A model generated the notes under the pieces. That model had not been told where the DNA came from, did not search any database, and saw only the letters and a program-made list of their open reading frames with translations. 64,000 nt of DNA, from contig NZ_JAATEN010000002.1 of the NCBI RefSeq assembly GCF_012034935.1, positions 1-64,000 of the forward strand. Direction: 5' to 3'. The position numbers were made by a program, and so were the translations under genes. Positions 1 to 64,000 of the stretch are shown piece by piece. Source of the stretch: Streptomyces zingiberis. GTDB taxonomy: Bacteria > Actinomycetota > Actinomycetes > Streptomycetales > Streptomycetaceae. Position 1 is the first letter of the stretch. The number at the start of each line of letters is the position of its first letter.

Positions 1-47
1 AAAGGGCCACCGAGAAGGCGGCGGAGAGCGGCCAGGCCGGCGCCTGA
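1..47 (+). CDS. tig: Trigger factor, C-terminal end (partial)
   Basis: The window opens inside a frame whose last residues read [14 protein letters not shown] before TGA at 45-47. Trigger factor, the ribosome-bound peptidyl-prolyl isomerase and chaperone, commonly lies directly upstream of clpP1-clpP2-clpX in Streptomyces and often ends in an Ala/Glu-rich tail. Identity rests on this context and tail composition only, because no catalytic or ribosome-binding segment is inside the window. Confidence 0.6.
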
Positions 48-100
48 CCCATACGCTCCCGGCCGCGGACCCCTCCGCCGGCCGGGCGGCGACCGTCACC

Positions 101-136
101 GGCGGGCCCGGCCGCACGCCCGCGCCCGGGCCCGCC
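101..136 (+). terminator. Hairpin terminator after tig
   Basis: An 11-bp perfect GC stem (101-111 with 126-136) around a 14-nt loop lies 54 nt after the tig stop. There is no U-tract, as is usual in Streptomyces. It separates tig from the clpP1 promoter. Confidence 0.5.
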
Positions 137-229
137 GTGTATCCGGGCCCGCCCGTGTCCTCAGAGGGCGGCCGGAGGGCCGCTGCGGGGCCGCGCGGGG
201 CCCCCGCGCGCCGCGCTCCGCCGGGCCTG

Positions 230-243
230 CGCTCACAGCGAAC
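230..243 (-). promoter_or_regulatory. ClgR-type operator upstream of clpP1
   Basis: The minus strand reads GTTCGC-TGTGA-GCG, an exact match to the ClgR consensus GTTCGC-N5-GCG described for Streptomyces clp and lon promoters. It lies about 180 nt upstream of the clpP1 start and about 50 nt upstream of a TAGATA -10-like hexamer. ClgR is known to activate clpP1P2, so placement and match agree. Confidence 0.75.
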
Positions 244-421
244 AGCTGACCATGCGGGATGGCGCCCGCCGACCAGCGCGTTAGGGTCCGTAGATACGGG
301 GGCAGGGGAGTCTCCGGCAGGCGCCGCGAGCGCCCGGGGCCTCCCGCCGGATCCCCGGCCCGAACGACCCGAAAGACACGCTGAGACGGCCCGTCGCCGT
401 CCGACTAGAGCAGGTGGACAC

Positions 422-1036
422 GTGACGATCCCGATGCCCTCCGCCGCCGCTGAGCCCAATTTCGGCGGTCTCGGCGACCAGGTCTACAACCGGCTGCTCA
501 ATGAGCGGATCATCTTCCTCGGCCAGCCCGTGGACGACGACATCGCCAACAAGATCACGGCGCAGCTGCTGCTCCTGGCCGCCGATCCGGACAAGGACAT
601 CTACCTCTACATCAACAGTCCCGGCGGCTCGGTGACGGCCGGCATGGCGATCTACGACACCATGCAGTACATCAAGAACGACGTGGTGACGATCGGCATG
701 GGCCTCGCCGCCTCCATGGGCCAGTTCCTGCTCAGCGCCGGCACCCGCGGCAAGCGTTTCGCGCTGCCGAACTGCGAGATCCTCATCCACCAGCCGTCCG
801 CGGGCCTCGGCGGCTCGGCCTCGGACATCCGGATCCACGCCGACCGGCTGCTGCGCAACAAGCGCACGCTCGCGGAGCTCACCGCGCACCACACCGGCCA
901 GTCCGTCGAGCAGATCACCCACGACTCCGACCGCGACCGCTGGTTCACGGCCCAGGAGGCCAAGGACTACGGCCTCATCGACGACGTCATGCCCTCCGCC
1001 GCCGGTGTTCCGGGCGGGGGCGGCACCGGGGCCTGA
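422..1036 (+). CDS. clpP1: ATP-dependent Clp protease proteolytic subunit ClpP1
   Basis: Serine peptidase of the ClpP family, 204 residues, forming the barrel that degrades proteins fed by ClpX or ClpC. The triad is visible: Ser98 in the AASMGQ segment, His123 in LIHQP, and the Asp of the DSDRDRW segment. The Gly-rich handle INSPGGS is present. I chose GTG at 422 because the family begins a few residues before MPSAA and an AGGTGG ribosome site sits just upstream; ATG at 434 is a second possibility. The much longer open frame upstream is intergenic. It is the first gene of clpP1-clpP2, probably ClgR-activated through the operator at 230-243. The C-terminus is Gly-rich, as in Streptomyces ClpP1. 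Confidence 0.95.
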
Positions 1037-1105
1037 TCCCCGGTGGCAGCCCGAGTCAGCCCGGCCCCAGTCCACAGATTCGCCACCAGGACGGTGAACA
1101 GTCAT

Positions 1106-1792
1106 ATGAACAATCTCTCCGGCAGCGGCCTCCCCGGCGGCGACAGCGCCCCGTACTCCGGCCGGTACACCGGTCCGCAGCCCGACGCCCGCTACATCGT
1201 CCCGCGGTTCGTCGAGCGGACCTCCCAGGGCGTGCGGGAGTACGACCCCTACGCGAAGCTCTTCGAGGAGCGGGTGATCTTCCTCGGGGTGCAGATCGAC
1301 GACGCCTCGGCCAACGACGTCATGGCGCAGCTGCTCTGCCTGGAGTCGATGGACCCGGACCGGGACATCTCGATCTACATCAACAGCCCCGGCGGCTCGT
1401 TCACCGCGCTGACCGCGATCTACGACACCATCCAGTTCGTCAAGCCCGACGTACAGACGGTGTGCATGGGCCAGGCCGCGTCCGCCGCGGCGGTGCTGCT
1501 CGCCGCCGGCACCCCCGGCAAGCGGATGGCCCTCCCCAACGCCCGGGTGCTGATCCACCAGCCCTACAGTGAGATCGGGCGGGGCCAGGTCTCCGACCTG
1601 GAGATCGCCGCGAACGAGGTCATCCGGACCCGCGCCAAGCTGGAGGAGCTGCTGGCCAAGCACTCCACCCGGCCTCTGGAGAAGATCCGGGACGACATCG
1701 AGCGCGACAAGATCCTCAACGCGGAGGAAGCGCTCGAGTACGGCCTGGTCGACCAGATCATCTCGACCCGGAAGAGCTCCGCCTCCCTGTGA
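1106..1792 (+). CDS. clpP2: ATP-dependent Clp protease proteolytic subunit ClpP2
   Basis: Second ClpP paralogue, 228 residues. In actinobacteria ClpP1 and ClpP2 form a mixed tetradecamer. Visible elements are [18 protein letters not shown], the nucleophile segment GQAASAA, the histidine in LIHQPY and the Asp of DIERDK. The N-terminal 25 residues are a Gly/Ser/Tyr-rich pro-segment before [14 protein letters not shown], which starts the conserved part. ATG at 1106 has AGGACGG upstream; in-frame GTG codons at 1043 and 1094 would only lengthen the unconserved head. It lies 69 nt after clpP1 on the same strand, so the two are probably co-transcribed, and it ends at a strong hairpin (1800-1829) before clpX. 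Confidence 0.95.
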
Positions 1793-1799
1793 CGCGGCA

Positions 1800-1829
1800 C
1801 CCCCTTGGGCCGAGTTCGGCCCAAGGGGG
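1800..1829 (+). terminator. Hairpin after clpP2
   Basis: A perfect 12-bp stem (1800-1811 with 1818-1829) with the 6-nt loop GAGTTC begins 7 nt after the clpP2 stop. It probably ends or attenuates the clpP1P2 transcript before clpX. There is no U-tract. Confidence 0.7.
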
Positions 1830-1973
1830 GCCCGGACCGGGGGCCCGGCAAGGTACCGTCGGGGAGGGGGCGGCGGGCCGTGGCGAACTGACCGCGTCGC
1901 GGACCGCGGACAACCCAGACAGGCACCAGGGTCCGATGTTCAGGGCGGATCCCAGGCGAAGGGGAAGCACCTC

Positions 1974-3263
<1,290 letters not shown>

Positions 3264-3316
3264 CGCGGTGGAGGCCCGCGCGCCACGGCGCCCGGGCGCC
3301 GGACCGGCGGAGGGAT

Positions 3317-3367
3317 GTGAGCGCGGAGGGGCGGACCGGCCGGACCGGTCCGCCCCTCCGCGCTCAC
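3317..3367 (+). terminator. Bidirectional terminator between clpX and the convergent membrane-protein gene
   Basis: A 23-bp perfect stem (3317-3339 with 3345-3367) with a 5-nt loop lies between two genes that converge on it. It can serve both strands. Confidence 0.85.
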
Positions 3368-3380
3368 CCGCGCTTCCGCG

Positions 3381-4223
3381 TCACCGCGGCTCGACGGTCT
3401 CGCCCTTGACCTTCCCGACCGTCTTGGCGAACGCGTCGAGGTCCACGGAGCCCTCGGAGGTGTAGTCCGTGGAGACCACGGCGACGACGGCCATGGTGGA
3501 GCTGTCCGCCCAGGCGCAGGCGGGCATGTACATCTCCGCGAGCCCCTGGCCGGCCTTGACGACCTGACAGCTCAGGGTGTCGCCGTTCACCTGGAAGTCC
3601 TTCTTCTCCTGGACGACTTCGGAGCCGGGCTGGCCCTGCACCATGCCGTCGAGGGCGTCACCGCGCATCTCCGCCGGGTCGGAGTCGATGTCACCCCAGG
3701 CCCCCGAGAGGATCAGCGCCCCCTGCTCCACGCTGCCGCCCTTGAGGTACTGGCCGACCACCGCGGTGCCGTCCGAGGGCAGCTCCTTCTGGAGGACGTC
3801 CCGCTGCCGCGCCAACTCGGCGCTGTCCTGGGAACGTTCGTACTCGCCGCTGAGCAGTGTCTTCGGCGTGGTCAGCTTCTCGGTGCCCTCCTCGCCCCCG
3901 AGTAGCGCCGTGACGCCCGCGCCGACCAGGCCCAGCACCACCAGCGCGCCGACGGCGATGCCGATGACGGCGCCCTTGCCGAGGCCCCGCGAGGGAGGCG
4001 GCGGCGGGGTCTGCGGCCAGGGCTGCCCGGCGGGCGCGCCCTGCGGATAGCCGTAGCCGGGCTGGGGCTGCTGCGGGAACTGCGCGGGGCCCGCCCCCTG
4101 CTGCCCCTGCTGCGGGTACCCGTAGCCCTGCGGGGGCGGTGCGCCGTAGGGGCCGGGCTGCTGTCCGGGCTGCGGCTGCCCGCCGTACGGGCCGGGCGGC
4201 GGCGGAGGCTGGTGCTGACTCAT
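3381..4223 (-). CDS. Pro/Gly/Tyr-rich single-pass membrane protein, unknown function (paralogue of 4561-5547)
   Basis: 280 residues. The first ~80 residues are a disordered cytoplasmic tail of PPPPPGPYGG/PQQGQQ type. One transmembrane helix follows (about residues 83-105, GAVIGIAVGALVVLGLVGAG), then a ~170-residue extracytoplasmic domain with GEYERS, ILSGAWGDID, a Cys pair (LSCQV and PACAWADSS) that could form a disulfide, and a short C-terminus. The start ATG is preceded by AAGGGGG. The downstream paralogue shares tail, helix, GEYER, GxWG(D/E)ID and WxDSST, so the two arose by tandem duplication. I do not recognise a named domain. An exported, wall-facing sensor or scaffold is only a guess. 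Confidence 0.8.
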   Translation of the reverse strand: MSQHQPPPPPGPYGGQPQPGQQPGPYGAPPPQGYGYPQQGQQGAGPAQFPQQPQPGYGYPQGAPAGQPWPQTPPPPPSRGLGKGAVIGIAVGALVVLGLVGAGVTALLGGEEGTEKLTTPKTLLSGEYERSQDSAELARQRDVLQKELPSDGTAVVGQYLKGGSVEQGALILSGAWGDIDSDPAEMRGDALDGMVQGQPGSEVVQEKKDFQVNGDTLSCQVVKAGQGLAEMYMPACAWADSSTMAVVAVVSTDYTSEGSVDLDAFAKTVGKVKGETVEPR

Positions 4224-4560
4224 AGGGGTCCCCCTTGGTGACGGGCCGATCGCGCCTGCGGGGCGGATCGTGCCGGTGGTGCCGGGTGGTTCCACCGGTC
4301 GGCGCGCGGTTCCGGCGGGGCCGGTTCCGGCGCGTGTCCCGGTGGTGTTCCGTGGCGTTCTGCGGTGGGTTCGGTTCGCTTGCTGTATTCGGGCGCGTGG
4401 GTGTGGTGCTCCGCCGCGCGCCGGGAGCGCGGCGCGGTCCCGCCGGCGCGTACGCCGGCGGGCCGGGGTGGTGTGTGACCCGTACGGCCGCCGGTGGACG
4501 TACGGGCCGTACGGGACGTGCCGCGGCGGCCGTTCCGCCGCCCGCTCCGCCGCCCGGGGT
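4224..4560 (-). other. Intergenic region with two hairpins between the paralogous membrane-protein genes
   Basis: This 337-nt gap holds two perfect inverted repeats: 4439-4448 with 4453-4462 (10 bp, 4-nt loop) and 4479-4489 with 4505-4515 (11 bp, 15-nt loop). Either could terminate the minus-strand transcript of the upstream gene (4561-5547). I see no gene in it. Confidence 0.5.
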
Positions 4561-5547
4561 TCAGCCGCCGTCCTCGATCTTGACGCGGGCGTCGCCGCGC
4601 ACCTTCGCGGTCTCCTCGGCGACGGCCTCCAGATCGGCCTTGCCGGCGAGCACGGCGAGCGGATCGATCACCATGACGCCGCCGACCGTGCTGGAGTCGG
4701 ACCAGATGCACACCGGGATCTCGGCGGTCTTCACCGGCGCGGACGGGTCGTCGTTGGTGGTCTTGAACTTCTGGCACTTCATGACGGCGCTGCCCAGGCC
4801 GTCCGGCTCGGCGTCCTCCGGGGAGCCGATGACCTCGACGTTGCCCTGGTCCTGCGCGGAGGTCCGCAACACCGTGAACATGGCGTCGATGACCTGCTCC
4901 GGGTTGTCGATCTCGCCCCAGACCCCGGTCAGCAGCATCTGCTTCTTGGTGGTGGTGAGGTACTCCGCCTGGACCGGGTGCGGGTCCCTGACGCCGGGGA
5001 GCTTCGCGAGGGAATCCCGGTCCTTGCCGCTCAGCCCGGAGTCGTCCCGGCCCTCGCCCTTGCGCTCGTACTCACCGGCCACCTTCTGGGGCGTGGTCAG
5101 CCGGTGCGGGCCGTCGTCGTCCGCGCCGCCGGTGAGGAGGACCGCTCCGGTGACGACCGCCGCCACCGCGACGGCGACCCCGGCCACGATGCCGATCCGC
5201 TTCCCCTTGCCGGCACCGGAGGGCGGCGGGGGAGGCGGCATCTGGCCGTACGGCTGCTGTGTCTGCCCGTAGGGCGGCGGCGTCTGTCCGGGGTACCCGG
5301 GGTGACCCTGATGGCCGGGGTGGCCGGGGTGCCCGTGGTGCCCGCCGTAGGGGCCCGGCTGCTGGGGCTGCCCGTAGGGCCCGGCACCCCCGTGGTGCGG
5401 GGGAGGCGGCGGCGGGGGAGGCGCCTGCCCCGGGGTCCCGGCCGGATACCCGTAGCCGGGGGCGCCGCCCGCCCCGCCCGCACCGTACGGCCCGGGCGCT
5501 CCGCCCCCGTACGGCCCCGGCTGCGGCGGCGGCTGGTGGTGACTCAT
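4561..5547 (-). CDS. Pro/Gly/Tyr-rich single-pass membrane protein, unknown function (paralogue of 3381-4223)
   Basis: 328 residues. The N-terminal ~120 residues are a low-complexity tail of [20 protein letters not shown] and PPPPPP stretches. A transmembrane helix (about residues 125-147, [20 protein letters not shown]) precedes an extracytoplasmic domain with [14 protein letters not shown], a Cys pair (MKCQK and PVCIWSDSS) and a MVIDP-containing end. The ATG at 5545-5547 has AGGGGGAT upstream; the longer open frame above it is not conserved-looking. It lies upstream of its paralogue on the same strand with 337 nt and two hairpins between. Function unknown. The tail resembles those of many actinobacterial envelope proteins. 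Confidence 0.8.
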
Positions 5548-5655
5548 CGGGATCCCCCTAGGTGCACATGACAGTTGGGAGCCATCCTCCCCGACGGTTG
5601 GTGCGGGCTCCGCCCCGGGGCGGCAACGGGTTCGTAACAGCGGTGGCCACGCCCT

Positions 5656-5668
5656 TAGACTGGCGGTC
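5656..5668 (+). promoter_or_regulatory. -10 element TAGACT placed for a leaderless valS mRNA
   Basis: TAGACT (5656-5661) is followed by 7 nt and then the GTG start of valS. Transcription would begin at or next to the start codon. No ribosome site of normal spacing is present. The same TAGACT-N7-GTG arrangement occurs at folC. Confidence 0.6.
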
Positions 5669-8305
5669 GTGACCGACAACACCCAGCGCCCCGAGGCCGG
5701 GGCCGACAGCAGCGCCCCCGCCCACCTGCCGACTCAGTACGCACCGGCCGACGTGGAAGGTCCGCTCTACGAGCGCTGGGTAGCCCGCGGTTACTTCGAG
5801 GCGGACGCCGGGAGCGGCAAGGAGCCCTACACCGTCGTCATCCCGCCGCCCAACGTCACCGGCTCCCTCCACCTGGGCCACGCCTTCGAGCACACGCTGA
5901 TCGACGCCCTCACCCGCCGCAAGCGGATGCAGGGGTACGAGACGCTGTGGCAGCCCGGCATGGACCACGCGGGCATCGCCACCCAGAACGTCGTCGAGCG
6001 CGAGCTGGCCAAGGAGGGCAGGTCCCGGCACGACCTGGGCCGCGAGGCGTTCGTCGAGCGGGTCTGGAAGTGGAAGGCCGAGTCCGGTGGCCAGATCTCC
6101 GGCCAGATGAGGCGGCTGGGCGACGGCGTGGCCTGGTCCCGCGAGCGTTTCACCATGGACGAGGGGCTCTCCCGCGCCGTCCAGACCATCTTCAAGCGGC
6201 TCTTCGACGACGACCTCATCTACCGCGCCGAGCGGATCATCAACTGGTGCCCCCGCTGCCTCACCGCCATCTCCGACATCGAGGTGGAGTACCAGGACGA
6301 CGAGGGCGAGCTGGTCTCCATCCGCTACGGCGAGGGGGAGAACTCCATCGTCGTGGCCACCACCCGGGCCGAGACGATGCTGGGTGACACGGCCGTCGCG
6401 GTGCACCCGGAGGACGAGCGCTACCGCCATCTCGTCGGCACGGAGATCGAACTGCCGCTCACCGGCCGCCGGATCCCGGTCGTGGCCGACGAGCACGTCG
6501 ACCCGGAGTTCGGCACCGGCGCCGTCAAGGTGACGCCCGCGCACGACCCGAACGACTTCGAGATCGGCCGCCGGCACGACCTGCCGAGCCTCACGGTCCT
6601 GGACGAGCACGCGATCATCACGGCGCACGGTCCCTTCCAGGGCCTGGACCGGCTGGAGGCGCGGAGCGCCATTGTCGCCGCCCTGCGCGCCGACGGCCGT
6701 GTCGTCGCCGAGAAGCGCCCGTACACCCACTCGGTGGGCCACTGCTCGCGCTGCAAGACCACCATCGAGCCGCGGCTGTCGATGCAGTGGTGGGTCCGCG
6801 TCGGGCCGCTGGCGAAGGCGGCGGGCGACGCCGTCCGCGACGGCCGGGTCGCCATCCACCCCAAGGAGATGGAGTCCCGCTACTTCGGCTGGGTCGACCA
6901 CCTCAACGACTGGTGCATCTCCCGCCAGCTCTGGTGGGGCCACCGCATCCCCGTCTGGTACGGCCCCGGCGGTGAGACGGTCTGCGTCGGCCCGGATGAG
7001 GAGCCGCCGTCCGGCGAGGGCTGGCACCAGGACGCCGACGTCCTCGACACCTGGTTCTCCTCCGGCCTCTGGCCGTTCTCCACGCTCGGCTGGCCCGACC
7101 GGACCGAGAGCCTGGAGAAGTTCTATCCGAACTCCGTGCTGGTCACGGGCTACGACATCCTGTTCTTCTGGGTGGCCCGGATGATGATGTTCGGCCTCTA
7201 CGCGATGGACGGCACCCCGCCGTTCCACACCATCGCCCTGCACGGCATGGTCCGCGACCAGTTCGGCAAGAAGATGTCGAAGTCCTTCGGCAACGCGGTC
7301 AACCCGCTGGACTGGATGGACGAGTACGGCTCCGACGCCGTCCGCTTCACCCTGGCCCGCGGCGCCAACCCCGGGGTCGACGTCCCGATCGGCGAGGACT
7401 GGGTGCAGGCCTCCCGGAACTTCGCCAACAAGATCTGGAACGCCACCCGCTTCGCGCTGATGAACGGCGCCACGGTCGAGGGAGAGCTGCCTCCGGCCGG
7501 GGAGCTGTCGGCGGCCGACCGCTGGATCCTCTCCCGGCTGAACGCCGTGGTCGCGGAGGTCGACGCCTACTACGAGGACTACCAGTTCGCCAAGCTCAGC
7601 GACGCCCTCTTCCACTTCGCCTGGGACGAGGTCTTCGACTGGTACGTGGAGCTGACCAAGACGGTGTTCCAGGCCGGCGGCCCCGCGGCGGACACCTCGC
7701 GCCGGGTCCTCGGTGAGGTGCTCGACGTCGTGCTGCGGCTGCTGCACCCGGTGACGCCGTTCGTCACCGAGGCGCTGTGGACGGCGCTCACCGGCCGGGA
7801 GTCCGTCGTGATCGCCGAGTGGCCGTCCGACAGCGGTTTCCGCGACGCCGCGGCCGAGCTGGAGATCGGGACCGTCCAGCGGGTGGTCACCGAGGTCCGC
7901 CGGTTCCGCGCCGACCAGGGACTCCAGCCCGGCCAGAAGGTCCCGGCCCGGCTGGACCTCGCCGGCTCGGAGCTGGCGCGGCACGAGACGGCCGTCCGCC
8001 AGCTGCTCCGTCTCCAGCCGGAGGGGGAGGACTTCTCGCCGACCGCCACCCTGCCGGTCGCGGGGATCACGGTCGCCCTGGACCTCTCCGGCACCATCGA
8101 CGTGGCGGCGGAGCGGGCCCGGCTCTCCAAGGACCTCGCCGCGGCGGAGAAGGAGAAGGCGCAGACCACGGCGAAACTCGGCAACGAGGCGTTTCTCGCC
8201 AAGGCCCCGGAGCATGTCGTGGAGAAGATCCGCGCCCGGCTCACCGCGGCCGAGGCGGACATCGAGCGGATCGGCGGCCAGCTCGGCCGGCTGCCGCAGG
8301 GCTGA
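5669..8305 (+). CDS. valS: Valine--tRNA ligase
   Basis: Class I aminoacyl-tRNA synthetase, 878 residues, charging tRNA-Val. The HIGH motif is HLGH in [14 protein letters not shown] (about residue 60), the KMSKS motif is KKMSKSFGN, the editing domain with [11 protein letters not shown] and a [15 protein letters not shown] segment lies between, and a C-terminal coiled coil ([17 protein letters not shown]) binds the tRNA. Length is normal. GTG at 5669 is the only start consistent with the family N-terminus, and its close -10 suggests a leaderless message. A hairpin follows at 8358-8396 before folC. Confidence 0.97.
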
Positions 8306-8357
8306 GCAGAGCTCGCCGCCTCCCCGGCCGGGCGAGGCACCGCTCCCGGTTCCGTCC

Positions 8358-8396
8358 CACCGCCCCTGCACGGCCGTCCGGCCGGCGGGGGCGGTG
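8358..8396 (+). terminator. Hairpin after valS
   Basis: An outer 9-bp stem (8358-8366 with 8388-8396) encloses an inner CGGCCG inverted repeat. It lies 53 nt after the valS stop and ahead of the folC promoter. Confidence 0.55.
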
Positions 8397-8513
8397 GTGT
8401 CTCCGGGCCCCGGCCGGGGGCCGTCAACCGGGTGACCGGTGCCCTCACCCGGCCGGGGAGGCGGGTGACCAGGAGCACGGCCCTGCCGGGGACGGGGCGC
8501 CCGGACGGCTCCG

Positions 8514-8526
8514 TAGACTGAGCCCC
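8514..8526 (+). promoter_or_regulatory. -10 element TAGACT placed for a leaderless folC mRNA
   Basis: TAGACT (8514-8519) is followed by 7 nt and the GTG start at 8527, the same hexamer and spacing as at valS. No usable Shine-Dalgarno sequence precedes this GTG. Confidence 0.6.
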
Positions 8527-10047
8527 GTGAGTGAGCGCGTACCGCACGGGACCCCCGAATCCGGCGACCCCGACGATTTCGAGAGAATCGTCGGGGCGGA
8601 GACCGAACGCGACCCGGACCTCGCGGTGATCGAGGCCGGCAGCCGCACCCTGCGGACCCAGGCGGGGCCGCCGAAGCCGGAGGAGATCCCGTCCCGGCCC
8701 GCGGACCCGGCCGTCGACCGGGAGCTCCGCGAGGTCGAGAGCGCGCTCCTCGGCCGCTGGCCGGAGACGCGGCTGGAGCCCTCGCTGACCCGCATCGGCG
8801 CCCTGATGGATGTACTCGGGGAGCCGCAGCGCGCCTACCCGTCCATCCACATCACCGGCACCAACGGCAAGACCAGCACCGCCCGCATGATCGAGGCCCT
8901 GCTGGCCTCCTTCGAACTGCGCACCGGCCGGTACACCAGCCCGCACGTCCAGTCGGTGACCGAGCGCATCAGCGTGGACGGGGCGCCGGTCACCCCCGAG
9001 CGGTTCGTCGAGATCTACCGGGACATCGCCCCGTTCCTGGATCTGGTCGACGCCGCGCAGGAGCACCGGCTGTCCTTCTTCGAGGTGCTCACCGGCATGG
9101 CGTTCGCCGCCTTCGCCGACGCGCCCGTGGACGTGGCGGTGGTCGAGGTCGGCATGGGCGGGAGCTGGGACGCCACCAACGTGATCGACGCCGGCGTCGC
9201 CGTCGTCACGCCCGTCGACCTCGACCACACCGACCGGCTCGGCACGTCGCCCGGGGAGATCGCCCGCGAGAAGGCCGGGGTGGTCAAGCAGGGCGCCACG
9301 GTCGTGCTGGCCCAGCAGCCGGTGGACGCCGCGCAGGTCCTGCTGAAGAAGGCCGTCGAGGTGGACGCCACGGTCGCGCGCGCGGGCATGGAGTTCGGCG
9401 TGGTCGCCCGGGAGGTCGCGGTCGGCGGGCAGCTGCTGACGCTGCGCGGGCTCGGCGGCGAGTACCCGGGCGTCTTCCTGCCGCTGCACGGCGAGCACCA
9501 GGCGCACAACGCGGCCGTCGCGCTCGCGGCGGTGGAGGCGTTCTTCGGCGTCGGCTCCGACCACGCCCGCCCGCTGGACCAGGAGACGGTCCGTTCGGCG
9601 TTCGCCTCCGTGGCCGCCCCGGGCCGGATGGAGGTCGTGCGGACCAGCCCGACGGTCGTCCTGGACGCGGCGCACAACCCGGCGGGGGCGCGCGCGGCGG
9701 CCGCGGCGGTCTCCGAGGCGTTCGGCTTCGCCAGGCTCGTCGGCGTGGTCGGGCCGAGCGGCGACAAGGACGTGAAGGGCCTGCTGGAGGCGTTCGAACC
9801 GGTCCTCTCCGAGGTCGTGGTGACCCGTAACTCCACCCACCGCGCGATGGACGTGGACGCCCTGGCGGCGATCGCCGTGGAGGTCTTCGGCGAGGAGCGG
9901 GTGCAGGTCGAGCCCCGGCTGGACGACGCGCTGGAGGCGGCGGTCACGCTGGCCGAGGAGGAGGGCGAGTACGCCTCCGCCGGGGTGCTGGTGACCGGGT
10001 CGGTGATCACGGTCGGTGAGGCCCGGCTGCTGATGGGAAGGGGCTGA
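8527..10047 (+). CDS. folC: Bifunctional folylpolyglutamate synthase/dihydrofolate synthase
   Basis: Mur-ligase-type ATP-dependent ligase, 506 residues, that joins glutamate to dihydropteroate and extends polyglutamate tails on folates. The P-loop is GTNGKTST (about residue 114), the substrate/metal segment VEVGMGG and DLDHTDRLG follow, and the C-terminal Mur-ligase lobe carries LDAAHNPAGA. The N-terminal ~75 residues before the conserved WPETRLEPSLTRI are acidic and variable, as in other Streptomyces FolC. GTG at 8527 lies right after a -10 hexamer, suggesting leaderless translation. The next gene starts 3 nt after its stop. Confidence 0.95.
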   Translation: MSERVPHGTPESGDPDDFERIVGAETERDPDLAVIEAGSRTLRTQAGPPKPEEIPSRPADPAVDRELREVESALLGRWPETRLEPSLTRIGALMDVLGEPQRAYPSIHITGTNGKTSTARMIEALLASFELRTGRYTSPHVQSVTERISVDGAPVTPERFVEIYRDIAPFLDLVDAAQEHRLSFFEVLTGMAFAAFADAPVDVAVVEVGMGGSWDATNVIDAGVAVVTPVDLDHTDRLGTSPGEIAREKAGVVKQGATVVLAQQPVDAAQVLLKKAVEVDATVARAGMEFGVVAREVAVGGQLLTLRGLGGEYPGVFLPLHGEHQAHNAAVALAAVEAFFGVGSDHARPLDQETVRSAFASVAAPGRMEVVRTSPTVVLDAAHNPAGARAAAAAVSEAFGFARLVGVVGPSGDKDVKGLLEAFEPVLSEVVVTRNSTHRAMDVDALAAIAVEVFGEERVQVEPRLDDALEAAVTLAEEEGEYASAGVLVTGSVITVGEARLLMGRG

Positions 10048-10050
10048 ACG

Positions 10051-10389
10051 ATGCGTACCCTCTGCGCGTCCACGCTGATCGGCGAGTTCTTCGTGATCGG
10101 CTTCGCCGGGCTGGTGGCCCAGCGGATGTCGGACCTCTCCGCCGGGCTGGTCTGGTCGGTGAGCGGCACGGCGATGGTGCTCTGCCTGGCGCTGGCCGGG
10201 GTGGTGTCCCGGCCCGGCATGGTCGCCGTGGGCTGGGCCCTCCAGATGGGGCTGATCGCCGCCGGGGTGGTGGTGCCGATGATGTTCTTCCTCGGCGCCT
10301 GCTTCGCGGGGCTGTGGTGGGCGTCCGTGCACTACGGCCGCCGGATCGACGAGGCCAGGGCGCGCCACGCCACGTCCCTCCCGGCCTGA
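10051..10389 (+). CDS. DUF4233-type small integral membrane protein
   Basis: 112 residues with four hydrophobic helices and a short basic C-terminus (YGRRIDEARARHA). It starts 3 nt after the folC stop, so it is translationally coupled. A DUF4233 protein directly after folC is a conserved arrangement in actinobacteria. Its role is unknown; the link with folC suggests folate-related or housekeeping membrane function, but nothing in the sequence proves it. Confidence 0.85.
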   Translation: MRTLCASTLIGEFFVIGFAGLVAQRMSDLSAGLVWSVSGTAMVLCLALAGVVSRPGMVAVGWALQMGLIAAGVVVPMMFFLGACFAGLWWASVHYGRRIDEARARHATSLPA

Positions 10390-10694
10390 GCCGCGGCGCG
10401 GGCGGCGCGCGGGGTGACCGCCTGGCCGGCCTGCGGTCCGGCCGTCCGGCCCGGGCGCGGGGTTGAGGCGCCGGCGGCCGGGGCCCGGTGCGCTGACCGG
10501 CCTACGGGTGGTCCGTCCGGTCCGGGTCCGCGGAGGCGGGGCGACGGAGACGGCCGGCCCCGGTCCGGTCCGGGGGCGCGGGGCTGTGCGGTGGCCGGGC
10601 CTCCCCGGTGCGGGGCCGACGCGGTGTGCGGGCGGTGCGAGGTGCCCCTGTAGCCTCGTCCCACCCCACCCCCTTGGACGAAGGAGCCCTTACC
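10390..10694 (+). other. Intergenic region upstream of ndk
   Basis: 305 nt of very GC-rich sequence. The only signal I can support is a -10-like TAGCCT at 10651-10656, about 40 nt before the ndk start, and the ribosome site GAAGGAG next to ndk. No gene is apparent. Confidence 0.4.
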
Positions 10695-11108
10695 GTGAGC
10701 CAGCGCACGCTCGTCATCCTCAAGCCGGACGCGGTCAGGAGGAAGCTGATCGGCGAGATCATCGGCCGGATCGAGCGCAAGGCGGACTGGCGGGTCAGCG
10801 CGCTGGAGCTGCGCGAGCTGAGCCGCGAGGTGCTGGAGCAGCACTACGCCGAGCACGCCGGCAAGCCGTTCTACGAGCCGCTGATGGAATTCATGGCCTC
10901 CGGTCCGGTGGTGGTCCTGGCCGTCGAGGGCGAACGGGTGATCGAAGGGCTGCGGACGCTGGCCGGCCCCACCGACCCCATCGCCGCCGCGCCGGGCTCC
11001 ATCCGCGGTGACTTCGGCACCATCGTCCGGGAGAACCTCGTCCACGCCTCGGACTCCGAGGAGTCCGCCGAACGCGAGTTCAAGCTTTTCTTCCCCGCGT
11101 CGGCCTGA
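10695..11108 (+). CDS. ndk: Nucleoside diphosphate kinase
   Basis: 137 residues, full length. It moves the gamma phosphate between nucleoside triphosphates and diphosphates through a phosphohistidine. The catalytic histidine is in NLVHASDS and the family opening TLVILKPDAVRR is present. GTG at 10695 is preceded by GAAGGAG at good spacing. It has its own putative promoter (TAGCCT at 10651) and a 14-bp terminator downstream (11159-11192), so it is probably monocistronic. Confidence 0.97.
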   Translation: MSQRTLVILKPDAVRRKLIGEIIGRIERKADWRVSALELRELSREVLEQHYAEHAGKPFYEPLMEFMASGPVVVLAVEGERVIEGLRTLAGPTDPIAAAPGSIRGDFGTIVRENLVHASDSEESAEREFKLFFPASA

Positions 11109-11158
11109 GTCCGCGGCGGCGGAAATCTGACGGAACATCAGGCTTCTACCGCGCCTGA

Positions 11159-11192
11159 CCTGGGGCGGCCGGGAGGTACCGGCCGCCCCAGG
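11159..11192 (+). terminator. Terminator after ndk
   Basis: A perfect 14-bp stem (11159-11172 with 11179-11192) with a 6-nt loop GAGGTA follows the ndk stop by 50 nt and precedes the mreB promoter region. Confidence 0.8.
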
Positions 11193-11310
11193 GCGATTTC
11201 CGGGCCCGTGCGGGAACCCCGCGGCCCGACACGACGTCAGCATGACGAGGGCGCGGGCGCCTCCCCGGGACAATGGGAGGGCCGTCGCGCGGAGTGGCCC
11301 AGGTCGTGAC

Positions 11311-11316
11311 TACCAT
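11311..11316 (+). promoter_or_regulatory. Possible -10 element upstream of mreB
   Basis: TACCAT matches TANNNT and lies 80 nt upstream of the mreB start. I cannot see a good -35 partner. mreB of Streptomyces is known to have several promoters, so this is one candidate only. Confidence 0.3.
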
Positions 11317-11395
11317 GGTGTTCCTCACACCCACCGCTCCTTCCTCCTGACCTCAAACGCCATCATCTCCAGTTGGGAAGGCCAGACATATCCTC

Positions 11396-12427
11396 ATGGG
11401 GAACAACATGTCGTTCATCGGCCGTGACATGGCTATCGACCTCGGTACCGCGAACACCCTGGTCTACGTCCGGGGCCGCGGCATCGTCCTCAATGAGCCC
11501 TCGGTCGTCGCCATCAACACCAACACCGGCGGCATCCTGGCGGTGGGCGCCGAGGCGAAGAAGATGATCGGCCGTACCCCCGGCAACATCGTCGCGGTCC
11601 GCCCCCTCAAGGACGGCGTGATCGCCGACTTCGAGATCACCGAGCGGATGCTCCGCTACTTCATCCTCAAGATCCACAAGCGCCGGTACCTGGCCCGCCC
11701 GCGCGTGGTGATCTGCGTGCCCTCCGGGATCACCGGGGTGGAGCGCCGCGCCGTCATCGAGGCGTCCACCCAGGCCGGCGCGCGGCAGGTGCACATCATC
11801 GAGGAGCCGATGGCCGCCGCGATCGGCTCGGGCCTCCCGGTCCACGAGGCCACCGGCAACATGGTGGTGGACATCGGCGGCGGCACCACCGAGGTCGCGG
11901 TGATCTCCCTCGGCGGCATCGTGACCGCCCAGTCGATCCGGGTCGCCGGTGACGAACTGGACAACGCGATCATCCAGCACATCAAGAAGGAGTACAGCCT
12001 CCTCCTGGGGGAGCGCTCCGCCGAGAGCATCAAGATCACCATTGGTTCGGCCTTCGACTCCGGCCAGGACGAGCACACCGAGATCCGCGGCCGTGACCTG
12101 GTCAGCGGCCTCCCCAAGACGGTGGTCATCTCCGCCGCCGAGGTCCGCAAGGCCATGGAGGAGCCCGTCAACTCCATCGTCGACGCCGTCAAGACCACCC
12201 TCGACAAGTGCCCGCCCGAGCTCTCCGGCGACATCATGGACCGCGGCATCGTCCTCACCGGCGGCGGCGCCCTGCTCCGCGGCCTCGACGAGCGGCTCGG
12301 CGAGGAGACGGGCATGCCGATCCACATCGCCGAGAACCCCCTGGACTCCGTCGCGCTCGGCTCCGGCAAGTGCGTCGAGGAGTTCGAGGCGCTCCAGCAG
12401 GTGCTGGACGCCCAGCCCCGCCGCTGA
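11396..12427 (+). CDS. mreB: Rod-shape/spore-wall actin homologue MreB
   Basis: Bacterial actin, 343 residues, ATP-binding filament protein. Visible are the phosphate-1 loop [11 protein letters not shown], phosphate-2 [11 protein letters not shown] and the adenosine motif [11 protein letters not shown]. In Streptomyces MreB is not needed for hyphal growth but acts at sporulation, helping build the thick spore wall. The start may be ATG 11396 ([11 protein letters not shown]) or ATG 11408 (MSFIGRD); the second has GGGGA close by, the first matches common annotation. A 14-bp hairpin at 12435-12467 separates it from mreC, which would allow mreB to be expressed at a different level from the rest of the cluster. 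Confidence 0.97.
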
Positions 12428-12434
12428 CCGCGGT

Positions 12435-12467
12435 GCGCCGTACGGGCGCTACCCGCCCGTACGGCGC
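12435..12467 (+). terminator. Hairpin between mreB and mreC
   Basis: A perfect 14-bp stem (12435-12448 with 12454-12467) with a CTACC loop begins 8 nt after the mreB stop. It may partly terminate the transcript inside the mre cluster. Confidence 0.65.
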
Positions 12468-12617
12468 GTCACCCGCCCCCGGTCCCGGTAGGACCGGACA
12501 CAGGACCGCACAGCCGGGCCGGTTCCCTCTCCGGACGGAACGGCGGACTCCGGCTGACGACGCCGACGGGCCCGGCCCGCGCCGGGTCCGTCCGACAAGG
12601 AAGGCACGCCGCCGCAG

Positions 12618-13550
12618 GTGAGGGACACACGAGAGAGCCGGCTGCTCCTGGTGCTGCTGATCGCCGTCGCGTTCGCGCTGATCACGGTGGACATCCGCGG
12701 TGGCGAGGCGTCACCGCTCAACGGCGCCCGGGACGCCGCCGCGTCCGCCTTCGGGCCGGTGGAGAACGGCGTCGCGTCGGCCGTCGACCCGATCGGCAAC
12801 GCCATCGGCGCGGTCCGCGACTCCGGTGAGCGCCACGGCCGGATCGCCGCACTGGAGCGCGAGAACGCGGCGCTGAAGCTGAAGCTCGGCAGCGACGAGC
12901 GCACCCGGGGCCGCGCCGCCGAACTCGACAAGATGCTCGGCGCCGCCGGCGCCGGCCGGTACGGCATCAAGGGTGCCCAGGTCATCGCCATAGGAGCCGC
13001 CCAGGGGTTCTCCTGGACGGTCACCATCGACGTCGGCCGCGACGACGGCGTCACCCGCGACATGACCGTGCTCAACGGGGACGGTCTGGTGGGCCGGGTC
13101 ACCACCGTCGCCGCGTCCACCGCGACGGTGGTGCTCGCCAACGACCCCGACTTCACCGTCGGCACCCGGCTGGAGGGCAGTGACGAGCTCGGCTTCGCCA
13201 CCGGCCAGGGCGACCGCGACCTGCGCGTACAGCTGCTGAACGGCAGGACGGTGGTGAAGAAGGGCGACCGGCTGGTCACCTTCGGCTCGCAGGGCAACCG
13301 GCCCTTCGTCCCCGGCGTCCCGGTGGGCGAGGTCACCCGCGTGGACCCGGCCAAGGGGGAGCTGACCCGTACCGTGCAGGTCCGCCCCTACGTGGGCTTC
13401 ACCAAGCTGGACCTCGTCGGCGTCGTCGTCCAGCCGCCCGCGAAGAACCCCCGCGACACCGTGCTGCCCCCCAAGCCGAAGCGGCCCGAGCCGACGCCCA
13501 CGGTCACCGTCACCACCACGCCCACCGCCGCCGCTCTCGACGGGAACTGA
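12618..13550 (+). CDS. mreC: Cell-shape protein MreC
   Basis: 310 residues, a bitopic membrane protein that links MreB filaments to wall enzymes outside the membrane. One N-terminal helix (residues 8-24, LLLVLLIAVAFALITVD) is followed by a coiled coil (ALERENAALKLKLG) and the two-barrel MreC domain (VIAIGAAQGFSWTVTIDVG to the KLDLVGVVV end). The C-terminus is Pro/Thr/Val-rich and extracytoplasmic. GTG at 12618 has AAGGAAGG about 12 nt upstream. MreC of S. coelicolor is reported to be phosphorylated by Ser/Thr kinases in the spore-wall complex. mreD follows after 4 nt. Confidence 0.95.
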   Translation: MRDTRESRLLLVLLIAVAFALITVDIRGGEASPLNGARDAAASAFGPVENGVASAVDPIGNAIGAVRDSGERHGRIAALERENAALKLKLGSDERTRGRAAELDKMLGAAGAGRYGIKGAQVIAIGAAQGFSWTVTIDVGRDDGVTRDMTVLNGDGLVGRVTTVAASTATVVLANDPDFTVGTRLEGSDELGFATGQGDRDLRVQLLNGRTVVKKGDRLVTFGSQGNRPFVPGVPVGEVTRVDPAKGELTRTVQVRPYVGFTKLDLVGVVVQPPAKNPRDTVLPPKPKRPEPTPTVTVTTTPTAAALDGN

Positions 13551-13554
13551 CACC

Positions 13555-14298
13555 GTGCGCCTCAAATCCGTCCTGCTCTCGGCCGTCCTCGTCGTCGTCG
13601 CCCTGGTCGTGCAGGTGAGCGTCCTCGCCCGGTTGCAGCTTCCCGGGGCGGTGCCGGACCTGACGCTGCTGGTGGTCCTGGGCCTGGCGCTGGTCTACGG
13701 CCATGTGGGGGGCGCCCTGGTCGGTTTCTCCGCGGGGCTGCTCGCCGACCTCGCGCCGCCCGCCGACCACGCCGTGGGCCGCTACGCCCTCGTCCTCTGC
13801 GTGGTCGGCTACCTCACCGGCCTCGCCAAGCCGGAGAGCGGCCGGCTCCGCTCCGCCACCGCCCCGCTGGCGGCCGTCGTCCTCGCCGCGGTCGGCACCA
13901 CCCTGCTCTACGCGGGCGTCGGCGCCCTTGTCGGCGACACCTCCGCCCGCCAGGTCGGCCTGCCCGGCCTGCTCCTCACCGCCGCCCTGTACGACCTGCT
14001 GCTGGCGCCCTTCGTGGTGCCCGGCGTGATGGCCCTGGCCCGCCGCACCGAGAAGGACCCGCTGGCGGAGGCCGCCGGGGGCGGCACGGCCGGGGCCGAG
14101 GGCTCCGTCTACGGCGGGTGGCTCAGCTCGGGCGCGGGCCAGCGGCTGCGCGGCTCCACCGGCAAGCTGGGCGGCGGCAGACTCGGCGGCACGGGCCGGC
14201 TGGGCGGCCGCATCGGCGGCCAGCGCGGCGGTCTCCTCACCGGCGGCCGCTCCTCCCGGGTGAAGACCGGACGGATCAAGGGGGTCAAGCGGCTGTGA
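13555..14298 (+). CDS. mreD: Cell-shape membrane protein MreD
   Basis: 247 residues. The first ~165 residues contain about five membrane helices typical of MreD, which works with MreC and RodA/PBP2. The last ~70 residues are an unusual Gly/Arg/Leu-rich basic tail (KLGGGRLGGTGRLGGRIGG) predicted to be disordered and cytoplasmic; E. coli MreD lacks such a tail. GTG at 13555 follows the mreC stop by 4 nt, so coupling is likely. There is a 130-nt gap before mrdA. Confidence 0.93.
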   Translation: MRLKSVLLSAVLVVVALVVQVSVLARLQLPGAVPDLTLLVVLGLALVYGHVGGALVGFSAGLLADLAPPADHAVGRYALVLCVVGYLTGLAKPESGRLRSATAPLAAVVLAAVGTTLLYAGVGALVGDTSARQVGLPGLLLTAALYDLLLAPFVVPGVMALARRTEKDPLAEAAGGGTAGAEGSVYGGWLSSGAGQRLRGSTGKLGGGRLGGTGRLGGRIGGQRGGLLTGGRSSRVKTGRIKGVKRL

Positions 14299-14428
14299 GC
14301 CGGCACCCCGACCGACTCCCGCGCAGCGGCCGGCCCCGCGCCGGCCGGCTCCGCACCGACCGATCGACGCGCACCGGCCGCCCGGCCCGGACCGCGCCGC
14401 CGGCTCCGTCACCTCAGGGGGCAGTGCT

Positions 14429-16600
14429 GTGAGCAACATCCGGGAGACCGGACGCACGACCCGGGTCACCCTCCGGCTCGTCGCCATCCAGGTCCTCGTC
14501 CTCTCCCTTTTGGCCACCCTCGCGGGGCGGCTGTGGTTCATCCAGATCCGCAACGGCGACGAGTACACCGCGGCCGCCGCGGGCAACCACGTCCAGCAGG
14601 TGGTCAAGCCCGCCGTCCGCGGCTCCATCCTCGACGCCCGCGGCGTGCCGCTCGCCGACAACGAGACCCGGCTCGTCGTCTCCGCCAGCCGGACCGAGCT
14701 GATGAAGATGAAGGACGACGGCGAGGCCGTGCTGGTCCGCCTCGCCGATCTGCTCGGGATGGAGCCGAAGGAGGTCAGGGAGAAGGTCCGGCTCTGCGAC
14801 TCCGAGACCCCGCAGCCCTGCTGGAACGGCTCGCCGTACCAGCCCATCCCGGTCACCGACGAGGCCACCACCCAGCAGGCGCTGGTGATCCGCGAGCGGG
14901 CCGAGGAGTTCCCGGGGATCATCGCCGAGCCCACCGCCGTACGGCGCTACGCCGCGCCCAGCGGCGCCGACACCGCGCAGGCCCTCGGCTACCTCTCGCC
15001 GGTCACCGACGAGGAGATCAAGGAGGCCGAGGACGGCGATTCGCCCTTCCTCCGCTCCGACCAGGTGGGCCGCTCCGGCCTGGAGCGCACCTACGACTCC
15101 TGGCTGCGCGGCAAGGCCGGCGTCACCCGCTACGAGGTGGACAAGCTCGGCCGGGTCATGGACACCACCGAGTCCAGCCCCGCCGTCGCCGGCCACAACC
15201 TGATCACCAGCATCGACGCCCGGGTGCAGGCCCTCGCCGAGAAGGAACTCGACAAGGCGATGAAGGCGGCCCGCCTGGAGTTCGACCGCAACACCAACCG
15301 GAACTACAAGGCCGACGCCGGCGCCATCGTCGTGATGGAGGCGAGGACGGGCCGCGTGGTCGCCATGGCCTCCAACCCGGACTACGACCCCAACGCCTGG
15401 GTCGGCGGGATCTCCGGCAAGGACTACGCGAAGCTGACCCGGAAGAAGTCCAACTACCCGCTGCTCAACCGCGCGATCCAGGGCCAGGCCGCCCCCGGCT
15501 CCATCTTCAAGGTCGTCCCCACCGCCGCCGCGGTCAAGGCGGGTTACGACTTCGGCGGCAGCTACCCCTGCACCAGCTCGTACTCGGTCGGCGGGCAGAC
15601 CTTCAAGAACTTCGAGTCCGAGGACCACGGCTCGATCGACCTCGGCCGCGCGCTGGAGGTCTCCTGCGACACCGTCTTCTACCGGCTCGCCCACGACCAG
15701 TGGCGCAAGGACGGCGGCACGAAGCCGAAGAAGAGCGCCGAGGACTGGTTCTACAAGACCGCCCACCAGTTCGGCCTGGGCAAGGAGACCGGTGTCGACC
15801 TCCCCAACGAGGTCTCCGGCCGGATCCCCGACCGCCAGTGGAAGAAGGACTACTGGAAGGCCAGCAAGGACACCTGGTGCGAGCGCGCCGAGCAGTGGCC
15901 CGAGAAGAAGGACTACGTCACCCGGCTCTCCCGGGAGAACTGCCTCGGCGGCATGCTGCTCCACTACTACGACGCGATCAACTACTCCATCGGCCAGGGG
16001 GACACCCTCGTCACCCCGATCCAGATGGCGGCCGTCTACGCGGCGCTCAGCAACGGCGGCACGCTGCACGCCCCCACCCTCGGCAAGGCGATCGTCAGCC
16101 CCGACGGCAAGAAGGTCGAGAAGATCGAGCCGAAGGTGAACGGCAAGCTGCCGGTGAGCAAGAAGACGCTCGAGCAGATGGACTCCGCCCTGGAGGGCGT
16201 CGCGACCCGCGGCACCGCCGCCTGGCGGTTCGGCGGCTGGCCGCAGAACGAGATCCCCATGCACGCCAAGACCGGCACCGCGGAGGTCTACGGCAAGCAG
16301 ACCACCTCCTGGTTCGCCACCTACACCGACGACTACGCCATCGTCATGACGATCTCCCAGGGCGGCACCGGTTCCGGCGCCTCCGCCCCCGCCGTGCGCA
16401 ACATCTACAACGCCCTCTACGGCATCGGCGGTGGCGGCGGCATCGACAAGAAGCGGGCCCTGCTGCCCGAGCCGCAGAAGAACCTCCCGAAGATCCGCCC
16501 CGACGGCTCCATCAAGGCCGCCGAGATCCTCCCCGAGAAGCATCTGAAGGAAGACGAGCCCGGCACCGGCACCGGCACCGGACCCGGGGGCGCCGAGTGA
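14429..16600 (+). CDS. mrdA: Penicillin-binding protein 2 (peptidoglycan transpeptidase)
   Basis: Class B PBP, 723 residues, the transpeptidase partner of RodA. An N-terminal anchor helix (about residues 12-30) is followed by the PBP dimer domain (GSILDARGVPLADN) and the transpeptidase domain. The nucleophile motif SIFK starts at Ser358, the second motif serine is Ser520 (YSIGQGD) and the KTG motif is at 614-616 (HAKTGTAE). The C-terminus ends in a Gly/Thr repeat (GTGTGTGPGG). GTG at 14429 has AGGGGG at good spacing. rodA overlaps its stop by 4 nt. The orthologue in S. coelicolor belongs to the mre spore-wall cluster. Confidence 0.96.
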   Translation: MSNIRETGRTTRVTLRLVAIQVLVLSLLATLAGRLWFIQIRNGDEYTAAAAGNHVQQVVKPAVRGSILDARGVPLADNETRLVVSASRTELMKMKDDGEAVLVRLADLLGMEPKEVREKVRLCDSETPQPCWNGSPYQPIPVTDEATTQQALVIRERAEEFPGIIAEPTAVRRYAAPSGADTAQALGYLSPVTDEEIKEAEDGDSPFLRSDQVGRSGLERTYDSWLRGKAGVTRYEVDKLGRVMDTTESSPAVAGHNLITSIDARVQALAEKELDKAMKAARLEFDRNTNRNYKADAGAIVVMEARTGRVVAMASNPDYDPNAWVGGISGKDYAKLTRKKSNYPLLNRAIQGQAAPGSIFKVVPTAAAVKAGYDFGGSYPCTSSYSVGGQTFKNFESEDHGSIDLGRALEVSCDTVFYRLAHDQWRKDGGTKPKKSAEDWFYKTAHQFGLGKETGVDLPNEVSGRIPDRQWKKDYWKASKDTWCERAEQWPEKKDYVTRLSRENCLGGMLLHYYDAINYSIGQGDTLVTPIQMAAVYAALSNGGTLHAPTLGKAIVSPDGKKVEKIEPKVNGKLPVSKKTLEQMDSALEGVATRGTAAWRFGGWPQNEIPMHAKTGTAEVYGKQTTSWFATYTDDYAIVMTISQGGTGSGASAPAVRNIYNALYGIGGGGGIDKKRALLPEPQKNLPKIRPDGSIKAAEILPEKHLKEDEPGTGTGTGPGGAE

Positions 16601-17790
16601 CCGCCCACGGCTTCTCCGTCCGCCGCTACGCCCCCAAGCAGGGCGTCTGGGAGCGGATGACCGCCCGCGACTCGGTGCTGCGCCGCATGGACTGGCCGCT
16701 GACGCTGGCCGCGCTGGCGCTCTCCGGGCTGGGCTCGCTGCTGGTGTGGTCCGCCACCCGTAACCGCACCGAGCTGAACAACGGGGACCCGTACGGCTTC
16801 CTCGTCCGGCACTCCGTCAACATCGGCATCGGTCTCGTCCTCATGGTGGGCACCGTCTGGCTGGGCCACCGCACCCTGCGCGGCGCGGTGCCGGTGCTCT
16901 ACGGGCTCTCCGTGGTGCTCGTCGCCCTCGTCCTGACCCCCCTGGGCACGACGATCAACGGGGCGCACGCCTGGCTGGACATCGGCGGCTTCTCCCTCCA
17001 GCCCTCGGAGTTCACCAAGATCACCATTGTGCTCGGGATGGCGATGCTGCTGGCCGAGCGGGTGGACGCGGGGGACCGGACGTATCCCGACCACCGCACC
17101 GTCCTCCAGGCGCTCGGGCTTGCCGCCCTGCCCATGGCGATCATCATGCTCATGCCGGACCTCGGCTCGGTGATGGTCATGGCGGTGATGGTGCTCGGGG
17201 TGCTGCTCGCCTCCGGCGCGTCCAACCGCTGGGTCTTCGGCCTGATGGGCGCCGGGGCCGCCGGCGCCGTCCTCGTCTGGCAGCTCGGGGTGCTCGACGA
17301 GTACCAGATCAACCGGTTCGCCGCCTTCGCCAACCCCGAGCTGGACCCGGCGGGCGTCGGCTACAACACCAACCAGGCCCGCATCGCCATCGGCTCCGGC
17401 GGCCTGCACGGCACCGGCCTCTTCAACGGCACCCAGACCACCGGCCAGTTCGTCCCCGAACAGCAGACGGACTTCATCTTCACCGTCGCCGGGGAGGAGC
17501 TCGGCTTCCTCGGAGCGGGGCTGATCATACTGCTGCTCGGCGTGATCCTCTGGCGCGCCTGCCGCATCGCCCGCGACACCACCGAGCTCTACGGCACGAT
17601 CGTGGCCACCGGCATCATCGCCTGGTTCGCCTTCCAGTCCTTCGAGAACATCGGGATGACCCTGGGCATCATGCCCGTCGCCGGGCTGCCCCTGCCGTTC
17701 GTCTCCTACGGCGGCACCTCGATGTTCGCGGTCTGGATCGCCGTCGGCCTGCTCCAGTCGATCAAGGTGCAGCGGCCCATGTCCGCCTGA
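16597..17790 (+). CDS. rodA: SEDS peptidoglycan polymerase RodA (Sfr-type)
   Basis: 397 residues with about ten membrane helices. SEDS proteins polymerise lipid II into glycan strands with a class B PBP. Conserved pieces visible are INGAHAWLDIGGFSLQPSEFTK, YNTNQARIAIGSGG, FVPEQQTDFIFTVAGEELGF and PLPFVSYGGTS. The GTG start at 16597 overlaps the mrdA stop (GTGA), which indicates translational coupling with its PBP2 partner. The longer frame above this GTG is an antiphase shadow of mrdA. This is the last gene of the mre cluster. Confidence 0.96.
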   Translation: MTAHGFSVRRYAPKQGVWERMTARDSVLRRMDWPLTLAALALSGLGSLLVWSATRNRTELNNGDPYGFLVRHSVNIGIGLVLMVGTVWLGHRTLRGAVPVLYGLSVVLVALVLTPLGTTINGAHAWLDIGGFSLQPSEFTKITIVLGMAMLLAERVDAGDRTYPDHRTVLQALGLAALPMAIIMLMPDLGSVMVMAVMVLGVLLASGASNRWVFGLMGAGAAGAVLVWQLGVLDEYQINRFAAFANPELDPAGVGYNTNQARIAIGSGGLHGTGLFNGTQTTGQFVPEQQTDFIFTVAGEELGFLGAGLIILLLGVILWRACRIARDTTELYGTIVATGIIAWFAFQSFENIGMTLGIMPVAGLPLPFVSYGGTSMFAVWIAVGLLQSIKVQRPMSA

Positions 17791-17854
17791 CCCGCTCCGC
17801 CCCCGCGGTCCCCGGCCCGCGCCGCCCGCGCCGGGAGGGGCCCGGCACGGGCGG

Positions 17855-17860
17855 TACGCT
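17855..17860 (+). promoter_or_regulatory. -10 element upstream of the TIGR03960 gene
   Basis: TACGCT lies 37 nt upstream of the ATG at 17897. It would give a leader of about 30 nt containing GAGAGA near that ATG. No clear -35 hexamer is visible. Confidence 0.4.
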
Positions 17861-17896
17861 GGATGGTCCCCCTATCCGCTCATGAGAGACATCACG

Positions 17897-19825
17897 ATGC
17901 CTGTCGAGTCGGTCTTCCCACGCCTGGAAGCGCTTCTCCCGCACGTACAGAAGCCCATCCAGTACGTCGGCGGAGAGCTCAACTCCACCGTCAAGGACTG
18001 GGATGCCTGTGACGTCCGCTGGGCGCTCATGTACCCGGACGCCTACGAGATCGGACTGCCCAACCAGGGCGTCATGATCCTCTACGAGGTGCTCAACGAG
18101 CGCGAGGGCGTCCTCGCCGAACGCACCTACAGCGTCTGGCCCGACCTCGAGAAGCTGATGCGCGAGCAGGGGGTGCCCCAGTTCACCGTGGACGCGCACC
18201 GCCCCGTGAAGGCGTTCGACGTCCTCGGCCTGAGCTTCTCCACCGAGCTCGGCTACACCAACATGCTCACCGCCCTCGATCTGTCGGGCATCCCGCTGAC
18301 CGCCGCCGAGCGCACCGACGAGGACCCGATCGTGCTGGCCGGCGGGCACGCCGCCTTCAACCCGGAGCCGGTCGCCGAGTTCATCGACTGCGCCGTCATC
18401 GGCGACGGCGAGCAGGCCGTGCTGGCCATCACCGACATCATCCGGGACTGGAAGGCCGCGGGCCGCCCCGGTGGCCGCGACGAGCTGCTGCTCCGGCTGG
18501 CGAAGACCGGCGGCGTGTACGTCCCGAAGTTCTACGACGTCGAGTACCTGCCGGACGGCCGGATCGGGCGGGTCGTGCCCAACGCCTCCGGGGTGCCGTG
18601 GCGGGTCTCCAAGCACACCGTCATGGACCTCGACGAGTGGCCGTACCCCAAGCAGCCCCTGGTGCCGCTCGCCGAGACGGTGCACGAGCGGATGTCCGTG
18701 GAGATCTTCCGCGGCTGCACCCGTGGCTGCCGCTTCTGCCAGGCCGGCATGATCACCCGCCCGGTGCGCGAGCGGAGCATCACCGGCATCGGCGAGATGG
18801 TCGACAAGGGCCTGAAGAGCACCGGCTTCGAAGAGGTCGGCCTGCTCTCCCTCTCCTCCGCGGACCACAGCGAGATCGGCGACATCGCCAAGGGCCTGGC
18901 CGACCGCTACGAGGAGGACAAGGTCGGCCTCTCCCTGCCGTCCACCCGGGTCGACGCCTTCAACATCGACCTCGCCAACGAGCTGACCCGCAACGGCCGC
19001 CGCTCCGGCCTCACCTTCGCCCCCGAGGGCGGCTCCGAGCGCATCCGCAAGGTCATCAACAAGATGGTCTCCGAGGAGGACCTGATCCGCACGGTCGCCA
19101 CCGCCTACGGCAACGGCTGGCGCCAGGTGAAGCTCTACTTCATGTGCGGCCTGCCCACGGAGACCGACGAGGACGTGCTGCAGATCGGCGACATGGCGGT
19201 CAACGTCATCGCCAAGGGGCGCGAGGTCTCCGGCTCCAACGACATCCGCTGCACCGTCTCCATCGGCGGATTCGTCCCCAAGCCGCACACCCCGTTCCAG
19301 TGGGCGCCGCAGCTCTCCGCGGAGGAGACCGACGCGCGGCTGACCAAGCTGCGGGAGAAGATCCGCGGCGACAAGAAGTACGGCCGCTCCATCGGCTTCC
19401 GCTACCACGACGGCAAGCCCGGCATCGTCGAGGGCCTGCTCTCCCGCGGCGACCGGCGGATCGGCGCCGTCATCCGCGCCGTGTACGAGGACGGCGGTCG
19501 GTTCGACGGCTGGCGCGAGTACTTCTCCTACGACCGCTGGATGGAGTGCGCGGCGAAGGCGCTGGCGCCGCAGGGCGTGGACGTCGACTGGTACACCACC
19601 CGCGAGCGGACCTACGAGGAGGTCCTGCCCTGGGACCACCTCGACTCCGGCCTGGACAAGGACTGGCTCTGGGAGGACTGGCAGGACGCCCTCGACGAGA
19701 CCGAGGTCGAGGACTGCCGCTGGACCCCGTGCTTCGACTGCGGGGTCTGCCCGCAGCTCGACCTCGACATCCAGGTCGGGCCCACCGGCAAGAAGCTGCT
19801 GCCGCTGTCCGTGGTCAACAAGTAG
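17897..19825 (+). CDS. TIGR03960 family B12-binding-domain/radical SAM protein
   Basis: 642 residues from ATG 17897 (MPVESVFPRLEALLP); an upstream ATG at 17882 adds five residues but lacks a ribosome site, while GAGAGA precedes 17897. The N-terminal region resembles a cobalamin-binding fold, and the radical-SAM cluster motif CxxxCxxC is in GCTRGCRFC. The C-terminus carries extra Cys pairs (CRWTPCFDCGVC), a possible second iron-sulfur site. This family is conserved next to TIGR03936 proteins and RNase E/G in many bacteria; the substrate is unknown. tRNA or rRNA modification would suit the neighbourhood but is inference. Confidence 0.93.
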   Translation: MPVESVFPRLEALLPHVQKPIQYVGGELNSTVKDWDACDVRWALMYPDAYEIGLPNQGVMILYEVLNEREGVLAERTYSVWPDLEKLMREQGVPQFTVDAHRPVKAFDVLGLSFSTELGYTNMLTALDLSGIPLTAAERTDEDPIVLAGGHAAFNPEPVAEFIDCAVIGDGEQAVLAITDIIRDWKAAGRPGGRDELLLRLAKTGGVYVPKFYDVEYLPDGRIGRVVPNASGVPWRVSKHTVMDLDEWPYPKQPLVPLAETVHERMSVEIFRGCTRGCRFCQAGMITRPVRERSITGIGEMVDKGLKSTGFEEVGLLSLSSADHSEIGDIAKGLADRYEEDKVGLSLPSTRVDAFNIDLANELTRNGRRSGLTFAPEGGSERIRKVINKMVSEEDLIRTVATAYGNGWRQVKLYFMCGLPTETDEDVLQIGDMAVNVIAKGREVSGSNDIRCTVSIGGFVPKPHTPFQWAPQLSAEETDARLTKLREKIRGDKKYGRSIGFRYHDGKPGIVEGLLSRGDRRIGAVIRAVYEDGGRFDGWREYFSYDRWMECAAKALAPQGVDVDWYTTRERTYEEVLPWDHLDSGLDKDWLWEDWQDALDETEVEDCRWTPCFDCGVCPQLDLDIQVGPTGKKLLPLSVVNK

Positions 19826-20192
19826 GCCCGGGGCGGCCGGGGAGCGGCCGCCCGCCCCCCCGCCCGCCCCCCGCCGCCGGTGCCCCCCGCCGGTGCCACG
19901 GCCGTGCTCCGGCCGGAGGCGCCGGCGGGACGGTGCTCCCCCGGACACCGCGTGACGCGGTGCCCGCCGTGCGCCGATACCCGCCGGGCACCGGCGGACG
20001 GGCCTCGCGGAGACGGGTGCGCGGCGGCCGGACAGGGCCTCCGCTGACGCCGCCCCGGCCCGCCTCGCCGGTGGCCCGGCCCGCTCCGCGGGCCCCGTCC
20101 GGCGAGGGAACGCGGCCCTCCGGGAACTTCACGGGGGCATGACACGTACCCTGGGGAGAGGACGACCGCGACTCACGAAGGACTGAGCGACC
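19826..20192 (+). other. Intergenic region between the two radical-SAM-linked genes
   Basis: 367 nt. A hairpin at 19831-19853 (9-bp stem, GGGAG loop) begins 6 nt after the upstream stop and is a likely terminator. A -10-like TACCCT sits at 20147-20152, about 40 nt before the CTG start at 20193. The C/G-rich stretch between shows no gene. Confidence 0.5.
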
Positions 20193-21041
20193 CTGGGCAA
20201 GCGACAGCCCGAAGGCCCCCCGCCCGCACCGGCGGCGCAGCGTATCCGGCTGCGCTACGCCAAGCGGGGCCGCCTCCGGTTCACCAGCCACCGCGATTTC
20301 CAGCGGGCTTTCGAACGGGCTCTGCGGCGCGCCGAGGTGCCGATGGCGTACTCGGCCGGCTTCACCCCGCACCCCAAGGTGTCCTACGCCAATGCCGCAC
20401 CCACCGGCACGGGCAGTGAGGCCGAGTATCTGGAGATCGCCCTGACCGAGCCGCGGGACCCGGAGACGCTCCGGGCGCTGCTCGACCGGTCGCTCCCGGC
20501 GGGGCTGGACGTCGTCGACGCCGTCGAGGTCCGGACCTCCGGGCTGGCCGACCGGCTCCAGGCGTCCGAGTGGGAGCTGCGGCTCCCGGGCGTGGACCCC
20601 GCGGAGGCCGGGCACGCCGTGGCGGCCTTCCTCGCCGCCGGCTCGGTGGAGGTGAAGCGCCGGACGAAGAACGGGGTGCGGGCCTTCGACGCGCGGGCCG
20701 CCGTGGTCCGCCTGGAGGCCGGTGAGGCACCGGCCGATGGGCCGGGCACCCCGGCCTGTGCGATACTGCGCCTGGTAGTGCGGCACGCGACACCCGCCGT
20801 ACGACCCGACGACGTCCTGTCCGGCCTCCGAGCTACGGCCGACCTGGCGCCGCCGGTCCCCGCAGCGGTGACCAGGCTGGCGCAGGGGCTGCTCGATGAG
20901 GAGTCCGGTGCGGTGACCGACCCGCTCGTGCCCGACCGCGAGGCTGTCACGGCCGCCCCACCCACGGCCGCCGTACCGGCCGCCGCGACGGAGGCTCCGC
21001 CCTCCGGCGGAGGAGTGCGCGCGGGTACCGGTACCCGCTGA
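20193..21041 (+). CDS. TIGR03936 family radical-SAM-linked protein (DUF2344), apparent CTG start
   Basis: 282 residues from CTG 20193. The conserved N-terminus (QRIRLRYAKRGRLRFTSHRD, FERALRRAEVPMAYSAGFTPHPK) lies upstream of the first ATG or GTG, yet an in-frame TGA at 20184-20186 bounds it, so CTG 20193, with GAAGGA 10 nt upstream, is the only reasonable start. The middle has SYANAAPTGTGSEAEYLE and the end is an Ala/Pro-rich tail. The family is found beside or fused to TIGR03960 proteins; function unknown, often linked with RNase E, which is the next gene here. Confidence 0.88.
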   Translation: MGKRQPEGPPPAPAAQRIRLRYAKRGRLRFTSHRDFQRAFERALRRAEVPMAYSAGFTPHPKVSYANAAPTGTGSEAEYLEIALTEPRDPETLRALLDRSLPAGLDVVDAVEVRTSGLADRLQASEWELRLPGVDPAEAGHAVAAFLAAGSVEVKRRTKNGVRAFDARAAVVRLEAGEAPADGPGTPACAILRLVVRHATPAVRPDDVLSGLRATADLAPPVPAAVTRLAQGLLDEESGAVTDPLVPDREAVTAAPPTAAVPAAATEAPPSGGGVRAGTGTR

Positions 21042-21257
21042 GGAACGGTCGCCGCCGCGTCGCCGACGCGCCGGGAGTCACCCGGGGCCGGCGACGCACT
21101 GACACAGCAGACTTTCGCCGGTCCGTCCCCACGGAACGGCGAGCGAGACGACAGCTCCCGTGCGGCGCCCGCGCCCCGGGCCGCGGAACCGCGCACATCA
21201 CGCGGCCGCGGCCGGATCAGGTGCGGCGCCCGGGAGCGTGACGGGAGAAATGCCCGC

Positions 21258-24200
21258 ATGCCCCAGTCCATGGAGCCCGAGGAGACGGCGCCCGAGCGCG
21301 TCCCCGGGGAGACAACCGAGAACAGCAGTCCCAGCGACACCCTGCCGCCGCGCCGGCGGCGCCGGGCGGCGTCCCGCCCGGCCGGCCCGCCCGTGGAGGG
21401 CGCTGCCGAGGAGGCGGCCGAGGCCGCGGTGGTGATCGCCGACTCCGTCCCGGCGCCGGCCGAGCCGGCCGCGCTGTCCGACGCGGTGGCGGAGGAGACC
21501 GGAGAGCCGGCCGCGGCCGAGGCGCCCGCGAGCGCCGCGCCGCCCGCCCGTACGCGCCGCCGCGCGGTCCGCAAGGCGACGGCACCGGCCGGTGCCCCGC
21601 GGGTGGCCGAGGAGCCCGCCGCCCCGGCGGACGAGGAGGAGCAGGAGGAGGGCGAGGAGCTCACCTCCGCACCGCGGACGGCCGCGCCCGAGGTGGCGGC
21701 GCAGGAGAACGACGAGCTCACCGCGGGGACGGCCGCACCGGCCACCGCGGAGCCCGCGCCGCGCACCCGCCGCCGTGCCGTCCGGAAGGCCACCGCGCCC
21801 GCCGGCGCGCCGGCCGTGAGCGGGGACGGCGATCCGGCCGAGCCGGCCGTCGCCGGCGATCAGACGCCCGCGGTCGCCCCGGCCGGGGGGACCGCCGCTG
21901 CATCTGCCGAATCCGCAGAATCCACAGGATCCGCAGAATCCGCCGCGTCCGGCGAGGGGGCCCCGCGCCGCACCCGCCGCCGCGCGGCCCGCGCCGCCTC
22001 GGCTCCGGCCGCGGCGCAGGCCCAGGCCGCCGCCGCGGCGGACGAGACCGAGGCCGCGCAGGGCGGCACCGCCGAGCCCTCCGCCGAGGCCACGGACGCC
22101 GGCCCCCCGGCGGAGCGCTCCGTGACCGGCGAGGACGCGACGGTCCCCGAGGCCGAGCAGGTGGCCGCGGAGACCCGCACCCGGCGCCGGACGGCGCGCG
22201 GACGCCGTGCGGAGACGGGCCTGGCGGCGCCGGAGGTGGCGCCGTCGGCCGACGAGACGTCCGGGCCCGCCGCAGGCGAGGCCGGGACGGCCCCCGAGGC
22301 GGCGGAGCCGGTGGAGGGCTCCGCCGCCGAGGAGCGGCCGCGCCGCACCCGCCGCCGGGCCGAGCGCAAGCAGTCCGCGGCGGAGGCCGGGGAGCCCGCC
22401 GCCGGTGCGGCGCCGAGGACGCGCGCCCGGTTCACCGCGCCCCGGTCCGCGGAGGAGCCCGCGGCGGCGGGCGAGCGTCCGCAGTCGCGGGCCGCCCGCC
22501 CGCCGACGGCCGTGTTCCAGCCGCCGGTGTTCACCGAGCCGATGTTCCAGACCCCGGAGCGCGCGGCCGCGGCCGCCGCGGAGGAGGCGGAACGGGAGAC
22601 CGGAGCCGAGCGTGACACCGAGGCGGACGCCGTCCCGCGCCGCCGTCGCCGTCGTGGTGCGGCGGCCGAGGAGGCCAGGGAGGCCCGGCCCGCCGCGGAG
22701 GCGGAGAGCGGGGCCGGGACCGAGGAGGAGCCGGAGTCCGGCGCCGAGGAGCCGCAGGCCGGCGAGGAGGAGGCCGGGGACCGCCCGGGCCGCCGCCGGC
22801 GCCGGGGCGGCCGTCGCCGCCGCAAGGGTGACGCCGACGCAGAGGCCGCCGAGGCCGCAGAAGCCGCCGAGGCCGCCGGGAACGGCGAGCCGGGCGCGGA
22901 GCGGGAGGCCGGGCACCAGGAGTCCGCCCGGGACTCGGGCGCCGCGCCGGACGACGGCGACGGGAACGGCGCCGACGGGAACGCGGACGGCAGCGCCGAC
23001 AGCGCCGACAGCGACGACAGCGACGACGAGCGCGCGGACGGCTACTCCGGCAGCAGTTCCAGCCGCCGTCGCCGCCGTCGCCGGCGCCGCAGCGGTGACG
23101 CCGGCGAGCAGTCCCCCGACGCCTCCCAGGACGACCCGGAGCGTACGGTCGTCAAGATCCGTGAGCCGCGCCGCAAGGAGGAGCCCGGCACGGGCTTCGA
23201 CGAGGTGCAGTCCATCAAGGGCTCGACGCGGATGGAGGCCAAGAAGCAGCGCCGCCGCGAGGGCCGTGAGCAGGGCCGCCGCCGGGTGCCGATCATCACC
23301 GAGGCGGAGTTCCTGGCCCGGCGTGAGGCCGTCGAGCGGGTGATGGTCGTCCGCCAGAGCGGCGAGCGCACCCAGATCGGGGTGCTGGAGGACGGTGTCC
23401 TCGTCGAGCACTTCGTCAACAAGGAGCAGGCGACCAGCTACGTCGGCAACGTCTACCTGGGCAAGGTCCAGAACGTGCTGCCGTCCATGGAGGCCGCCTT
23501 CGTCGACATCGGCAAGGGCCGTAACGCCGTCCTCTACGCGGGCGAGGTCAACTTCGACGCGCTCGGCGCCTCCGGCGGCCCGCGCCGGATCGAGAGCGCG
23601 CTGAAGTCCGGCCAGTCGGTGCTCGTCCAGGTCACCAAGGACCCGATCGGCCACAAGGGCGCCCGGCTCACCAGCCAGGTCTCCCTGCCCGGCCGCTATC
23701 TGGTCTATGTGCCCGAGGGCTCGATGACGGGGATCAGCCGCAAGCTGCCCGACACCGAGCGGTCCCGGCTGAAGCAGATCCTCAAGAAGATCGTCCCGGA
23801 GGACGCGGGCGTCATCGTGCGGACCGCGGCCGAGGGCGCCTCCGAGGAGGAGCTGGCCCGGGACGTCGAGCGGCTCCAGCAGCAGTGGGCGGAGATCAAG
23901 AAGAAGGCCAAGTCCGGCGGTGCCCCCACCCTGCTCCACGGCGAGCCGGACATGACGGTCCGCGTGGTGCGGGACATCTTCAACGAGGACTTCTCCAAGG
24001 TCGTCGTCAGTGGTGACGACGCCTGGGAGACCATCCACAGCTATGTGGCGGGCGTCGCCCCGGACCTCGCCGGCCGGCTGCAGAAGTGGACCTCCGAGGT
24101 CGACGTCTTCGCCTCCTACCGGATCGACGAGCAGCTGATGAAGGCGCTGGACCGCAAGGTCTGGCTGCCCAGCGGCGGCTCCCTGGTGATCGACCGGACC

Positions 24201-25571
24201 GAGGCGATGATCGTCGTCGACGTCAACACCGGGAAGTTCACCGGCCAGGGCGGCAACCTGGAGCAGACGGTCACCAGGAACAACCTGGAGGCCGCGGAGG
24301 AGATCGTGCGCCAGCTCCGGCTGCGCGACCTCGGCGGCATCATCGTGATCGACTTCATCGACATGGTGCTGGAGTCCAACCGGGACCTGGTGCTGCGCCG
24401 TCTGCTGGAGTGCCTGGGCCGGGACCGGACGAAGCACCAGGTCGCCGAGGTCACCTCGCTGGGCCTGGTGCAGATGACCCGTAAGCGGGTCGGCCAGGGG
24501 CTGCTGGAGTCCTTCTCCGAGACCTGCGTGCACTGCAACGGGCGCGGGCTCATCGTCCACGTGGACCAGGTGACGGCCGCCGGCGGTGGCGGCGGGGGCA
24601 AGCGCAAGAAGAAGGGCAAGGGTGCCGCGGCGGAGCCGCACGTGCACGCCCCGCAGCCGTCGGACGCGGGCGCCGAGGGCGAGGCCGTGGCCGCGGCCGT
24701 GGCCTCCCCGGAGGCGCCGGCCGAGGCGGCGACGGAGGACACCGGCCCGGTGGCCCTGCCCGAGCCGGCCTTCGAGCCGGACGAGGAGCTGTACAGCAGC
24801 GCCGCCGAGGCGGAGGCCGCGGCCGGCCGGGTCGGGCGGCGTGGCCGCCGCCGGGCCGTCCGGAAGGCGTCCGCCCCCGCCGGCCCGCCGCAGGCCACCG
24901 AGGTGACCGGGGACGCCGTCGTGGTCGTCGGCGGTGCCGACGCCGGGGCGCAGGCTCCGTCCGGGACCTCCGGGACCGGGGAGTCCCGGGCCGCGGAGTC
25001 CGGGACGGCCGGGACGGAGGCCGCCGGTACCGGGGCTCCCGAGCCCGCGGTGGCCGAGCCCGCGCCGCCGGCCCGCACCCGCCGCCGCGCGGTCCGCAAG
25101 GCCACGTCGCCGGCCGGACCGCCGAAGGGCGAGGAGCCGGCGGAGGGCGGCGCCCCCGTGGCGGAGTCCGTCCCCGAGGCGTCGGTGACCGCCGAGGTGC
25201 CCGCCGCCGGGAGCCCGGAGGCCGCCGCGGCCGCCGGGCCGGAGGGGGAGCCGGAGCAGCCGGCCGCCGGGACGGCCGAGGCCGCCGGCACCGGTGCGGG
25301 CGGCGAGGGTGCCGAGAGCCCCGAGGCCGCTCCCGCCAAGCGGACGGTGAAGAAGGCGGCGAAGGCCACGGCGAAGTCCACGGCGAAGGCCACCGCGAAG
25401 AAGGCCGCGGCCAAGAAGGCGCCCGCCAAGAAGGAGGCGGCCACCGCCAAGAAGGCCGCCGCCAAGAAGAGCACGACGGCGAAGAAGGCCACCACCCGCC
25501 GGACCTCGAAGAAGGCGGTGGCGGCGGAGCAGTCCACCGCTCCGGCCGCGGCCTCGGCCGACGAGGGGTGA
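21258..25571 (+). CDS. rne: Ribonuclease E/G family protein with long disordered arms
   Basis: 1437 residues. Endoribonuclease that processes rRNA and decays mRNA. The catalytic core (about residues 675-1120) has an S1 domain (TSYVGNVYLGKVQNVLPSM), the DNase-I-like metal-binding aspartates in VVDVNTGKF and VIDFIDM, and the zinc-link TCVHCNGRG. Before it lies a ~670-residue Ala/Glu/Pro-rich arm, after it a ~300-residue arm. Both arms carry repeats of RTRRRAVRKATAPAGAP type (about residues 98, 170, 240, 308, 362, then ~1195 and ~1273), and the C-terminus is a histone-H1-like Lys/Ala tail (KKAAAKKAPAKK). The architecture (arms on both sides) matches Streptomyces RNase ES, whose arms bind PNPase. 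ATG 21258 has GGGAGA upstream. Confidence 0.95.
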   Translation: MPQSMEPEETAPERVPGETTENSSPSDTLPPRRRRRAASRPAGPPVEGAAEEAAEAAVVIADSVPAPAEPAALSDAVAEETGEPAAAEAPASAAPPARTRRRAVRKATAPAGAPRVAEEPAAPADEEEQEEGEELTSAPRTAAPEVAAQENDELTAGTAAPATAEPAPRTRRRAVRKATAPAGAPAVSGDGDPAEPAVAGDQTPAVAPAGGTAAASAESAESTGSAESAASGEGAPRRTRRRAARAASAPAAAQAQAAAAADETEAAQGGTAEPSAEATDAGPPAERSVTGEDATVPEAEQVAAETRTRRRTARGRRAETGLAAPEVAPSADETSGPAAGEAGTAPEAAEPVEGSAAEERPRRTRRRAERKQSAAEAGEPAAGAAPRTRARFTAPRSAEEPAAAGERPQSRAARPPTAVFQPPVFTEPMFQTPERAAAAAAEEAERETGAERDTEADAVPRRRRRRGAAAEEAREARPAAEAESGAGTEEEPESGAEEPQAGEEEAGDRPGRRRRRGGRRRRKGDADAEAAEAAEAAEAAGNGEPGAEREAGHQESARDSGAAPDDGDGNGADGNADGSADSADSDDSDDERADGYSGSSSSRRRRRRRRRSGDAGEQSPDASQDDPERTVVKIREPRRKEEPGTGFDEVQSIKGSTRMEAKKQRRREGREQGRRRVPIITEAEFLARREAVERVMVVRQSGERTQIGVLEDGVLVEHFVNKEQATSYVGNVYLGKVQNVLPSMEAAFVDIGKGRNAVLYAGEVNFDALGASGGPRRIESALKSGQSVLVQVTKDPIGHKGARLTSQVSLPGRYLVYVPEGSMTGISRKLPDTERSRLKQILKKIVPEDAGVIVRTAAEGASEEELARDVERLQQQWAEIKKKAKSGGAPTLLHGEPDMTVRVVRDIFNEDFSKVVVSGDDAWETIHSYVAGVAPDLAGRLQKWTSEVDVFASYRIDEQLMKALDRKVWLPSGGSLVIDRTEAMIVVDVNTGKFTGQGGNLEQTVTRNNLEAAEEIVRQLRLRDLGGIIVIDFIDMVLESNRDLVLRRLLECLGRDRTKHQVAEVTSLGLVQMTRKRVGQGLLESFSETCVHCNGRGLIVHVDQVTAAGGGGGGKRKKKGKGAAAEPHVHAPQPSDAGAEGEAVAAAVASPEAPAEAATEDTGPVALPEPAFEPDEELYSSAAEAEAAAGRVGRRGRRRAVRKASAPAGPPQATEVTGDAVVVVGGADAGAQAPSGTSGTGESRAAESGTAGTEAAGTGAPEPAVAEPAPPARTRRRAVRKATSPAGPPKGEEPAEGGAPVAESVPEASVTAEVPAAGSPEAAAAAGPEGEPEQPAAGTAEAAGTGAGGEGAESPEAAPAKRTVKKAAKATAKSTAKATAKKAAAKKAPAKKEAATAKKAAAKKSTTAKKATTRRTSKKAVAAEQSTAPAAASADEG

Positions 25572-25601
25572 CCTGACCCGGCCCCCGGCCGGAGCTCGGT
25601 A

Positions 25602-25647
25602 CGCCGGGCCGGTGCCCGCCTCCCCGGAGGCGGGCACCGGCCCGGCG
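25602..25647 (+). terminator. Terminator after rne
   Basis: A perfect stem of about 21 bp (25602-25622 with 25627-25647) closed by a tiny C/G loop lies 30 nt after the rne stop. It is one of the strongest hairpins in the window. Confidence 0.85.
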
Positions 25648-25730
25648 CCGTCGTTCGTGGCCGCCGGAGGTGGTATCCGCGGGCTGCTCCGGGGACGCGG
25701 CCCGGAGCGGCACTCCCCGGCGGGAGCCGC

Positions 25731-25810
25731 CCATGTCCGCCCACCGCGATCCATGTCCGCCCACCGCGGTCCGTGGCCGTCCACCGCGGTCCATGACCGC
25801 CCACGGGCCG
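25731..25810 (+). repeat. 20-bp tandem repeat, four units
   Basis: Units start at 25731, 25751, 25771 and 25791. The second unit is CCATGTCCGCCCACCGCGGT; the first differs by one base, the third by three, and the fourth diverges in its second half. The array is non-coding and lies between the rne terminator and the rplU promoter. Confidence 0.85.
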
Positions 25811-25966
25811 GCGTGGGGCATCCGTGGCCCTGCGGGAGCACCCCGGCCGCCTGCTCTCGCCCTGCCGTGCCGGGCCGGACACCCCGCGCCCGCCACCCGG
25901 TACCGGGCGGGCCCCGGCCCCCGGGAGCGGACGCCCGCGCCCCGGTCGGCCTGGGACGGAGCTGGT

Positions 25967-25995
25967 TTGACCGGCGTGTCAAGGCCCCGTAACCT
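25967..25995 (+). promoter_or_regulatory. Consensus vegetative promoter of rplU-rpmA
   Basis: TTGACC (25967-25972), a 17-nt spacer and TAACCT (25990-25995) match the principal sigma factor consensus better than any other site in the window. It would start transcription near 26002 and give a ~160-nt leader. Confidence 0.8.
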
Positions 25996-26163
25996 TGGCG
26001 GTCGGCGTGTGTACGCCACCCCCTTGAGCACTTCCCTCCCGGCACCGTCCGGGGGAGGCCGCTTGTCCTTCCGGAAGTCGCGGTGCGGATCCAGCCGGGT
26101 CCGCGCCGTCGCGTGAGCGGCTGGCATCAGGGGTCCCGTCTGCGAGCAGGAAGAGAGATCCGC

Positions 26164-26484
26164 GTGTACGCCATCGTGCGCAGCGGTGGCCGGCAGCACA
26201 AGGTTGCGGTCGGCGACATCGTTGAGGTTGACAAGATTTCCACCGGCAAGGTCGGCGACACGGTCGAGCTCTCGACCCTGCTCGTGGTCGACGGCGAGGC
26301 CGTCACCAGCGACCCGTGGGTACTCGGGGGCATCAAGGTCCAGGCCGAGATCGTGGACCACCACAAGGGCGCCAAGATCGACATCCTGCGGTACAAGAAC
26401 AAGACCGGTTACCGCCGGCGTCAGGGTCACCGTCAGCAGTACACCTCGGTGAAGATCACCGACATTCCCGCGGCTGCGAAGTAA
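26164..26484 (+). CDS. rplU: 50S ribosomal protein L21
   Basis: 106 residues, normal length, all of L21 ([13 protein letters not shown] to the [12 protein letters not shown] rRNA-binding segment). GTG 26164 is preceded by GGAAGAGAGA. It heads rplU-rpmA-obgE, a conserved ribosome-assembly group. Expression is probably from the consensus promoter at 25967-25995, with a ~160-nt leader that could carry autoregulation. Confidence 0.97.
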
Positions 26485-26498
26485 GGGACTGAGAAGAC

Positions 26499-26756
26499 AT
26501 GGCACACAAGAAGGGCGCGTCGTCCACCCGGAACGGGCGCGACTCCAATGCCCAGCGGCTCGGCGTGAAGCGCTTCGGCGGTCAGGTCGTCAACGCCGGT
26601 GAGATCCTGGTCCGCCAGCGCGGCACCCACTTCCACCCGGGCAACGGCGTGGGCCGCGGCGGCGACGACACGCTGTTCGCCCTCGCCGCCGGTGCGGTGC
26701 AGTTCGGCACCAGCCGCGGCCGCAAGGTCGTCAACATCGTCCCCGCCGGCGAGTAA
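26499..26756 (+). CDS. rpmA: 50S ribosomal protein L27
   Basis: 85 residues. Opens with [15 protein letters not shown], the N-terminal arm that reaches the peptidyl-transferase centre, so no cleavable N-terminal extension of the Firmicutes type is present. It starts 14 nt after rplU with AAGGGA upstream. A long hairpin follows at 26782-26845. Confidence 0.97.
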
Positions 26757-26781
26757 CCGGCCCCGGACGCACGGAACAGCA

Positions 26782-26845
26782 CCGAGGGCGGGCCGCCCTT
26801 CCCGCAACGCTCCAGCGGCGTGACGGGAAGACGGTCCGCCCTCGG
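26782..26845 (+). terminator. Hairpin between rpmA and obgE
   Basis: Two stacked stems (10 bp outer, 7 bp inner, with a partly pairing internal loop) run from 26782-26804 to 26824-26845. It probably ends most rplU-rpmA transcripts and lowers obgE expression. Confidence 0.65.
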
Positions 26846-27013
26846 CGTGTTGACGCCGGAGCCGCCGCTCCGTCCCGGGCGGCCCGGCGTCACCGCGTCC
26901 GCGGTCCGGCGCCGCCCGCGCCCTTCGGGGCGGCCGACCGCCGGGCAGCACAGCAGTACACCCCCGTCACCGGGCCGCGGGCCGGCCGGTGCGCACAACA
27001 GGAGGCACTTCCC

Positions 27014-28453
27014 ATGACCACCTTCGTGGACCGCGTCGAACTGCACGTCGCCGCGGGTAACGGGGGCCACGGCTGCGCCTCCGTGCACCGGGAGAAGTTC
27101 AAGCCACTCGGTGGGCCCGACGGCGGCAACGGCGGCCGGGGCGGCGATGTGATCCTCACCGTCGAACCGTCGGTCACCACGCTCCTGGAGTACCACCACA
27201 GCCCGCACCGCAAGGCCACCAACGGCCGGCCCGGGGAGGGCGGCAACCGCTCCGGCAAGGACGGCCAGGACCTGGTGCTGCCGGTGCCCGACGGCACCGT
27301 GGTCCTCGACCGGCACGGCACCGTCCTCGCCGACCTCGTCGGCGCGGGCACGTCCTACGTCGCCGCGCAGGGTGGCCGGGGCGGCCTCGGCAACGCCGCG
27401 CTGGCCTCCGCCCGGCGCAAGGCCCCCGGGTTCGCGCTGCTGGGCGAGCCGGGCCGCGCCGGGGACATCGTCCTGGAGCTCAAGACCGTCGCCGACGTGG
27501 CGCTGGTCGGCTACCCGAGCGCCGGGAAGTCCTCGCTGATCTCGGTGCTCTCCGCCGCCAAGCCGAAGATCGCCGACTATCCGTTCACCACCCTGGTGCC
27601 CAACCTCGGCGTGGTGACGGCCGGTTCGACCGTCTACACCGTCGCCGACGTCCCCGGGCTGATCCCGGGCGCCAGCCACGGCAGGGGCCTGGGTCTGGAG
27701 TTCCTGCGCCACGTCGAGCGCTGCTCGGTGCTGGTGCACGTGCTGGACACCGCCACCCTGGAGGCCGAGCGCGACCCGCTCTCGGACCTCGACGTCATCG
27801 AGGAGGAGCTGCGCAGCTACGGCGGCCTGGACGACCGGCCCCGCATCGTCGTCCTCAACAAGATCGACGTCCCGGACGGCAAGGACCTCGCCGAGATGGT
27901 CCGCCCGGACCTGGAGGGCCGCGGGTACCGCGTCTTCGAGGTGTCCGCCGTGGCGCACATGGGTCTGAAGGAGCTCTCCTTCGCGCTGGCCGAGCTCGTC
28001 GCGAACGCGCGCGCCGCCAAGCCGCAGGAGGAGGCCACCCGCATCGTCATCCGCCCCCAGGCGGTGGACGACGCGGGCTTCACCGTCACCCGCGAGGGGG
28101 AGAACCTCTACCGGGTGCGCGGTGACAAGCCGGAGCGCTGGGTGCGGCAGACGGACTTCAGCAACGACGAGGCCGTCGGCTATCTCGCGGACCGGCTGTC
28201 CCGCCTCGGCGTGGAGGACGCGCTGGTCAAGGCAGGTGCCCGCGCGGGTGACGGGGTGGCGATCGGCCCCGAGGAGGACGCGGTCGTCTTCGACTGGGAG
28301 CCCACCCTGGCCTCCGGGGCCGAGATGCTCGGCCGCCGAGGTGAGGACCACCGCTTCGAGGCACCCCGCCCCGCCGTCACCCGGCGCCGCGAGCGCGAGG
28401 CCCAGCGGGACGAGGCCGAGCAGGAGTACCGCGGCTTCGACCCCTTCGCCTGA
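27014..28453 (+). CDS. obgE: GTPase Obg (CgtA)
   Basis: 479 residues. Ribosome-associated GTPase involved in 50S maturation; in Streptomyces Obg is also linked to the onset of aerial growth. The Gly-rich Obg fold ([28 protein letters not shown]) is followed by the G domain with P-loop [15 protein letters not shown] and NKID, and by the actinobacterial C-terminal OCT domain ([20 protein letters not shown]). The last ~40 residues are charged. ATG 27014 has GGAGG upstream. Confidence 0.97.
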
Positions 28454-28540
28454 CCGGGCGGCCCGCCCGGCACCGGCGCTCCCGGGTGGTGGCGCGGGGC
28501 GGGCCGCCCGCGTGTGCCCGGGACGTGCCGGGGCACGGCA

Positions 28541-28552
28541 TAAGGTGGCGGT
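28541..28552 (+). promoter_or_regulatory. -10 element TAAGGT placed for a leaderless galE mRNA
   Basis: TAAGGT (28541-28546), 6 nt, then ATG 28553. No separate ribosome site of proper spacing is present. Confidence 0.55.
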
Positions 28553-29539
28553 ATGACGTGGTTGATCACAGGTGGCGCCGGATACATCGGCTCCCACGTA
28601 GTGCGGGCGCTGGCCGGCAGCGGTGAATCCACCGTGGTGCTGGACGACTTGAGCAGCGGGGTGGCCGGGCGGCTGCCCGCCGGGGTCCCGCTGGAGCGCG
28701 GCTCGGTCCTCGACGGCGCACTGCTGGACCGGGTGATGCGCGAGCACGCGGTGACGGGTGTCGTGCACATCGCGGCCAAGAAGCAGGTCGGCGAGTCCGT
28801 CGAGCGGCCGCTGTACTACTACCGGGAGAACGTCGAAGGGCTGCGCACCGTCCTCCAGGCGGCCGTCGGCGCCGGGGTGGGCCGTTTCCTCTTCTCCTCC
28901 TCGGCCGCCGTGTACGGGATGCCGGACACCGAACTCGTCACCGAGGCCACACCCTGCGCCCCGATCAATCCGTACGGTGAGACGAAGCTGGCGGGGGAGT
29001 GGATGGTGGCCGCGGCCGGCCGGGCGCACGCCATGGCCACCGCCTCGCTGCGGTACTTCAACGTGGCCGGTGCGGCCTCGCCGGACCTCGCGGACACGGG
29101 CGTCACCAACCTCGTCCCCATGGTCTTCGAACGGCTGGCCGAGGGGCGCCCGCCCGCGGTCTTCGGCGCCGACTACCCGACGCCCGACGGGACCTGCGTG
29201 CGGGACTACATCCACGTCGAGGACGTGGCCTCCGCGCATGTGGCGGCCGTCCAGCGGCTGATCGCCGACCCCGGGGCCCGGCTGGTGCTCAACATCGGGC
29301 GCGGCGAGGGGGTTTCGGTGGCGGAGATGATCGGCGTCATCGGTTCGGTGACCGGGCTGTCCGCGGAGCCCGAGGTCGTGGAGCGCCGGCCCGGCGACCC
29401 GGCGCGGGTGGTCGCCTCGGCCGATCTGATCGCCGAGGAACTCGGCTGGGCCGCCCGGCACGACGTGCGCTCCATGGTGGCCTCGGCGTGGGAGGGCCGG
29501 CTGGCCCGGCACCCGGAGCGGACCGGGGCCACGGGCTGA
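28553..29539 (+). CDS. galE: UDP-glucose 4-epimerase, GalE type
   Basis: 328 residues, extended short-chain dehydrogenase. The NAD-binding motif GGAGYIG is at residues 7-13, the catalytic serine is in SSSAAVYG, YxxxK is YGETK, and the RYFNVAGA and NIGRGEGVSVAEM segments fit GalE. It would interconvert UDP-glucose and UDP-galactose, a precursor for wall glycopolymers. It converges with the membrane glycerophosphotransferase-like gene 29815-31962, with an 18-bp terminator between. Other NDP-sugar epimerase specificities cannot be excluded. Confidence 0.88.
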   Translation: MTWLITGGAGYIGSHVVRALAGSGESTVVLDDLSSGVAGRLPAGVPLERGSVLDGALLDRVMREHAVTGVVHIAAKKQVGESVERPLYYYRENVEGLRTVLQAAVGAGVGRFLFSSSAAVYGMPDTELVTEATPCAPINPYGETKLAGEWMVAAAGRAHAMATASLRYFNVAGAASPDLADTGVTNLVPMVFERLAEGRPPAVFGADYPTPDGTCVRDYIHVEDVASAHVAAVQRLIADPGARLVLNIGRGEGVSVAEMIGVIGSVTGLSAEPEVVERRPGDPARVVASADLIAEELGWAARHDVRSMVASAWEGRLARHPERTGATG

Positions 29540-29726
29540 CCGGAACGGCGGCCGGGGGCCGGTCTTCGGCCACCCCGCTGTCGTTCAGCGCTCATCGGCA
29601 CCGCCGGGGAGCCCTGGTCGCCGGTCGCCGGCCCCCGGGCCGGCCTGCCGCCGTCCACCGGCCACGGGCCGTGGCGCCCGCGTGGCGCACGGCCGTGCGG
29701 TGCCGTGGGCGAAGCCGTGGCACGAC

Positions 29727-29765
29727 GGAGCGGGGCCCCGGGGAGACTCCCCGGGGCCCCGCTCC
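29727..29765 (+). terminator. Bidirectional terminator between galE and the convergent gene
   Basis: A perfect 18-bp stem (29727-29744 with 29748-29765) with loop GAC, followed by TCTGT on the plus strand. It lies between two convergent stop codons. Confidence 0.9.
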
Positions 29766-29814
29766 TCTGTGGTGCCGTCCGGCCGACGGGCGGCGTGGCG
29801 CCCGGCGCGTCAGG

Positions 29815-31962
29815 TCAGGCGTTGACCGGGTCCGTGCCGTCCGGCGTGTCCGCCGGCTCGGCCGCGTCCGAGGGCTCCCCGGGGCCGGCGGGCTCCAGCT
29901 CGATCTCCTCGGAGGCCAGCTCGGCGGCGGTCTCCTCGGCACCCTCACGCTGGGTGGGCACCTCCGACAGAGGCCGCGCCGCCATGCGGTCCCGGCGGGC
30001 GTCGGCCTCGGCGCACAGCGCCAGCACCGCGGCGTTGAACCGGGCCAGCGACGGCGGCTCGGCGGGGCCGAGCAGATGCGTCTTCAGCTCGGCGCGGGCC
30101 GCCGCCAGGGTGTCCTTCTCCGGGTGGCGCACGGCCTCCAGCAGCGCCGGGATCTCCTTGGCGCCGCGGGAGAGCACGGTCGCCGCCCGCACGGTCGGGA
30201 AGCCCGCCCGGAACTCCTTCTCGGTGAGCCCGCTGGTGTTGGCCACGGCGTAGGGCTTCTCGCTGGTCAGGTAGTCGGAGACGACGCTGGACACATCGCT
30301 GATCAGCAGATCGGCGTGGTTGAAGCAGGTGTAGAGGGCGGGGCGCGGACCGGTGATGATCTGGTGCTCCCACTCCGGCACGGAGGCCCAGTACGCCCGC
30401 TCCCAGGCGGCGGTCGCCGCCGCCACGGCCTCGCCCCGCCCGGTGTCCGGCACCGACTGGAGCATCATGCGCTCGGCCTCGTCGGCGTCCGCGCGGAAGT
30501 GCGTGCTCGTCAGCCGGTCCAGCTCCACGGTGCGGCGGCGGAGTTCGGCGGCGGTCTCCGCACCGGGGCGGGACCCGTCACGCCGGGTGTTGGCCTCGGT
30601 GATCATGGCCATGATGCGCTCGTTGGCGCGGCCGGCGCGGGGATCGACCGAGCCGGTCATCGGGTGCGGCTTGTAGATCAGCCGCACGCCCGGGTCGGCG
30701 AGCAGCTGCCGCACGATGTTCTCGCCGGCCAGGATCACCGAGGTGTTGCCGGGGTCGGTGGTCCACCCCTCCCAGGTGGGGGCGTAGAGCACCGTGGTCG
30801 GGCCGTTGTCGGCGGGGGGGCCGGCGTACGGGCGGATCGGTGCGAGCTGCGGCCGGCCGACCTCCACCACGTCCTTGTCCTCCACGCCGATGTCGGCGAG
30901 CTGGTAGCGCTCGCGCGCCGCCGGGCCGGCCACCCAGACCTCGTCGTACGCCTTGGCGTACGGGTTGCAGCTGGAGAGCTTGTCGCTCTCGCCGTGGTTG
31001 ATGAACGCGTGCTTGATCGAGGGGATGCGCAGTACCTGCGAGGTCTTACCGGAGTTGGCCGGGTGCAGCATCATCTTGATCGTGGAGTGCTCCAGCAGCA
31101 TCAGGTGCGCCACCTTGGGGATGCACACCACCGGCACGTCCGTGGCCTCGATCTTCTGCACCATGAACCGCTCGCGGAGCACGATCACCGGCTTGCCGTC
31201 GAGCTGCGGCAGCGTCGAGAGCCACATGTTGGCCTGGTACGCGGAGGTGGTGCCGCCGGAGAAGTACAGGCCGACGGTGGGCCGGTACGCCTCGAGCCAG
31301 GTGCGCAGCCACTCCAGGGCCTCGGTCTCGCTCGCCGGGCTCTTGGCCGGCAGCAGCCAGCTCGCCAGGTACAGGGTGCCCGCGACGGCGGTGGCGAGCG
31401 CCAGCGCCAGCCCGACGCCGCCCCAGAAGGCGTCCCGCGTCACGACCGTGGCCAGCAGGCCCGCGGTGACCGGCAGCGAGAAGGTCAGCAGCCGGTGACC
31501 GGGGCGGCGGGAGAGGATCCGCGGCGGCGCGGCGGTGAGCCGCAGCCCGCTGGTGTCGATGTTCCGGGTGACGATCGGCAGGGTGCGGCGGCGGCGTACC
31601 AGCACCGCCGCGGCCTGGCACGCGAAGTGCGTCATGTAGAAGGCGAGCAGCCCGATGGTGAGCGGTGAGTGCTCCGCGATCGGGTTGATGCCCTCCATCC
31701 GGAGCATCCCCAGCACGATCAGCATGTCCCGCAGCAGCTGCCGGACGGTGACGTCGAAGCGGACCTTCCCCAGCAGCGAGAGCAGCCCTGGCTGCTTCAT
31801 CTGGAGGTACAGGTCGAGGGCGAGGCCCGCCGCCGAGGCGATGACGAAGAGGGACACCTGGGGCAGCAGGGCTCCCGCGAGCTGGCACGTGTAGGCCGCG
31901 AACATCGCGAGGAGCGCCGTGAGCTGCACGGCGCGGCGGGGGACTGGTCCGGCAGAGGGCAC
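29815..31962 (-). CDS. Membrane protein with CDP-glycerol glycerophosphotransferase-like domain
   Basis: 715 residues from GTG at 31960-31962, chosen because CAGGAG lies 8 nt upstream; the open frame above is Pro-rich and non-conserved. About five N-terminal membrane helices (residues ~10-230) precede a cytoplasmic catalytic region with FSGGTTSAYQANMW, INHGESDK, VLYAPTWEGW, LIYKPHP and DLLISDVSSVVSDYLTSEKP, hallmarks of the CDP-glycerol glycerophosphotransferase superfamily. It may add polyol phosphate or sugar-phosphate units to a lipid-linked wall polymer. The C-terminal ~60 residues are acidic. It lies in the Streptomyces region holding the mre cluster and the LCP glycopolymer transferase. 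Donor and acceptor are unknown. Confidence 0.85.
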   Translation of the reverse strand: MPSAGPVPRRAVQLTALLAMFAAYTCQLAGALLPQVSLFVIASAAGLALDLYLQMKQPGLLSLLGKVRFDVTVRQLLRDMLIVLGMLRMEGINPIAEHSPLTIGLLAFYMTHFACQAAAVLVRRRRTLPIVTRNIDTSGLRLTAAPPRILSRRPGHRLLTFSLPVTAGLLATVVTRDAFWGGVGLALALATAVAGTLYLASWLLPAKSPASETEALEWLRTWLEAYRPTVGLYFSGGTTSAYQANMWLSTLPQLDGKPVIVLRERFMVQKIEATDVPVVCIPKVAHLMLLEHSTIKMMLHPANSGKTSQVLRIPSIKHAFINHGESDKLSSCNPYAKAYDEVWVAGPAARERYQLADIGVEDKDVVEVGRPQLAPIRPYAGPPADNGPTTVLYAPTWEGWTTDPGNTSVILAGENIVRQLLADPGVRLIYKPHPMTGSVDPRAGRANERIMAMITEANTRRDGSRPGAETAAELRRRTVELDRLTSTHFRADADEAERMMLQSVPDTGRGEAVAAATAAWERAYWASVPEWEHQIITGPRPALYTCFNHADLLISDVSSVVSDYLTSEKPYAVANTSGLTEKEFRAGFPTVRAATVLSRGAKEIPALLEAVRHPEKDTLAAARAELKTHLLGPAEPPSLARFNAAVLALCAEADARRDRMAARPLSEVPTQREGAEETAAELASEEIELEPAGPGEPSDAAEPADTPDGTDPVNA

Positions 31963-31978
31963 GAGCTGGGCTCCTGGC

Positions 31979-32029
31979 GGGAAAGGGAAGGGAATGGGAG
32001 GGGAACGGGAGGGGAACGGGAGGGAGGGG
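31979..32029 (+). repeat. Array of ten G-runs (possible G-quadruplex) upstream of the minus-strand gene
   Basis: Ten runs of three or four G with 1-3-nt spacers occur in 51 nt on the plus strand, the template strand for the gene that starts at 31962. The matching mRNA leader is C-rich. It lies between the putative promoter (32107-32136) and the ribosome site. Confidence 0.7.
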
Positions 32030-32106
32030 TGCGGAGAGGACGGGGGTGGCCACGGCGGGCCGGTGCGTGGCGCGGGCTGATACGCGGCCACGGAGAACAA
32101 CCACCG

Positions 32107-32136
32107 ACCGTATGATGTGCGCCGCCCCTCTGACAA
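32107..32136 (-). promoter_or_regulatory. Putative promoter of the glycerophosphotransferase-like gene
   Basis: On the minus strand TTGTCA (32136-32131) is followed by 18 nt and TACGGT (32112-32107). Transcription would start near 32100 and give a ~140-nt C-rich leader. Confidence 0.55.
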
Positions 32137-32142
32137 TTTCAC

Positions 32143-32637
32143 GGGAGGGGTGTCACCGGGGTGGCCGACCGTCTGACTCCGTGTGACCGTTTCCCGACGT
32201 TCCCGGAGCTTCCCCGGCGGTTTCCGACACCTCCGGCGGTCCCGACGTCCGTGCGGAGGCCGGGGGTTCGGCGGCCGTGACCGCGTGCCGGGACCGCCCC
32301 CGCGTCCACCTCGCGCCGCCCCCGCGCCGGCCTCCGCAGTGCGTCACGCGCCGGAGCGTGCGCCCCGCCGTGCCGCGCTTCCGTTCACTTCCCCCAGGCA
32401 GGTGCCCCCGCCGGCGTCCCGCTGGCCGGACGCCCGGGCGCCCGCGCGCCGGCCTGGCGTAGATTCGGGAGCCGGGCTCCGGGATTCGGGCTCCGGCGTT
32501 CCGCGTTCCACGGGGACGTCGGCCCGCCGTCCGGGCGTACCGGTCCGTCCGGTCCCGGCCCGGCACCGTGGGCCCGGACGGCGGGCGGCGGGCGGCGGAC
32601 GGATCGGCAAGAGCGCAGGAGAGAGCGAGGACGCGCG
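32143..32637 (+). other. Divergent intergenic region upstream of proB
   Basis: 495 nt of GC-rich sequence. I see a -10-like TAGATT at 32460-32465 followed by short repeats of GGGCTCCGG/GGATTCGGG type, and AGGAGAGAGCGAGGA close to the proB start. No gene is apparent. Confidence 0.35.
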
Positions 32638-33834
32638 GTGTCAGGGGCAGCGGGAGCGGTGGAGGAAGGGCGGCGTGCGGAGGTCACGGCGGCCCGGCGG
32701 ATCGTGGTGAAGATCGGCTCCTCGTCGCTGACGACCGCGGCGGGCGGTCTGGACGCCGACCGCGTGGACGCCCTGGTGGACACCCTCGCCGCGGCGGCCG
32801 GCGGGCAGCCGGCGAAGGCGCGGGAGAAGGAGGTCGTGCTGGTCTCCTCCGGGGCCATCGCCGCCGGGCTCGCCCCGCTCGGGCTGCGCGGCCGTCCCCG
32901 GGACCTGGCCCGCCAGCAGGCCGCCGCCAGCGTCGGCCAAGGGCTGCTGGTGGCCCGGTACACCGCGTCCTTCGCGCGGTACGGCATCCGGGTGGGCCAG
33001 GTGCTGCTCACCTCCGACGACACCAGCCGCCGGGCCCACTACCGCAACGCCTACCGCACCCTGGAGAAGCTGCTGGCCATGGGCGCCCTCCCGGTCGTCA
33101 ACGAGAACGACACGGTCGCCACCGACGAGATCCGCTTCGGCGACAACGACCGGCTCGCCGCGCTCGTCGCCCATCTCGTCCGTGCCGACCTGCTGGTGCT
33201 CCTCTCCGACGTGGACGCCCTCTACGACGGCGACCCCGCCACCCCGGGTACCTCGCGGATCGCCGAGGTCCGCGGTGAGGGGGACCTGGCCGGGGTCTCC
33301 ATCGGCAGCGCCGGCCGGGCCGGGGTCGGCACGGGCGGCATGGTCACCAAGGTCGAGGCCGCCCGGATCGCCACCGCCGCGGGCATCCCCGTCGTGCTCA
33401 CCTCCGCCAGCCGGGCGGCCGACGCCCTCGCCGGCCGCCCCGCCGGGACCTACTTCCACCCCACCGGACGGCGCTCCGCGGGCCGCCTGCTCTGGCTGGC
33501 CCACGCCTCCACCCCGCTGGGCGCGCTGATCCTGGACGACGGCGCGGTGCGGGCCGTCACCGAGCGGCACAGCTCGCTGCTGCCCGCCGGCATCGCGGCC
33601 GTCGAGGGCGAGTTCGGGGCCGGGGACCCGGTCGAACTGCGGGACACCGCCGGGACGCCGGTGGCCCGCGGCCTGGTCAGCTTCGACGCCCGTGAGATCC
33701 CCCGGCTGATCGGCCGCTCCACCCGGGACCTCGCCCGCGAGCTGGGGCCCGCCTACGAGCGGGAGGTCGTGCACCGCGACGACCTCGTCCTGCTGGGCGC
33801 CCCGGGAGGGCGGACGGCTCCCGGGCCGCGGTGA
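32638..33834 (+). CDS. proB: Glutamate 5-kinase
   Basis: 398 residues. First enzyme of proline synthesis, making glutamyl-5-phosphate. The amino-acid kinase domain shows VVKIGSSSLT, VSSGAIAAG, NENDTVATDEIRFGDND and GTGGMVTKVEAA; a C-terminal PUA domain (from about residue 285) is present, as in long ProB forms. GTG 32638 has GAGGA upstream; the ~18 residues before ARRIVVKIG are variable. proA lies downstream with one unknown gene between. Confidence 0.95.
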   Translation: MSGAAGAVEEGRRAEVTAARRIVVKIGSSSLTTAAGGLDADRVDALVDTLAAAAGGQPAKAREKEVVLVSSGAIAAGLAPLGLRGRPRDLARQQAAASVGQGLLVARYTASFARYGIRVGQVLLTSDDTSRRAHYRNAYRTLEKLLAMGALPVVNENDTVATDEIRFGDNDRLAALVAHLVRADLLVLLSDVDALYDGDPATPGTSRIAEVRGEGDLAGVSIGSAGRAGVGTGGMVTKVEAARIATAAGIPVVLTSASRAADALAGRPAGTYFHPTGRRSAGRLLWLAHASTPLGALILDDGAVRAVTERHSSLLPAGIAAVEGEFGAGDPVELRDTAGTPVARGLVSFDAREIPRLIGRSTRDLARELGPAYEREVVHRDDLVLLGAPGGRTAPGPR

Positions 33835-34090
33835 CGTGACCGGCCCGCCCGGGGACCGGCCGGGGGCGCCTCCGGCGCACCGCGGGCACCGGCGCCGCCC
33901 GTCCGGGACGGGGCCCTTCCGCGGAGACCTTCCGGAAAACCCCGCGCGGCTCCCTCACGGGCTGGTCAACTCTTGAGTACGGGACGCCGGGAACGGCGTA
34001 CCGGGACCGCGCTCCGCGGACGGAGCCGGTCCGCCGGTACCGGCTCCGCCCGCTGGGGCGCGGAGCGCCGGGGAGCGGAGGAGGCCGCCG

Positions 34091-34627
34091 GTGAGACGAG
34101 GGCGCCCAGGGGCGCGGCCCCGGGCCGCGGAGGAGCGGGGAAGACCGGACGCCGTCCGCCGCAACGGGACCGGGCCCGCCCGCTCCACCGTCCCGGCCGC
34201 GGCTCCCGTCACGGCGCTCACGGTGCCCGCCGCGCCGGGGGCGGAGCCCGGGAGCGCGCCCGGCGCGGAGCCGGAGCGGCGCGAACCCTCCCGTCTCTGG
34301 CATGTCACCCTCAGCCTCGCGGGGGAGCGGACCCCGCCCGCCGACGTCCGGCGCGGGCTGGAGCGGCTCGCCCACGACCACCCCTTCCTGCTGACCGGCC
34401 GCTATGCCGCCGACCACGCCGAGATCCGCTACTGGGAGGAGGCCCGGGACCTGCACGACGCGGCGGCCGTCGCCCTCCGGCTGTGGGGTGAGCACCGCGC
34501 CACGGCCGGTCTGCCGCCGTGGGAGATCGTCGGTCTGGAGGTCGTCGACCGCGACACCTATCACCAGCGGGTCACCGAGGGGTACGGCCGGCCGCCCGTC
34601 TCCCCCATCGGCGTACACCCCTTCTAG
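34091..34627 (+). CDS. Conserved protein of unknown function between proB and proA
   Basis: 178 residues from GTG 34091, which has an excellent GGAGGAGG six bases upstream. The first ~65 residues are an Arg/Pro/Ala-rich disordered head. The compact C-terminal ~110 residues (RLWHVTLSLAG, HDHPFLLTGRYAADHAEIRYWEEARDL, ALRLWGEHR, PPWEIVGLEVVDRDTYHQR) look like a small folded domain with many conserved-type aromatic, His and acidic residues. I recall similar proteins between proB and proA in other Streptomyces, so a link with proline metabolism is possible but unproven. No named domain is recognised. Confidence 0.75.
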   Translation: MRRGRPGARPRAAEERGRPDAVRRNGTGPARSTVPAAAPVTALTVPAAPGAEPGSAPGAEPERREPSRLWHVTLSLAGERTPPADVRRGLERLAHDHPFLLTGRYAADHAEIRYWEEARDLHDAAAVALRLWGEHRATAGLPPWEIVGLEVVDRDTYHQRVTEGYGRPPVSPIGVHPF

Positions 34628-34847
34628 CGATGGAGCCGCCCGGGCCGGAGGCTCCCCGCCTGCCCGGCGGCCGTCCACCGGATGCCGTGCGGCCGCCCCG
34701 GCCCCGCCCCGGTCCCGTCTGTGCCCCGTCTCCGCCCGGTCCCGCCGCGTCTCCGCCCGGCCCCGTCGCCCGCCGCCCCGGCCGCCGGCGCGCCACGGTG
34801 GCCGTCTCGCGCTGCGGAACATCCCGTGACCGCGGGGTACGGCTCAG

Positions 34848-34859
34848 TACCCTGGGCCC
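34848..34859 (+). promoter_or_regulatory. -10 element TACCCT placed for a leaderless proA mRNA
   Basis: TACCCT (34848-34853) then 6 nt (GGGCCC) and ATG 34860. Confidence 0.55.
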
Positions 34860-36182
34860 ATGAGCGTCTTCCCCTCGCCCCTGGCCGACCCCATGCCGCA
34901 GTCCCCGGTCATCCGCGCCGCCTACCGCGCCCGCGCCGCGGCCGCCGAGATCGCCCCGCTGCCGCGTTCGGTCAAGGACGACGTGCTGCTCGCGATCGCC
35001 GACGCCCTGGAGGTGCGCACCGCGGAGATCGTCGAGGCCAACGCCGAAGATGTCGCGCGGGCCCGGGAGGCCGGTACCGGTGCGACCGTCATCGACCGGC
35101 TGACCCTCACCCCCGAGCGCATCCGCGCCATCGCCGGTGACGTCCGTGACGTGGCGGCCCTGCCCGACCCGGTCGGTGAGATCGTCCGCGGCTCGACCCT
35201 TCCCAACGGCATCGACCTGCGTCAGGTGCGGGTGCCGCTCGGCGTCGTCGGGATCATCTACGAGGCGCGGCCGAACGTCACCGTGGACGCCGCCGCGCTC
35301 TGCCTGAAGGCCGGCAACGCGGTGCTGCTCCGCGGCTCCTCCTCCGCGAGCGCCTCGAACCTGGCGCTGGTGACGGTCCTGCGCGACGCCGTCGGCGGTG
35401 CCGGGCTGCCGGCCGACTCCGTCCAGCTCGTGCCGGGGGAGGGCCGGGAGCCGGTGCGGGAGCTGATGCGGGCCCGGGGCATGGTCGACGTGCTCATCCC
35501 GCGCGGGGGCGCCTCGCTGATCCGGACGGTCGTCGAGGAGGCCACCGTGCCCGTCATCGAGACCGGCACCGGCAACTGCCACGTCTACGTCGACGCCGAG
35601 ACGGACCTGGCCATGGCCGTGGAGATCCTGATCAACTCCAAGGCGCAGCGGCCCAGCGTCTGTAACGCCGCGGAGACCCTCCTGGTGCACCAGGACGTCG
35701 CCGAGGCGTTCCTGCCCCTGGCGCTGCGGGCGCTGGCCGAGGCCGGGGTGACGGTCCACGGCGACGAGCGGGTGCGGGAGCTCGCCGAGCGCGTCGACAG
35801 CGGCGCGACGGTGGTCGAGGCCACCGCCGAGGACTGGGAGACGGAGTACCTCTCCCATGACATCGCCGCCGCCGTGGTGGACTCCCTCGACGCGGCCGTC
35901 GCCCACATCCGGCTGTGGTCCTCCGGCCACACCGAGGCGATCGTGACCACCTCGCAGGCCGCCGCCCGCCGGTTCACCCAGTTGGTGGACTCCACGACCG
36001 TGGCCGTGAACGCGTCGACCCGGTTCACCGACGGCGGCCAGTTCGGCTTCGGCGCGGAGATCGGGATCTCCACCCAGAAGCTGCACGCCCGGGGCCCGAT
36101 GGGCCTGCCGGAGCTGACCTCCACCAAGTACGTGGTCACCGGCGACGGACATGTGCGGGGTGGGCCCCGGCCCTCGCGCTGA
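34860..36182 (+). CDS. proA: Glutamate-5-semialdehyde dehydrogenase (gamma-glutamyl phosphate reductase)
   Basis: 440 residues, full length. Reduces glutamyl-5-phosphate with NADPH in proline synthesis. The catalytic cysteine is in [49 protein letters not shown] and [19 protein letters not shown] are all present. ATG 34860 is preceded closely by a -10 hexamer, so the mRNA may be leaderless. It has a promoter of its own rather than relying on proB read-through. Confidence 0.97.
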
Positions 36183-36348
36183 CCCTCGCGCGCCGGCCGC
36201 GCCGCGACGGGGCGCCGCCCCGGCCGGCCCTCGCGCCGGGCTGTCCCAGCGCGCCGTCGCACCGCCGGCGAGCGCGGGCCCCGGGCGCCCTCCGGCGGGC
36301 CGGGCCGATTTTCCGTTTCCCGCCCTGCCCAACCCGGCGGTCCGCGGC

Positions 36349-36360
36349 TACGCTGGACGG
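36349..36360 (+). promoter_or_regulatory. -10 element TACGCT placed for a leaderless mRNA of the 36361 gene
   Basis: TACGCT (36349-36354), 6 nt, then GTG 36361. No ribosome site is visible. Confidence 0.5.
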
Positions 36361-36990
36361 GTGCCGGAGGATGCGGGGGGCAAGCCGTTCCCGGACGGCG
36401 ACGAGCCCGACAGCCACCACGGAGCGGCGGACGACGCGTTCGCCTCCGTGGTCTTCGACGAGGACTTCGTCCGGTCCGCCCCGGTGCGCGAACCCAGCGC
36501 CGTCGAGCGGATGCTGGCCGCCGCGAAGGCGCGGGCGGCCGAGGCCGAGGCGGCCCGCCGGCCCGGCATCCCGACGACCGACGAGGAGCTGTACGAGCTC
36601 TACGGCGTCGGCCGCCCGGAGCGCGAGACGGCGGACGGCTGGTACCACTCCGGTCCCGACGAGCCGCAGGGCCCCGGCAGCCACGATCCGCACGACCCCT
36701 ACGGGCCCTACGGCGGCGCCCTGCGCCCGTACCGCAGCCGGACCCGCTGGCACCGGTCGGTGGCCTGGGTGCTCGCCGTGGTGATGGGCGTCGGCATGGT
36801 GGCCCTCGCCTTCGTGGCCGTCTACCGCGGCGGGAGCGGGGCCGGGCAGGATCCCGCGCCGCCGCCGGCCACCACGGGGGTGGACGGCGACCGGGTCGGC
36901 GGGCTCCGGGGCCCCGACGGCGCGGGGGACGTCCTGCCGCGGGTCCCGGCGGAGTCCCCGGCGCCCACCGCCTCGGCCGCCGGGCGGTAG
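36361..36990 (+). CDS. Single-pass membrane protein with N-terminal SVVFDE motif, unknown function
   Basis: 209 residues. An acidic cytoplasmic N-terminus holds DDAFASVVFDEDFVRSAPVR and SAVERMLAAAKARAAEAEAA (helical), followed by TDEELYELYG, a DPHDPYGPYG linker, one membrane helix at about residues 143-166 (SVAWVLAVVMGVGMVALAFV) and a short Pro-rich outside tail. The next gene has the same SVVFDE-type motif and topology. It lies where S. coelicolor has SCO2584, a membrane protein near the mre-associated genes; I do not rely on that identity for function. GTG 36361 follows a -10 hexamer by 6 nt. Confidence 0.75.
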   Translation: MPEDAGGKPFPDGDEPDSHHGAADDAFASVVFDEDFVRSAPVREPSAVERMLAAAKARAAEAEAARRPGIPTTDEELYELYGVGRPERETADGWYHSGPDEPQGPGSHDPHDPYGPYGGALRPYRSRTRWHRSVAWVLAVVMGVGMVALAFVAVYRGGSGAGQDPAPPPATTGVDGDRVGGLRGPDGAGDVLPRVPAESPAPTASAAGR

Positions 36991-37123
36991 GGCCGGTCCC
37001 GCGCGGGCCCGGTCCCGGGACGGCGGGAGGCCCCGCGAGCCGTTCCCCCGGGCTGCCGCCGCACTCCCCGATTGGCGCCGGAACCCGCGTTTACCTGGTG
37101 CCCTTCCGGCCCACTCTGTTGGT

Positions 37124-38260
37124 ATGGCCGGACCTGGAGACCCACCTGAGGGGACACCCAAGGGCGTCCCGGGCGGTGGCGACGACGACTACCGATCCGT
37201 CGTCTTCGACGAGTCGTTCATACGCGCTGCCCGGCTTCAGGAGTCCTCGGCCCGCGAGCGTCTCGGTGACCGCGCCCCCGCGGTGCGTGACCGCGGTCCG
37301 TGGAGCCGGACCCGCGGCCACCGTCAGGTCCTGCTGCTGGTCCTGCTGATCACGATGGCCTTCAGCACGGCCGTGTACCTGGGGATCCGCAGCCCCTACC
37401 AGGCCGTGGCGGAACGCGAGCCGGAGCCGCTGCGCAGCGCCGTGCTGCCGCTGGCGCCACGGGACGGCGTGCCCGGCGGTGAGCCGGGCGAACTCTTCGC
37501 GCACAGCCCCGCGGCGCGTTTCCGGACCGGCGCGGACGGCGTGGCGATGCCCGCCGCGCGGCGCACCGGCAACTTCACCGACACGCAGGTGCTCTCGGCC
37601 CTCGACGCGGCCAAGGAGTACCTCGTGCGCTCCTCCCTCGACCCGGAGGTGCTCACCGGCTCGACCGTGCGGCCGGTGCGGGTGCTGGTGGACCCGGGGC
37701 AGCACGCGCAGTTCGACCGCAGCATGGATGAGCCGGACGACGACGGCCGGCACGCCGCGACCGGCTGGCTGCTCCGCTTCCACCCCGGTGAGGTGACGCT
37801 CGCCGACACCGGTGTGCGGGTCCGGGGCAGTCTCACCGTCACGGAGGCGGGACCGGACCAGCTGGAGGTCACCGGCGACCACACCTTCGTCTACGCCGTG
37901 AAACCGGCCCGTTCCGCGGACGGGGAGCGGCGCGAGGGGGGCGGGAAGAAGGCGCGGGAGGGCCGCGACGCGGACCGCGCCTCGCTGTTCACCGTGCGCC
38001 GCGAGACCCGCTTCCGCTTCGACCGCGGCGACCTCCGCGACCACCAGCTCGAGGTGGTGCAGAGCCGGCTGCGGGCCGGGCCGATGAGCTGTTCCGCGGA
38101 GACGGCCGAGTACCTCCGGCCGCTGCTCGCCGGGGAGCGGGCCGCCCGGGCCGGTCCGGCCGCGACCGATCCGTACACCGCGGACGGCCGCCCCGCCTCC
38201 GGGGGCTGCGGTGTGCTGGCCGGTGCCGCCCAGCCGGACCTGCCCGGGCGCTCCCGCTGA
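37124..38260 (+). CDS. Membrane protein with N-terminal SVVFDE motif and large extracytoplasmic domain, unknown function
   Basis: 378 residues. N-terminus DDDYRSVVFDESFIRAARL, then ESSARERLGDRAP, a membrane helix (about residues 66-88, VLLLVLLITMAFSTAVYLG) and a ~290-residue outside domain with FTDTQVLSALDAAKEYLVRSS, PVRVLVDPGQHAQFD, a helical/basic insertion and two or three cysteines (MSCSAETAEY, GGCGVLAG). The motif matches the previous gene, but the outside domains differ. No named domain is recognised. ATG 37124 has no good ribosome site and no TANNNT box at the leaderless distance. It is convergent with the M48 peptidase gene. Confidence 0.78.
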   Translation: MAGPGDPPEGTPKGVPGGGDDDYRSVVFDESFIRAARLQESSARERLGDRAPAVRDRGPWSRTRGHRQVLLLVLLITMAFSTAVYLGIRSPYQAVAEREPEPLRSAVLPLAPRDGVPGGEPGELFAHSPAARFRTGADGVAMPAARRTGNFTDTQVLSALDAAKEYLVRSSLDPEVLTGSTVRPVRVLVDPGQHAQFDRSMDEPDDDGRHAATGWLLRFHPGEVTLADTGVRVRGSLTVTEAGPDQLEVTGDHTFVYAVKPARSADGERREGGGKKAREGRDADRASLFTVRRETRFRFDRGDLRDHQLEVVQSRLRAGPMSCSAETAEYLRPLLAGERAARAGPAATDPYTADGRPASGGCGVLAGAAQPDLPGRSR

Positions 38261-38398
38261 CTCCTCGCGCTCCCGATGCCCCGCGCTCCCCGGCCGCCTG
38301 CCCGCGCCGCTCGCGGGTGCTCGCGGCCGTCTGCCGCCGGACCACCGGCCGGGTCCGGGGAGACCGGGGCCGGGGAGACCGGGGCCGGGGCACCCCCG

Positions 38399-39466
38399 TT
38401 ACTCGCCCTTCGGCCCGGGGGCGCCGTCCTGGCCACGGCCGTTCGCGGCGCCGGTGAACCGGTCCCGCAGCTTGCCGCCCAGATCCCCGGCGCCGCCGGC
38501 TATGTCCCGTACCAGGCCCATCAGCGGGTCCTTGCTGCTGCGGACCGTGTCGGCGTAGTGACCGGCGGACTCGCGGAACGAATCGCTCACCGAGGTGTCC
38601 GCGTCCTCGTCACGGCGCGGGTAGTGGCCGTCCATGAGCCGCTGGTAGTCACGGCTCGCCGCCCACTTGTTCAGCTCGGCGGCACGGACCGTCGTGAAGG
38701 GGTGACTGCGCGGCAGCACGTTGAGGATCTTCAGCACGGAGTCGCGCAGATCGCCGCCCTTCTCGTACTCCTCGGCCTGGGCCAGGAAGGCGTCGACGTT
38801 CATCTGGTGCAGATGGTCGCCACCGGCGATCTTCATCAGGCCGCGCATCGACGCCTGGAGGTCCTGTCCCACCAGCAGGCCCGCCCGGTCCGCCGACAGC
38901 TCCGACTTGCGGAACCACTCGCGCAGCGCCGTGACGATGGCCATGATCGCCACATTGCCCAGCGGTATCCAGGCGACCTTCACGGCCAGACCCGTGAGGA
39001 AGAGCAGGATCGTGCGGTAGACCGAGTGGCCGGAGAGGGCGTGGCCCACCTCGTGCCCCACGACCGCGCGCATCTCCTCCTCGTCCAGCAGCTCCACCAG
39101 ACCCGTGCTGACCACGATGATCGGCTCGTCGAGGCCGATGCACATGGCGTTGGGCTGCGGATTCTGCGTCACGTACATCGCGGGGACCTTCTCCAGGTCC
39201 AGGATGCGGCAGGCGTCGAGCAGCATGGTGTGCAGATGCGGGAACTGCAGCTCACCGACGCGCACCGAGTCCGACAGGAACAGCAGGCGCAGCGACCGCT
39301 CCGGCAGCAGCCCGCTGAGCGCCTTGAACACGGTGTCGAACCCGCTCAGTTTGCGGAGCGCGACCAGCGCGGAGCGGTCGGCGGGGTGCTCGTACGCGCG
39401 GGAAGAGATCCCCGGGAATCGCCTGCGGCTGCGCTCCGGCACCCGCTCCTGGCTCGGATCGGTCAT
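38399..39466 (-). CDS. M48 family membrane metallopeptidase
   Basis: 355 residues. HtpX/Ste24-type zinc peptidase: the HExxH motif is HEVGH in VVGHEVGHALSGH, and the third ligand Glu is in SELSADRAG. Two hydrophobic helices (ILLFLTGLAVKVAWIPLGNVA region) sit between these motifs, anchoring it in the membrane. The C-terminal ~80 residues are charged and Gly-rich. It may degrade misfolded membrane proteins or process an envelope protein. A -10-like TAGGGT lies at 39517-39512 (minus) and AGGGGGCC precedes the ATG, so it has a leader, unlike several neighbours. Confidence 0.9.
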   Translation of the reverse strand: MTDPSQERVPERSRRRFPGISSRAYEHPADRSALVALRKLSGFDTVFKALSGLLPERSLRLLFLSDSVRVGELQFPHLHTMLLDACRILDLEKVPAMYVTQNPQPNAMCIGLDEPIIVVSTGLVELLDEEEMRAVVGHEVGHALSGHSVYRTILLFLTGLAVKVAWIPLGNVAIMAIVTALREWFRKSELSADRAGLLVGQDLQASMRGLMKIAGGDHLHQMNVDAFLAQAEEYEKGGDLRDSVLKILNVLPRSHPFTTVRAAELNKWAASRDYQRLMDGHYPRRDEDADTSVSDSFRESAGHYADTVRSSKDPLMGLVRDIAGGAGDLGGKLRDRFTGAANGRGQDGAPGPKGE

Positions 39467-39650
39467 CTGGCCCCCTCTGTCGGCCGGGAAATGGCCTCGC
39501 CCGGTGCCGCCACCCTAGACGGGCGGGCCGACATCCGGGGCGTGCCGGTCGGCTCCCTAGGACGCCAGGAGTCGCCGTCGGGTTGCACAGGGGCCCCGCT
39601 TACGATGTCCCCAAGCGTCCCTGCCCGACGAACCCTGGATGGTCCGCGCG

Positions 39651-39815
39651 ATGACTCTCCCCAGCTCCGCCCACGCCCTGGTCCTGCTCGCCTCCGAGGG
39701 CGGCGAGCACGGCGGCAACCACGAGAGCCTCAGCCCCTACCTCACCGGCGGTGGCGCCCTCGTCGGGCTGCTCCTGCTGCTGTGGATCACCACGCGCCTC
39801 AACCGCGACCGCTGA
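39651..39815 (+). CDS. Small single-pass membrane protein (54 aa), unknown function
   Basis: 54 residues from ATG 39651 ([20 protein letters not shown]); an in-frame ATG at 39639 would add four. A short His/Glu-rich outside part ([19 protein letters not shown]) is followed by one membrane helix and the basic stop ITTRLNRDR. The same type of peptide sits just before nadD in other Streptomyces, which supports it as a real gene. TACGAT at 39601-39606 is a possible -10. Function unknown. Confidence 0.75.
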
Positions 39816-39844
39816 GGACGGGGGCGCCGCACCGGACCGGCAAG

Positions 39845-39858
39845 TAGGCTCTGCACGC
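39845..39858 (+). promoter_or_regulatory. -10 element TAGGCT close to the nadD start
   Basis: TAGGCT (39845-39850) then 8 nt and ATG 39859. Transcription could start at or one base from the ATG. A second in-frame ATG at 39874 would then have a short leader with GGGAG. Confidence 0.5.
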
Positions 39859-40482
39859 ATGGGAGAGCAGGACATGCCTGTGACCGGTCCGGCCAAGCGC
39901 CGGCTCGGCGTGATGGGCGGGACGTTCGATCCGGTGCACCACGGCCACCTGGTCGCGGCCAGCGAGGTCGCCGCCAAGTACCACTTGGACGAGGTGGTGT
40001 TCGTGCCGACCGGGCAGCCGTGGCAGAAGAGCCACCAGCGGGTCTCCCCGGCCGAGGACCGCTATCTCATGACGGTGATCGCGACCGCCTCCAACCCGCA
40101 GTTCTCGGTGAGCCGGATCGACATCGACCGGGCCGGCAAGACCTACACCATCGACACGCTGCGGGAGCTGCGGGAACTCAACCCCGACGCGGACCTGTTC
40201 TTCATCACGGGGGCCGACGCCCTCTCGCAGATCCTCGGCTGGCGTGACGCGCCCGAGCTGTTCTCGCTGGCGCACTTCATCGGCGTCACCCGGCCGGGGC
40301 ACGTGCTCTCCGACCCCGGGCTGCCCGACGGCGGGGTCTCGCTGATCGAGGTCCCGGCGCTCGCCATCTCGTCGACGGACTGCCGGGCGCGGGTGGCGGC
40401 CGCCGAACCCGTCTGGTATCTGGTGCCGGACGGGGTGGTGCGCTACATCGACAAGCGCGGCCTGTACCGGGACGCCGGTTGA
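39859..40482 (+). CDS. nadD: Nicotinate-nucleotide adenylyltransferase
   Basis: 207 residues. Makes deamido-NAD from nicotinate mononucleotide and ATP. The nucleotide-transferase motif [12 protein letters not shown] and the C-terminal ISSTDCR (ISSTxxR) are intact, with [10 protein letters not shown] and TGADALSQI between. ATG 39859 gives the family N-terminus MGEQDMP and lies next to a -10 hexamer; ATG 39874 is the alternative. It is followed after 31 nt by the LCP gene and then rsfS, a typical nadD-LCP-rsfS grouping in actinobacteria. Confidence 0.95.
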
Positions 40483-40513
40483 GCGGTCCGGCCGAGCACG
40501 GGAAGGGGCACGG

Positions 40514-42703
40514 GTGAACGACGCACACTCCGGTCGGTACGGACGGCCCGAGGACGGCGGGGACCCCTACTACGACCCGTACACCGGGCGCCGAACCGCC
40601 CCTCCCGCGGATGGCGGCCCCGCCACCGGGCCGGATGCCCCCGGCGGCGGGAACGGGCCCTACGGCCCGTACGGCGGCGGCCCTGACCCGCAGCGTGGTT
40701 ACGACCCCTCCTACCAGCCCCAGCAGCCCCAGCAGCAGCACCAGCAGTCTCAGCAGCACCAACAGCAGTACCAGCAGTACCAGCAGTACGGGTACCCGCA
40801 GCCGCAGTACCCGCAGGAGCCCACCGGCCAGGAGGGCTACGGCGGTTACGCCGGCGGGAACGAAGCGTATGGCGCCGGCGCGGGCCATGGCGGGCACGAG
40901 GGCTACGGCGCCTACGGTTACGGCGCCCCCGGCCCCGCGGGCCCCGGTTACGCCGGCGCGGGACACGCCACCCCCGGGTACCCCGGCCCCGGTTACGACC
41001 CGGCCGACTACGCCTCCCCGGATTCCGCCGTCCCCTCCGGTCACGCCCCCGCCGGCCCCACCGGTGCCGTCGGCCACGCGAACCCCGCGGACACCGGGCA
41101 GCAGGACCGGCAGGACCGGCAGGACCGGCAGGACCGGTACGTCCCGCAGGACCCATCGCCCGCACCCGGACCGCGGTCCGGCGACTCGTCCCGGCTGCCG
41201 CGGCAGGAGGAGCGGGCCGGCGCCGCGGGACCCGGTCCGGAGCCGTCAGGCGCCTCCGGGCGCGGACGCCGGGGCCGGCGGGGCGGGGGCCCGGCCGAAG
41301 GGGCCGGGGAGCGGGGTGACGGCGGGAGCGGCGGCCCGGACCGTACCGGCGGCGCGGGTGATCCCGAAGCCAACGGGGCCACCGGGGCCACCGGGGACGC
41401 AGAGGACTACCGCACCGAGCAGTTCGCCTTCATCGAGGAGCCGGACGAGGACGCCGAGGACGTCATCGACTGGCTGAAGTTCGCCGAGACCCGCACCGAA
41501 CGCCGGGACAAGCGCAAGCGGAAGAACCGCAACCGGGTCGTGGCGCTGGTCGCGCTCCTCGTACTCGCCCTGCTCGGCGGCACCGGCTACCTCTGGCACA
41601 CGGGCGGCCTGCCGGGCCTCTCCGGCGACGGCGGCACCACCCGGGCCGCGGGCGGCCCCCAACAGCGCGACGTGATCATCGTCCATCTGCGGAACACGAA
41701 GGGCGGCGGCAGCTCCACCGCCCTCCTCGTCGACAACGAGACCACCGGCCGGGGCACGACGCTGCTGCTCCCCAACGCCCTCGCGGTCACCGCCGAGGGC
41801 GGCGGCTCCACCACGCTGGGCAAGGCGGTGGAGGAGGGCGGCAACGGACCCACCCGTGACGCCCTGAACACGCTCCTCGGCTCCGAGATCGAGCACAGCT
41901 GGCGGCTCGACACCCCGTATCTGGAGAACCTCGTCGAACTGGTGGGCGGCATCACGCTCGACACCGACGCGGCCGTGCCCGGGGAGAAGAAGGGCGACGA
42001 CCCGCTGGTGGAACAGGGCGCCGGCCAGCAACTCGGCGGCCAGGCGGCCGTGGCCTACGCCACTCTGCTCCGCACCGGCGAGGACCAGGCCGACCAGCTC
42101 CGCCGCTTCGGCGAGGTCCTGCGCGCCGTGCTGCGGAAGATGCCCGGGGACGCCAAGATGGCGACGACCACCGTCCGTTCCCTCAACCAGGTCCCCGACC
42201 CGTCGCTCACCGAGGAACAGCTCGGGGCCTCCCTGGCCCAGCTCGGCGAGCGGGCCAAGAGCGGGGACGGCGGGGAGTACTCCACCGAGCTGCTGCCCGT
42301 CGAGCGGGACGGGACGCTGAGTCCGGAGACCGCCGAGACGGTCGTCAAGAAGATCCTCGGCGGTGACGTCACCAACGCCGACCCCGACTCCACGCCGAGG
42401 GTCAGTGTGCGGAGCGCCGGCGGGGACGCCGGAGCGGCGGAGGCGGCCCGGGTCGTCCTGGTCAACGGCGGGTACACCGTGATCGGGGCCGGGGCCGGGG
42501 CCGGGGCCGGCGACGGGAGCGCGGGGGCGGTGCGGCCGCGCTCCGAGGTGACCTACTCCGACCCCGGGCAGGAGGCGGAGGCCAAGGAGATCGCGGTCAC
42601 ACTGGGGCTGCCCGAGAGCGCGGTCAGCCGCGGGCAGGGGGCGGCGAACGCCGATGTGACCGTGGTCCTCGGCAGCGACTTCGAGCGGCCCACCGGCGGG
42701 TAG
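40514..42703 (+). CDS. LytR-CpsA-Psr (LCP) family glycopolymer transferase, PdtA-type, with LytR_C domain
   Basis: 729 residues. A ~330-residue disordered cytoplasmic head holds a Gln/Tyr run (QQPQQQHQQSQQHQQQYQQY), GY-rich repeats and a QDR repeat from tandem CAGGACCGG (about 41098-41138). One membrane helix (residues ~340-362) precedes an LCP-like domain (~385-545) and a LytR_C domain (VVLVNGGYTVIGAG to VTVVLGSDF). The LCP core is divergent: the usual PRD loop reads LLLPNALAV and the YVRxR region reads YATLLR. It occupies the position of S. coelicolor SCO2578, described as PdtA, which attaches polydiglycosylphosphate to the spore wall with the Mre proteins. GTG 40514 has GGAAGGGG upstream. 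Confidence 0.85.
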   Translation: MNDAHSGRYGRPEDGGDPYYDPYTGRRTAPPADGGPATGPDAPGGGNGPYGPYGGGPDPQRGYDPSYQPQQPQQQHQQSQQHQQQYQQYQQYGYPQPQYPQEPTGQEGYGGYAGGNEAYGAGAGHGGHEGYGAYGYGAPGPAGPGYAGAGHATPGYPGPGYDPADYASPDSAVPSGHAPAGPTGAVGHANPADTGQQDRQDRQDRQDRYVPQDPSPAPGPRSGDSSRLPRQEERAGAAGPGPEPSGASGRGRRGRRGGGPAEGAGERGDGGSGGPDRTGGAGDPEANGATGATGDAEDYRTEQFAFIEEPDEDAEDVIDWLKFAETRTERRDKRKRKNRNRVVALVALLVLALLGGTGYLWHTGGLPGLSGDGGTTRAAGGPQQRDVIIVHLRNTKGGGSSTALLVDNETTGRGTTLLLPNALAVTAEGGGSTTLGKAVEEGGNGPTRDALNTLLGSEIEHSWRLDTPYLENLVELVGGITLDTDAAVPGEKKGDDPLVEQGAGQQLGGQAAVAYATLLRTGEDQADQLRRFGEVLRAVLRKMPGDAKMATTTVRSLNQVPDPSLTEEQLGASLAQLGERAKSGDGGEYSTELLPVERDGTLSPETAETVVKKILGGDVTNADPDSTPRVSVRSAGGDAGAAEAARVVLVNGGYTVIGAGAGAGAGDGSAGAVRPRSEVTYSDPGQEAEAKEIAVTLGLPESAVSRGQGAANADVTVVLGSDFERPTGG

Positions 42704-43048
42704 CCGGCCGGTCCGGGCGGCTCGGCGCGGGTGGTGACGGCGTCCCCCGCGCCGTGTGGCCCGGCGTGCCCGGCGCCGGGCACGCCGGGCCACACGGTGT
42801 GACGCATGCCATGGGCGGGCGCCCGCCGGGGCCGGTGCGGTGGGGTGGTCAGCCGGCCGGCGCCCGGGCCCCGGGCCACCGCCGCGTGGGAGGCCGCCCG
42901 GCCGGCGCGTCCGGCCCCGCCGGGAGCGCGGGCCGTCCCGCCGGACGGAGCCGTACGGCGTGCCCCGCCGGGCGTGCGATCCTGGATACCGGTCGTGGCG
43001 CCCCTGCTCCACGGCCGGTCCCCTGTCTCCCGATCCGAAAGCCTGCCT
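42704..43048 (+). other. Intergenic region upstream of rsfS
   Basis: 345 nt. Starts with a long palindromic terminator (42752-42797). The remainder is GC-rich with only a weak promoter-like GGATACCGG near 42984. No gene is apparent, although an open frame continuous with rsfS extends through it. Confidence 0.45.
42752..42797 (+). terminator. Terminator after the LCP gene
   Basis: A near loop-less perfect palindrome: 42752-42774 is the reverse complement of 42775-42797 (23 bp). It will fold into a very stable hairpin and lies 49 nt after the LCP stop. Confidence 0.85.
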
Positions 43049-43498
43049 GTGACCGCCACGGACCGCTCCATCGAGCTGATCAAAACCGCCGCCCAGGCCG
43101 CCGCCGACAAACTCGCGCACGACGTCATCGCCTACGACGTCAGCGACGTGCTGTCGATCACCGACGCCTTCCTGCTCGCCTCCGCCCCCAACGACCGCCA
43201 GGTGAAGGCGATCGTCGACGAGGTCGAGGAGCGGCTGAACAAGGAGTTCGGCGCCAAGCCGGTGCGCCGCGAGGGCGACCGGGAGGCCCGCTGGGTGCTG
43301 CTCGACTACGTGGACGTCGTGGTGCACGTCCAGCACAGTGAGGAACGCGTCTTCTACGCGCTGGAACGGCTCTGGAAGGACTGTCCGGAGCTCGAGCTGC
43401 CCGCCGACGCCGTCGCCACCCGCGGCCGCGCCGACGAGCACGCGCGCACCGCGGAGGCCGGCGAGGACGGGCCGGGCCGGGACGGTGAGCTGAACTGA
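43049..43498 (+). CDS. rsfS: Ribosome silencing factor RsfS
   Basis: 149 residues. Binds L14 on the 50S subunit and blocks 30S joining when nutrients are short. Family landmarks: IELIKTAAQAAADKLAHDV, DAFLLASAPNDRQVKAI, REGDREARWVLLDYVDVVVHV and FYALERLWKDCPE. GTG 43049 gives the family start MTATDRSIEL; the longer frame above is intergenic. The next gene begins within its stop codon. Confidence 0.95.
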   Translation: MTATDRSIELIKTAAQAAADKLAHDVIAYDVSDVLSITDAFLLASAPNDRQVKAIVDEVEERLNKEFGAKPVRREGDREARWVLLDYVDVVVHVQHSEERVFYALERLWKDCPELELPADAVATRGRADEHARTAEAGEDGPGRDGELN

Positions 43499-44148
43499 AC
43501 CGGATCGAAGGAGGCCGCAGGCGGCGCATCGTCCTGTGGCGGCACGGCCAGACCGCGTGGAACGTGGAGCGCCGCTTCCAGGGCACGACCGACATCGACC
43601 TGACCGAGGAGGGCGTCGCCCAGGCACGGCGCGCCGCGCGGCTGCTCGCGGCCCTGGAGCCGCACACCATCATCGCCTCCGACCTGCGGCGGGCCGCCCA
43701 CACGGCCGCCGAGCTGGCCACCCTGTCGGGCCTGGACGTCACCCACGATCCGGCCCTGCGGGAGACCTACGCCGGTAGCTGGCAGGGGCTGACGCACGAG
43801 GAGATCGTCGAGCGCCACGGTGAGCAGTACGCCCGCTGGAAGCGGGGCGAGGCGGTGCGGCGCGGCGGTGGGGAACTGGAGACCGAGGTGGCCGACCGCG
43901 CGGCGCCGGTGGTCATGAGCCACGCCGACAAGCTGCCGGACGGCGGCACGCTGGTCGTGGTGAGCCACGGCGGCACGATCCGCACCACCATCGGCCGGCT
44001 GCTGGGCCTGGAGGCGCAGCACTGGGAGGCGCTCGGCGGGCTCTCCAACTGCTGCTGGTCGGTGCTGAGCGAGGGCGTGCGCGGCTGGCGGCTGAGTGAG
44101 CACAACGCCGGGACCCTTCCCCAGCCCGTGCTCGGCGACGACACCTGA
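43495..44148 (+). CDS. Histidine phosphatase (phosphoglycerate mutase-like), apparent CTG start
   Basis: 217 residues from CTG 43495. The catalytic RHG motif is in IVLWRHGQTAWN; the second histidine is in VVVSHGGTIRTT, and Glu/Arg residues of the branch-2 fold (RETYAGSW) are present. The RHG motif lies upstream of the first GTG (43564), and the frame is closed by TGA at 43486-43488, so the start must lie between; CTG 43495 overlaps the rsfS stop as CTGA, has GGTGAG upstream and matches the length of homologues. It may be a phosphatase rather than a glycolytic mutase. Coupled to rsfS. Confidence 0.88.
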   Translation: MNRIEGGRRRRIVLWRHGQTAWNVERRFQGTTDIDLTEEGVAQARRAARLLAALEPHTIIASDLRRAAHTAAELATLSGLDVTHDPALRETYAGSWQGLTHEEIVERHGEQYARWKRGEAVRRGGGELETEVADRAAPVVMSHADKLPDGGTLVVVSHGGTIRTTIGRLLGLEAQHWEALGGLSNCCWSVLSEGVRGWRLSEHNAGTLPQPVLGDDT

Positions 44149-44303
44149 GGGCCGGTCCGCGGACGGGCCGCGCGACGACGGCGTGGGACGGACGCGGCCG
44201 CCGCCCGGGGCCCGGAACGGATTTCTCATTCGGGCCGGTCACCGGTTAAGCTACTGCTCGTTCACGGCGCACCGGTGAGAACCGGACGGAGCGCAGGTGG
44301 CGC

Positions 44304-44376
44304 GGGGCTATAGCTCAGTTGGTAGAGCGCCTGCATGGCATGCAGGAGGTCAGGAGTTCAATTCTCCTTAGCTCCA
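44304..44376 (+). tRNA. tRNA-Ala (anticodon GGC)
   Basis: 73 nt. Acceptor GGGGCTA pairs with TAGCTCC (one G-U), D arm GCTC/GAGC, anticodon stem CCTGC/GCAGG around loop ATGGCAT, T arm AGGAG/CTCCT with TTCAATT loop. CCA is not encoded. A possible -10 TAAGCT lies at 44247-44252. A terminator hairpin follows. An identical copy lies at 46505-46577. Confidence 0.97.
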
Positions 44377-44383
44377 CACCTTC

Positions 44384-44412
44384 GATCCCGTCTCCCTCAG
44401 GGAGGCGGGATC
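44384..44412 (+). terminator. Terminator after the first tRNA-Ala
   Basis: A 13-bp stem with one G-U pair (44384-44396 with 44400-44412) and loop TCA, 8 nt after the tRNA. Confidence 0.8.
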
Positions 44413-44555
44413 ATCGCGTTGCGGGGCGCCGCGGTGCGGCCCTCCGGGAGGGACCGGACGGCGTGCGGCGGCACCGCCCGGCCGGTCCCTCCGGGGGCGC
44501 TGACCGGACGGGTGGTCCCATGGCAGAATCGGATCCCTGACAGGAAGGGAGCGAG

Positions 44556-44720
44556 ATGCCGGCGAGCGTGATCGAGGCGGCCCCCCGCCCTCGCGTCCGC
44601 GCCGCCGCGACCCGGCTCCACTGCCCTTCCTGCGGATCGTCCCTCGTGGCCCAGGTGCTCGGGGACAACGGCGGAGTCTCCTACGTCTGCACGGCCTGTG
44701 GCCACAGTTGGAGTGACTGA
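44556..44720 (+). CDS. Small zinc-ribbon protein (54 aa)
   Basis: 54 residues. Two Cys pairs, LHCPSCGSS and YVCTACGHSW, separated by 18 residues, form a classic zinc ribbon; the first ~22 residues are basic and Ala-rich. ATG 44556 has AGGAAGGGAG upstream. Its TGA overlaps the ATG of the next gene (TGATG), so the two are coupled. Function unknown; zinc ribbons of this size often bind nucleic acid or other proteins. Confidence 0.85.
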   Translation: MPASVIEAAPRPRVRAAATRLHCPSCGSSLVAQVLGDNGGVSYVCTACGHSWSD

Positions 44721-44953
44721 TGGGTGCCCACAGCCGGAAGTGCGACTGGTGCAGCAGCGGTACGCCCGTCGTCCGCGACATGGAACCGCTCAACTCCGAT
44801 TACCAGTACTGGTGCGAGGAGTGCGCCCGGGCGCTGATCATCGTCGGCGACCCCATCGAGACCTACCGCGAACTCGAGGGCGAGCCCATCTACGGGCGGC
44901 TGCTGGAGGAGTACTGCACGCTGAAGCGTTTCTACTCGTTCGTCACGGCCTGA
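44720..44953 (+). CDS. Small CxxC...CxxC protein (77 aa)
   Basis: 77 residues. KCDWCSSG and YWCEECARA give two Cys pairs 23 residues apart; the acidic C-terminal half (TYRELEGEPIYGRLLEEYC) is helical. ATG 44720 is fused to the stop of the preceding zinc-ribbon gene. Its last 11 nt overlap the 3' end of the minus-strand GT87 gene. Function unknown; probably acts with its neighbour. Confidence 0.85.
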   Translation: MGAHSRKCDWCSSGTPVVRDMEPLNSDYQYWCEECARALIIVGDPIETYRELEGEPIYGRLLEEYCTLKRFYSFVTA

Positions 44954-46334
44954 CCGGGGCCGGCGTCCGGGCGCCGGGCGACCGTGCCGGCGGCGTGGGG
45001 CGCGCGGCGGCCCGGCGCCGCAGGGCGCGCAGCGCGACGACCGCCGCGAGGCAGAGGAACGCCACGGCCAGCAGCGGATAGCCCGCCGAGAGCAGCATCT
45101 GCCCGGCGTTCTGGTCCAGTTCGGACCGTTCACCCGGGGCATGCGGCACCCACCACAGGGCGTACGAGCAGAAGACCAGCCCCGTGCCGGCGGTGGCCAC
45201 CCACCATGCCGGACGGCCCGGCCGGCGCAGCGCCTCGGAGCCCAGCAGGACCAGCAGCGGCACGCACCACACCCAGTGGTGCGACCAGGAGACCGGGCTG
45301 ACCAGCAGAGCCGTCATGGCGCAGGCCACCGCCGCCCAGGCGTCGAGCCCTGCGAGGAACGCGGCCGTCGTGACGGCCAGCCCGGCCACCACCGCGAGCG
45401 TGGCGGCACCCGCCCACCACAGGCCCGGTTCGGGGGTGTGCAGCAGCCGCGCGGCGACCCCGCGCAGGGACTGGTTGGCGGTCTGCTCGACCAGCCCGGG
45501 ACGGTCCGGGTTGACCACCACCTCGGTCCAGAAACGGAGGGAGTCGCGCGGCAGTACCACCCCGGCCAGCGCGACGGTCGCGAAAAACGTGGCGCACGCC
45601 GTCGCCGACCGGCGCAGCAGCGGGTTCCACAGGGCCGTGGTACCGGGCCGGGGGGCGCCGTGCCGGCGCCGGGCCCGCACCTCCCCGGCTGCCTTCGCCA
45701 CGCCCGCCACGGCCAGCGCCACGGCGAACAGCGCGGGGGTCAGCTTCAGCCCCGCCGCGATCCCCGTGCCGATCCCCGCCCACCGGTGACCGGCGTCCCC
45801 TGGGCGGCGGGACAGGTCCCACAGCACCAGTACGGCCAGCAGCAGATTGATCTGCCCGTAGCGCAGCGTCGTCCACACGGGCTCGCACCAGACCGCCGCG
45901 GCCGCCACCCCGAACGTCACCGCCGCCCTCGGCCACCGGCGTGGGCGGCCCACCGTGCGCAGCGCCAGGTGGACCAGGGCGACCAGCAGCGCCAGGTTCC
46001 CCGCCGTCGCCAGGGTCCTCATCTCGCCCACCGGGAACAGCGTCAGCGGCATGAACAGCAGAGCGGCGAACGGAGGATAGGTGTTGGGCAGCTGGGCCTC
46101 GGTGAAGGGCGCCCCGTACAGATCCTGCCCGGCGCGGGCCGCCCAGCCCTCGGCCCGGTAGACCATCAGGTCGACCATCGACACCCCGATGAGGCGCTGC
46201 GCCACCCAGAAGAGGGCGAAGGACGCAAAGCAGCAGCCGAGGGCGGTGAGCACGGGGCGGTCGCGGACCAGCGCGCGGGCCACCGCGGAGAAGGGAAGGG
46301 CGAGGGCCTTCTCGGCCGACTCCGTAGCGGACAC
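44943..46334 (-). CDS. GT87 family polyprenyl-phosphate-mannose-dependent mannosyltransferase-like membrane protein
   Basis: 463 residues from GTG at 46332-46334 (VSATESAEKA), preceded by GGAG; the longer frame above lacks a ribosome site. About ten membrane helices. The DUF2029/GT87 signature is present: MVDLMVYRAEGWAARAGQDLYG, YPPFAALLFMP, RYGQINLLL, KLTPALF and VSPVSWSHHWVW. Enzymes of this family transfer alpha-mannose from polyprenyl-phosphate-mannose on the outer face of the membrane. A possible -10 TATTAG lies at 46405-46400. It converges on and overlaps the zinc-ribbon gene by 11 nt. Confidence 0.9.
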   Translation of the reverse strand: MSATESAEKALALPFSAVARALVRDRPVLTALGCCFASFALFWVAQRLIGVSMVDLMVYRAEGWAARAGQDLYGAPFTEAQLPNTYPPFAALLFMPLTLFPVGEMRTLATAGNLALLVALVHLALRTVGRPRRWPRAAVTFGVAAAAVWCEPVWTTLRYGQINLLLAVLVLWDLSRRPGDAGHRWAGIGTGIAAGLKLTPALFAVALAVAGVAKAAGEVRARRRHGAPRPGTTALWNPLLRRSATACATFFATVALAGVVLPRDSLRFWTEVVVNPDRPGLVEQTANQSLRGVAARLLHTPEPGLWWAGAATLAVVAGLAVTTAAFLAGLDAWAAVACAMTALLVSPVSWSHHWVWCVPLLVLLGSEALRRPGRPAWWVATAGTGLVFCSYALWWVPHAPGERSELDQNAGQMLLSAGYPLLAVAFLCLAAVVALRALRRRAAARPTPPARSPGARTPAPVRP

Positions 46335-46504
46335 GCTGCGGGGCTCCAGACGGGGGCTCGGGGACGGACCCGGCTGTGCTCCGGGCGCGGGGACCGATGC
46401 TAATAGGACGGATGCCCGAGTCGGGGGAGGCCAATGATTTGGTGTTGAGCCGCTGGATCCGTGTAATGTTGGCGCAGCCGCCACGGGAAACCGGGCGGAA
46501 CCGA

Positions 46505-46577
46505 GGGGCTATAGCTCAGTTGGTAGAGCGCCTGCATGGCATGCAGGAGGTCAGGAGTTCAATTCTCCTTAGCTCCA
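46505..46577 (+). tRNA. tRNA-Ala (anticodon GGC), second copy
   Basis: 73 nt, identical to the copy at 44304-44376, with the same GGC anticodon and no encoded CCA. A possible -10 TAATGT sits at 46464-46469. Flanking sequences of the two copies are unrelated. Confidence 0.97.
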
Positions 46578-46649
46578 CCTCGGAGGGTCCGTCGCGGACG
46601 GAAGGGCGTGAGTGCCCTCGCGGCAGGATTCCCGGTATCACCGAAGAAT

Positions 46650-46680
46650 CAGGGCCGTCTCCCCAGCGGAGGCGGCCCTG
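46650..46680 (+). terminator. Terminator after the second tRNA-Ala
   Basis: A 13-bp stem with one G-U pair (46650-46662 with 46668-46680) and loop CCAGC. Confidence 0.7.
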
Positions 46681-47024
46681 TCGGCATGCGTGAGCCCGCA
46701 CCGGACGGCGGAGCGCCGGGGCCCGAGCGGGCCGTGCGGCGGGGTCCCGGCGGTTTTCCCGTCACCGGTGGCCGATGGCCGGCTGAACATTCCCGGCAGC
46801 GGAATTCCGGGCCCCTGGTTCGGACCCCCGGGTCCCGGCCCGCGGGGCCGCCGTGCCGGCCCCGCCGCTTTACCGGACGGGTCACTCTCCCGGTGTCCGG
46901 TGTCCGGTGTCCGGTGGCCGTCTCCCGGCGCTTCCGGCCACGCGGTTCTGCTCGTGACGGGCGGTGCCGGCCCGTCTGCGGGATGGGGTGCCCGGAGTGG
47001 CCCGGACCGGCGTTCTCCGCGCCC

Positions 47025-47059
47025 GGACCGTCCCGGCCCGGTGGGGGCCGGGACGGTCC
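47025..47059 (-). terminator. Terminator of the NuoF-like gene
   Basis: A perfect 15-bp stem (47025-47039 with 47045-47059), loop GGTGG, 43 nt past the minus-strand stop codon. Confidence 0.8.
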
Positions 47060-47101
47060 ATGCGGGCGTTCCGGGCGGGTCCGGCGGCTGTGCCCGTGCG
47101 C

Positions 47102-48637
47102 TCAGTTGCCGCGCGGAAGGGCTTTGCGGCCTCCTCCTCCACCCGGGGGAAGGGCGCTGCGGGGCGCCGGAGCCTCCTCCAGCCGCAGCGCCAGTTCCGG
47201 GCAGCGGCGGACGGCGCGCACCGCCTCGTTCTGCAGATGCAGCGGCACGGGCGTGTCGGCCAGCACCGGAAAGCCGTCCGGGCCCATGCGGACCAGCTCC
47301 GGCAGCACCCCCACGCAGATCAACTGGCCCTTGCAGAGGGTCCAGTCCACCATGAGCTTCTGCCCGCTGGGCACACCCTCCTCCTGGTAGCCCGGGGACG
47401 GGAGGGGCAGGACACCGTGGGTGGGCCGCCCGCAGCCGCCCTGGAGGGCGTGGGCGGCGAGGTCGTCGGTGAAGGCCGACAGGGATGAGGTCAGGAACCG
47501 CACGGAGCCGTCCGGGTGCGCGCACGCCCCCCGGCCCCGTACCGACTGGGTCACCTGCCGCAGCGCCTCCAGCGCCGTGCGGCCGCCACCGCCGAGCACC
47601 TCGGCGAGGCCCGCCGCCGCGGCCGGCAGTCCGAGCTTGCAGGGGCCGCACTGGCCGGCCGTCTCGGCGGCCAGCCAGTTGGCGACCCGGAGGCACTCGC
47701 CCAGCGGGCAGGTGTCCGGCCCCACCGGCAGCAGGGCCCCCGCCCCGAGCGCCCCGCCCGCCGCGTCCATCGAGGCCCGGGAGATGGTGGCGCCGTGCGC
47801 GGACATCCCGTCCATCCACTTGCCGTGGTAGCCGCCGGAGAGGACGCCCTGGGGCATCGGCGGCGCCCCGGCCAGCTCCAGCACGTAGCGGAGCGGGACC
47901 CCGCTGGGCACCTCCATGACGAGCGGCCGGGGGACGGAACCGGAGACCGTCAGCATCACCGTGCCGGGCTCGGTGGCCAGCCCGATGCTGCCGTAGCGGT
48001 TGGCGCCGAGACGCGCGGCCACCGCCAGCTGGGAGAAGGTCTCGCAGTTGGACAGCAGCGTCGGAGCGTTGGCCACACCCGAGTCCGACGCGCGGACCTT
48101 GCGGCCGGGTGGCAGCGAGGGACCGCCGTTCGCCGCCCGGATCACGGCCGAGGATTCGCCGGAGACCATGCGTTCGGGGGTGCGGATGACGCGCGCCCGC
48201 AGGGACTGTCCGCGGCGGTCGGAGAGCCCGCGCTCGGCGAGCGCCTGGCGCATCGAGGCCTCGGTGGAGTCCCGGGTCACGGCGATCACCAGGGTGCGCG
48301 CCCCCAGGGCCTCGGCCGCGAGCAGCGCCCCGTCCAGCGGCAGGTGCGGCGCGCGGTTCATGATCAGGGTGTCCTTGCGGCAGTTGGGCTCCCCCTCACT
48401 GCCGTTGATCACGACGACCGGGCGAACTCCGCGGCGTATCGCGGATTTGGCGACGGCCCGCAGTTTCTTGCCGAAGGGGAAACCGGCGCCGCCCTTGCCC
48501 TTGAGCGAGATCAGCTCGGCCAGTTCGGCCAGGCGTTCCCCGGGCATGGGCTGGAGCGGTCCGTGCACTTTCAGGTGCATGTCGAGATCCAGGCGTTGGG
48601 CCTGGTCGAGACCGGCTGTCAGCTGGGGGACTCCCAC
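47102..48637 (-). CDS. NuoF-like flavoprotein with SLBB and C-terminal ferredoxin domains
   Basis: 511 residues from GTG 48637. An FMN/NADH-type NuoF fold (LISLKGKGGAGFPFGKKL, VVVINGSEGEPNCRKD), an SLBB segment (VMLTVSGSVPRPLVMEVPSGVPL), an iron-sulfur site with CGPC and GRGACAHP but only part of the usual Cys set, and a ferredoxin end (DWTLCKGQLIC and RRCPEL) suited to a 3Fe-4S cluster. The reading frame also runs 13 codons further upstream (NAELPDVLDLRV) to an ATA codon at 48674-48676 that overlaps the stop of the preceding gene and lies 6 nt after AGGAGG; homologues start near there. It probably passes electrons from a pyridine nucleotide to the haem protein encoded upstream. Confidence 0.85.
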   Translation of the reverse strand: MGVPQLTAGLDQAQRLDLDMHLKVHGPLQPMPGERLAELAELISLKGKGGAGFPFGKKLRAVAKSAIRRGVRPVVVINGSEGEPNCRKDTLIMNRAPHLPLDGALLAAEALGARTLVIAVTRDSTEASMRQALAERGLSDRRGQSLRARVIRTPERMVSGESSAVIRAANGGPSLPPGRKVRASDSGVANAPTLLSNCETFSQLAVAARLGANRYGSIGLATEPGTVMLTVSGSVPRPLVMEVPSGVPLRYVLELAGAPPMPQGVLSGGYHGKWMDGMSAHGATISRASMDAAGGALGAGALLPVGPDTCPLGECLRVANWLAAETAGQCGPCKLGLPAAAAGLAEVLGGGGRTALEALRQVTQSVRGRGACAHPDGSVRFLTSSLSAFTDDLAAHALQGGCGRPTHGVLPLPSPGYQEEGVPSGQKLMVDWTLCKGQLICVGVLPELVRMGPDGFPVLADTPVPLHLQNEAVRAVRRCPELALRLEEAPAPRSALPPGGGGGRKALPRGN

Positions 48638-48672
48638 GACTCGGAGATCGAGTACGTCGGGCAGCTCGGCGT

Positions 48673-50070
48673 TTATGGTCGGCCTCCTGCGGGCTCTTGC
48701 CAGGGTTCACCGGGCGGGGGTGGATAGGAGAATCCTGTCGAGGTGTCGGTCAGCGGATCCGGCTGGGGAGTGGGCCGGATGTTCTCCGCGGCGGCCGGCG
48801 GCGGTGGGGAGGGCGTCGGCCAGCGCTCCGAGGACTGGAGCTGCGAGACGCCGGGGAACGGCTCGGTCAGCGGGTCGGGGGTGCGGCCGGGGTCGCGCGC
48901 GTAGGGATCGGCGAACGGGTCGCCCGGCTGCCGGGGCAGGGGGGCCGTCAGCGGATCGGGCGTCCCGCCGAGCGGGCCGCCCGGCGACGGATCCCAGCCC
49001 CCGCCGGGGCCACCGGACCCGTAGGCGGGCATCGGCCGGGTGGTGGGGTCCGGGTAACCCGGACCACCGGGCTGGGGGGCCAGGGGTTCCACCACCGGTA
49101 TCCCGCCGGTCTGGTCCGGGCTGGACATCGCTCGGTAACCGGCGGATATCCCCACCCCCATGCCGCTGCCGATCGGCACCGCGCGGGTCGAGTCCAGCGG
49201 CGGCCGGAGCTGTTCCCGCGGAGGAGCCGGTTCCGCCGGGATGCTCGCCCGGCGGGGGCGCGGCCCCGCCCCCGGCAGGGGCGCCACCGAGGGGTCCCGG
49301 GCCGGGTCGGCGCCGGAACGCCCTCCCGACGCGGCGGACGCGCCGGGACCCAGGGAGTCCGCCCCCGGCTTCACCCTCTCCAGCACGAGCTGCGCGAGCC
49401 GGCGGCGCTTCGGCAGCGGCAGCAGCCGGACGGAGAGCGCCACCGCCACCGCCGCCAGGCACAGCGCGTACATGGTGGTCACCCACCCGGCCGCCGGGCG
49501 CCCCGCGTACAGGCCGTGCACCAGCGCGAAACACCAGGCCGGATAGGCCACGCAGTGGATGGCGCGCCAGCGGCCGGCCACCTCGCGATTGGGGACGAAG
49601 GTGCTGCGCAGCGCCCCCGTCGCACCCGCGACCACCATGAGGTACGCCGCCAGCGAGCCCATGCCGATCAGCCCCCCGGCGCCGCTCAGCCCCAGGCTGA
49701 AGGGGATCAGCGCGGCGATCACCGGGGCGTGGTCCAGCGAGACCTTGACGACGACGTGCACCACCAGGAACCCGATCGAGGCGACGGCCACCGCCCGGTG
49801 GACGCCCTGCGCCAGCAGCCGGTCACGCGGGTTGAGCAGGACCCGGTGGGCGGCGATCAGGCCCCAGACCACCGACCCCGTGAGGGTCAGCAGGGAGAGG
49901 ACCCCGGCCCCGAAGTTCAAGAACGCGCGGAAACGCTCGCCCGTGGCCAGGGCCAGCACGAACGGGACCACGAGCAGGAGCGTGACGGATACCGCGAACA
50001 CCTTCTGCTGGGACATGCCCGGCTTGGGCGTGGTGGGGAGAGTGCGTGGAACCTTGCGGCGAGGTTTCAT
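48673..50070 (-). CDS. Ferric-reductase-like haem b membrane protein with long Pro-rich tail
   Basis: 465 residues from ATG 50068-50070 with CAGGAG nine bases upstream. About six membrane helices (residues ~20-225). Two His pairs with the spacing of bis-histidine haem b sites are visible: HRAVAVASIGFLVVH and IHCVAYPAWCFALVH. The C-terminal ~220 residues are a Pro/Gly/Asp-rich cytoplasmic tail with repeats of DPLT(A/E)P(L/F)P type. It resembles ferric-reductase/NADPH-oxidase transmembrane domains but lacks the flavin domain, which seems to be supplied by the next gene. The frame upstream of 50070 is antisense to leuS and not coding. A -10-like TAGCAT lies around 50120 (minus). Confidence 0.85.
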   Translation of the reverse strand: MKPRRKVPRTLPTTPKPGMSQQKVFAVSVTLLLVVPFVLALATGERFRAFLNFGAGVLSLLTLTGSVVWGLIAAHRVLLNPRDRLLAQGVHRAVAVASIGFLVVHVVVKVSLDHAPVIAALIPFSLGLSGAGGLIGMGSLAAYLMVVAGATGALRSTFVPNREVAGRWRAIHCVAYPAWCFALVHGLYAGRPAAGWVTTMYALCLAAVAVALSVRLLPLPKRRRLAQLVLERVKPGADSLGPGASAASGGRSGADPARDPSVAPLPGAGPRPRRASIPAEPAPPREQLRPPLDSTRAVPIGSGMGVGISAGYRAMSSPDQTGGIPVVEPLAPQPGGPGYPDPTTRPMPAYGSGGPGGGWDPSPGGPLGGTPDPLTAPLPRQPGDPFADPYARDPGRTPDPLTEPFPGVSQLQSSERWPTPSPPPPAAAENIRPTPQPDPLTDTSTGFSYPPPPGEPWQEPAGGRP

Positions 50071-50232
50071 GCGAGGCGACTCCTGTGGTGCGAAGAAGGG
50101 GTCCCGGCTCCGCATGCTAGGTGGCCTGATCGGCGACGTCCGGGTGTTTGGATATTTGCTCGAACGACCCATACGGATCCGCGGGGCGGAGCGTTCAATC
50201 GGCGTCCCGTGCGGCGCCGAGGGCCGCTGCGG

Positions 50233-50245
50233 TACCCTGAGCCCT
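50233..50245 (+). promoter_or_regulatory. -10 element TACCCT placed for a leaderless leader-peptide mRNA
   Basis: TACCCT (50233-50238) then 7 nt and ATG 50246 of the leader peptide. No -35 consensus is visible. Confidence 0.55.
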
Positions 50246-50284
50246 ATGCGTGCCGTACGCCTTCTGCTTAGCGGGCCGCGCTGA
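50246..50284 (+). CDS. leuS leader peptide (12 aa) with three consecutive Leu codons
   Basis: Reads MRAVRLLLSGPR then TGA. Codons 6-8 are CTT CTG CTT; CTT is rare in such a GC-rich genome, so the ribosome should stall there when charged tRNA-Leu is short. The ATG lies 7 nt after a -10 hexamer, i.e. probably leaderless. A terminator hairpin follows before leuS. I infer ribosome-mediated attenuation. Confidence 0.7.
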   Translation: MRAVRLLLSGPR

Positions 50285-50362
50285 TCAGTCCCGGCCACGG
50301 CGGTCCCGGAGAACCGGAAACGCCGGTCTCCCCGGATCCCCGGGCCGGAATCGGCGCGGCGT

Positions 50363-50387
50363 CCCCTCCTGTGTGAGGGGTCTTTCC
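50363..50387 (+). terminator. Attenuator terminator upstream of leuS
   Basis: CCCCTC (50363-50368) pairs with GAGGGG (50375-50380) around loop CTGTGT, followed directly by TCTTTCC. This is one of the very few hairpins in the window with a U-rich tail. A competing hairpin (50308-50317 with 50323-50331) lies between leader peptide and terminator. Confidence 0.65.
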
Positions 50388-50442
50388 ATTTCCGGACAGT
50401 TTCCGCGCAGGCGGCAGAGACGATCGATGGAGCTTTGACACG

Positions 50443-53409
50443 ATGAGCGACTCCCCCCCCGCCCCCGGTTCCGCCATGGCGCCGTACCGGTACGAGGCGG
50501 CTCTGGCGGCCGAGATCGAGGCACGCTGGCAGGACTTCTGGGAGGCCGAGGGCGTCTACGAGGCCCCCAACCCGACGGGCGACCTGGCGCCGCGCGGCGC
50601 GCACGCGCAGAACCCGGCTGACGCCGCGGACACGACGGACACGGCGGACACGGCGGACGCGGCCCCGGCGATCGCACGGCCCAAGAAGTACATCATGGAC
50701 ATGTTCCCCTACCCCTCGGGTGCGGGCCTGCACGTGGGCCACCCCCTGGGGTACATCGCCACCGATGTCTACGCCCGCTACCACCGAATGACGGGCCACA
50801 ACGTGCTGCACACGCTGGGGTTCGACGCCTTCGGCCTGCCCGCCGAGCAGTACGCCGTGCAGACCGGCACCCACCCCCGGGCCAGCACCGAGGCCAACAT
50901 CGAGAAGATGACGTCCCAGCTGCGCCGGCTGGGCCTGGGCCACGACAAGCGCCGGGCGTTCGCCACGATCGACCCGGACTACTACCGGTGGACGCAGTGG
51001 ATCTTCCTGCAGATCTTCAACTCCTGGTACGACCGGGAGGCGGACCGGGCCCGCCCGATCGCGACCCTGGTCGAGCAGTTCGAGAGCGGTGAGCGGGAGA
51101 CCCCGCGGGGGCGGCGGCCCTGGAGCGAGCTGGACGCGAAGGGCCGCGCCGACCTGCTGGGGGAGTACCGGCTGGCCTACGCCTCCGACGCGCCGGTCAA
51201 CTGGTGCCCCGGGCTGGGCACCGTGCTGGCCAACGAGGAGGTCACCGCCGAGGGCCGCTCCGAGCGGGGCAACTTCCCCGTCTTCAAGGCCAAGCTGCGC
51301 CAGTGGAACATGCGCATCACGGCCTACGCCGACCGGCTGCTCGACGACCTGGAGGCGCTGGACTGGCCGGAGGCCATCAAGCTGCAGCAGCGCAACTGGA
51401 TCGGCCGCAGCGAGGGAGCCCGGGTCGACTTCCCGGTGCGCACCGAGGCCGGCGCCGAGCGGGCCGTCACCGTCTTCACCACCCGCCAGGACACCCTGTT
51501 CGGGGCCACCTACATGGTGCTGGCGCCGGAACACGAGCTGGTCTCCGGCGCGGACGGCGTCGTCCCGGCGGCCTGGCCGGAGGGCACCCCCTCCTCCTGG
51601 ACCGGCGGGCACGCCACTCCGGCCGAGGCCGTCGCCGAGTACCGCAAGCGGGCCGCCGCCAAGTCGGACGTCGAGCGGCAGGCCGACGCCAAGGAGAAGA
51701 CCGGCGTCTTCACCGGGGCCTACGCGGTCAACCCGGTCAACGAGGAGCGCGTACCGGTCTTCGTCGCCGACTACGTGCTGATGGGATACGGCACCGGAGC
51801 CATCATGGCCGTTCCCGCCCACGACGCCCGGGACTTCGCCTTCGCCCGCGCCTACGGCCTGCCCGTGCGCTGCGTCGTCGAGCCGTCCGACGGCCGTTCC
51901 ACCGACCCGGACACCTGGGACGACGCCTTCGTCTCCCACGACGCGCGGATCATCAACTCCGCCGGGCCCGGCCTGTCGCTGGACGGGCTGACCGTCACGG
52001 AGGCCAAGGCCCGGGCCGCCGCGTGGCTGAGCGGGCGGGGCCTCGGCGAGGGCACCGTCAACTTCCGGCTGCGCGACTGGCTGTTCAGCCGCCAGCGCTA
52101 CTGGGGCGAGCCCTTCCCCGTCGTCTACGACGAGGACGGCATCGCCCATCCGCTGCCCGAGTCGATGCTGCCGCTGGAACTGCCGGAGGTGGAGGACTAC
52201 AGCCCGCGCACCTTCGACCCGGACGACGCCGACACCTCGCCGGAGACCCCGCTGTCCCGGAACGAGGACTGGGTGAACGTCACCCTGGACCTGGGCGACG
52301 GCCGTGGCCCCCGGAAGTACCGGCGCGAGACCAACACCATGCCCAACTGGGCCGGCTCCTGCTGGTACGAGCTGCGCTACCTGGACCCGCACAACGGCGA
52401 GCGGCTGGTCGGCCCGGAGAACGAGCGCTACTGGATGGGGCCCCGGGAAGGAATGCCCCACGGTGGGGTGGATCTGTACGTGGGTGGTGCCGAGCACGCC
52501 GTGCTGCACCTGCTGTACGCCCGCTTCTGGTCCAAGGTGCTGTACGACCTGGGGCACGTGTCGTCCGCCGAGCCCTTCCACAAGCTCTACAACCAGGGCA
52601 TGATCCAGGCCTTCGTCTACCGCGACAGCCGGGGCATCGCCGTGCCGGCGGCGGAGGTCGAGGAGCGCGACGGCGCCTACTGGTACCGGGGGGAGAAGGT
52701 CTCCCGGCTGCTGGGCAAGATGGGCAAGTCGCTGCGGAACGCCGTCACCCCCGACGAGATCTGCGCCGAATACGGCGCGGACACCCTCAGGCTCTACGAG
52801 ATGGCCATGGGACCCCTGGACGTCTCCAGGCCCTGGGACACCCGGGCGGTCGTGGGGCAGTACCGCCTGCTGCAGCGGCTGTGGCGGAACGTGGTCGACG
52901 AGGGCACCGGAGCGGTGACCGTCACCGACGGCGAACCCGACGAGGTGACCCTGCGCGTGCTGCACAAGGCCATCGACGGGGTCGCCCAGGACATGGCCGC
53001 ACTGCGCTTCAACACCGCCATCGCCAAGATCACCGAGGTGAACAACCACCTGACCAAGTCGGGTGGCCCCGTCCCGCGCGCGGTGGCCGAGCCGCTGGTG
53101 CTGCTGGTCGCGCCGCTGGCGCCGCACATCGCCGAGGAACTGTGGCACCGGCTGGGGCATGAGGGCTCCGTCGTCCACGCGGCGTTCCCCGTGGCCGACC
53201 CGGCGTACGTCCAGGACGAGACGGTGACCTGCGTGGTCCAGGTGAGGGGCAAGGTGAAGGCCCGGCTGGAGGTGGCCCCGTCGATCTCCGAGGACGAACT
53301 GGAGCAGCTGGCCCTGGCACAGGAGCCGGTGCGGACGGCGCTCGGCGACGGCGGCGTCCGCAAGGTCATCGTGCGGGCGCCGAAGCTGGTGAACATCGTC
53401 CCGGCGTGA
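50443..53409 (+). CDS. leuS: Leucine--tRNA ligase
   Basis: 988 residues, class I synthetase charging tRNA-Leu. HIGH motif is HVGH in [16 protein letters not shown], the KMSKS motif reads KMGKS ([11 protein letters not shown]), and the CP1 editing domain is present ([26 protein letters not shown]). Compared with E. coli LeuS the N-terminus has an extra Ala/Asp/Thr-rich insertion (residues ~55-80) before the HIGH motif. ATG 50443 has GGAG 11 nt upstream. Its transcription is probably controlled by the leader peptide and terminator just upstream. Confidence 0.97.
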
Positions 53410-53434
53410 CCGGCGACCCGTAGGGGACCGCCCC

Positions 53435-53473
53435 GGGGCGGGCGGGGGTTCGGAGGAACCCGCCGCCCGCCCC
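53435..53473 (+). terminator. Terminator after leuS
   Basis: A 17-bp stem with one bulged G (53435-53451 with 53456-53473) and loop GGAG, 25 nt past the leuS stop. Confidence 0.8.
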
Positions 53474-53480
53474 GGCCGTT

Positions 53481-53493
53481 TACGGTGGAGGAC
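53481..53493 (+). promoter_or_regulatory. -10 element TACGGT followed by ATG after 7 nt
   Basis: TACGGT (53481-53486), 7 nt, then ATG 53494. This is the promoter expected for the 53576 gene. The ATG at 53494 opens a short frame in a different register and could be a leaderless upstream ORF. Confidence 0.45.
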
Positions 53494-53575
53494 ATGGCGC
53501 GCGCCGCCCCGCAGGCCGGGGACGGGTGGCGCCGCTCGGCGCGCATCGGTTCCGGAAGACTGCGAGGGAACGCTC

Positions 53576-54340
53576 ATGGAAGCCGCGATCATGGTGGTGG
53601 TTCTCCTCTTCGTACTCTTCGTGGCGGCCGGGGTGTACGCCGCGGCCAAGGCGGTGGGCGCGGCCAAGCGCGGCGTCGACCGGACGGTCGAGCAGGCCCG
53701 CCGCACCGTGGAGGACACCACGCTCAGGGCCCGGCAGTTCGCGCGGCCCGGGGCCGCGGGCGAGGTCGCGCAGTTGCGGGTCGGTCTCCGCGCCTCCCTC
53801 CGGGCCACCGAGCAGACCCTGCGCGCCGCGGCGCCGGAGGACCCCTCACTCGGTGAGGCGCTCGGCCTCTTCGACCGGCTCAACGCCCATGGGCGGGAAC
53901 TGGACACCGAGCTGAGGCGCCTGGAGGGCGAGCCGGACCGCGCCGGGCTCGCCGCCCGTCTACCGGAGCTGCGGGAGCGTACGGAGCGCATCGTGCACTC
54001 GGCGGACGCGCTGCGCTGGGCGGCCCAGGACCGGGCACAGCGCTTCGCCGACGACGATCTGGCGGAACTGAGCGGACGCATTCAGATGGAGGCCGGAGCG
54101 CTACGGCACTGGGCCCCGTCCGACGATCCCTCCGAGGCGACCGGCGGCACCCCCGGAGGCCGGGCCGCCGGCAGCGCCGGATCCGCCGGAGCACGGGGGA
54201 GGGACGGCGCCGCACCGGGCTCCCCGGCCGGGACGGCGGGTCCGGCGCGTCAGGAACCACCGGCCATCACCGCTCGGGACCCACGCGCCGCCACCGGCTT
54301 CCCCTGGGAGAAGACCCGCCGCCCCGAGAGCACCACATGA
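53576..54340 (+). CDS. Single-pass membrane protein with cytoplasmic coiled coil, unknown function
   Basis: 254 residues. An N-terminal membrane helix (residues 5-27, IMVVVLLFVLFVAAGVYAAA) is followed by a long charged helical region (KRGVDRTVEQARRTVEDTTL to QMEAGALRHW, residues ~30-180) and a disordered Gly/Ala/Pro tail ending FPWEKTRRPESTT. Homologues follow leuS in other Streptomyces, as I recall. ATG 53576 has GAGGGAAC upstream. No enzyme motif is visible; a scaffold or adaptor role is only a guess. Confidence 0.8.
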   Translation: MEAAIMVVVLLFVLFVAAGVYAAAKAVGAAKRGVDRTVEQARRTVEDTTLRARQFARPGAAGEVAQLRVGLRASLRATEQTLRAAAPEDPSLGEALGLFDRLNAHGRELDTELRRLEGEPDRAGLAARLPELRERTERIVHSADALRWAAQDRAQRFADDDLAELSGRIQMEAGALRHWAPSDDPSEATGGTPGGRAAGSAGSAGARGRDGAAPGSPAGTAGPARQEPPAITARDPRAATGFPWEKTRRPESTT

Positions 54341-54561
54341 CCCTCCGCGTCATGGCCGGCACCACGGCGAGGACCAAGCCGACGGCCACCACGGGAGCCA
54401 CGGTCACGGGAGGTCTCCGCGGCCCGGGACGCCCAGCTGCGCCGTGGCGGGGTGTGCCCGTACCGCCCGTGCGCCCCGGCGGCCCGCACCCCGCGAGGCC
54501 GTCCGGTCGCGTGGCGGCAGGGGCCGTGGTCCCCCCGGTATCCGCTCTTGTCTCCCCCCGA

Positions 54562-54574
54562 TAACCTCCTTGTC
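54562..54574 (+). promoter_or_regulatory. -10 element TAACCT placed for a leaderless degV-family mRNA
   Basis: TAACCT (54562-54567), 7 nt, then ATG 54575; no ribosome site is present. Confidence 0.6.
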
Positions 54575-55423
54575 ATGTCCCGCCATGTCGCGATCGTCAC
54601 CGATTCCACGGCCTATCTGCCGCAGAGCGCGATGGCCCGGCATGCCGTGCGGGCCGTGCCGCTGACCGTGGTACTCGGCGACCGGGCGCTGGAGGAGGGC
54701 ACGGAGGTGTCCGCACGATCGGTCGCCCAGGCGTTGCGGCGGCGAACCCCCGTGACCACGTCCCGGCCCGGTCCGGAGATGTTCGCCACCGCCTACCGCC
54801 AGGCCGCCGAGGCCGGCGCGACGGGCATCGTCTCCCTTCATCTGTCGTCGGAGATCTCCGGCACCTATGACGCCGCGGTGCTCGCCGCGCGTGACGCGCC
54901 GGTCCCGGTGCGGGTCGTGGACACCGGCATGGTCGCGATGGCCCTCGGGTTCTGCGCGTTGACGGCGGCGGAGACCGTGGAGGCCGGCGGCACCCTGGAC
55001 GAGGCCGTGGCCGCCGCGGAGAAACGGGCGGAGGGCACCACCGCCTACTTCTACGTGGACACCCTCGACTATCTGCGGCGTGGTGGCCGGATCGGGGCGG
55101 CACAGGCCCTGCTGGGCTCGGCCCTCGCGGTGAAGCCCCTCCTGCAACTGGCCGGGGGCCGGATCGAGGCCCTGGAGAAGGTCCGCACGGCTTCCAGGGC
55201 CATCGCCCGGCTGGAGGAGATCGCCGTGGAGCGGGCCGGGACGGCTCCGGTGGACATCGCGGTGCACCATCTCGCGGCTCCCGACCGGGCGGAGTCCCTG
55301 GCCGAACGGCTGCGGGCCCGCGTCCCCGGGCTGGGGGAACTGCTGGTGAGCGAAGTGGGCGCGGTCATCGGCGCGCACACCGGCCCCGGGCTGCTCGGGA
55401 CGGTGGTCTCCCCCCGGTTGTGA
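54575..55423 (+). CDS. DegV family fatty-acid-binding protein
   Basis: 282 residues. The DegV fold is recognisable: VAIVTDSTAYLP at the start, PVTTSRPGPEMF, SLHLSSEISGTYDAA, the VVDTGMVAMALGF segment and LDYLRRGGRIGAAQALLGSALAVKPLL. Family members bind a fatty acid in a buried pocket; FakB proteins present it to the kinase FakA. No fakA gene is visible in this window, so its partner is unknown. ATG 54575 lies 7 nt after a -10 hexamer (leaderless); the longer frame upstream is not conserved. Confidence 0.92.
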   Translation: MSRHVAIVTDSTAYLPQSAMARHAVRAVPLTVVLGDRALEEGTEVSARSVAQALRRRTPVTTSRPGPEMFATAYRQAAEAGATGIVSLHLSSEISGTYDAAVLAARDAPVPVRVVDTGMVAMALGFCALTAAETVEAGGTLDEAVAAAEKRAEGTTAYFYVDTLDYLRRGGRIGAAQALLGSALAVKPLLQLAGGRIEALEKVRTASRAIARLEEIAVERAGTAPVDIAVHHLAAPDRAESLAERLRARVPGLGELLVSEVGAVIGAHTGPGLLGTVVSPRL

Positions 55424-55722
55424 ATCGGTCTCCTCTCCCGGGCGGCCGGGCGGGTTCCACTCCGGCGGGCGCCCGGGCCAGGGCGGCTCGCCTGGCGCAG
55501 CGGGCCGAGGCACGGAGGAGGGACGGAACGGCGGCGGCCCAGGTGGATGGAAGGGGCCCGGATCCGTCGCGGCCGGCCGGGGCCGGTCGCCCCTCGGCCG
55601 GTGAGTGGCGCCGGGAGCAACCAGGGAGTCCGGTGGTACCGGCCCACCGGCCGGGCCCCGCGCGCGTGCCGCCGGGGAACGTTGTAAGGCCCCGGAGACC
55701 CGGCGCCGGAAGAGACCGAGTA

Positions 55723-55767
55723 CACCCGGAGCACCCGGAGCACCCGGAGCACCCGGAGCACCGAAGA
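55723..55767 (+). repeat. 9-bp tandem repeat, five exact units
   Basis: CACCCGGAG repeated five times without change from 55723 to 55767. Non-coding in my reading. Confidence 0.9.
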
Positions 55768-55961
55768 GGCCGACGGCCCGGATGGTCCGGGCTCCCGGGA
55801 CCGCGCGGGTGGTCCGGCTGGCCCGGACGGTCGCGAAGGCCGGGAGGACCCGACGGCGGAGCGGGGCGGAGACGCGAGATCGGTTCATGTCTCGCAGTGA
55901 AGCGGAGAACGGGCCGAACAGGTGGGGTAGGACCGGCTTTTCCTTCGATCCGGTCATGAAG

Positions 55962-55970
55962 TTATCCACA
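55962..55970 (+). promoter_or_regulatory. DnaA box TTATCCACA
   Basis: Exact match to the E. coli R1-type DnaA box. It lies 71 nt upstream of the comEA start codon and pairs with a second box 9 nt downstream in the same orientation. Confidence 0.75.
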
Positions 55971-55979
55971 ACTGGTGAG

Positions 55980-55988
55980 TTGTCCACA
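55980..55988 (+). promoter_or_regulatory. DnaA box TTGTCCACA
   Basis: Exact match to the preferred Streptomyces DnaA box. Together with 55962-55970 it forms a close tandem pair upstream of the comEA promoter, well away from any origin-like gene order (no dnaA, dnaN or rpmH in this window). Confidence 0.8.
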
Positions 55989-56027
55989 GCTCCGCGGTGG
56001 TCCCGGCGGAGTTCCTCCGGGCTCCTC

Positions 56028-56040
56028 TACCGTCGCCGCC
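56028..56040 (+). promoter_or_regulatory. -10 element TACCGT placed for a leaderless comEA mRNA
   Basis: TACCGT (56028-56033), 7 nt, then ATG 56041. The DnaA boxes would lie about 53-79 nt upstream of the transcription start. Confidence 0.5.
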
Positions 56041-57072
56041 ATGGACCTCTCCTCACGCTCCGTAGCCGATCGTTCCGCGCTCCTCCGTGACGGCAGCGGC
56101 GATCCCCACCGGGCCCCGGGCCGGGCCCCGGACAGCGACCGGCACCCCCGGCATCGCCACCGTGCGCGGCGGCCCACCGCCCCGGGACACGACCGGCCCG
56201 GGCCGTCCGTCACTCCGCGGGCCAGGGCCGGCAGGCTCTTCGGCGAACTGCCGGAGAGCGGGCCTCTCCCCTCCGTCGTCCCCGGTCCGGCGGGGGGAGG
56301 CCGTGCGGAGGAGCCCGAAGTCCGCTGGCCCACCCGCTGGTGGCTCGCGGTCCGCGAACGCCTCCCGTTGTGGGTGCGGGCGCGGTGCGGTACCGACCCG
56401 AGAACCCTCGCGGCCCTGGCCGTCGTGCTGGCTCTCGCCGTCGGGTACGCCGGCTACCACTTCTGGACCGGGCGCGCGGAGACGGTGCGGGCGCGGTCGG
56501 CGGAACCGGCCGCCGCGGAAGCCCCGGCCGAGCCCGGGACCGCCGCAGGGCCGGGTGGCGCGGCACCCGCGCGCGCCCATGGCTCCGCACCGGCCGTGGC
56601 CGGCGGCGGCGCCGTCGTGGTGGACGTGGTGGGGAAGGTGCGCCGCCCGGGCGTCCAGCGGCTGCCCGCCGGCTCGCGGGTCGCCGACGCGCTGCGCGCG
56701 GCGGGCGGTGTCCGCGACGGCACCGACACCGACGGGCTCAATCGCGCCCGGATCCTGACCGACGGCGAGCAGATCGTGGTGGGCGCCCCGGCGGCGGACC
56801 CGCCCGCCGCCGGCGGGGCCCCGGCCGGAGCGGCCGGGCCGGGGACGCCCGCCGTCGGCGGCGGTGGGGGCACCCCCACCGCGCCGATCAGTCTCGGTAC
56901 TGCCACCCTGGAGCAGCTGGACGGGCTGCCGGGCGTCGGCCCGGTGCTGGCCCAGCGCATTCTCGACCATCGTGACCAGCAGGGCGGGTTCAGCTCTGTC
57001 GATCAGCTCCGTGAGGTCAACGGCATCGGAGAACGCCGTTTCGCAGACATCAGCCCGCTGGTGCGGCCGTGA
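56041..57072 (+). CDS. comEA: ComEA-type helix-hairpin-helix DNA-binding membrane protein
   Basis: 343 residues. A long Arg/Pro/His-rich cytoplasmic head (residues 1-115) precedes one membrane helix (about 121-139, TLAALAVVLALAVGYAGYHF), an outside SLBB domain (VVVDVVGKVRRPGVQRLPAG, LTDGEQIVVGAP) and a C-terminal double helix-hairpin-helix (LDGLPGVGPVLAQRILDHR and VNGIGERRFADI) that binds double-stranded DNA. In competent bacteria ComEA hands DNA to ComEC, whose gene overlaps this stop. ATG 56041 is next to a -10 hexamer. Natural competence is not established for Streptomyces. Confidence 0.93.
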   Translation: MDLSSRSVADRSALLRDGSGDPHRAPGRAPDSDRHPRHRHRARRPTAPGHDRPGPSVTPRARAGRLFGELPESGPLPSVVPGPAGGGRAEEPEVRWPTRWWLAVRERLPLWVRARCGTDPRTLAALAVVLALAVGYAGYHFWTGRAETVRARSAEPAAAEAPAEPGTAAGPGGAAPARAHGSAPAVAGGGAVVVDVVGKVRRPGVQRLPAGSRVADALRAAGGVRDGTDTDGLNRARILTDGEQIVVGAPAADPPAAGGAPAGAAGPGTPAVGGGGGTPTAPISLGTATLEQLDGLPGVGPVLAQRILDHRDQQGGFSSVDQLREVNGIGERRFADISPLVRP

Positions 57073-60000
57073 CCCGCACGGCCCGTCGCGACCGCGGAAC
57101 CCCACCGGACGTGCCGCGGCCGGTGAGGGAGGGGCCGGTGGATCTGCGGCTGATTCCCTGCGCCGTGGCGGGCTGGGCCGCAGCGGCCGTCGCGCTCGGG
57201 GCACGCCCCGCCGCCGGCGCGGTCGGCGCGGTGTGCTGTGCGGTCACGGGCGTGGCGCTGCTGGCGGCCGCTCCTGCCCGGCGTGTCCTGGCCGGGGTGG
57301 CGCGGCGGCCCGCCAGGGGACGGCGTGCGGAACCTCTCCGGGGAGGCCCGGGGCCGGCCCCGGACCTCCCCGGAGGAGGTGCCGTCGCTCCGGGCCGGTG
57401 GTCGGCCCGGCCGGGCAGCGCGCGGGTGGCGGCGGCGGGAGTTCTGCTGTGCGCCTCGGCGGCGGCCGGGTCCGCCGCGCTGCACGCGGCGGACCTGTAC
57501 CGGGGGCCGCTTCCCGGTCTGGCCCGGCAGGCTGCGCAGGTGACGGTGGAGGCCGAGGTCACCGGGGATCCGCGGCTCACCCGTCCGCGGGTGAACGGGC
57601 CCCGGACCGTCCCGCCCGTCGTCGTGGTCGCGGGGGAGGCCCGGCGGATCCTCGGACCGGACGGCACCGTGACGGACATCCGGACCCCGGTCCTGGTCGT
57701 GGCGCCGCGCCCCGCGGACGACCGCCCGGCGGCACGGGAGCGGCAGGCGTGGCTGAGGCTGCTGCCGACGACCCGGCTGCGGTTACGGGCTCGGGTGGTG
57801 CCACCCCTGGGTGGGGTGGACCGTACGGCGGCCGTCCTCCGGGTGACCGGCAGCGGCGGGCCGGTGGTCATCGGGGAGCCCACAGCCGTCCAGCGTGCGG
57901 CGGGTGAGCTGAGGGCAGGGCTGCGGCAGGCGTCGGACGGGCTCTCCCCGGACGCGCGGGCGCTGCTGCCCGGGCTGGTCGTGGGGGACACCTCTCGCGT
58001 CCCCGCCGATCTGGACCGCGTCTTCGACGCCACCGAACTGGTCCACCTGCTCTCCGTCAGCGGAGCCAACCTCACGATCGTGCTGGCCCTGCTGATCGGG
58101 CCACCTCATCTGGCGGTCCGGGCCGAACGGCGCGGCCTGGCTCCCCGGTTCGGCATCTCGCTGCGGGGCACGGCGGTGCTGGGCGGAGCGCTCACCCTGG
58201 CCTTCGTGGTGGTCTGCCGGCCCGAGCCGAGCGTGCTGCGGGCCGCCGCATGCGGAGGGATCACCCTGCTGGCCATTGCCACCGGCCGCCGCAGATCTCT
58301 GCTCCCGGCCCTCGCCGCGGCCGTACTGCTCCTGGTGCTGTACGACCCCTGGCTCGCCCGTTCGTACGGGTTCCTGCTGTCCGTCTCGGCCACCGGCGCG
58401 CTGCTCACGCTCGCTCCGCGCTGGAGCGCGGCGCTCCAGCGCCGCGGGGTGCCGCCCCGGGTGGCGGAGGTGCTGGCGGCCGCCGCGGCGGCACAAGCGG
58501 TGTGCGCCCCCGTGGTGGCGGTGCTCGCGTCGCGGGTGAGCCTGGTCGCCATCCCCTGCAACCTGCTCGCCGAGGTTGCTGTCGCTCCGGCCACGATCCT
58601 CGGGTTCGCGGCGCTGGCGACCGCGACCTGGGCGATGCCCGCCGCGGAGGCGCTCGCCTGGCTGGCCGGGTGGCCGGTGGAGTGGATCGCGACCGTGGCG
58701 CGCGCCGGGGCGGCACTGCCCGGAGCCGAGATGGAGTGGCCGGACGGCTGGACGGGCGGGGTGCTGCTCGTGTTGCTCACCGTCGTGCTGGTCCCCGTGG
58801 CGGGGCTGCTGGCCCGCCGCCCGTGGGTGTGCGGGGTGTGCGTGCTGGTCCTGCTGGCGGTGGTGTTCCGGCCCGCGCCACTGCCGCGGTTCGTCACCGG
58901 GTGGCCGCCACCGGACTGGCGGATGGCCGTCTGCGACGTCGGCCAAGGGGATGCTCTGGTGCTGGCGGCGGGCGGGGACCGCGCGGTGGTCGTCGACGCC
59001 GGCCCCGAGCCGGAGGCGGTGGACCGGTGCCTGCGCGACCTCGGTGTCCGCAGCGTCCCCCTGCTGGTGCTGACGCACTTCCACGCGGACCACGTGTCCG
59101 GTCTGCCCGGTCTGCTCCGGGGCCGGTCGGTGGGGGCGATCGAGACCACCACCCTCGAGGAACCCCCGGGGCAGGCCGCGTTCGTACGCCGTACGGCGTC
59201 GGCCGCGGGGGTCGAGGTGCTGCGGAGCACGCCGGGGCCGCGGCGACTGGGGCCCCTGGACTGGCAGGTCCTCTGGCCGTTGCCCGGCCGTGCGGCCGGC
59301 GGCGGGGCCAACGACGCCAGCGTCACGATGCTGGTGCGCACCGGCGGTCTGACGCTGCTGCTCCTCGGAGACCTCGAACCGCTCGCGCAGCAGCGGCTGG
59401 CGTCCACCGCGGGGTTGCCGCCGGTGGACGTCCTGAAAGTCGCCCACCATGGGTCCGCGTACCAGGACCCGGGGCTGCTGGCGCGGCTGCGGCCCCGGAT
59501 CGCCCTCATCAGCTGCGGTGCCGACAACAGCTACGGGCACCCCGCCCCGCGGACGGTGGCCGCGCTCCGCGCCGGGGGCGCCGTCGTCCTGCGTACCGAT
59601 CGGGACGGTTCGATCGCCGTGACCGGTCCTCGCGCGCGGCCCGCGGCGGTGGTCGCGGGAAGACGGGCCGACTCCCCGGGGCGGGCGGGCGCCCGCGGAC
59701 GGCGGAACCCCCGCGGCAGGAGCGGCCCGGGACAGCGGAATCCCCGCGGAAGGAGGGACTCCCGGGGCCGGAGGGGGCCCTGCCCGAGGGGAGGTCGGTC
59801 GCCTACTCGGACTCCAGCCAGCCGTCGTACTCGGCGGCCAGCGCGTGCAGGGCCGCCGGGTCCGGGCCGGTGGCCGAGGCCTCCAGAACCACCAGCCACT
59901 GGGCGTCCTCGGCGTCGTCCTCACCGGCGAGCGCCTCCCGGACGACCTCGGGCGCCGTTCCGAGGCCGAACCGGTCGGCCGCCTCGGCAGCCGCCTCCTC

Positions 60001-60326
60001 GGCCGCCTCCCGGTCCGGCAGCACCAGCAGATGGTGGCGCGCGGCGACGGGAGGGGCCGGCGCCCGGTCACCGGCCGGTCCGCCGCCGGCCCAGGGGTGT
60101 GTTCCGCTCATACGCTCATTGTGCTGGACGGGGAGGAGGCACCCGCACGGCGGAGTGCGTACAGGGCCCAGGCCGCCCGGTCCGCCACCGGTCTCCGGCT
60201 GTCGGTGTCCCATGGGATGCTGGTCGGCGATGGCCAGGAAGACGACCACCGACGATCTGCTCGCCCCTGTCACCCTCGCCGTGGGCCAGGAGGAACTTCT
60301 CCTGGAGCGCGCGGTGCGAGAGGTGA
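57069..60326 (+). CDS. comEC: ComEC/Rec2 family DNA-uptake channel protein, with abnormal C-terminal extension
   Basis: 1085 residues from GTG 57069, which overlaps the comEA stop (GTGA). N-terminal helices and an OB-like outside domain (VTVEAEVTGDPRL) lead to the competence channel helices (LLSVSGANLTIVLALL, PEPSVLRAAACGGITLLAI) and a metallo-beta-lactamase domain (VGQGDALVLAAGGDRAVVVD, THFHADHVSGL, VAHHGSAYQDP). Recognisable ComEC ends near 59630 (RTDRDGSIAVTGP). The next ~230 codons are Arg/Pro-rich, run antisense to the gene at 59803-60111 and enter holA by 97 nt. I suspect a lost stop or an indel near 59640-59800; the true protein probably ends there. Confidence 0.85.
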   Translation: MTRTARRDRGTPPDVPRPVREGPVDLRLIPCAVAGWAAAAVALGARPAAGAVGAVCCAVTGVALLAAAPARRVLAGVARRPARGRRAEPLRGGPGPAPDLPGGGAVAPGRWSARPGSARVAAAGVLLCASAAAGSAALHAADLYRGPLPGLARQAAQVTVEAEVTGDPRLTRPRVNGPRTVPPVVVVAGEARRILGPDGTVTDIRTPVLVVAPRPADDRPAARERQAWLRLLPTTRLRLRARVVPPLGGVDRTAAVLRVTGSGGPVVIGEPTAVQRAAGELRAGLRQASDGLSPDARALLPGLVVGDTSRVPADLDRVFDATELVHLLSVSGANLTIVLALLIGPPHLAVRAERRGLAPRFGISLRGTAVLGGALTLAFVVVCRPEPSVLRAAACGGITLLAIATGRRRSLLPALAAAVLLLVLYDPWLARSYGFLLSVSATGALLTLAPRWSAALQRRGVPPRVAEVLAAAAAAQAVCAPVVAVLASRVSLVAIPCNLLAEVAVAPATILGFAALATATWAMPAAEALAWLAGWPVEWIATVARAGAALPGAEMEWPDGWTGGVLLVLLTVVLVPVAGLLARRPWVCGVCVLVLLAVVFRPAPLPRFVTGWPPPDWRMAVCDVGQGDALVLAAGGDRAVVVDAGPEPEAVDRCLRDLGVRSVPLLVLTHFHADHVSGLPGLLRGRSVGAIETTTLEEPPGQAAFVRRTASAAGVEVLRSTPGPRRLGPLDWQVLWPLPGRAAGGGANDASVTMLVRTGGLTLLLLGDLEPLAQQRLASTAGLPPVDVLKVAHHGSAYQDPGLLARLRPRIALISCGADNSYGHPAPRTVAALRAGGAVVLRTDRDGSIAVTGPRARPAAVVAGRRADSPGRAGARGRRNPRGRSGPGQRNPRGRRDSRGRRGPCPRGGRSPTRTPASRRTRRPARAGPPGPGRWPRPPEPPATGRPRRRPHRRAPPGRPRAPFRGRTGRPPRQPPPRPPPGPAAPADGGARRREGPAPGHRPVRRRPRGVFRSYAHCAGRGGGTRTAECVQGPGRPVRHRSPAVGVPWDAGRRWPGRRPPTICSPLSPSPWARRNFSWSARCER
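59803..60111 (-). CDS. Conserved hypothetical protein (102 aa) antisense to the comEC extension
   Basis: 102 residues from ATG 60109-60111 (MSGTHPWAGGG). An N-terminal Gly/Pro/Ala stretch is followed by ARHHLLVLPDREAAEEAAAEAADRFG, VVREALAGEDDAEDAQWLVVLE and ALHALAAEYDGWLESE, a compact acidic alpha/beta-looking protein. Its composition is much more protein-like than the plus-strand reading over the same bases, and similar proteins sit between comEC and holA in other Streptomyces as I recall. Function unknown. Confidence 0.75.
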   Translation of the reverse strand: MSGTHPWAGGGPAGDRAPAPPVAARHHLLVLPDREAAEEAAAEAADRFGLGTAPEVVREALAGEDDAEDAQWLVVLEASATGPDPAALHALAAEYDGWLESE

Positions 60327-61225
60327 TCACGGCGGCGCGCGCCGCCGACCCCGACACGGATGTCCGCGACCTCACGCCCGACGCGCTGCGGCCCGGCACA
60401 CTGGCCGAGCTGACCAGCCCTTCGCTCTTCGCCGAGCGCAAGGTGGTCGTCGTGCAGAACGCCCAGGACCTCTCCGCGGACACCGTGAAGGACGTCAAGT
60501 CCTATCTCGGTGCCCCGGCCGAGGAGATCACTCTGGTCCTGGTCCACGCCGGCGGGGCCAAGGGCAAAGGGCTGCTGGACGCGGCGCGCAAGGCCGGCGC
60601 CCGGGAGGTCAATTGTCCGAAGATGACCAAGCCGGCCGACCGCCTGGCATTCGTACGCGGCGAGTTCCGTGCCGCCGGGCGGGCGGCGACCGCCGAGGCG
60701 TGCCAGGCGCTGCTCGACGCACTCGGCAGTGACCTGCGCGAACTGGCGAGCGCCTGCTCCCAGCTCGCGGCGGACGTCGAGGGCCCTATCGACGAGGCGG
60801 TGGTGGCGCGGTACTACACGGGCCGGGCGGAGAGCTCCAGTTTCACCGTTGCCGACCGCGCGGTGGAGGGCCGGGCCGCGGAGGCGCTGGAAGCCCTGCG
60901 CTGGTCCCTCGCCACGGGGGTAGCCCCCGTGATGATCACCAGTGCGCTGGCCCAGGGAATCCGGGCCATCGGCAAGCTCGCCTCCGCTCCGCGCGGCGCG
61001 CGCCCCGGTGACCTCGCCCGGGACCTCGGCATGCCGCCGTGGAAGATCGACCGGGTACGGCAGCAGATGCGCGGCTGGTCCGCCGACGGGGTGTCGGACG
61101 CCTTGCGGGCCGTCGCGGAGGCGGACGCGGCCGTGAAGGGCGGTGGCCTCGACCCGGGTTACGCGCTGGAGAAGGCCGTCGTGGCGGTGGCGCGCGCGGC
61201 GCGCCCGGCCCGTCCGGTGGGCTGA
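60230..61225 (+). CDS. holA: DNA polymerase III subunit delta
   Basis: 331 residues. Clamp-loader subunit that opens the sliding clamp. The family N-terminus ARKTTTDDLLAPVTLAVGQEELLLERAV, ERKVVVVQNAQDL, NCPKMTKPADRLAFVRGEF and WSLATGVAPVMITSALAQGIR are typical of actinobacterial HolA. The first 97 nt overlap the suspect comEC extension. A terminator hairpin lies ~200 nt downstream. Confidence 0.95.
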   Translation: MARKTTTDDLLAPVTLAVGQEELLLERAVREVITAARAADPDTDVRDLTPDALRPGTLAELTSPSLFAERKVVVVQNAQDLSADTVKDVKSYLGAPAEEITLVLVHAGGAKGKGLLDAARKAGAREVNCPKMTKPADRLAFVRGEFRAAGRAATAEACQALLDALGSDLRELASACSQLAADVEGPIDEAVVARYYTGRAESSSFTVADRAVEGRAAEALEALRWSLATGVAPVMITSALAQGIRAIGKLASAPRGARPGDLARDLGMPPWKIDRVRQQMRGWSADGVSDALRAVAEADAAVKGGGLDPGYALEKAVVAVARAARPARPVG

Positions 61226-61731
61226 CGGGGCCCTCGCCGGCAGCCCGGGGTCCGTCCTCTCCGGGCACGGCCATGGGGCGCCACCGCCCCCTCCAGGTCC
61301 GTCACCTTCAGGGCCGCCGCCCCAAGGCCGCCGCTCGGGACCGTCGCCCCGGACGGCCAACCCAGGGCTGCCGCCCAAGGGCTGGCCGGCCCCCCGGACT
61401 GCCGGCCCAGGAACGCCGAAGGCCCCGTGACCCCTGGGGAAGGGGTCACGGGACCTCGGATCGAACCGTGTGCGCCGCACCCGCGTGGCGAACGCAGGCC
61501 GCGTGCGGCGTGTGCCGCGGCCGGGGGCCGCGGATGAAGAGAGGTGTGCCGGTACGGAGCGGTTGAGAGGGCCCGCTGAGTCCGTCACCGGCCGGCCGGG
61601 ACACCGGTCCCGGTCCGGGTGGCTCTTCGCCGGCCGGGGCGGGGTGCCGCCGGACCGCTCGGAGCCTGCCATCGGGCTTCCGGCCGGAGGGGCCGGACGC
61701 GCCGGGGCGTGCCGGGCTGTGTGCCGGAGGC
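61226..61731 (+). other. Intergenic region between holA and rpsT
   Basis: 506 nt between convergent genes. Contains a strong hairpin at 61424-61452 (12 bp, loop GGGGA). The remainder is GC-rich with no convincing frame. Confidence 0.5.
61424..61452 (+). terminator. Bidirectional terminator between holA and rpsT
   Basis: A perfect 12-bp stem (61424-61435 with 61441-61452). It lies 200 nt after holA and 280 nt after the minus-strand rpsT stop. Confidence 0.75.
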
Positions 61732-61998
61732 TCAGCCCTGCGCGGAGGAGACCCGGTGGGCCAGCGCCGACTTCTTGTTGGCGGCGGCGTTCTTGTGGAT
61801 CACGCCCTTGCTGGCGGCCTTGTCGAGCTTCCGGGAGGCCTCGCGGGCGAGAACGGTGGCCTTCTCCAGGTCACCGGCCTCGACGGCCTCACGGGTCTTG
61901 CGGATCGCGGTCTTGAGCGAGGACTTGACGGCCTTGTTCCGCTGGCGCGCCTTCTCGTTCGTCTTGTTCCGCTTGATCTGGGACTTGATGTTCGCCAC
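61732..61998 (-). CDS. rpsT: 30S ribosomal protein S20
   Basis: 88 residues, full length, the usual basic helical S20 ([39 protein letters not shown]). Start is GTG at 61996-61998 with AAAGG eight bases upstream on the minus strand. It is divergent from lepA, a common arrangement in actinobacteria. Confidence 0.97.
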
Positions 61999-62629
61999 GT
62001 AAAGAGCCTTTGCAGATACGTCGGGTTTCCCCGGGGATTCCTGGGCTGTGCGTCCCGCCTGTCCGCCCGGGCTCGCCGGTGACCGCTCACCGGTGACTCA
62101 CCCTGGGCTCACCTGCCCTGGGACGCACCTGTGTGGTCTCCGGCCGGTCCGGCGGAGGCGCCGTGTGAAGAGGGCACGGGACGCGGTGGACCAGGCTACC
62201 AGCAGGCCGGAGGCCTCCCAAACCGGACCGGGCCCCGCGGCCATGGGACGATGGGGGGAAGGTCACCGCGCGGTCCGTCCGGCGGACGAGTCGCCGAACG
62301 GCATCGGCCGTACGGTACGGCGTCACCGCACGACCGCGCAGGAGGTGACGGCCGGCTCCGTGACCTGGCCCGCACGGCCGATCGGGCACCACCCGCGACG
62401 CCACCGTGCGACCGCAGAACGACGGCGGGAACGACCCGATCGACCAGAAGCGACAGAACGGCCGGAACCACGGAGCAGCCGGAACCACAGCACGAGCCGG
62501 AACCACAGCACGATCAGAACGGCCGGGACCCGGTCCGGAACCTCTCCGGCCCGGCCCCCGGAAGCAAAAGCCAGAACCGAAACAGAACCAGAACGACCAA
62601 GCTGCGTCTCATCACCGAATGGACCCTGC
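61999..62629 (+). other. Divergent region between rpsT and lepA
   Basis: 631 nt. Near rpsT is an inverted repeat CCGGTGA-CCGC-TCACCGG (about 62079-62097). From ~62400 to 62600 the sequence becomes A-richer and repeats GAAC about a dozen times, including an exact 18-bp tandem duplication (62477-62512). No gene is apparent. Confidence 0.5.
62477..62512 (+). repeat. 18-bp tandem duplication upstream of lepA
   Basis: AGCCGGAACCACAGCACG occurs twice in direct succession (62477-62494 and 62495-62512), inside a GAAC-rich stretch about 120-150 nt upstream of lepA. Confidence 0.85.
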
Positions 62630-64000
62630 GTGCCCGCGACCCCTACCCATGTGCCGGAGCCGAGCCGTACCGATCCGGCGCTGATCCGCAACTTCTGCAT
62701 CATCGCGCACATCGACCACGGGAAGTCGACCCTCGCCGACCGGATGCTCCAGCTGACCGGCGTGGTCGAGCAACGTCAGATGCGTGCCCAGTATCTCGAC
62801 CGCATGGACATCGAGCGTGAGCGCGGCATCACCATCAAGTCCCAGGCGGTGCGCCTCCCGTGGGCACCCTCGGCCGGTGAGGGCCGGGACACCACCCACG
62901 TGCTCAACATGATCGACACGCCCGGGCACGTCGACTTCACCTATGAGGTCTCCCGCTCCCTGGCCGCCTGTGAGGGCTGCATCCTCCTGGTGGACGCGGC
63001 CCAGGGCATCGAGGCCCAGACCCTCGCCAACCTCTATCTGGCGATGGAGAACGAGCTCACGATCATCCCGGTGCTCAACAAGATCGACCTGCCGGCCGCG
63101 CAGCCCGAGAAGTTCGCCGCCGAGCTGGCGCACCTCATCGGCTGTGACCCGGCCGACGTGCTGAAGGTCTCGGCGAAGACCGGTGAGGGCGTGGCGGAGC
63201 TGCTGGACAAGGTCGTCGCGGAGGTCCCGCCGCCGGTGGGGAACGCGGACGCCCCGGCCCGAGCGATGATCTTCGACTCGGTCTACGACGCCTACCGCGG
63301 TGTGGTCACGTATGTGAAGGTCGTCGACGGGGCGCTCGCCAGGCGGGAGCGCATCCGCATGATGTCCACCGGCGCGACGCACGAGCTGCTGGAGATCGGT
63401 GTCAGCTCGCCCGAGATGTCCTCCTCCGACGGTCTCGGCGTCGGTGAGGTCGGTTATCTGATCACCGGGGTGAAGGACGTCCGCCAGTCCAAGGTCGGCG
63501 ACACGGTCACCCTCTATTCGAAGGGCGCCACGGAGCCGCTGGGCGGCTACAAGGACCCCAAGCCGATGGTCTTCTCCGGCCTCTACCCGCTGGACGGCTC
63601 GGACTACCCGGAGCTCCGGGAGGCCCTCGACAAGCTCCAGCTCAACGACGCCGCCCTGGTCTACGAGCCGGAGACCTCCGCCGCGCTGGGCTTCGGCTTC
63701 CGGGTGGGCTTCCTGGGCCTGCTGCACCTGGACGTCATCCGGGAGCGGCTGGAGCGGGAGTTCGGTCTCGGCCTGATCGCCACCGCGCCGAACGTGATCT
63801 ACCGGGTGGTCATGGAGGACGGTACCGAGTACCAGGTCACCAACCCCAGTGAGTTCCCCACCGGCAAGATCGCCGAGGTGCACGAGCCGGTGGTCCGGGC
63901 GACGCTCCTCGCCCCCAGCGAGTTCATCGGCGCGATCATGGAGCTCTGCCAGACCCGCCGCGGCACCCTCCTGGGCATGGACTACCTCTCCGAGGACCGG
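62630..64000 (+). CDS. lepA: Elongation factor 4 (LepA), 3' end outside the window
   Basis: 457 of about 620 residues are visible. Translational GTPase that back-translocates or remodels stalled ribosomes and aids initiation. G motifs are AHIDHGKST (G1), RGITIK (G2), DTPGHVDF (G3), NKIDLP (G4) and SAKTG (G5); domain II and the LepA-specific [16 protein letters not shown] segment follow. GTG 62630 gives the family N-terminus [20 protein letters not shown]. The frame is still open at the window edge. Confidence 0.96.

Follow-up and report, generated by a model that had tools for sequence, protein, structure and literature searches.

The window, that is, the whole stretch of 64,000 nucleotides analysed here (Streptomyces zingiberis, contig NZ_JAATEN010000002.1, positions 1 to 64,000), carries the leucyl-tRNA synthetase gene leuS on its forward strand, preceded by a short open reading frame and by several hairpins. 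An earlier note had read this region, from its letters alone, as a leucine-responsive attenuator; the coordinates it gave for the peptide ORF, the hairpins and the leuS start all check, and the 12-codon ORF 50246-50284 does contain the adjacent Leu codons CTT CTG CTT, at 50261-50269. The features of the region are as follows.

50233..50238, forward strand: -10 promoter box TACCCT, 7 nt upstream of the leader ATG
50246..50284, forward strand: leader peptide ORF of 12 codons, MRAVRLLLSGPR plus stop (TGA at 50284), recurring in relatives
50261..50269, forward strand: Leu codon run CTT CTG CTT, its last CTT (50267-50269) being the putative control codon, 5 nt before P1
50275..50285, forward strand: 5' arm of hairpin P1, GCCGCGCUGAU, comprising the last two leader codons and the stop (leader nt 30-40), placed by covariation
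50291..50296, forward strand: 5' arm of P2, an optional inner helix with 6/6 pairs changed on both sides, absent from short variants
50308..50331, forward strand: GC hairpin of the earlier note, by eye an insert in the P1/P2 loop, not seen in relatives
50343..50348, forward strand: 3' arm of P2, placed by alignment with relatives
50350..50360, forward strand: 3' arm of P1, AUCGGCGCGGC, 2 nt upstream of the terminator, placed by covariation
50363..50380, forward strand: terminator hairpin T, CCCCUC / CUGUGU / GAGGGG, with a covarying stem 50363-50368 / 50375-50380
50381..50391, forward strand: terminator tail UCUUUCCAUUU, modestly U-rich, weaker than in most relatives
50429..50432, forward strand: GGAG, the probable leuS Shine-Dalgarno sequence, judged from its spacing
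50443..53409, forward strand: leuS, leucyl-tRNA synthetase, with its ATG at 50443

The leader region has one match within its own genome. No Rfam family matched it up to an E-value of 1, the only matches nearby being a tRNA and two sub-threshold ones, and a T-box covariance model likewise found nothing up to E 1 between positions 45000 and 55000 of the window. A leaderless start of the peptide, as proposed earlier, is expected because the box TACCCT, of the TANNNT type, lies 7 nt before the ATG, and leuL2 of S. lividans is reported to be leaderless as well (PMC8079986).

Attenuation of leuS has been described before. Classical attenuators in front of this gene were predicted in S. avermitilis and S. 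coelicolor (Seliverstov et al. 2005, PMC1262725), and the 2021 reannotation of S. lividans TK24 places leuL2 upstream of leuS, with a leaderless peptide, MRAVRLLLSEPR, nearly identical to that of the window, followed by a hairpin and a stretch of uridines (PMC8079986). The leuS attenuator being thus already published, the window holds another member of the group. In these two sources the elements are described as classical attenuators and for Streptomyces only. No leuS attenuator outside Streptomyces emerged from our search of an open literature library, in which papers were judged mainly by their titles and the opening lines of their abstracts; Lopatovskaya 2010 may list more, and priority outside Streptomyces is uncertain. 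In the papers found, control of leuS in actinobacteria had until now been a matter of predictions in three Streptomyces. The gene is essential and its product, LeuRS, is a drug target. What is new here is the comparative anatomy of the element: P1 was placed, a textbook antiterminator was tested for and not found, and the range was extended to other orders and to a further class. The element is a known attenuator that had been correctly spotted, with one part misassigned, and its range, its strict geometry and the failure of the textbook antiterminator make it a variant worth experiment.

The recurrence of the element was followed in two ways. A search with leuS provided a first set of 80 loci among at least 592 matches listed, nearly all from Streptomyces and close genera, with one Jiangella and one Hamadaea. 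All 80 of these loci, among the 592 matches listed, show a leader with adjacent Leu codons in the leaderless layout together with terminator T, a recurrence far above what chance would give; neither the short ORF nor the terminator, whose lack of conservation had been named as grounds for giving up the proposal, is missing from these relatives. Most of the peptides in the same 80 loci (of 592 matches listed) contain MRAVRLLL; two loci, L069 and L081, lack the initial Leu of the run, and L081 has a differing peptide, MGRTFELLSEPC. An alignment of 31 loci and the window (32 rows) was the basis of a covariance model, which matched 22/396 genomes in a phylum-wide sample, including 12/12 listed of the window genus, 67/101 genomes (two thirds) sampled from one further order, 41/99 (two fifths) from a second, and 4/66 from another class, all four from one genus. 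Among the 77 matches fetched, 11 of them congeners of the window, 75 sit directly upstream of leuS; this neighbourhood count covers the fetched matches and leaves aside 37 of the first order and 15 of the second, mostly weaker. The 75 leuS-linked matches are spread over 18 families of the two orders, in addition to the window genus and the one genus of the other class. Two candidates were dropped as leuS leaders: L103 is a weak match for which leuS was looked for and not found, and L104 resembles a leuA leader.

Since the element (L094-L159) accompanies leuS genes of two kinds, sharing about 55-69% or about 40-45% identity with that of the window, leader and leuS may have travelled or been replaced independently. 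Fifteen genomes without a model match were also inspected and no leaderless Leu leader was seen before leuS, the pattern used having recovered 5/5 positive controls, which indicates that the element is widespread and not universal. A TANNNT box stands 6-7 nt before the start codon in 137/152 parsed leaders, a figure to be read with the knowledge that the search model behind 75 of the loci includes the -10 box columns and favours such loci. L032, which shows leader and terminator, is outside the 155-locus counts given below, and L105, L126 and L133 are outside the counts of parsed leaders.

The last codon of the Leu run is near-invariant. CTT lies 3-6 nt before P1 in 150/155 loci (5 nt in 137; 3, 4 or 6 nt in 13) and CTC takes its place in the remaining 5, while among 8444 Leu codons in the leuS genes of the same loci CTG makes up 93.9%, CTC 4.8% and CTT 0.24% (20 codons). 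In the window, leuS uses CTT, which the earlier note had called rare in this genome, for 0/78 Leu codons (72 CTG, 6 CTC). When simply the last in-frame Leu codon is taken, the leaders give CTT in 140, CTG in 6, CTC in 5 and TTA in 1 (n=152); among the seven CTG or TTA cases L129, L156 and L158 are frame misreads, and in L127, L128, L130 and L134 the CTT is in place and an extra CTG follows two codons later, inside or beside P1. By this parse P1 begins 5 nt past the last Leu codon in 134/152 leaders; the last parsed Leu codon is also followed by A in 128/152 (50267-50270 in the window). Both CUU and CUC are decoded by tRNA-Leu(GAG), and for this reason the leader appears to sense the charging of that single isoacceptor. 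When CTT occupies the A site, about 12 nt would separate the first base of the P site from the base of P1, which would place the latter where the helicase of the ribosome is located.

P1, in which 50275-50285 pairs with 50350-50360, is the second conserved structure of the region and adjoins T rather than overlapping it. In the P1 helix 9/11 pairs are changed on both sides, and in T 6/6, with 100% of cells paired. Over the 77 matches, 95.2% of cells are paired and 21/23 pairs are changed on both sides, a result reached by 0/500 shuffles and compared with 41-47% in slid versions; the alignment behind these values has 76 distinct rows, including the non-leuS L103 and L104, and was fitted to the structure, and the P1 pair next to the A of the stop codon fails in 26/76 rows. 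Because of this fitting, segments were also cut blind to pairing. The P1 segments then gave -19.75 kcal/mol, against -16.2 when swapped between species (54 loci outside the first set, sd 0.33), and those of T -16.6 against -14.3 kcal/mol (64 loci outside the first set, sd 0.22), with 0/200 swaps equal in either case. The P1 test leaves out L127, L128, L129, L130, L134, L156 and L158; an earlier swap test had used best-helix arms, a choice favouring P1 and T, and the blind cut repeats it free of that choice. When anchors were fixed in 152 leaders, P1 reached a paired fraction of 0.865, against 0.27-0.61 in slid positions, but its 18 pair types do not exceed those of the slid controls (13-21).

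P1 has at least 7 contiguous pairs in 149/155 loci (fewer than 7 in 6/155), and where the last residue of the peptide changes from R to H or C the other P1 arm compensates (L037, L081, L095). A TAG closes the peptide ahead of P1 in eight loci, yet P1 still forms, with 8-11 contiguous pairs in L102, L116, L153 and L155 and only 5-6 in L097, L146, L154 and L157. The distance from the 3' end of P1 to the T stem, outer pairs included, is 0-2 nt in 155/155 loci, gaps of 0-5 having been allowed. The terminator predicted earlier is thus real, conserved and covarying, although its tail, UCUUUCCAUUU, is poorer in U than the usual AUUUUUC of relatives. The alignment that the earlier note had proposed as a check bears out the Leu run and the covariation of T; the GC hairpin 50308-50331, in contrast, exists in the window and is not seen in relatives, and it is not supported as a working part, representing by eye an insert in the variable loop of this genome. 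Its reading as a trp-like 1:2 region was dropped. In RNAfold predictions for L007 and L020, P1 was extended by pairing of the T loop to leader nt 21-29; this extension was rejected by eye, because in several species a change of AGC to ACC or ATC breaks the pairing and nothing in T compensates.

A short ORF with cognate codons is found before its cognate gene, with a covarying intrinsic terminator between the two; these are two of the features that characterize ribosome-mediated attenuators. On this comparative evidence we hypothesize, with a probability of about three in four, that the element is a ribosome-mediated transcription attenuator of leuS which would sense the charging of the tRNA-Leu reading CUU and CUC. 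That it is a Leu-sensing attenuator with P1 as the decision element seems quite probable. The leader ORF contains the 5' arm of P1 or is closely followed by it, and the spacing between this arm and the control codon is fixed, a geometry that would fit a hairpin whose folding depends on the position of the ribosome. Since P1 should be able to form while a ribosome waits at CTT and would melt when it passes, P1 would have to stand for starvation and to oppose T.

P1 might instead act mainly as a pause hairpin that synchronises the polymerase with the ribosome, like the trp 1:2 hairpin, antitermination having some other cause. The motif TGYG, corresponding to the 3' half of the consensus at which polymerase pauses, is present in the T loop (50369-50375 in the window), about 12 nt after P1, in 130/152 leaders, as such a role would have it. 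However, TGYG is found in only 39/61 leaders outside the first set, and pausing alone leaves read-through unexplained, so that we regard this explanation as unlikely.

A trp-type attenuator in the strict sense, in which stalling of the ribosome lets a rival antiterminator hairpin capture one of the terminator arms, is the label given to the S. coelicolor and S. avermitilis elements in the text of Seliverstov et al. (PMC1262725), and our element shares with this type a leader peptide with cognate codons, an intrinsic terminator and, probably, a decision taken by the position of the ribosome. In the trp type, however, the antiterminator shares an arm with the terminator, whereas here P1 only abuts T, with no conserved overlap. 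Across 152 leaders, upstream stretches paired with the T arms no better than shuffled sequence did (median z +0.94 and +0.74), while in a comparable test P1, as positive control, gave a median z of -4.18, with 96% below -2. In folding calculations P1 and T coexist, and T has a probability of at least 0.92 in 11/12 leaders at every position of the ribosome edge, the twelfth, L063, giving 0.17 in the calculation without a ribosome and 1.0 otherwise. As the two hairpins coexist thermodynamically, RNA folding alone makes no switch.

A weak alternative, GCGCGG:CCUGUGC, between the 3' arm of P1 and the loop of T, can be drawn in Streptomyces, all six pairs being possible in 90/117 loci whose stem is CCCCTC and whose loop has 6 nt. 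It was tried as an antiterminator and rejected: the two segments do not co-evolve (-5.47 kcal/mol for real and -5.70 for swapped combinations, 64 loci), and the pairing would arise once the Leu codons had been translated, giving control of the wrong sign. As T has no conserved competitor, the textbook antiterminator is unsupported; what stands of the earlier proposal is the control of leuS through Leu codons, which is supported and had already been published, and what lacks support is the textbook layout with a competing antiterminator. In sum, a strict trp-type mechanism appears improbable. Pairing of the Leu run with the leuS Shine-Dalgarno sequence, in the style of the LEU element, was also looked for by eye, and weak pairs only, none of them firm, were seen.

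In the Leu-sensing attenuator that we favor, P1 would oppose T by other means. A steric clamp, a picture drawn from geometry and not from calculation, is quite possibly the answer, though we lean slightly against it. When leucyl-tRNA is plentiful, the ribosome would pass CTT, melt P1 and halt at the stop codon; the distance from there to T (median 44 nt) would usually be large enough to let the terminator fold and end transcription early. When it is scarce, the ribosome would stall with CTT in the A site and its leading edge at the base of P1, a position whose median distance from T along the RNA is 58 nt; P1 would form and bring the ribosome next to T. As P1 lies 0-2 nt from the T stem, a ribosome parked at its base would sit at the foot of T, and ribosome, P1 and polymerase together would leave no room for T to close, allowing read-through into leuS. 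In E. coli, a ribosome close behind the polymerase is reported to repress intrinsic terminators, an effect that disappears when over 27 nt separate the stop codon and the hairpin (PMC4824070), and transcription-translation coupling is reported to lower termination in vitro (PMC10135430). Among our loci, 115/148 have over 27 nt between the leader stop and T, a count that omits L129, L134, L156 and L158; this is the case in 86/91 of the first set (79 loci, the window and 11 congeners) versus 29/57 of the others, and for that reason the clamp is less convincing outside the first set. Changes of leader codons at ilvB and leuA in S. coelicolor, as told in the text of Seliverstov et al., had no effect or an effect inconsistent with classical attenuation (PMC1262725), which counts against the proposal.

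More tentatively still, the whole can be put together as an antiterminator-free attenuator, in which P1, forming ahead of the stalled ribosome, would tie it to T, and the ribosome, lying beside RNA polymerase across a looped-out leader, would block termination; the geometry, which runs rare CTT, 5 nt, P1, 0-2 nt, T and recurs across many families of actinobacteria as well as a single genus of another class, would then serve to sense one minor tRNA-Leu. Its invariants, namely a single rare codon, a fixed gap and a hairpin flush with the terminator, are sharp and testable.

The reports on E. coli terminators repressed by nearby ribosomes (PMC4824070, PMC10135430) could also be taken in favor of control with the opposite sign, or by growth rate, in which a ribosome at a stop codon near T would suppress termination and active translation would raise leuS. 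Short distances from stop to T do exist (33/148 at most 27 nt). Nevertheless, 86/91 loci of the first set lie beyond that limit, and it would be purposeless for the Leu run to end in a rare codon that hardly varies, making this sign of control very improbable. Finally, that the leader is kept for reasons of promoter or translation, with no leucine regulation of leuS, is hardly credible: the -10 box and the leaderless start are themselves conserved, but P1 and T covary, a terminator stands ahead of an essential gene and the CTT bias falls on one codon position.

The Leu-sensing attenuator proposed here can be compared with other leader systems. In pyrBI of E. coli a nearby ribosome blocks the terminator, as reported in PMC10135430 and as the clamp would have it here; pyrBI, however, senses UTP through polymerase pausing, whereas here the ribosome would be positioned by a fixed Leu codon and drawn near by a hairpin. 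Moreover, in the pyrBI type the leader ORF reaches the terminator, while the leaders studied here stop at least 16 nt before the T stem in parsed leaders, the minimum in the 148-locus count being 18. The leaderless poly-Cys attenuators that Canestrari reportedly described in mycobacteria in 2020 are also short-ORF systems of actinobacteria and concern another amino acid and other genes. The LEU element before leuA has a Leu-codon leader too, and the description in PMC1262725 gives it a possible pseudoknot and a base stem that pairs the Leu codons with the ribosome-binding site. A putative leuA leader of the window genome (L180, G000:C12:86628-86647), 36 kb away and outside the window, encodes MRFGLLLLSRRGEGL with the codons CTG CTT CTC CTT AGC; the CTT AGC end is common to it and the leuS leader.

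Some minor observations concern the surroundings of the element. Two tRNA-Ala genes, at 44304-44377 and 46505-46579, both with anticodon GGC, lie about 2 kb apart, and the N-terminal part of leuS contains a low-complexity stretch at 50620-50665. Just upstream of leuS, positions 50427-50438 read ATG GAG CTT TGA; ATGGAG precedes leuS in 75 of the 80 loci scored (79 and the window), with CTT next in 72 and then TGA or TAA in 53. This may be the ribosome-binding region only, or else a tiny ORF of three codons in which the rare CTT appears again.
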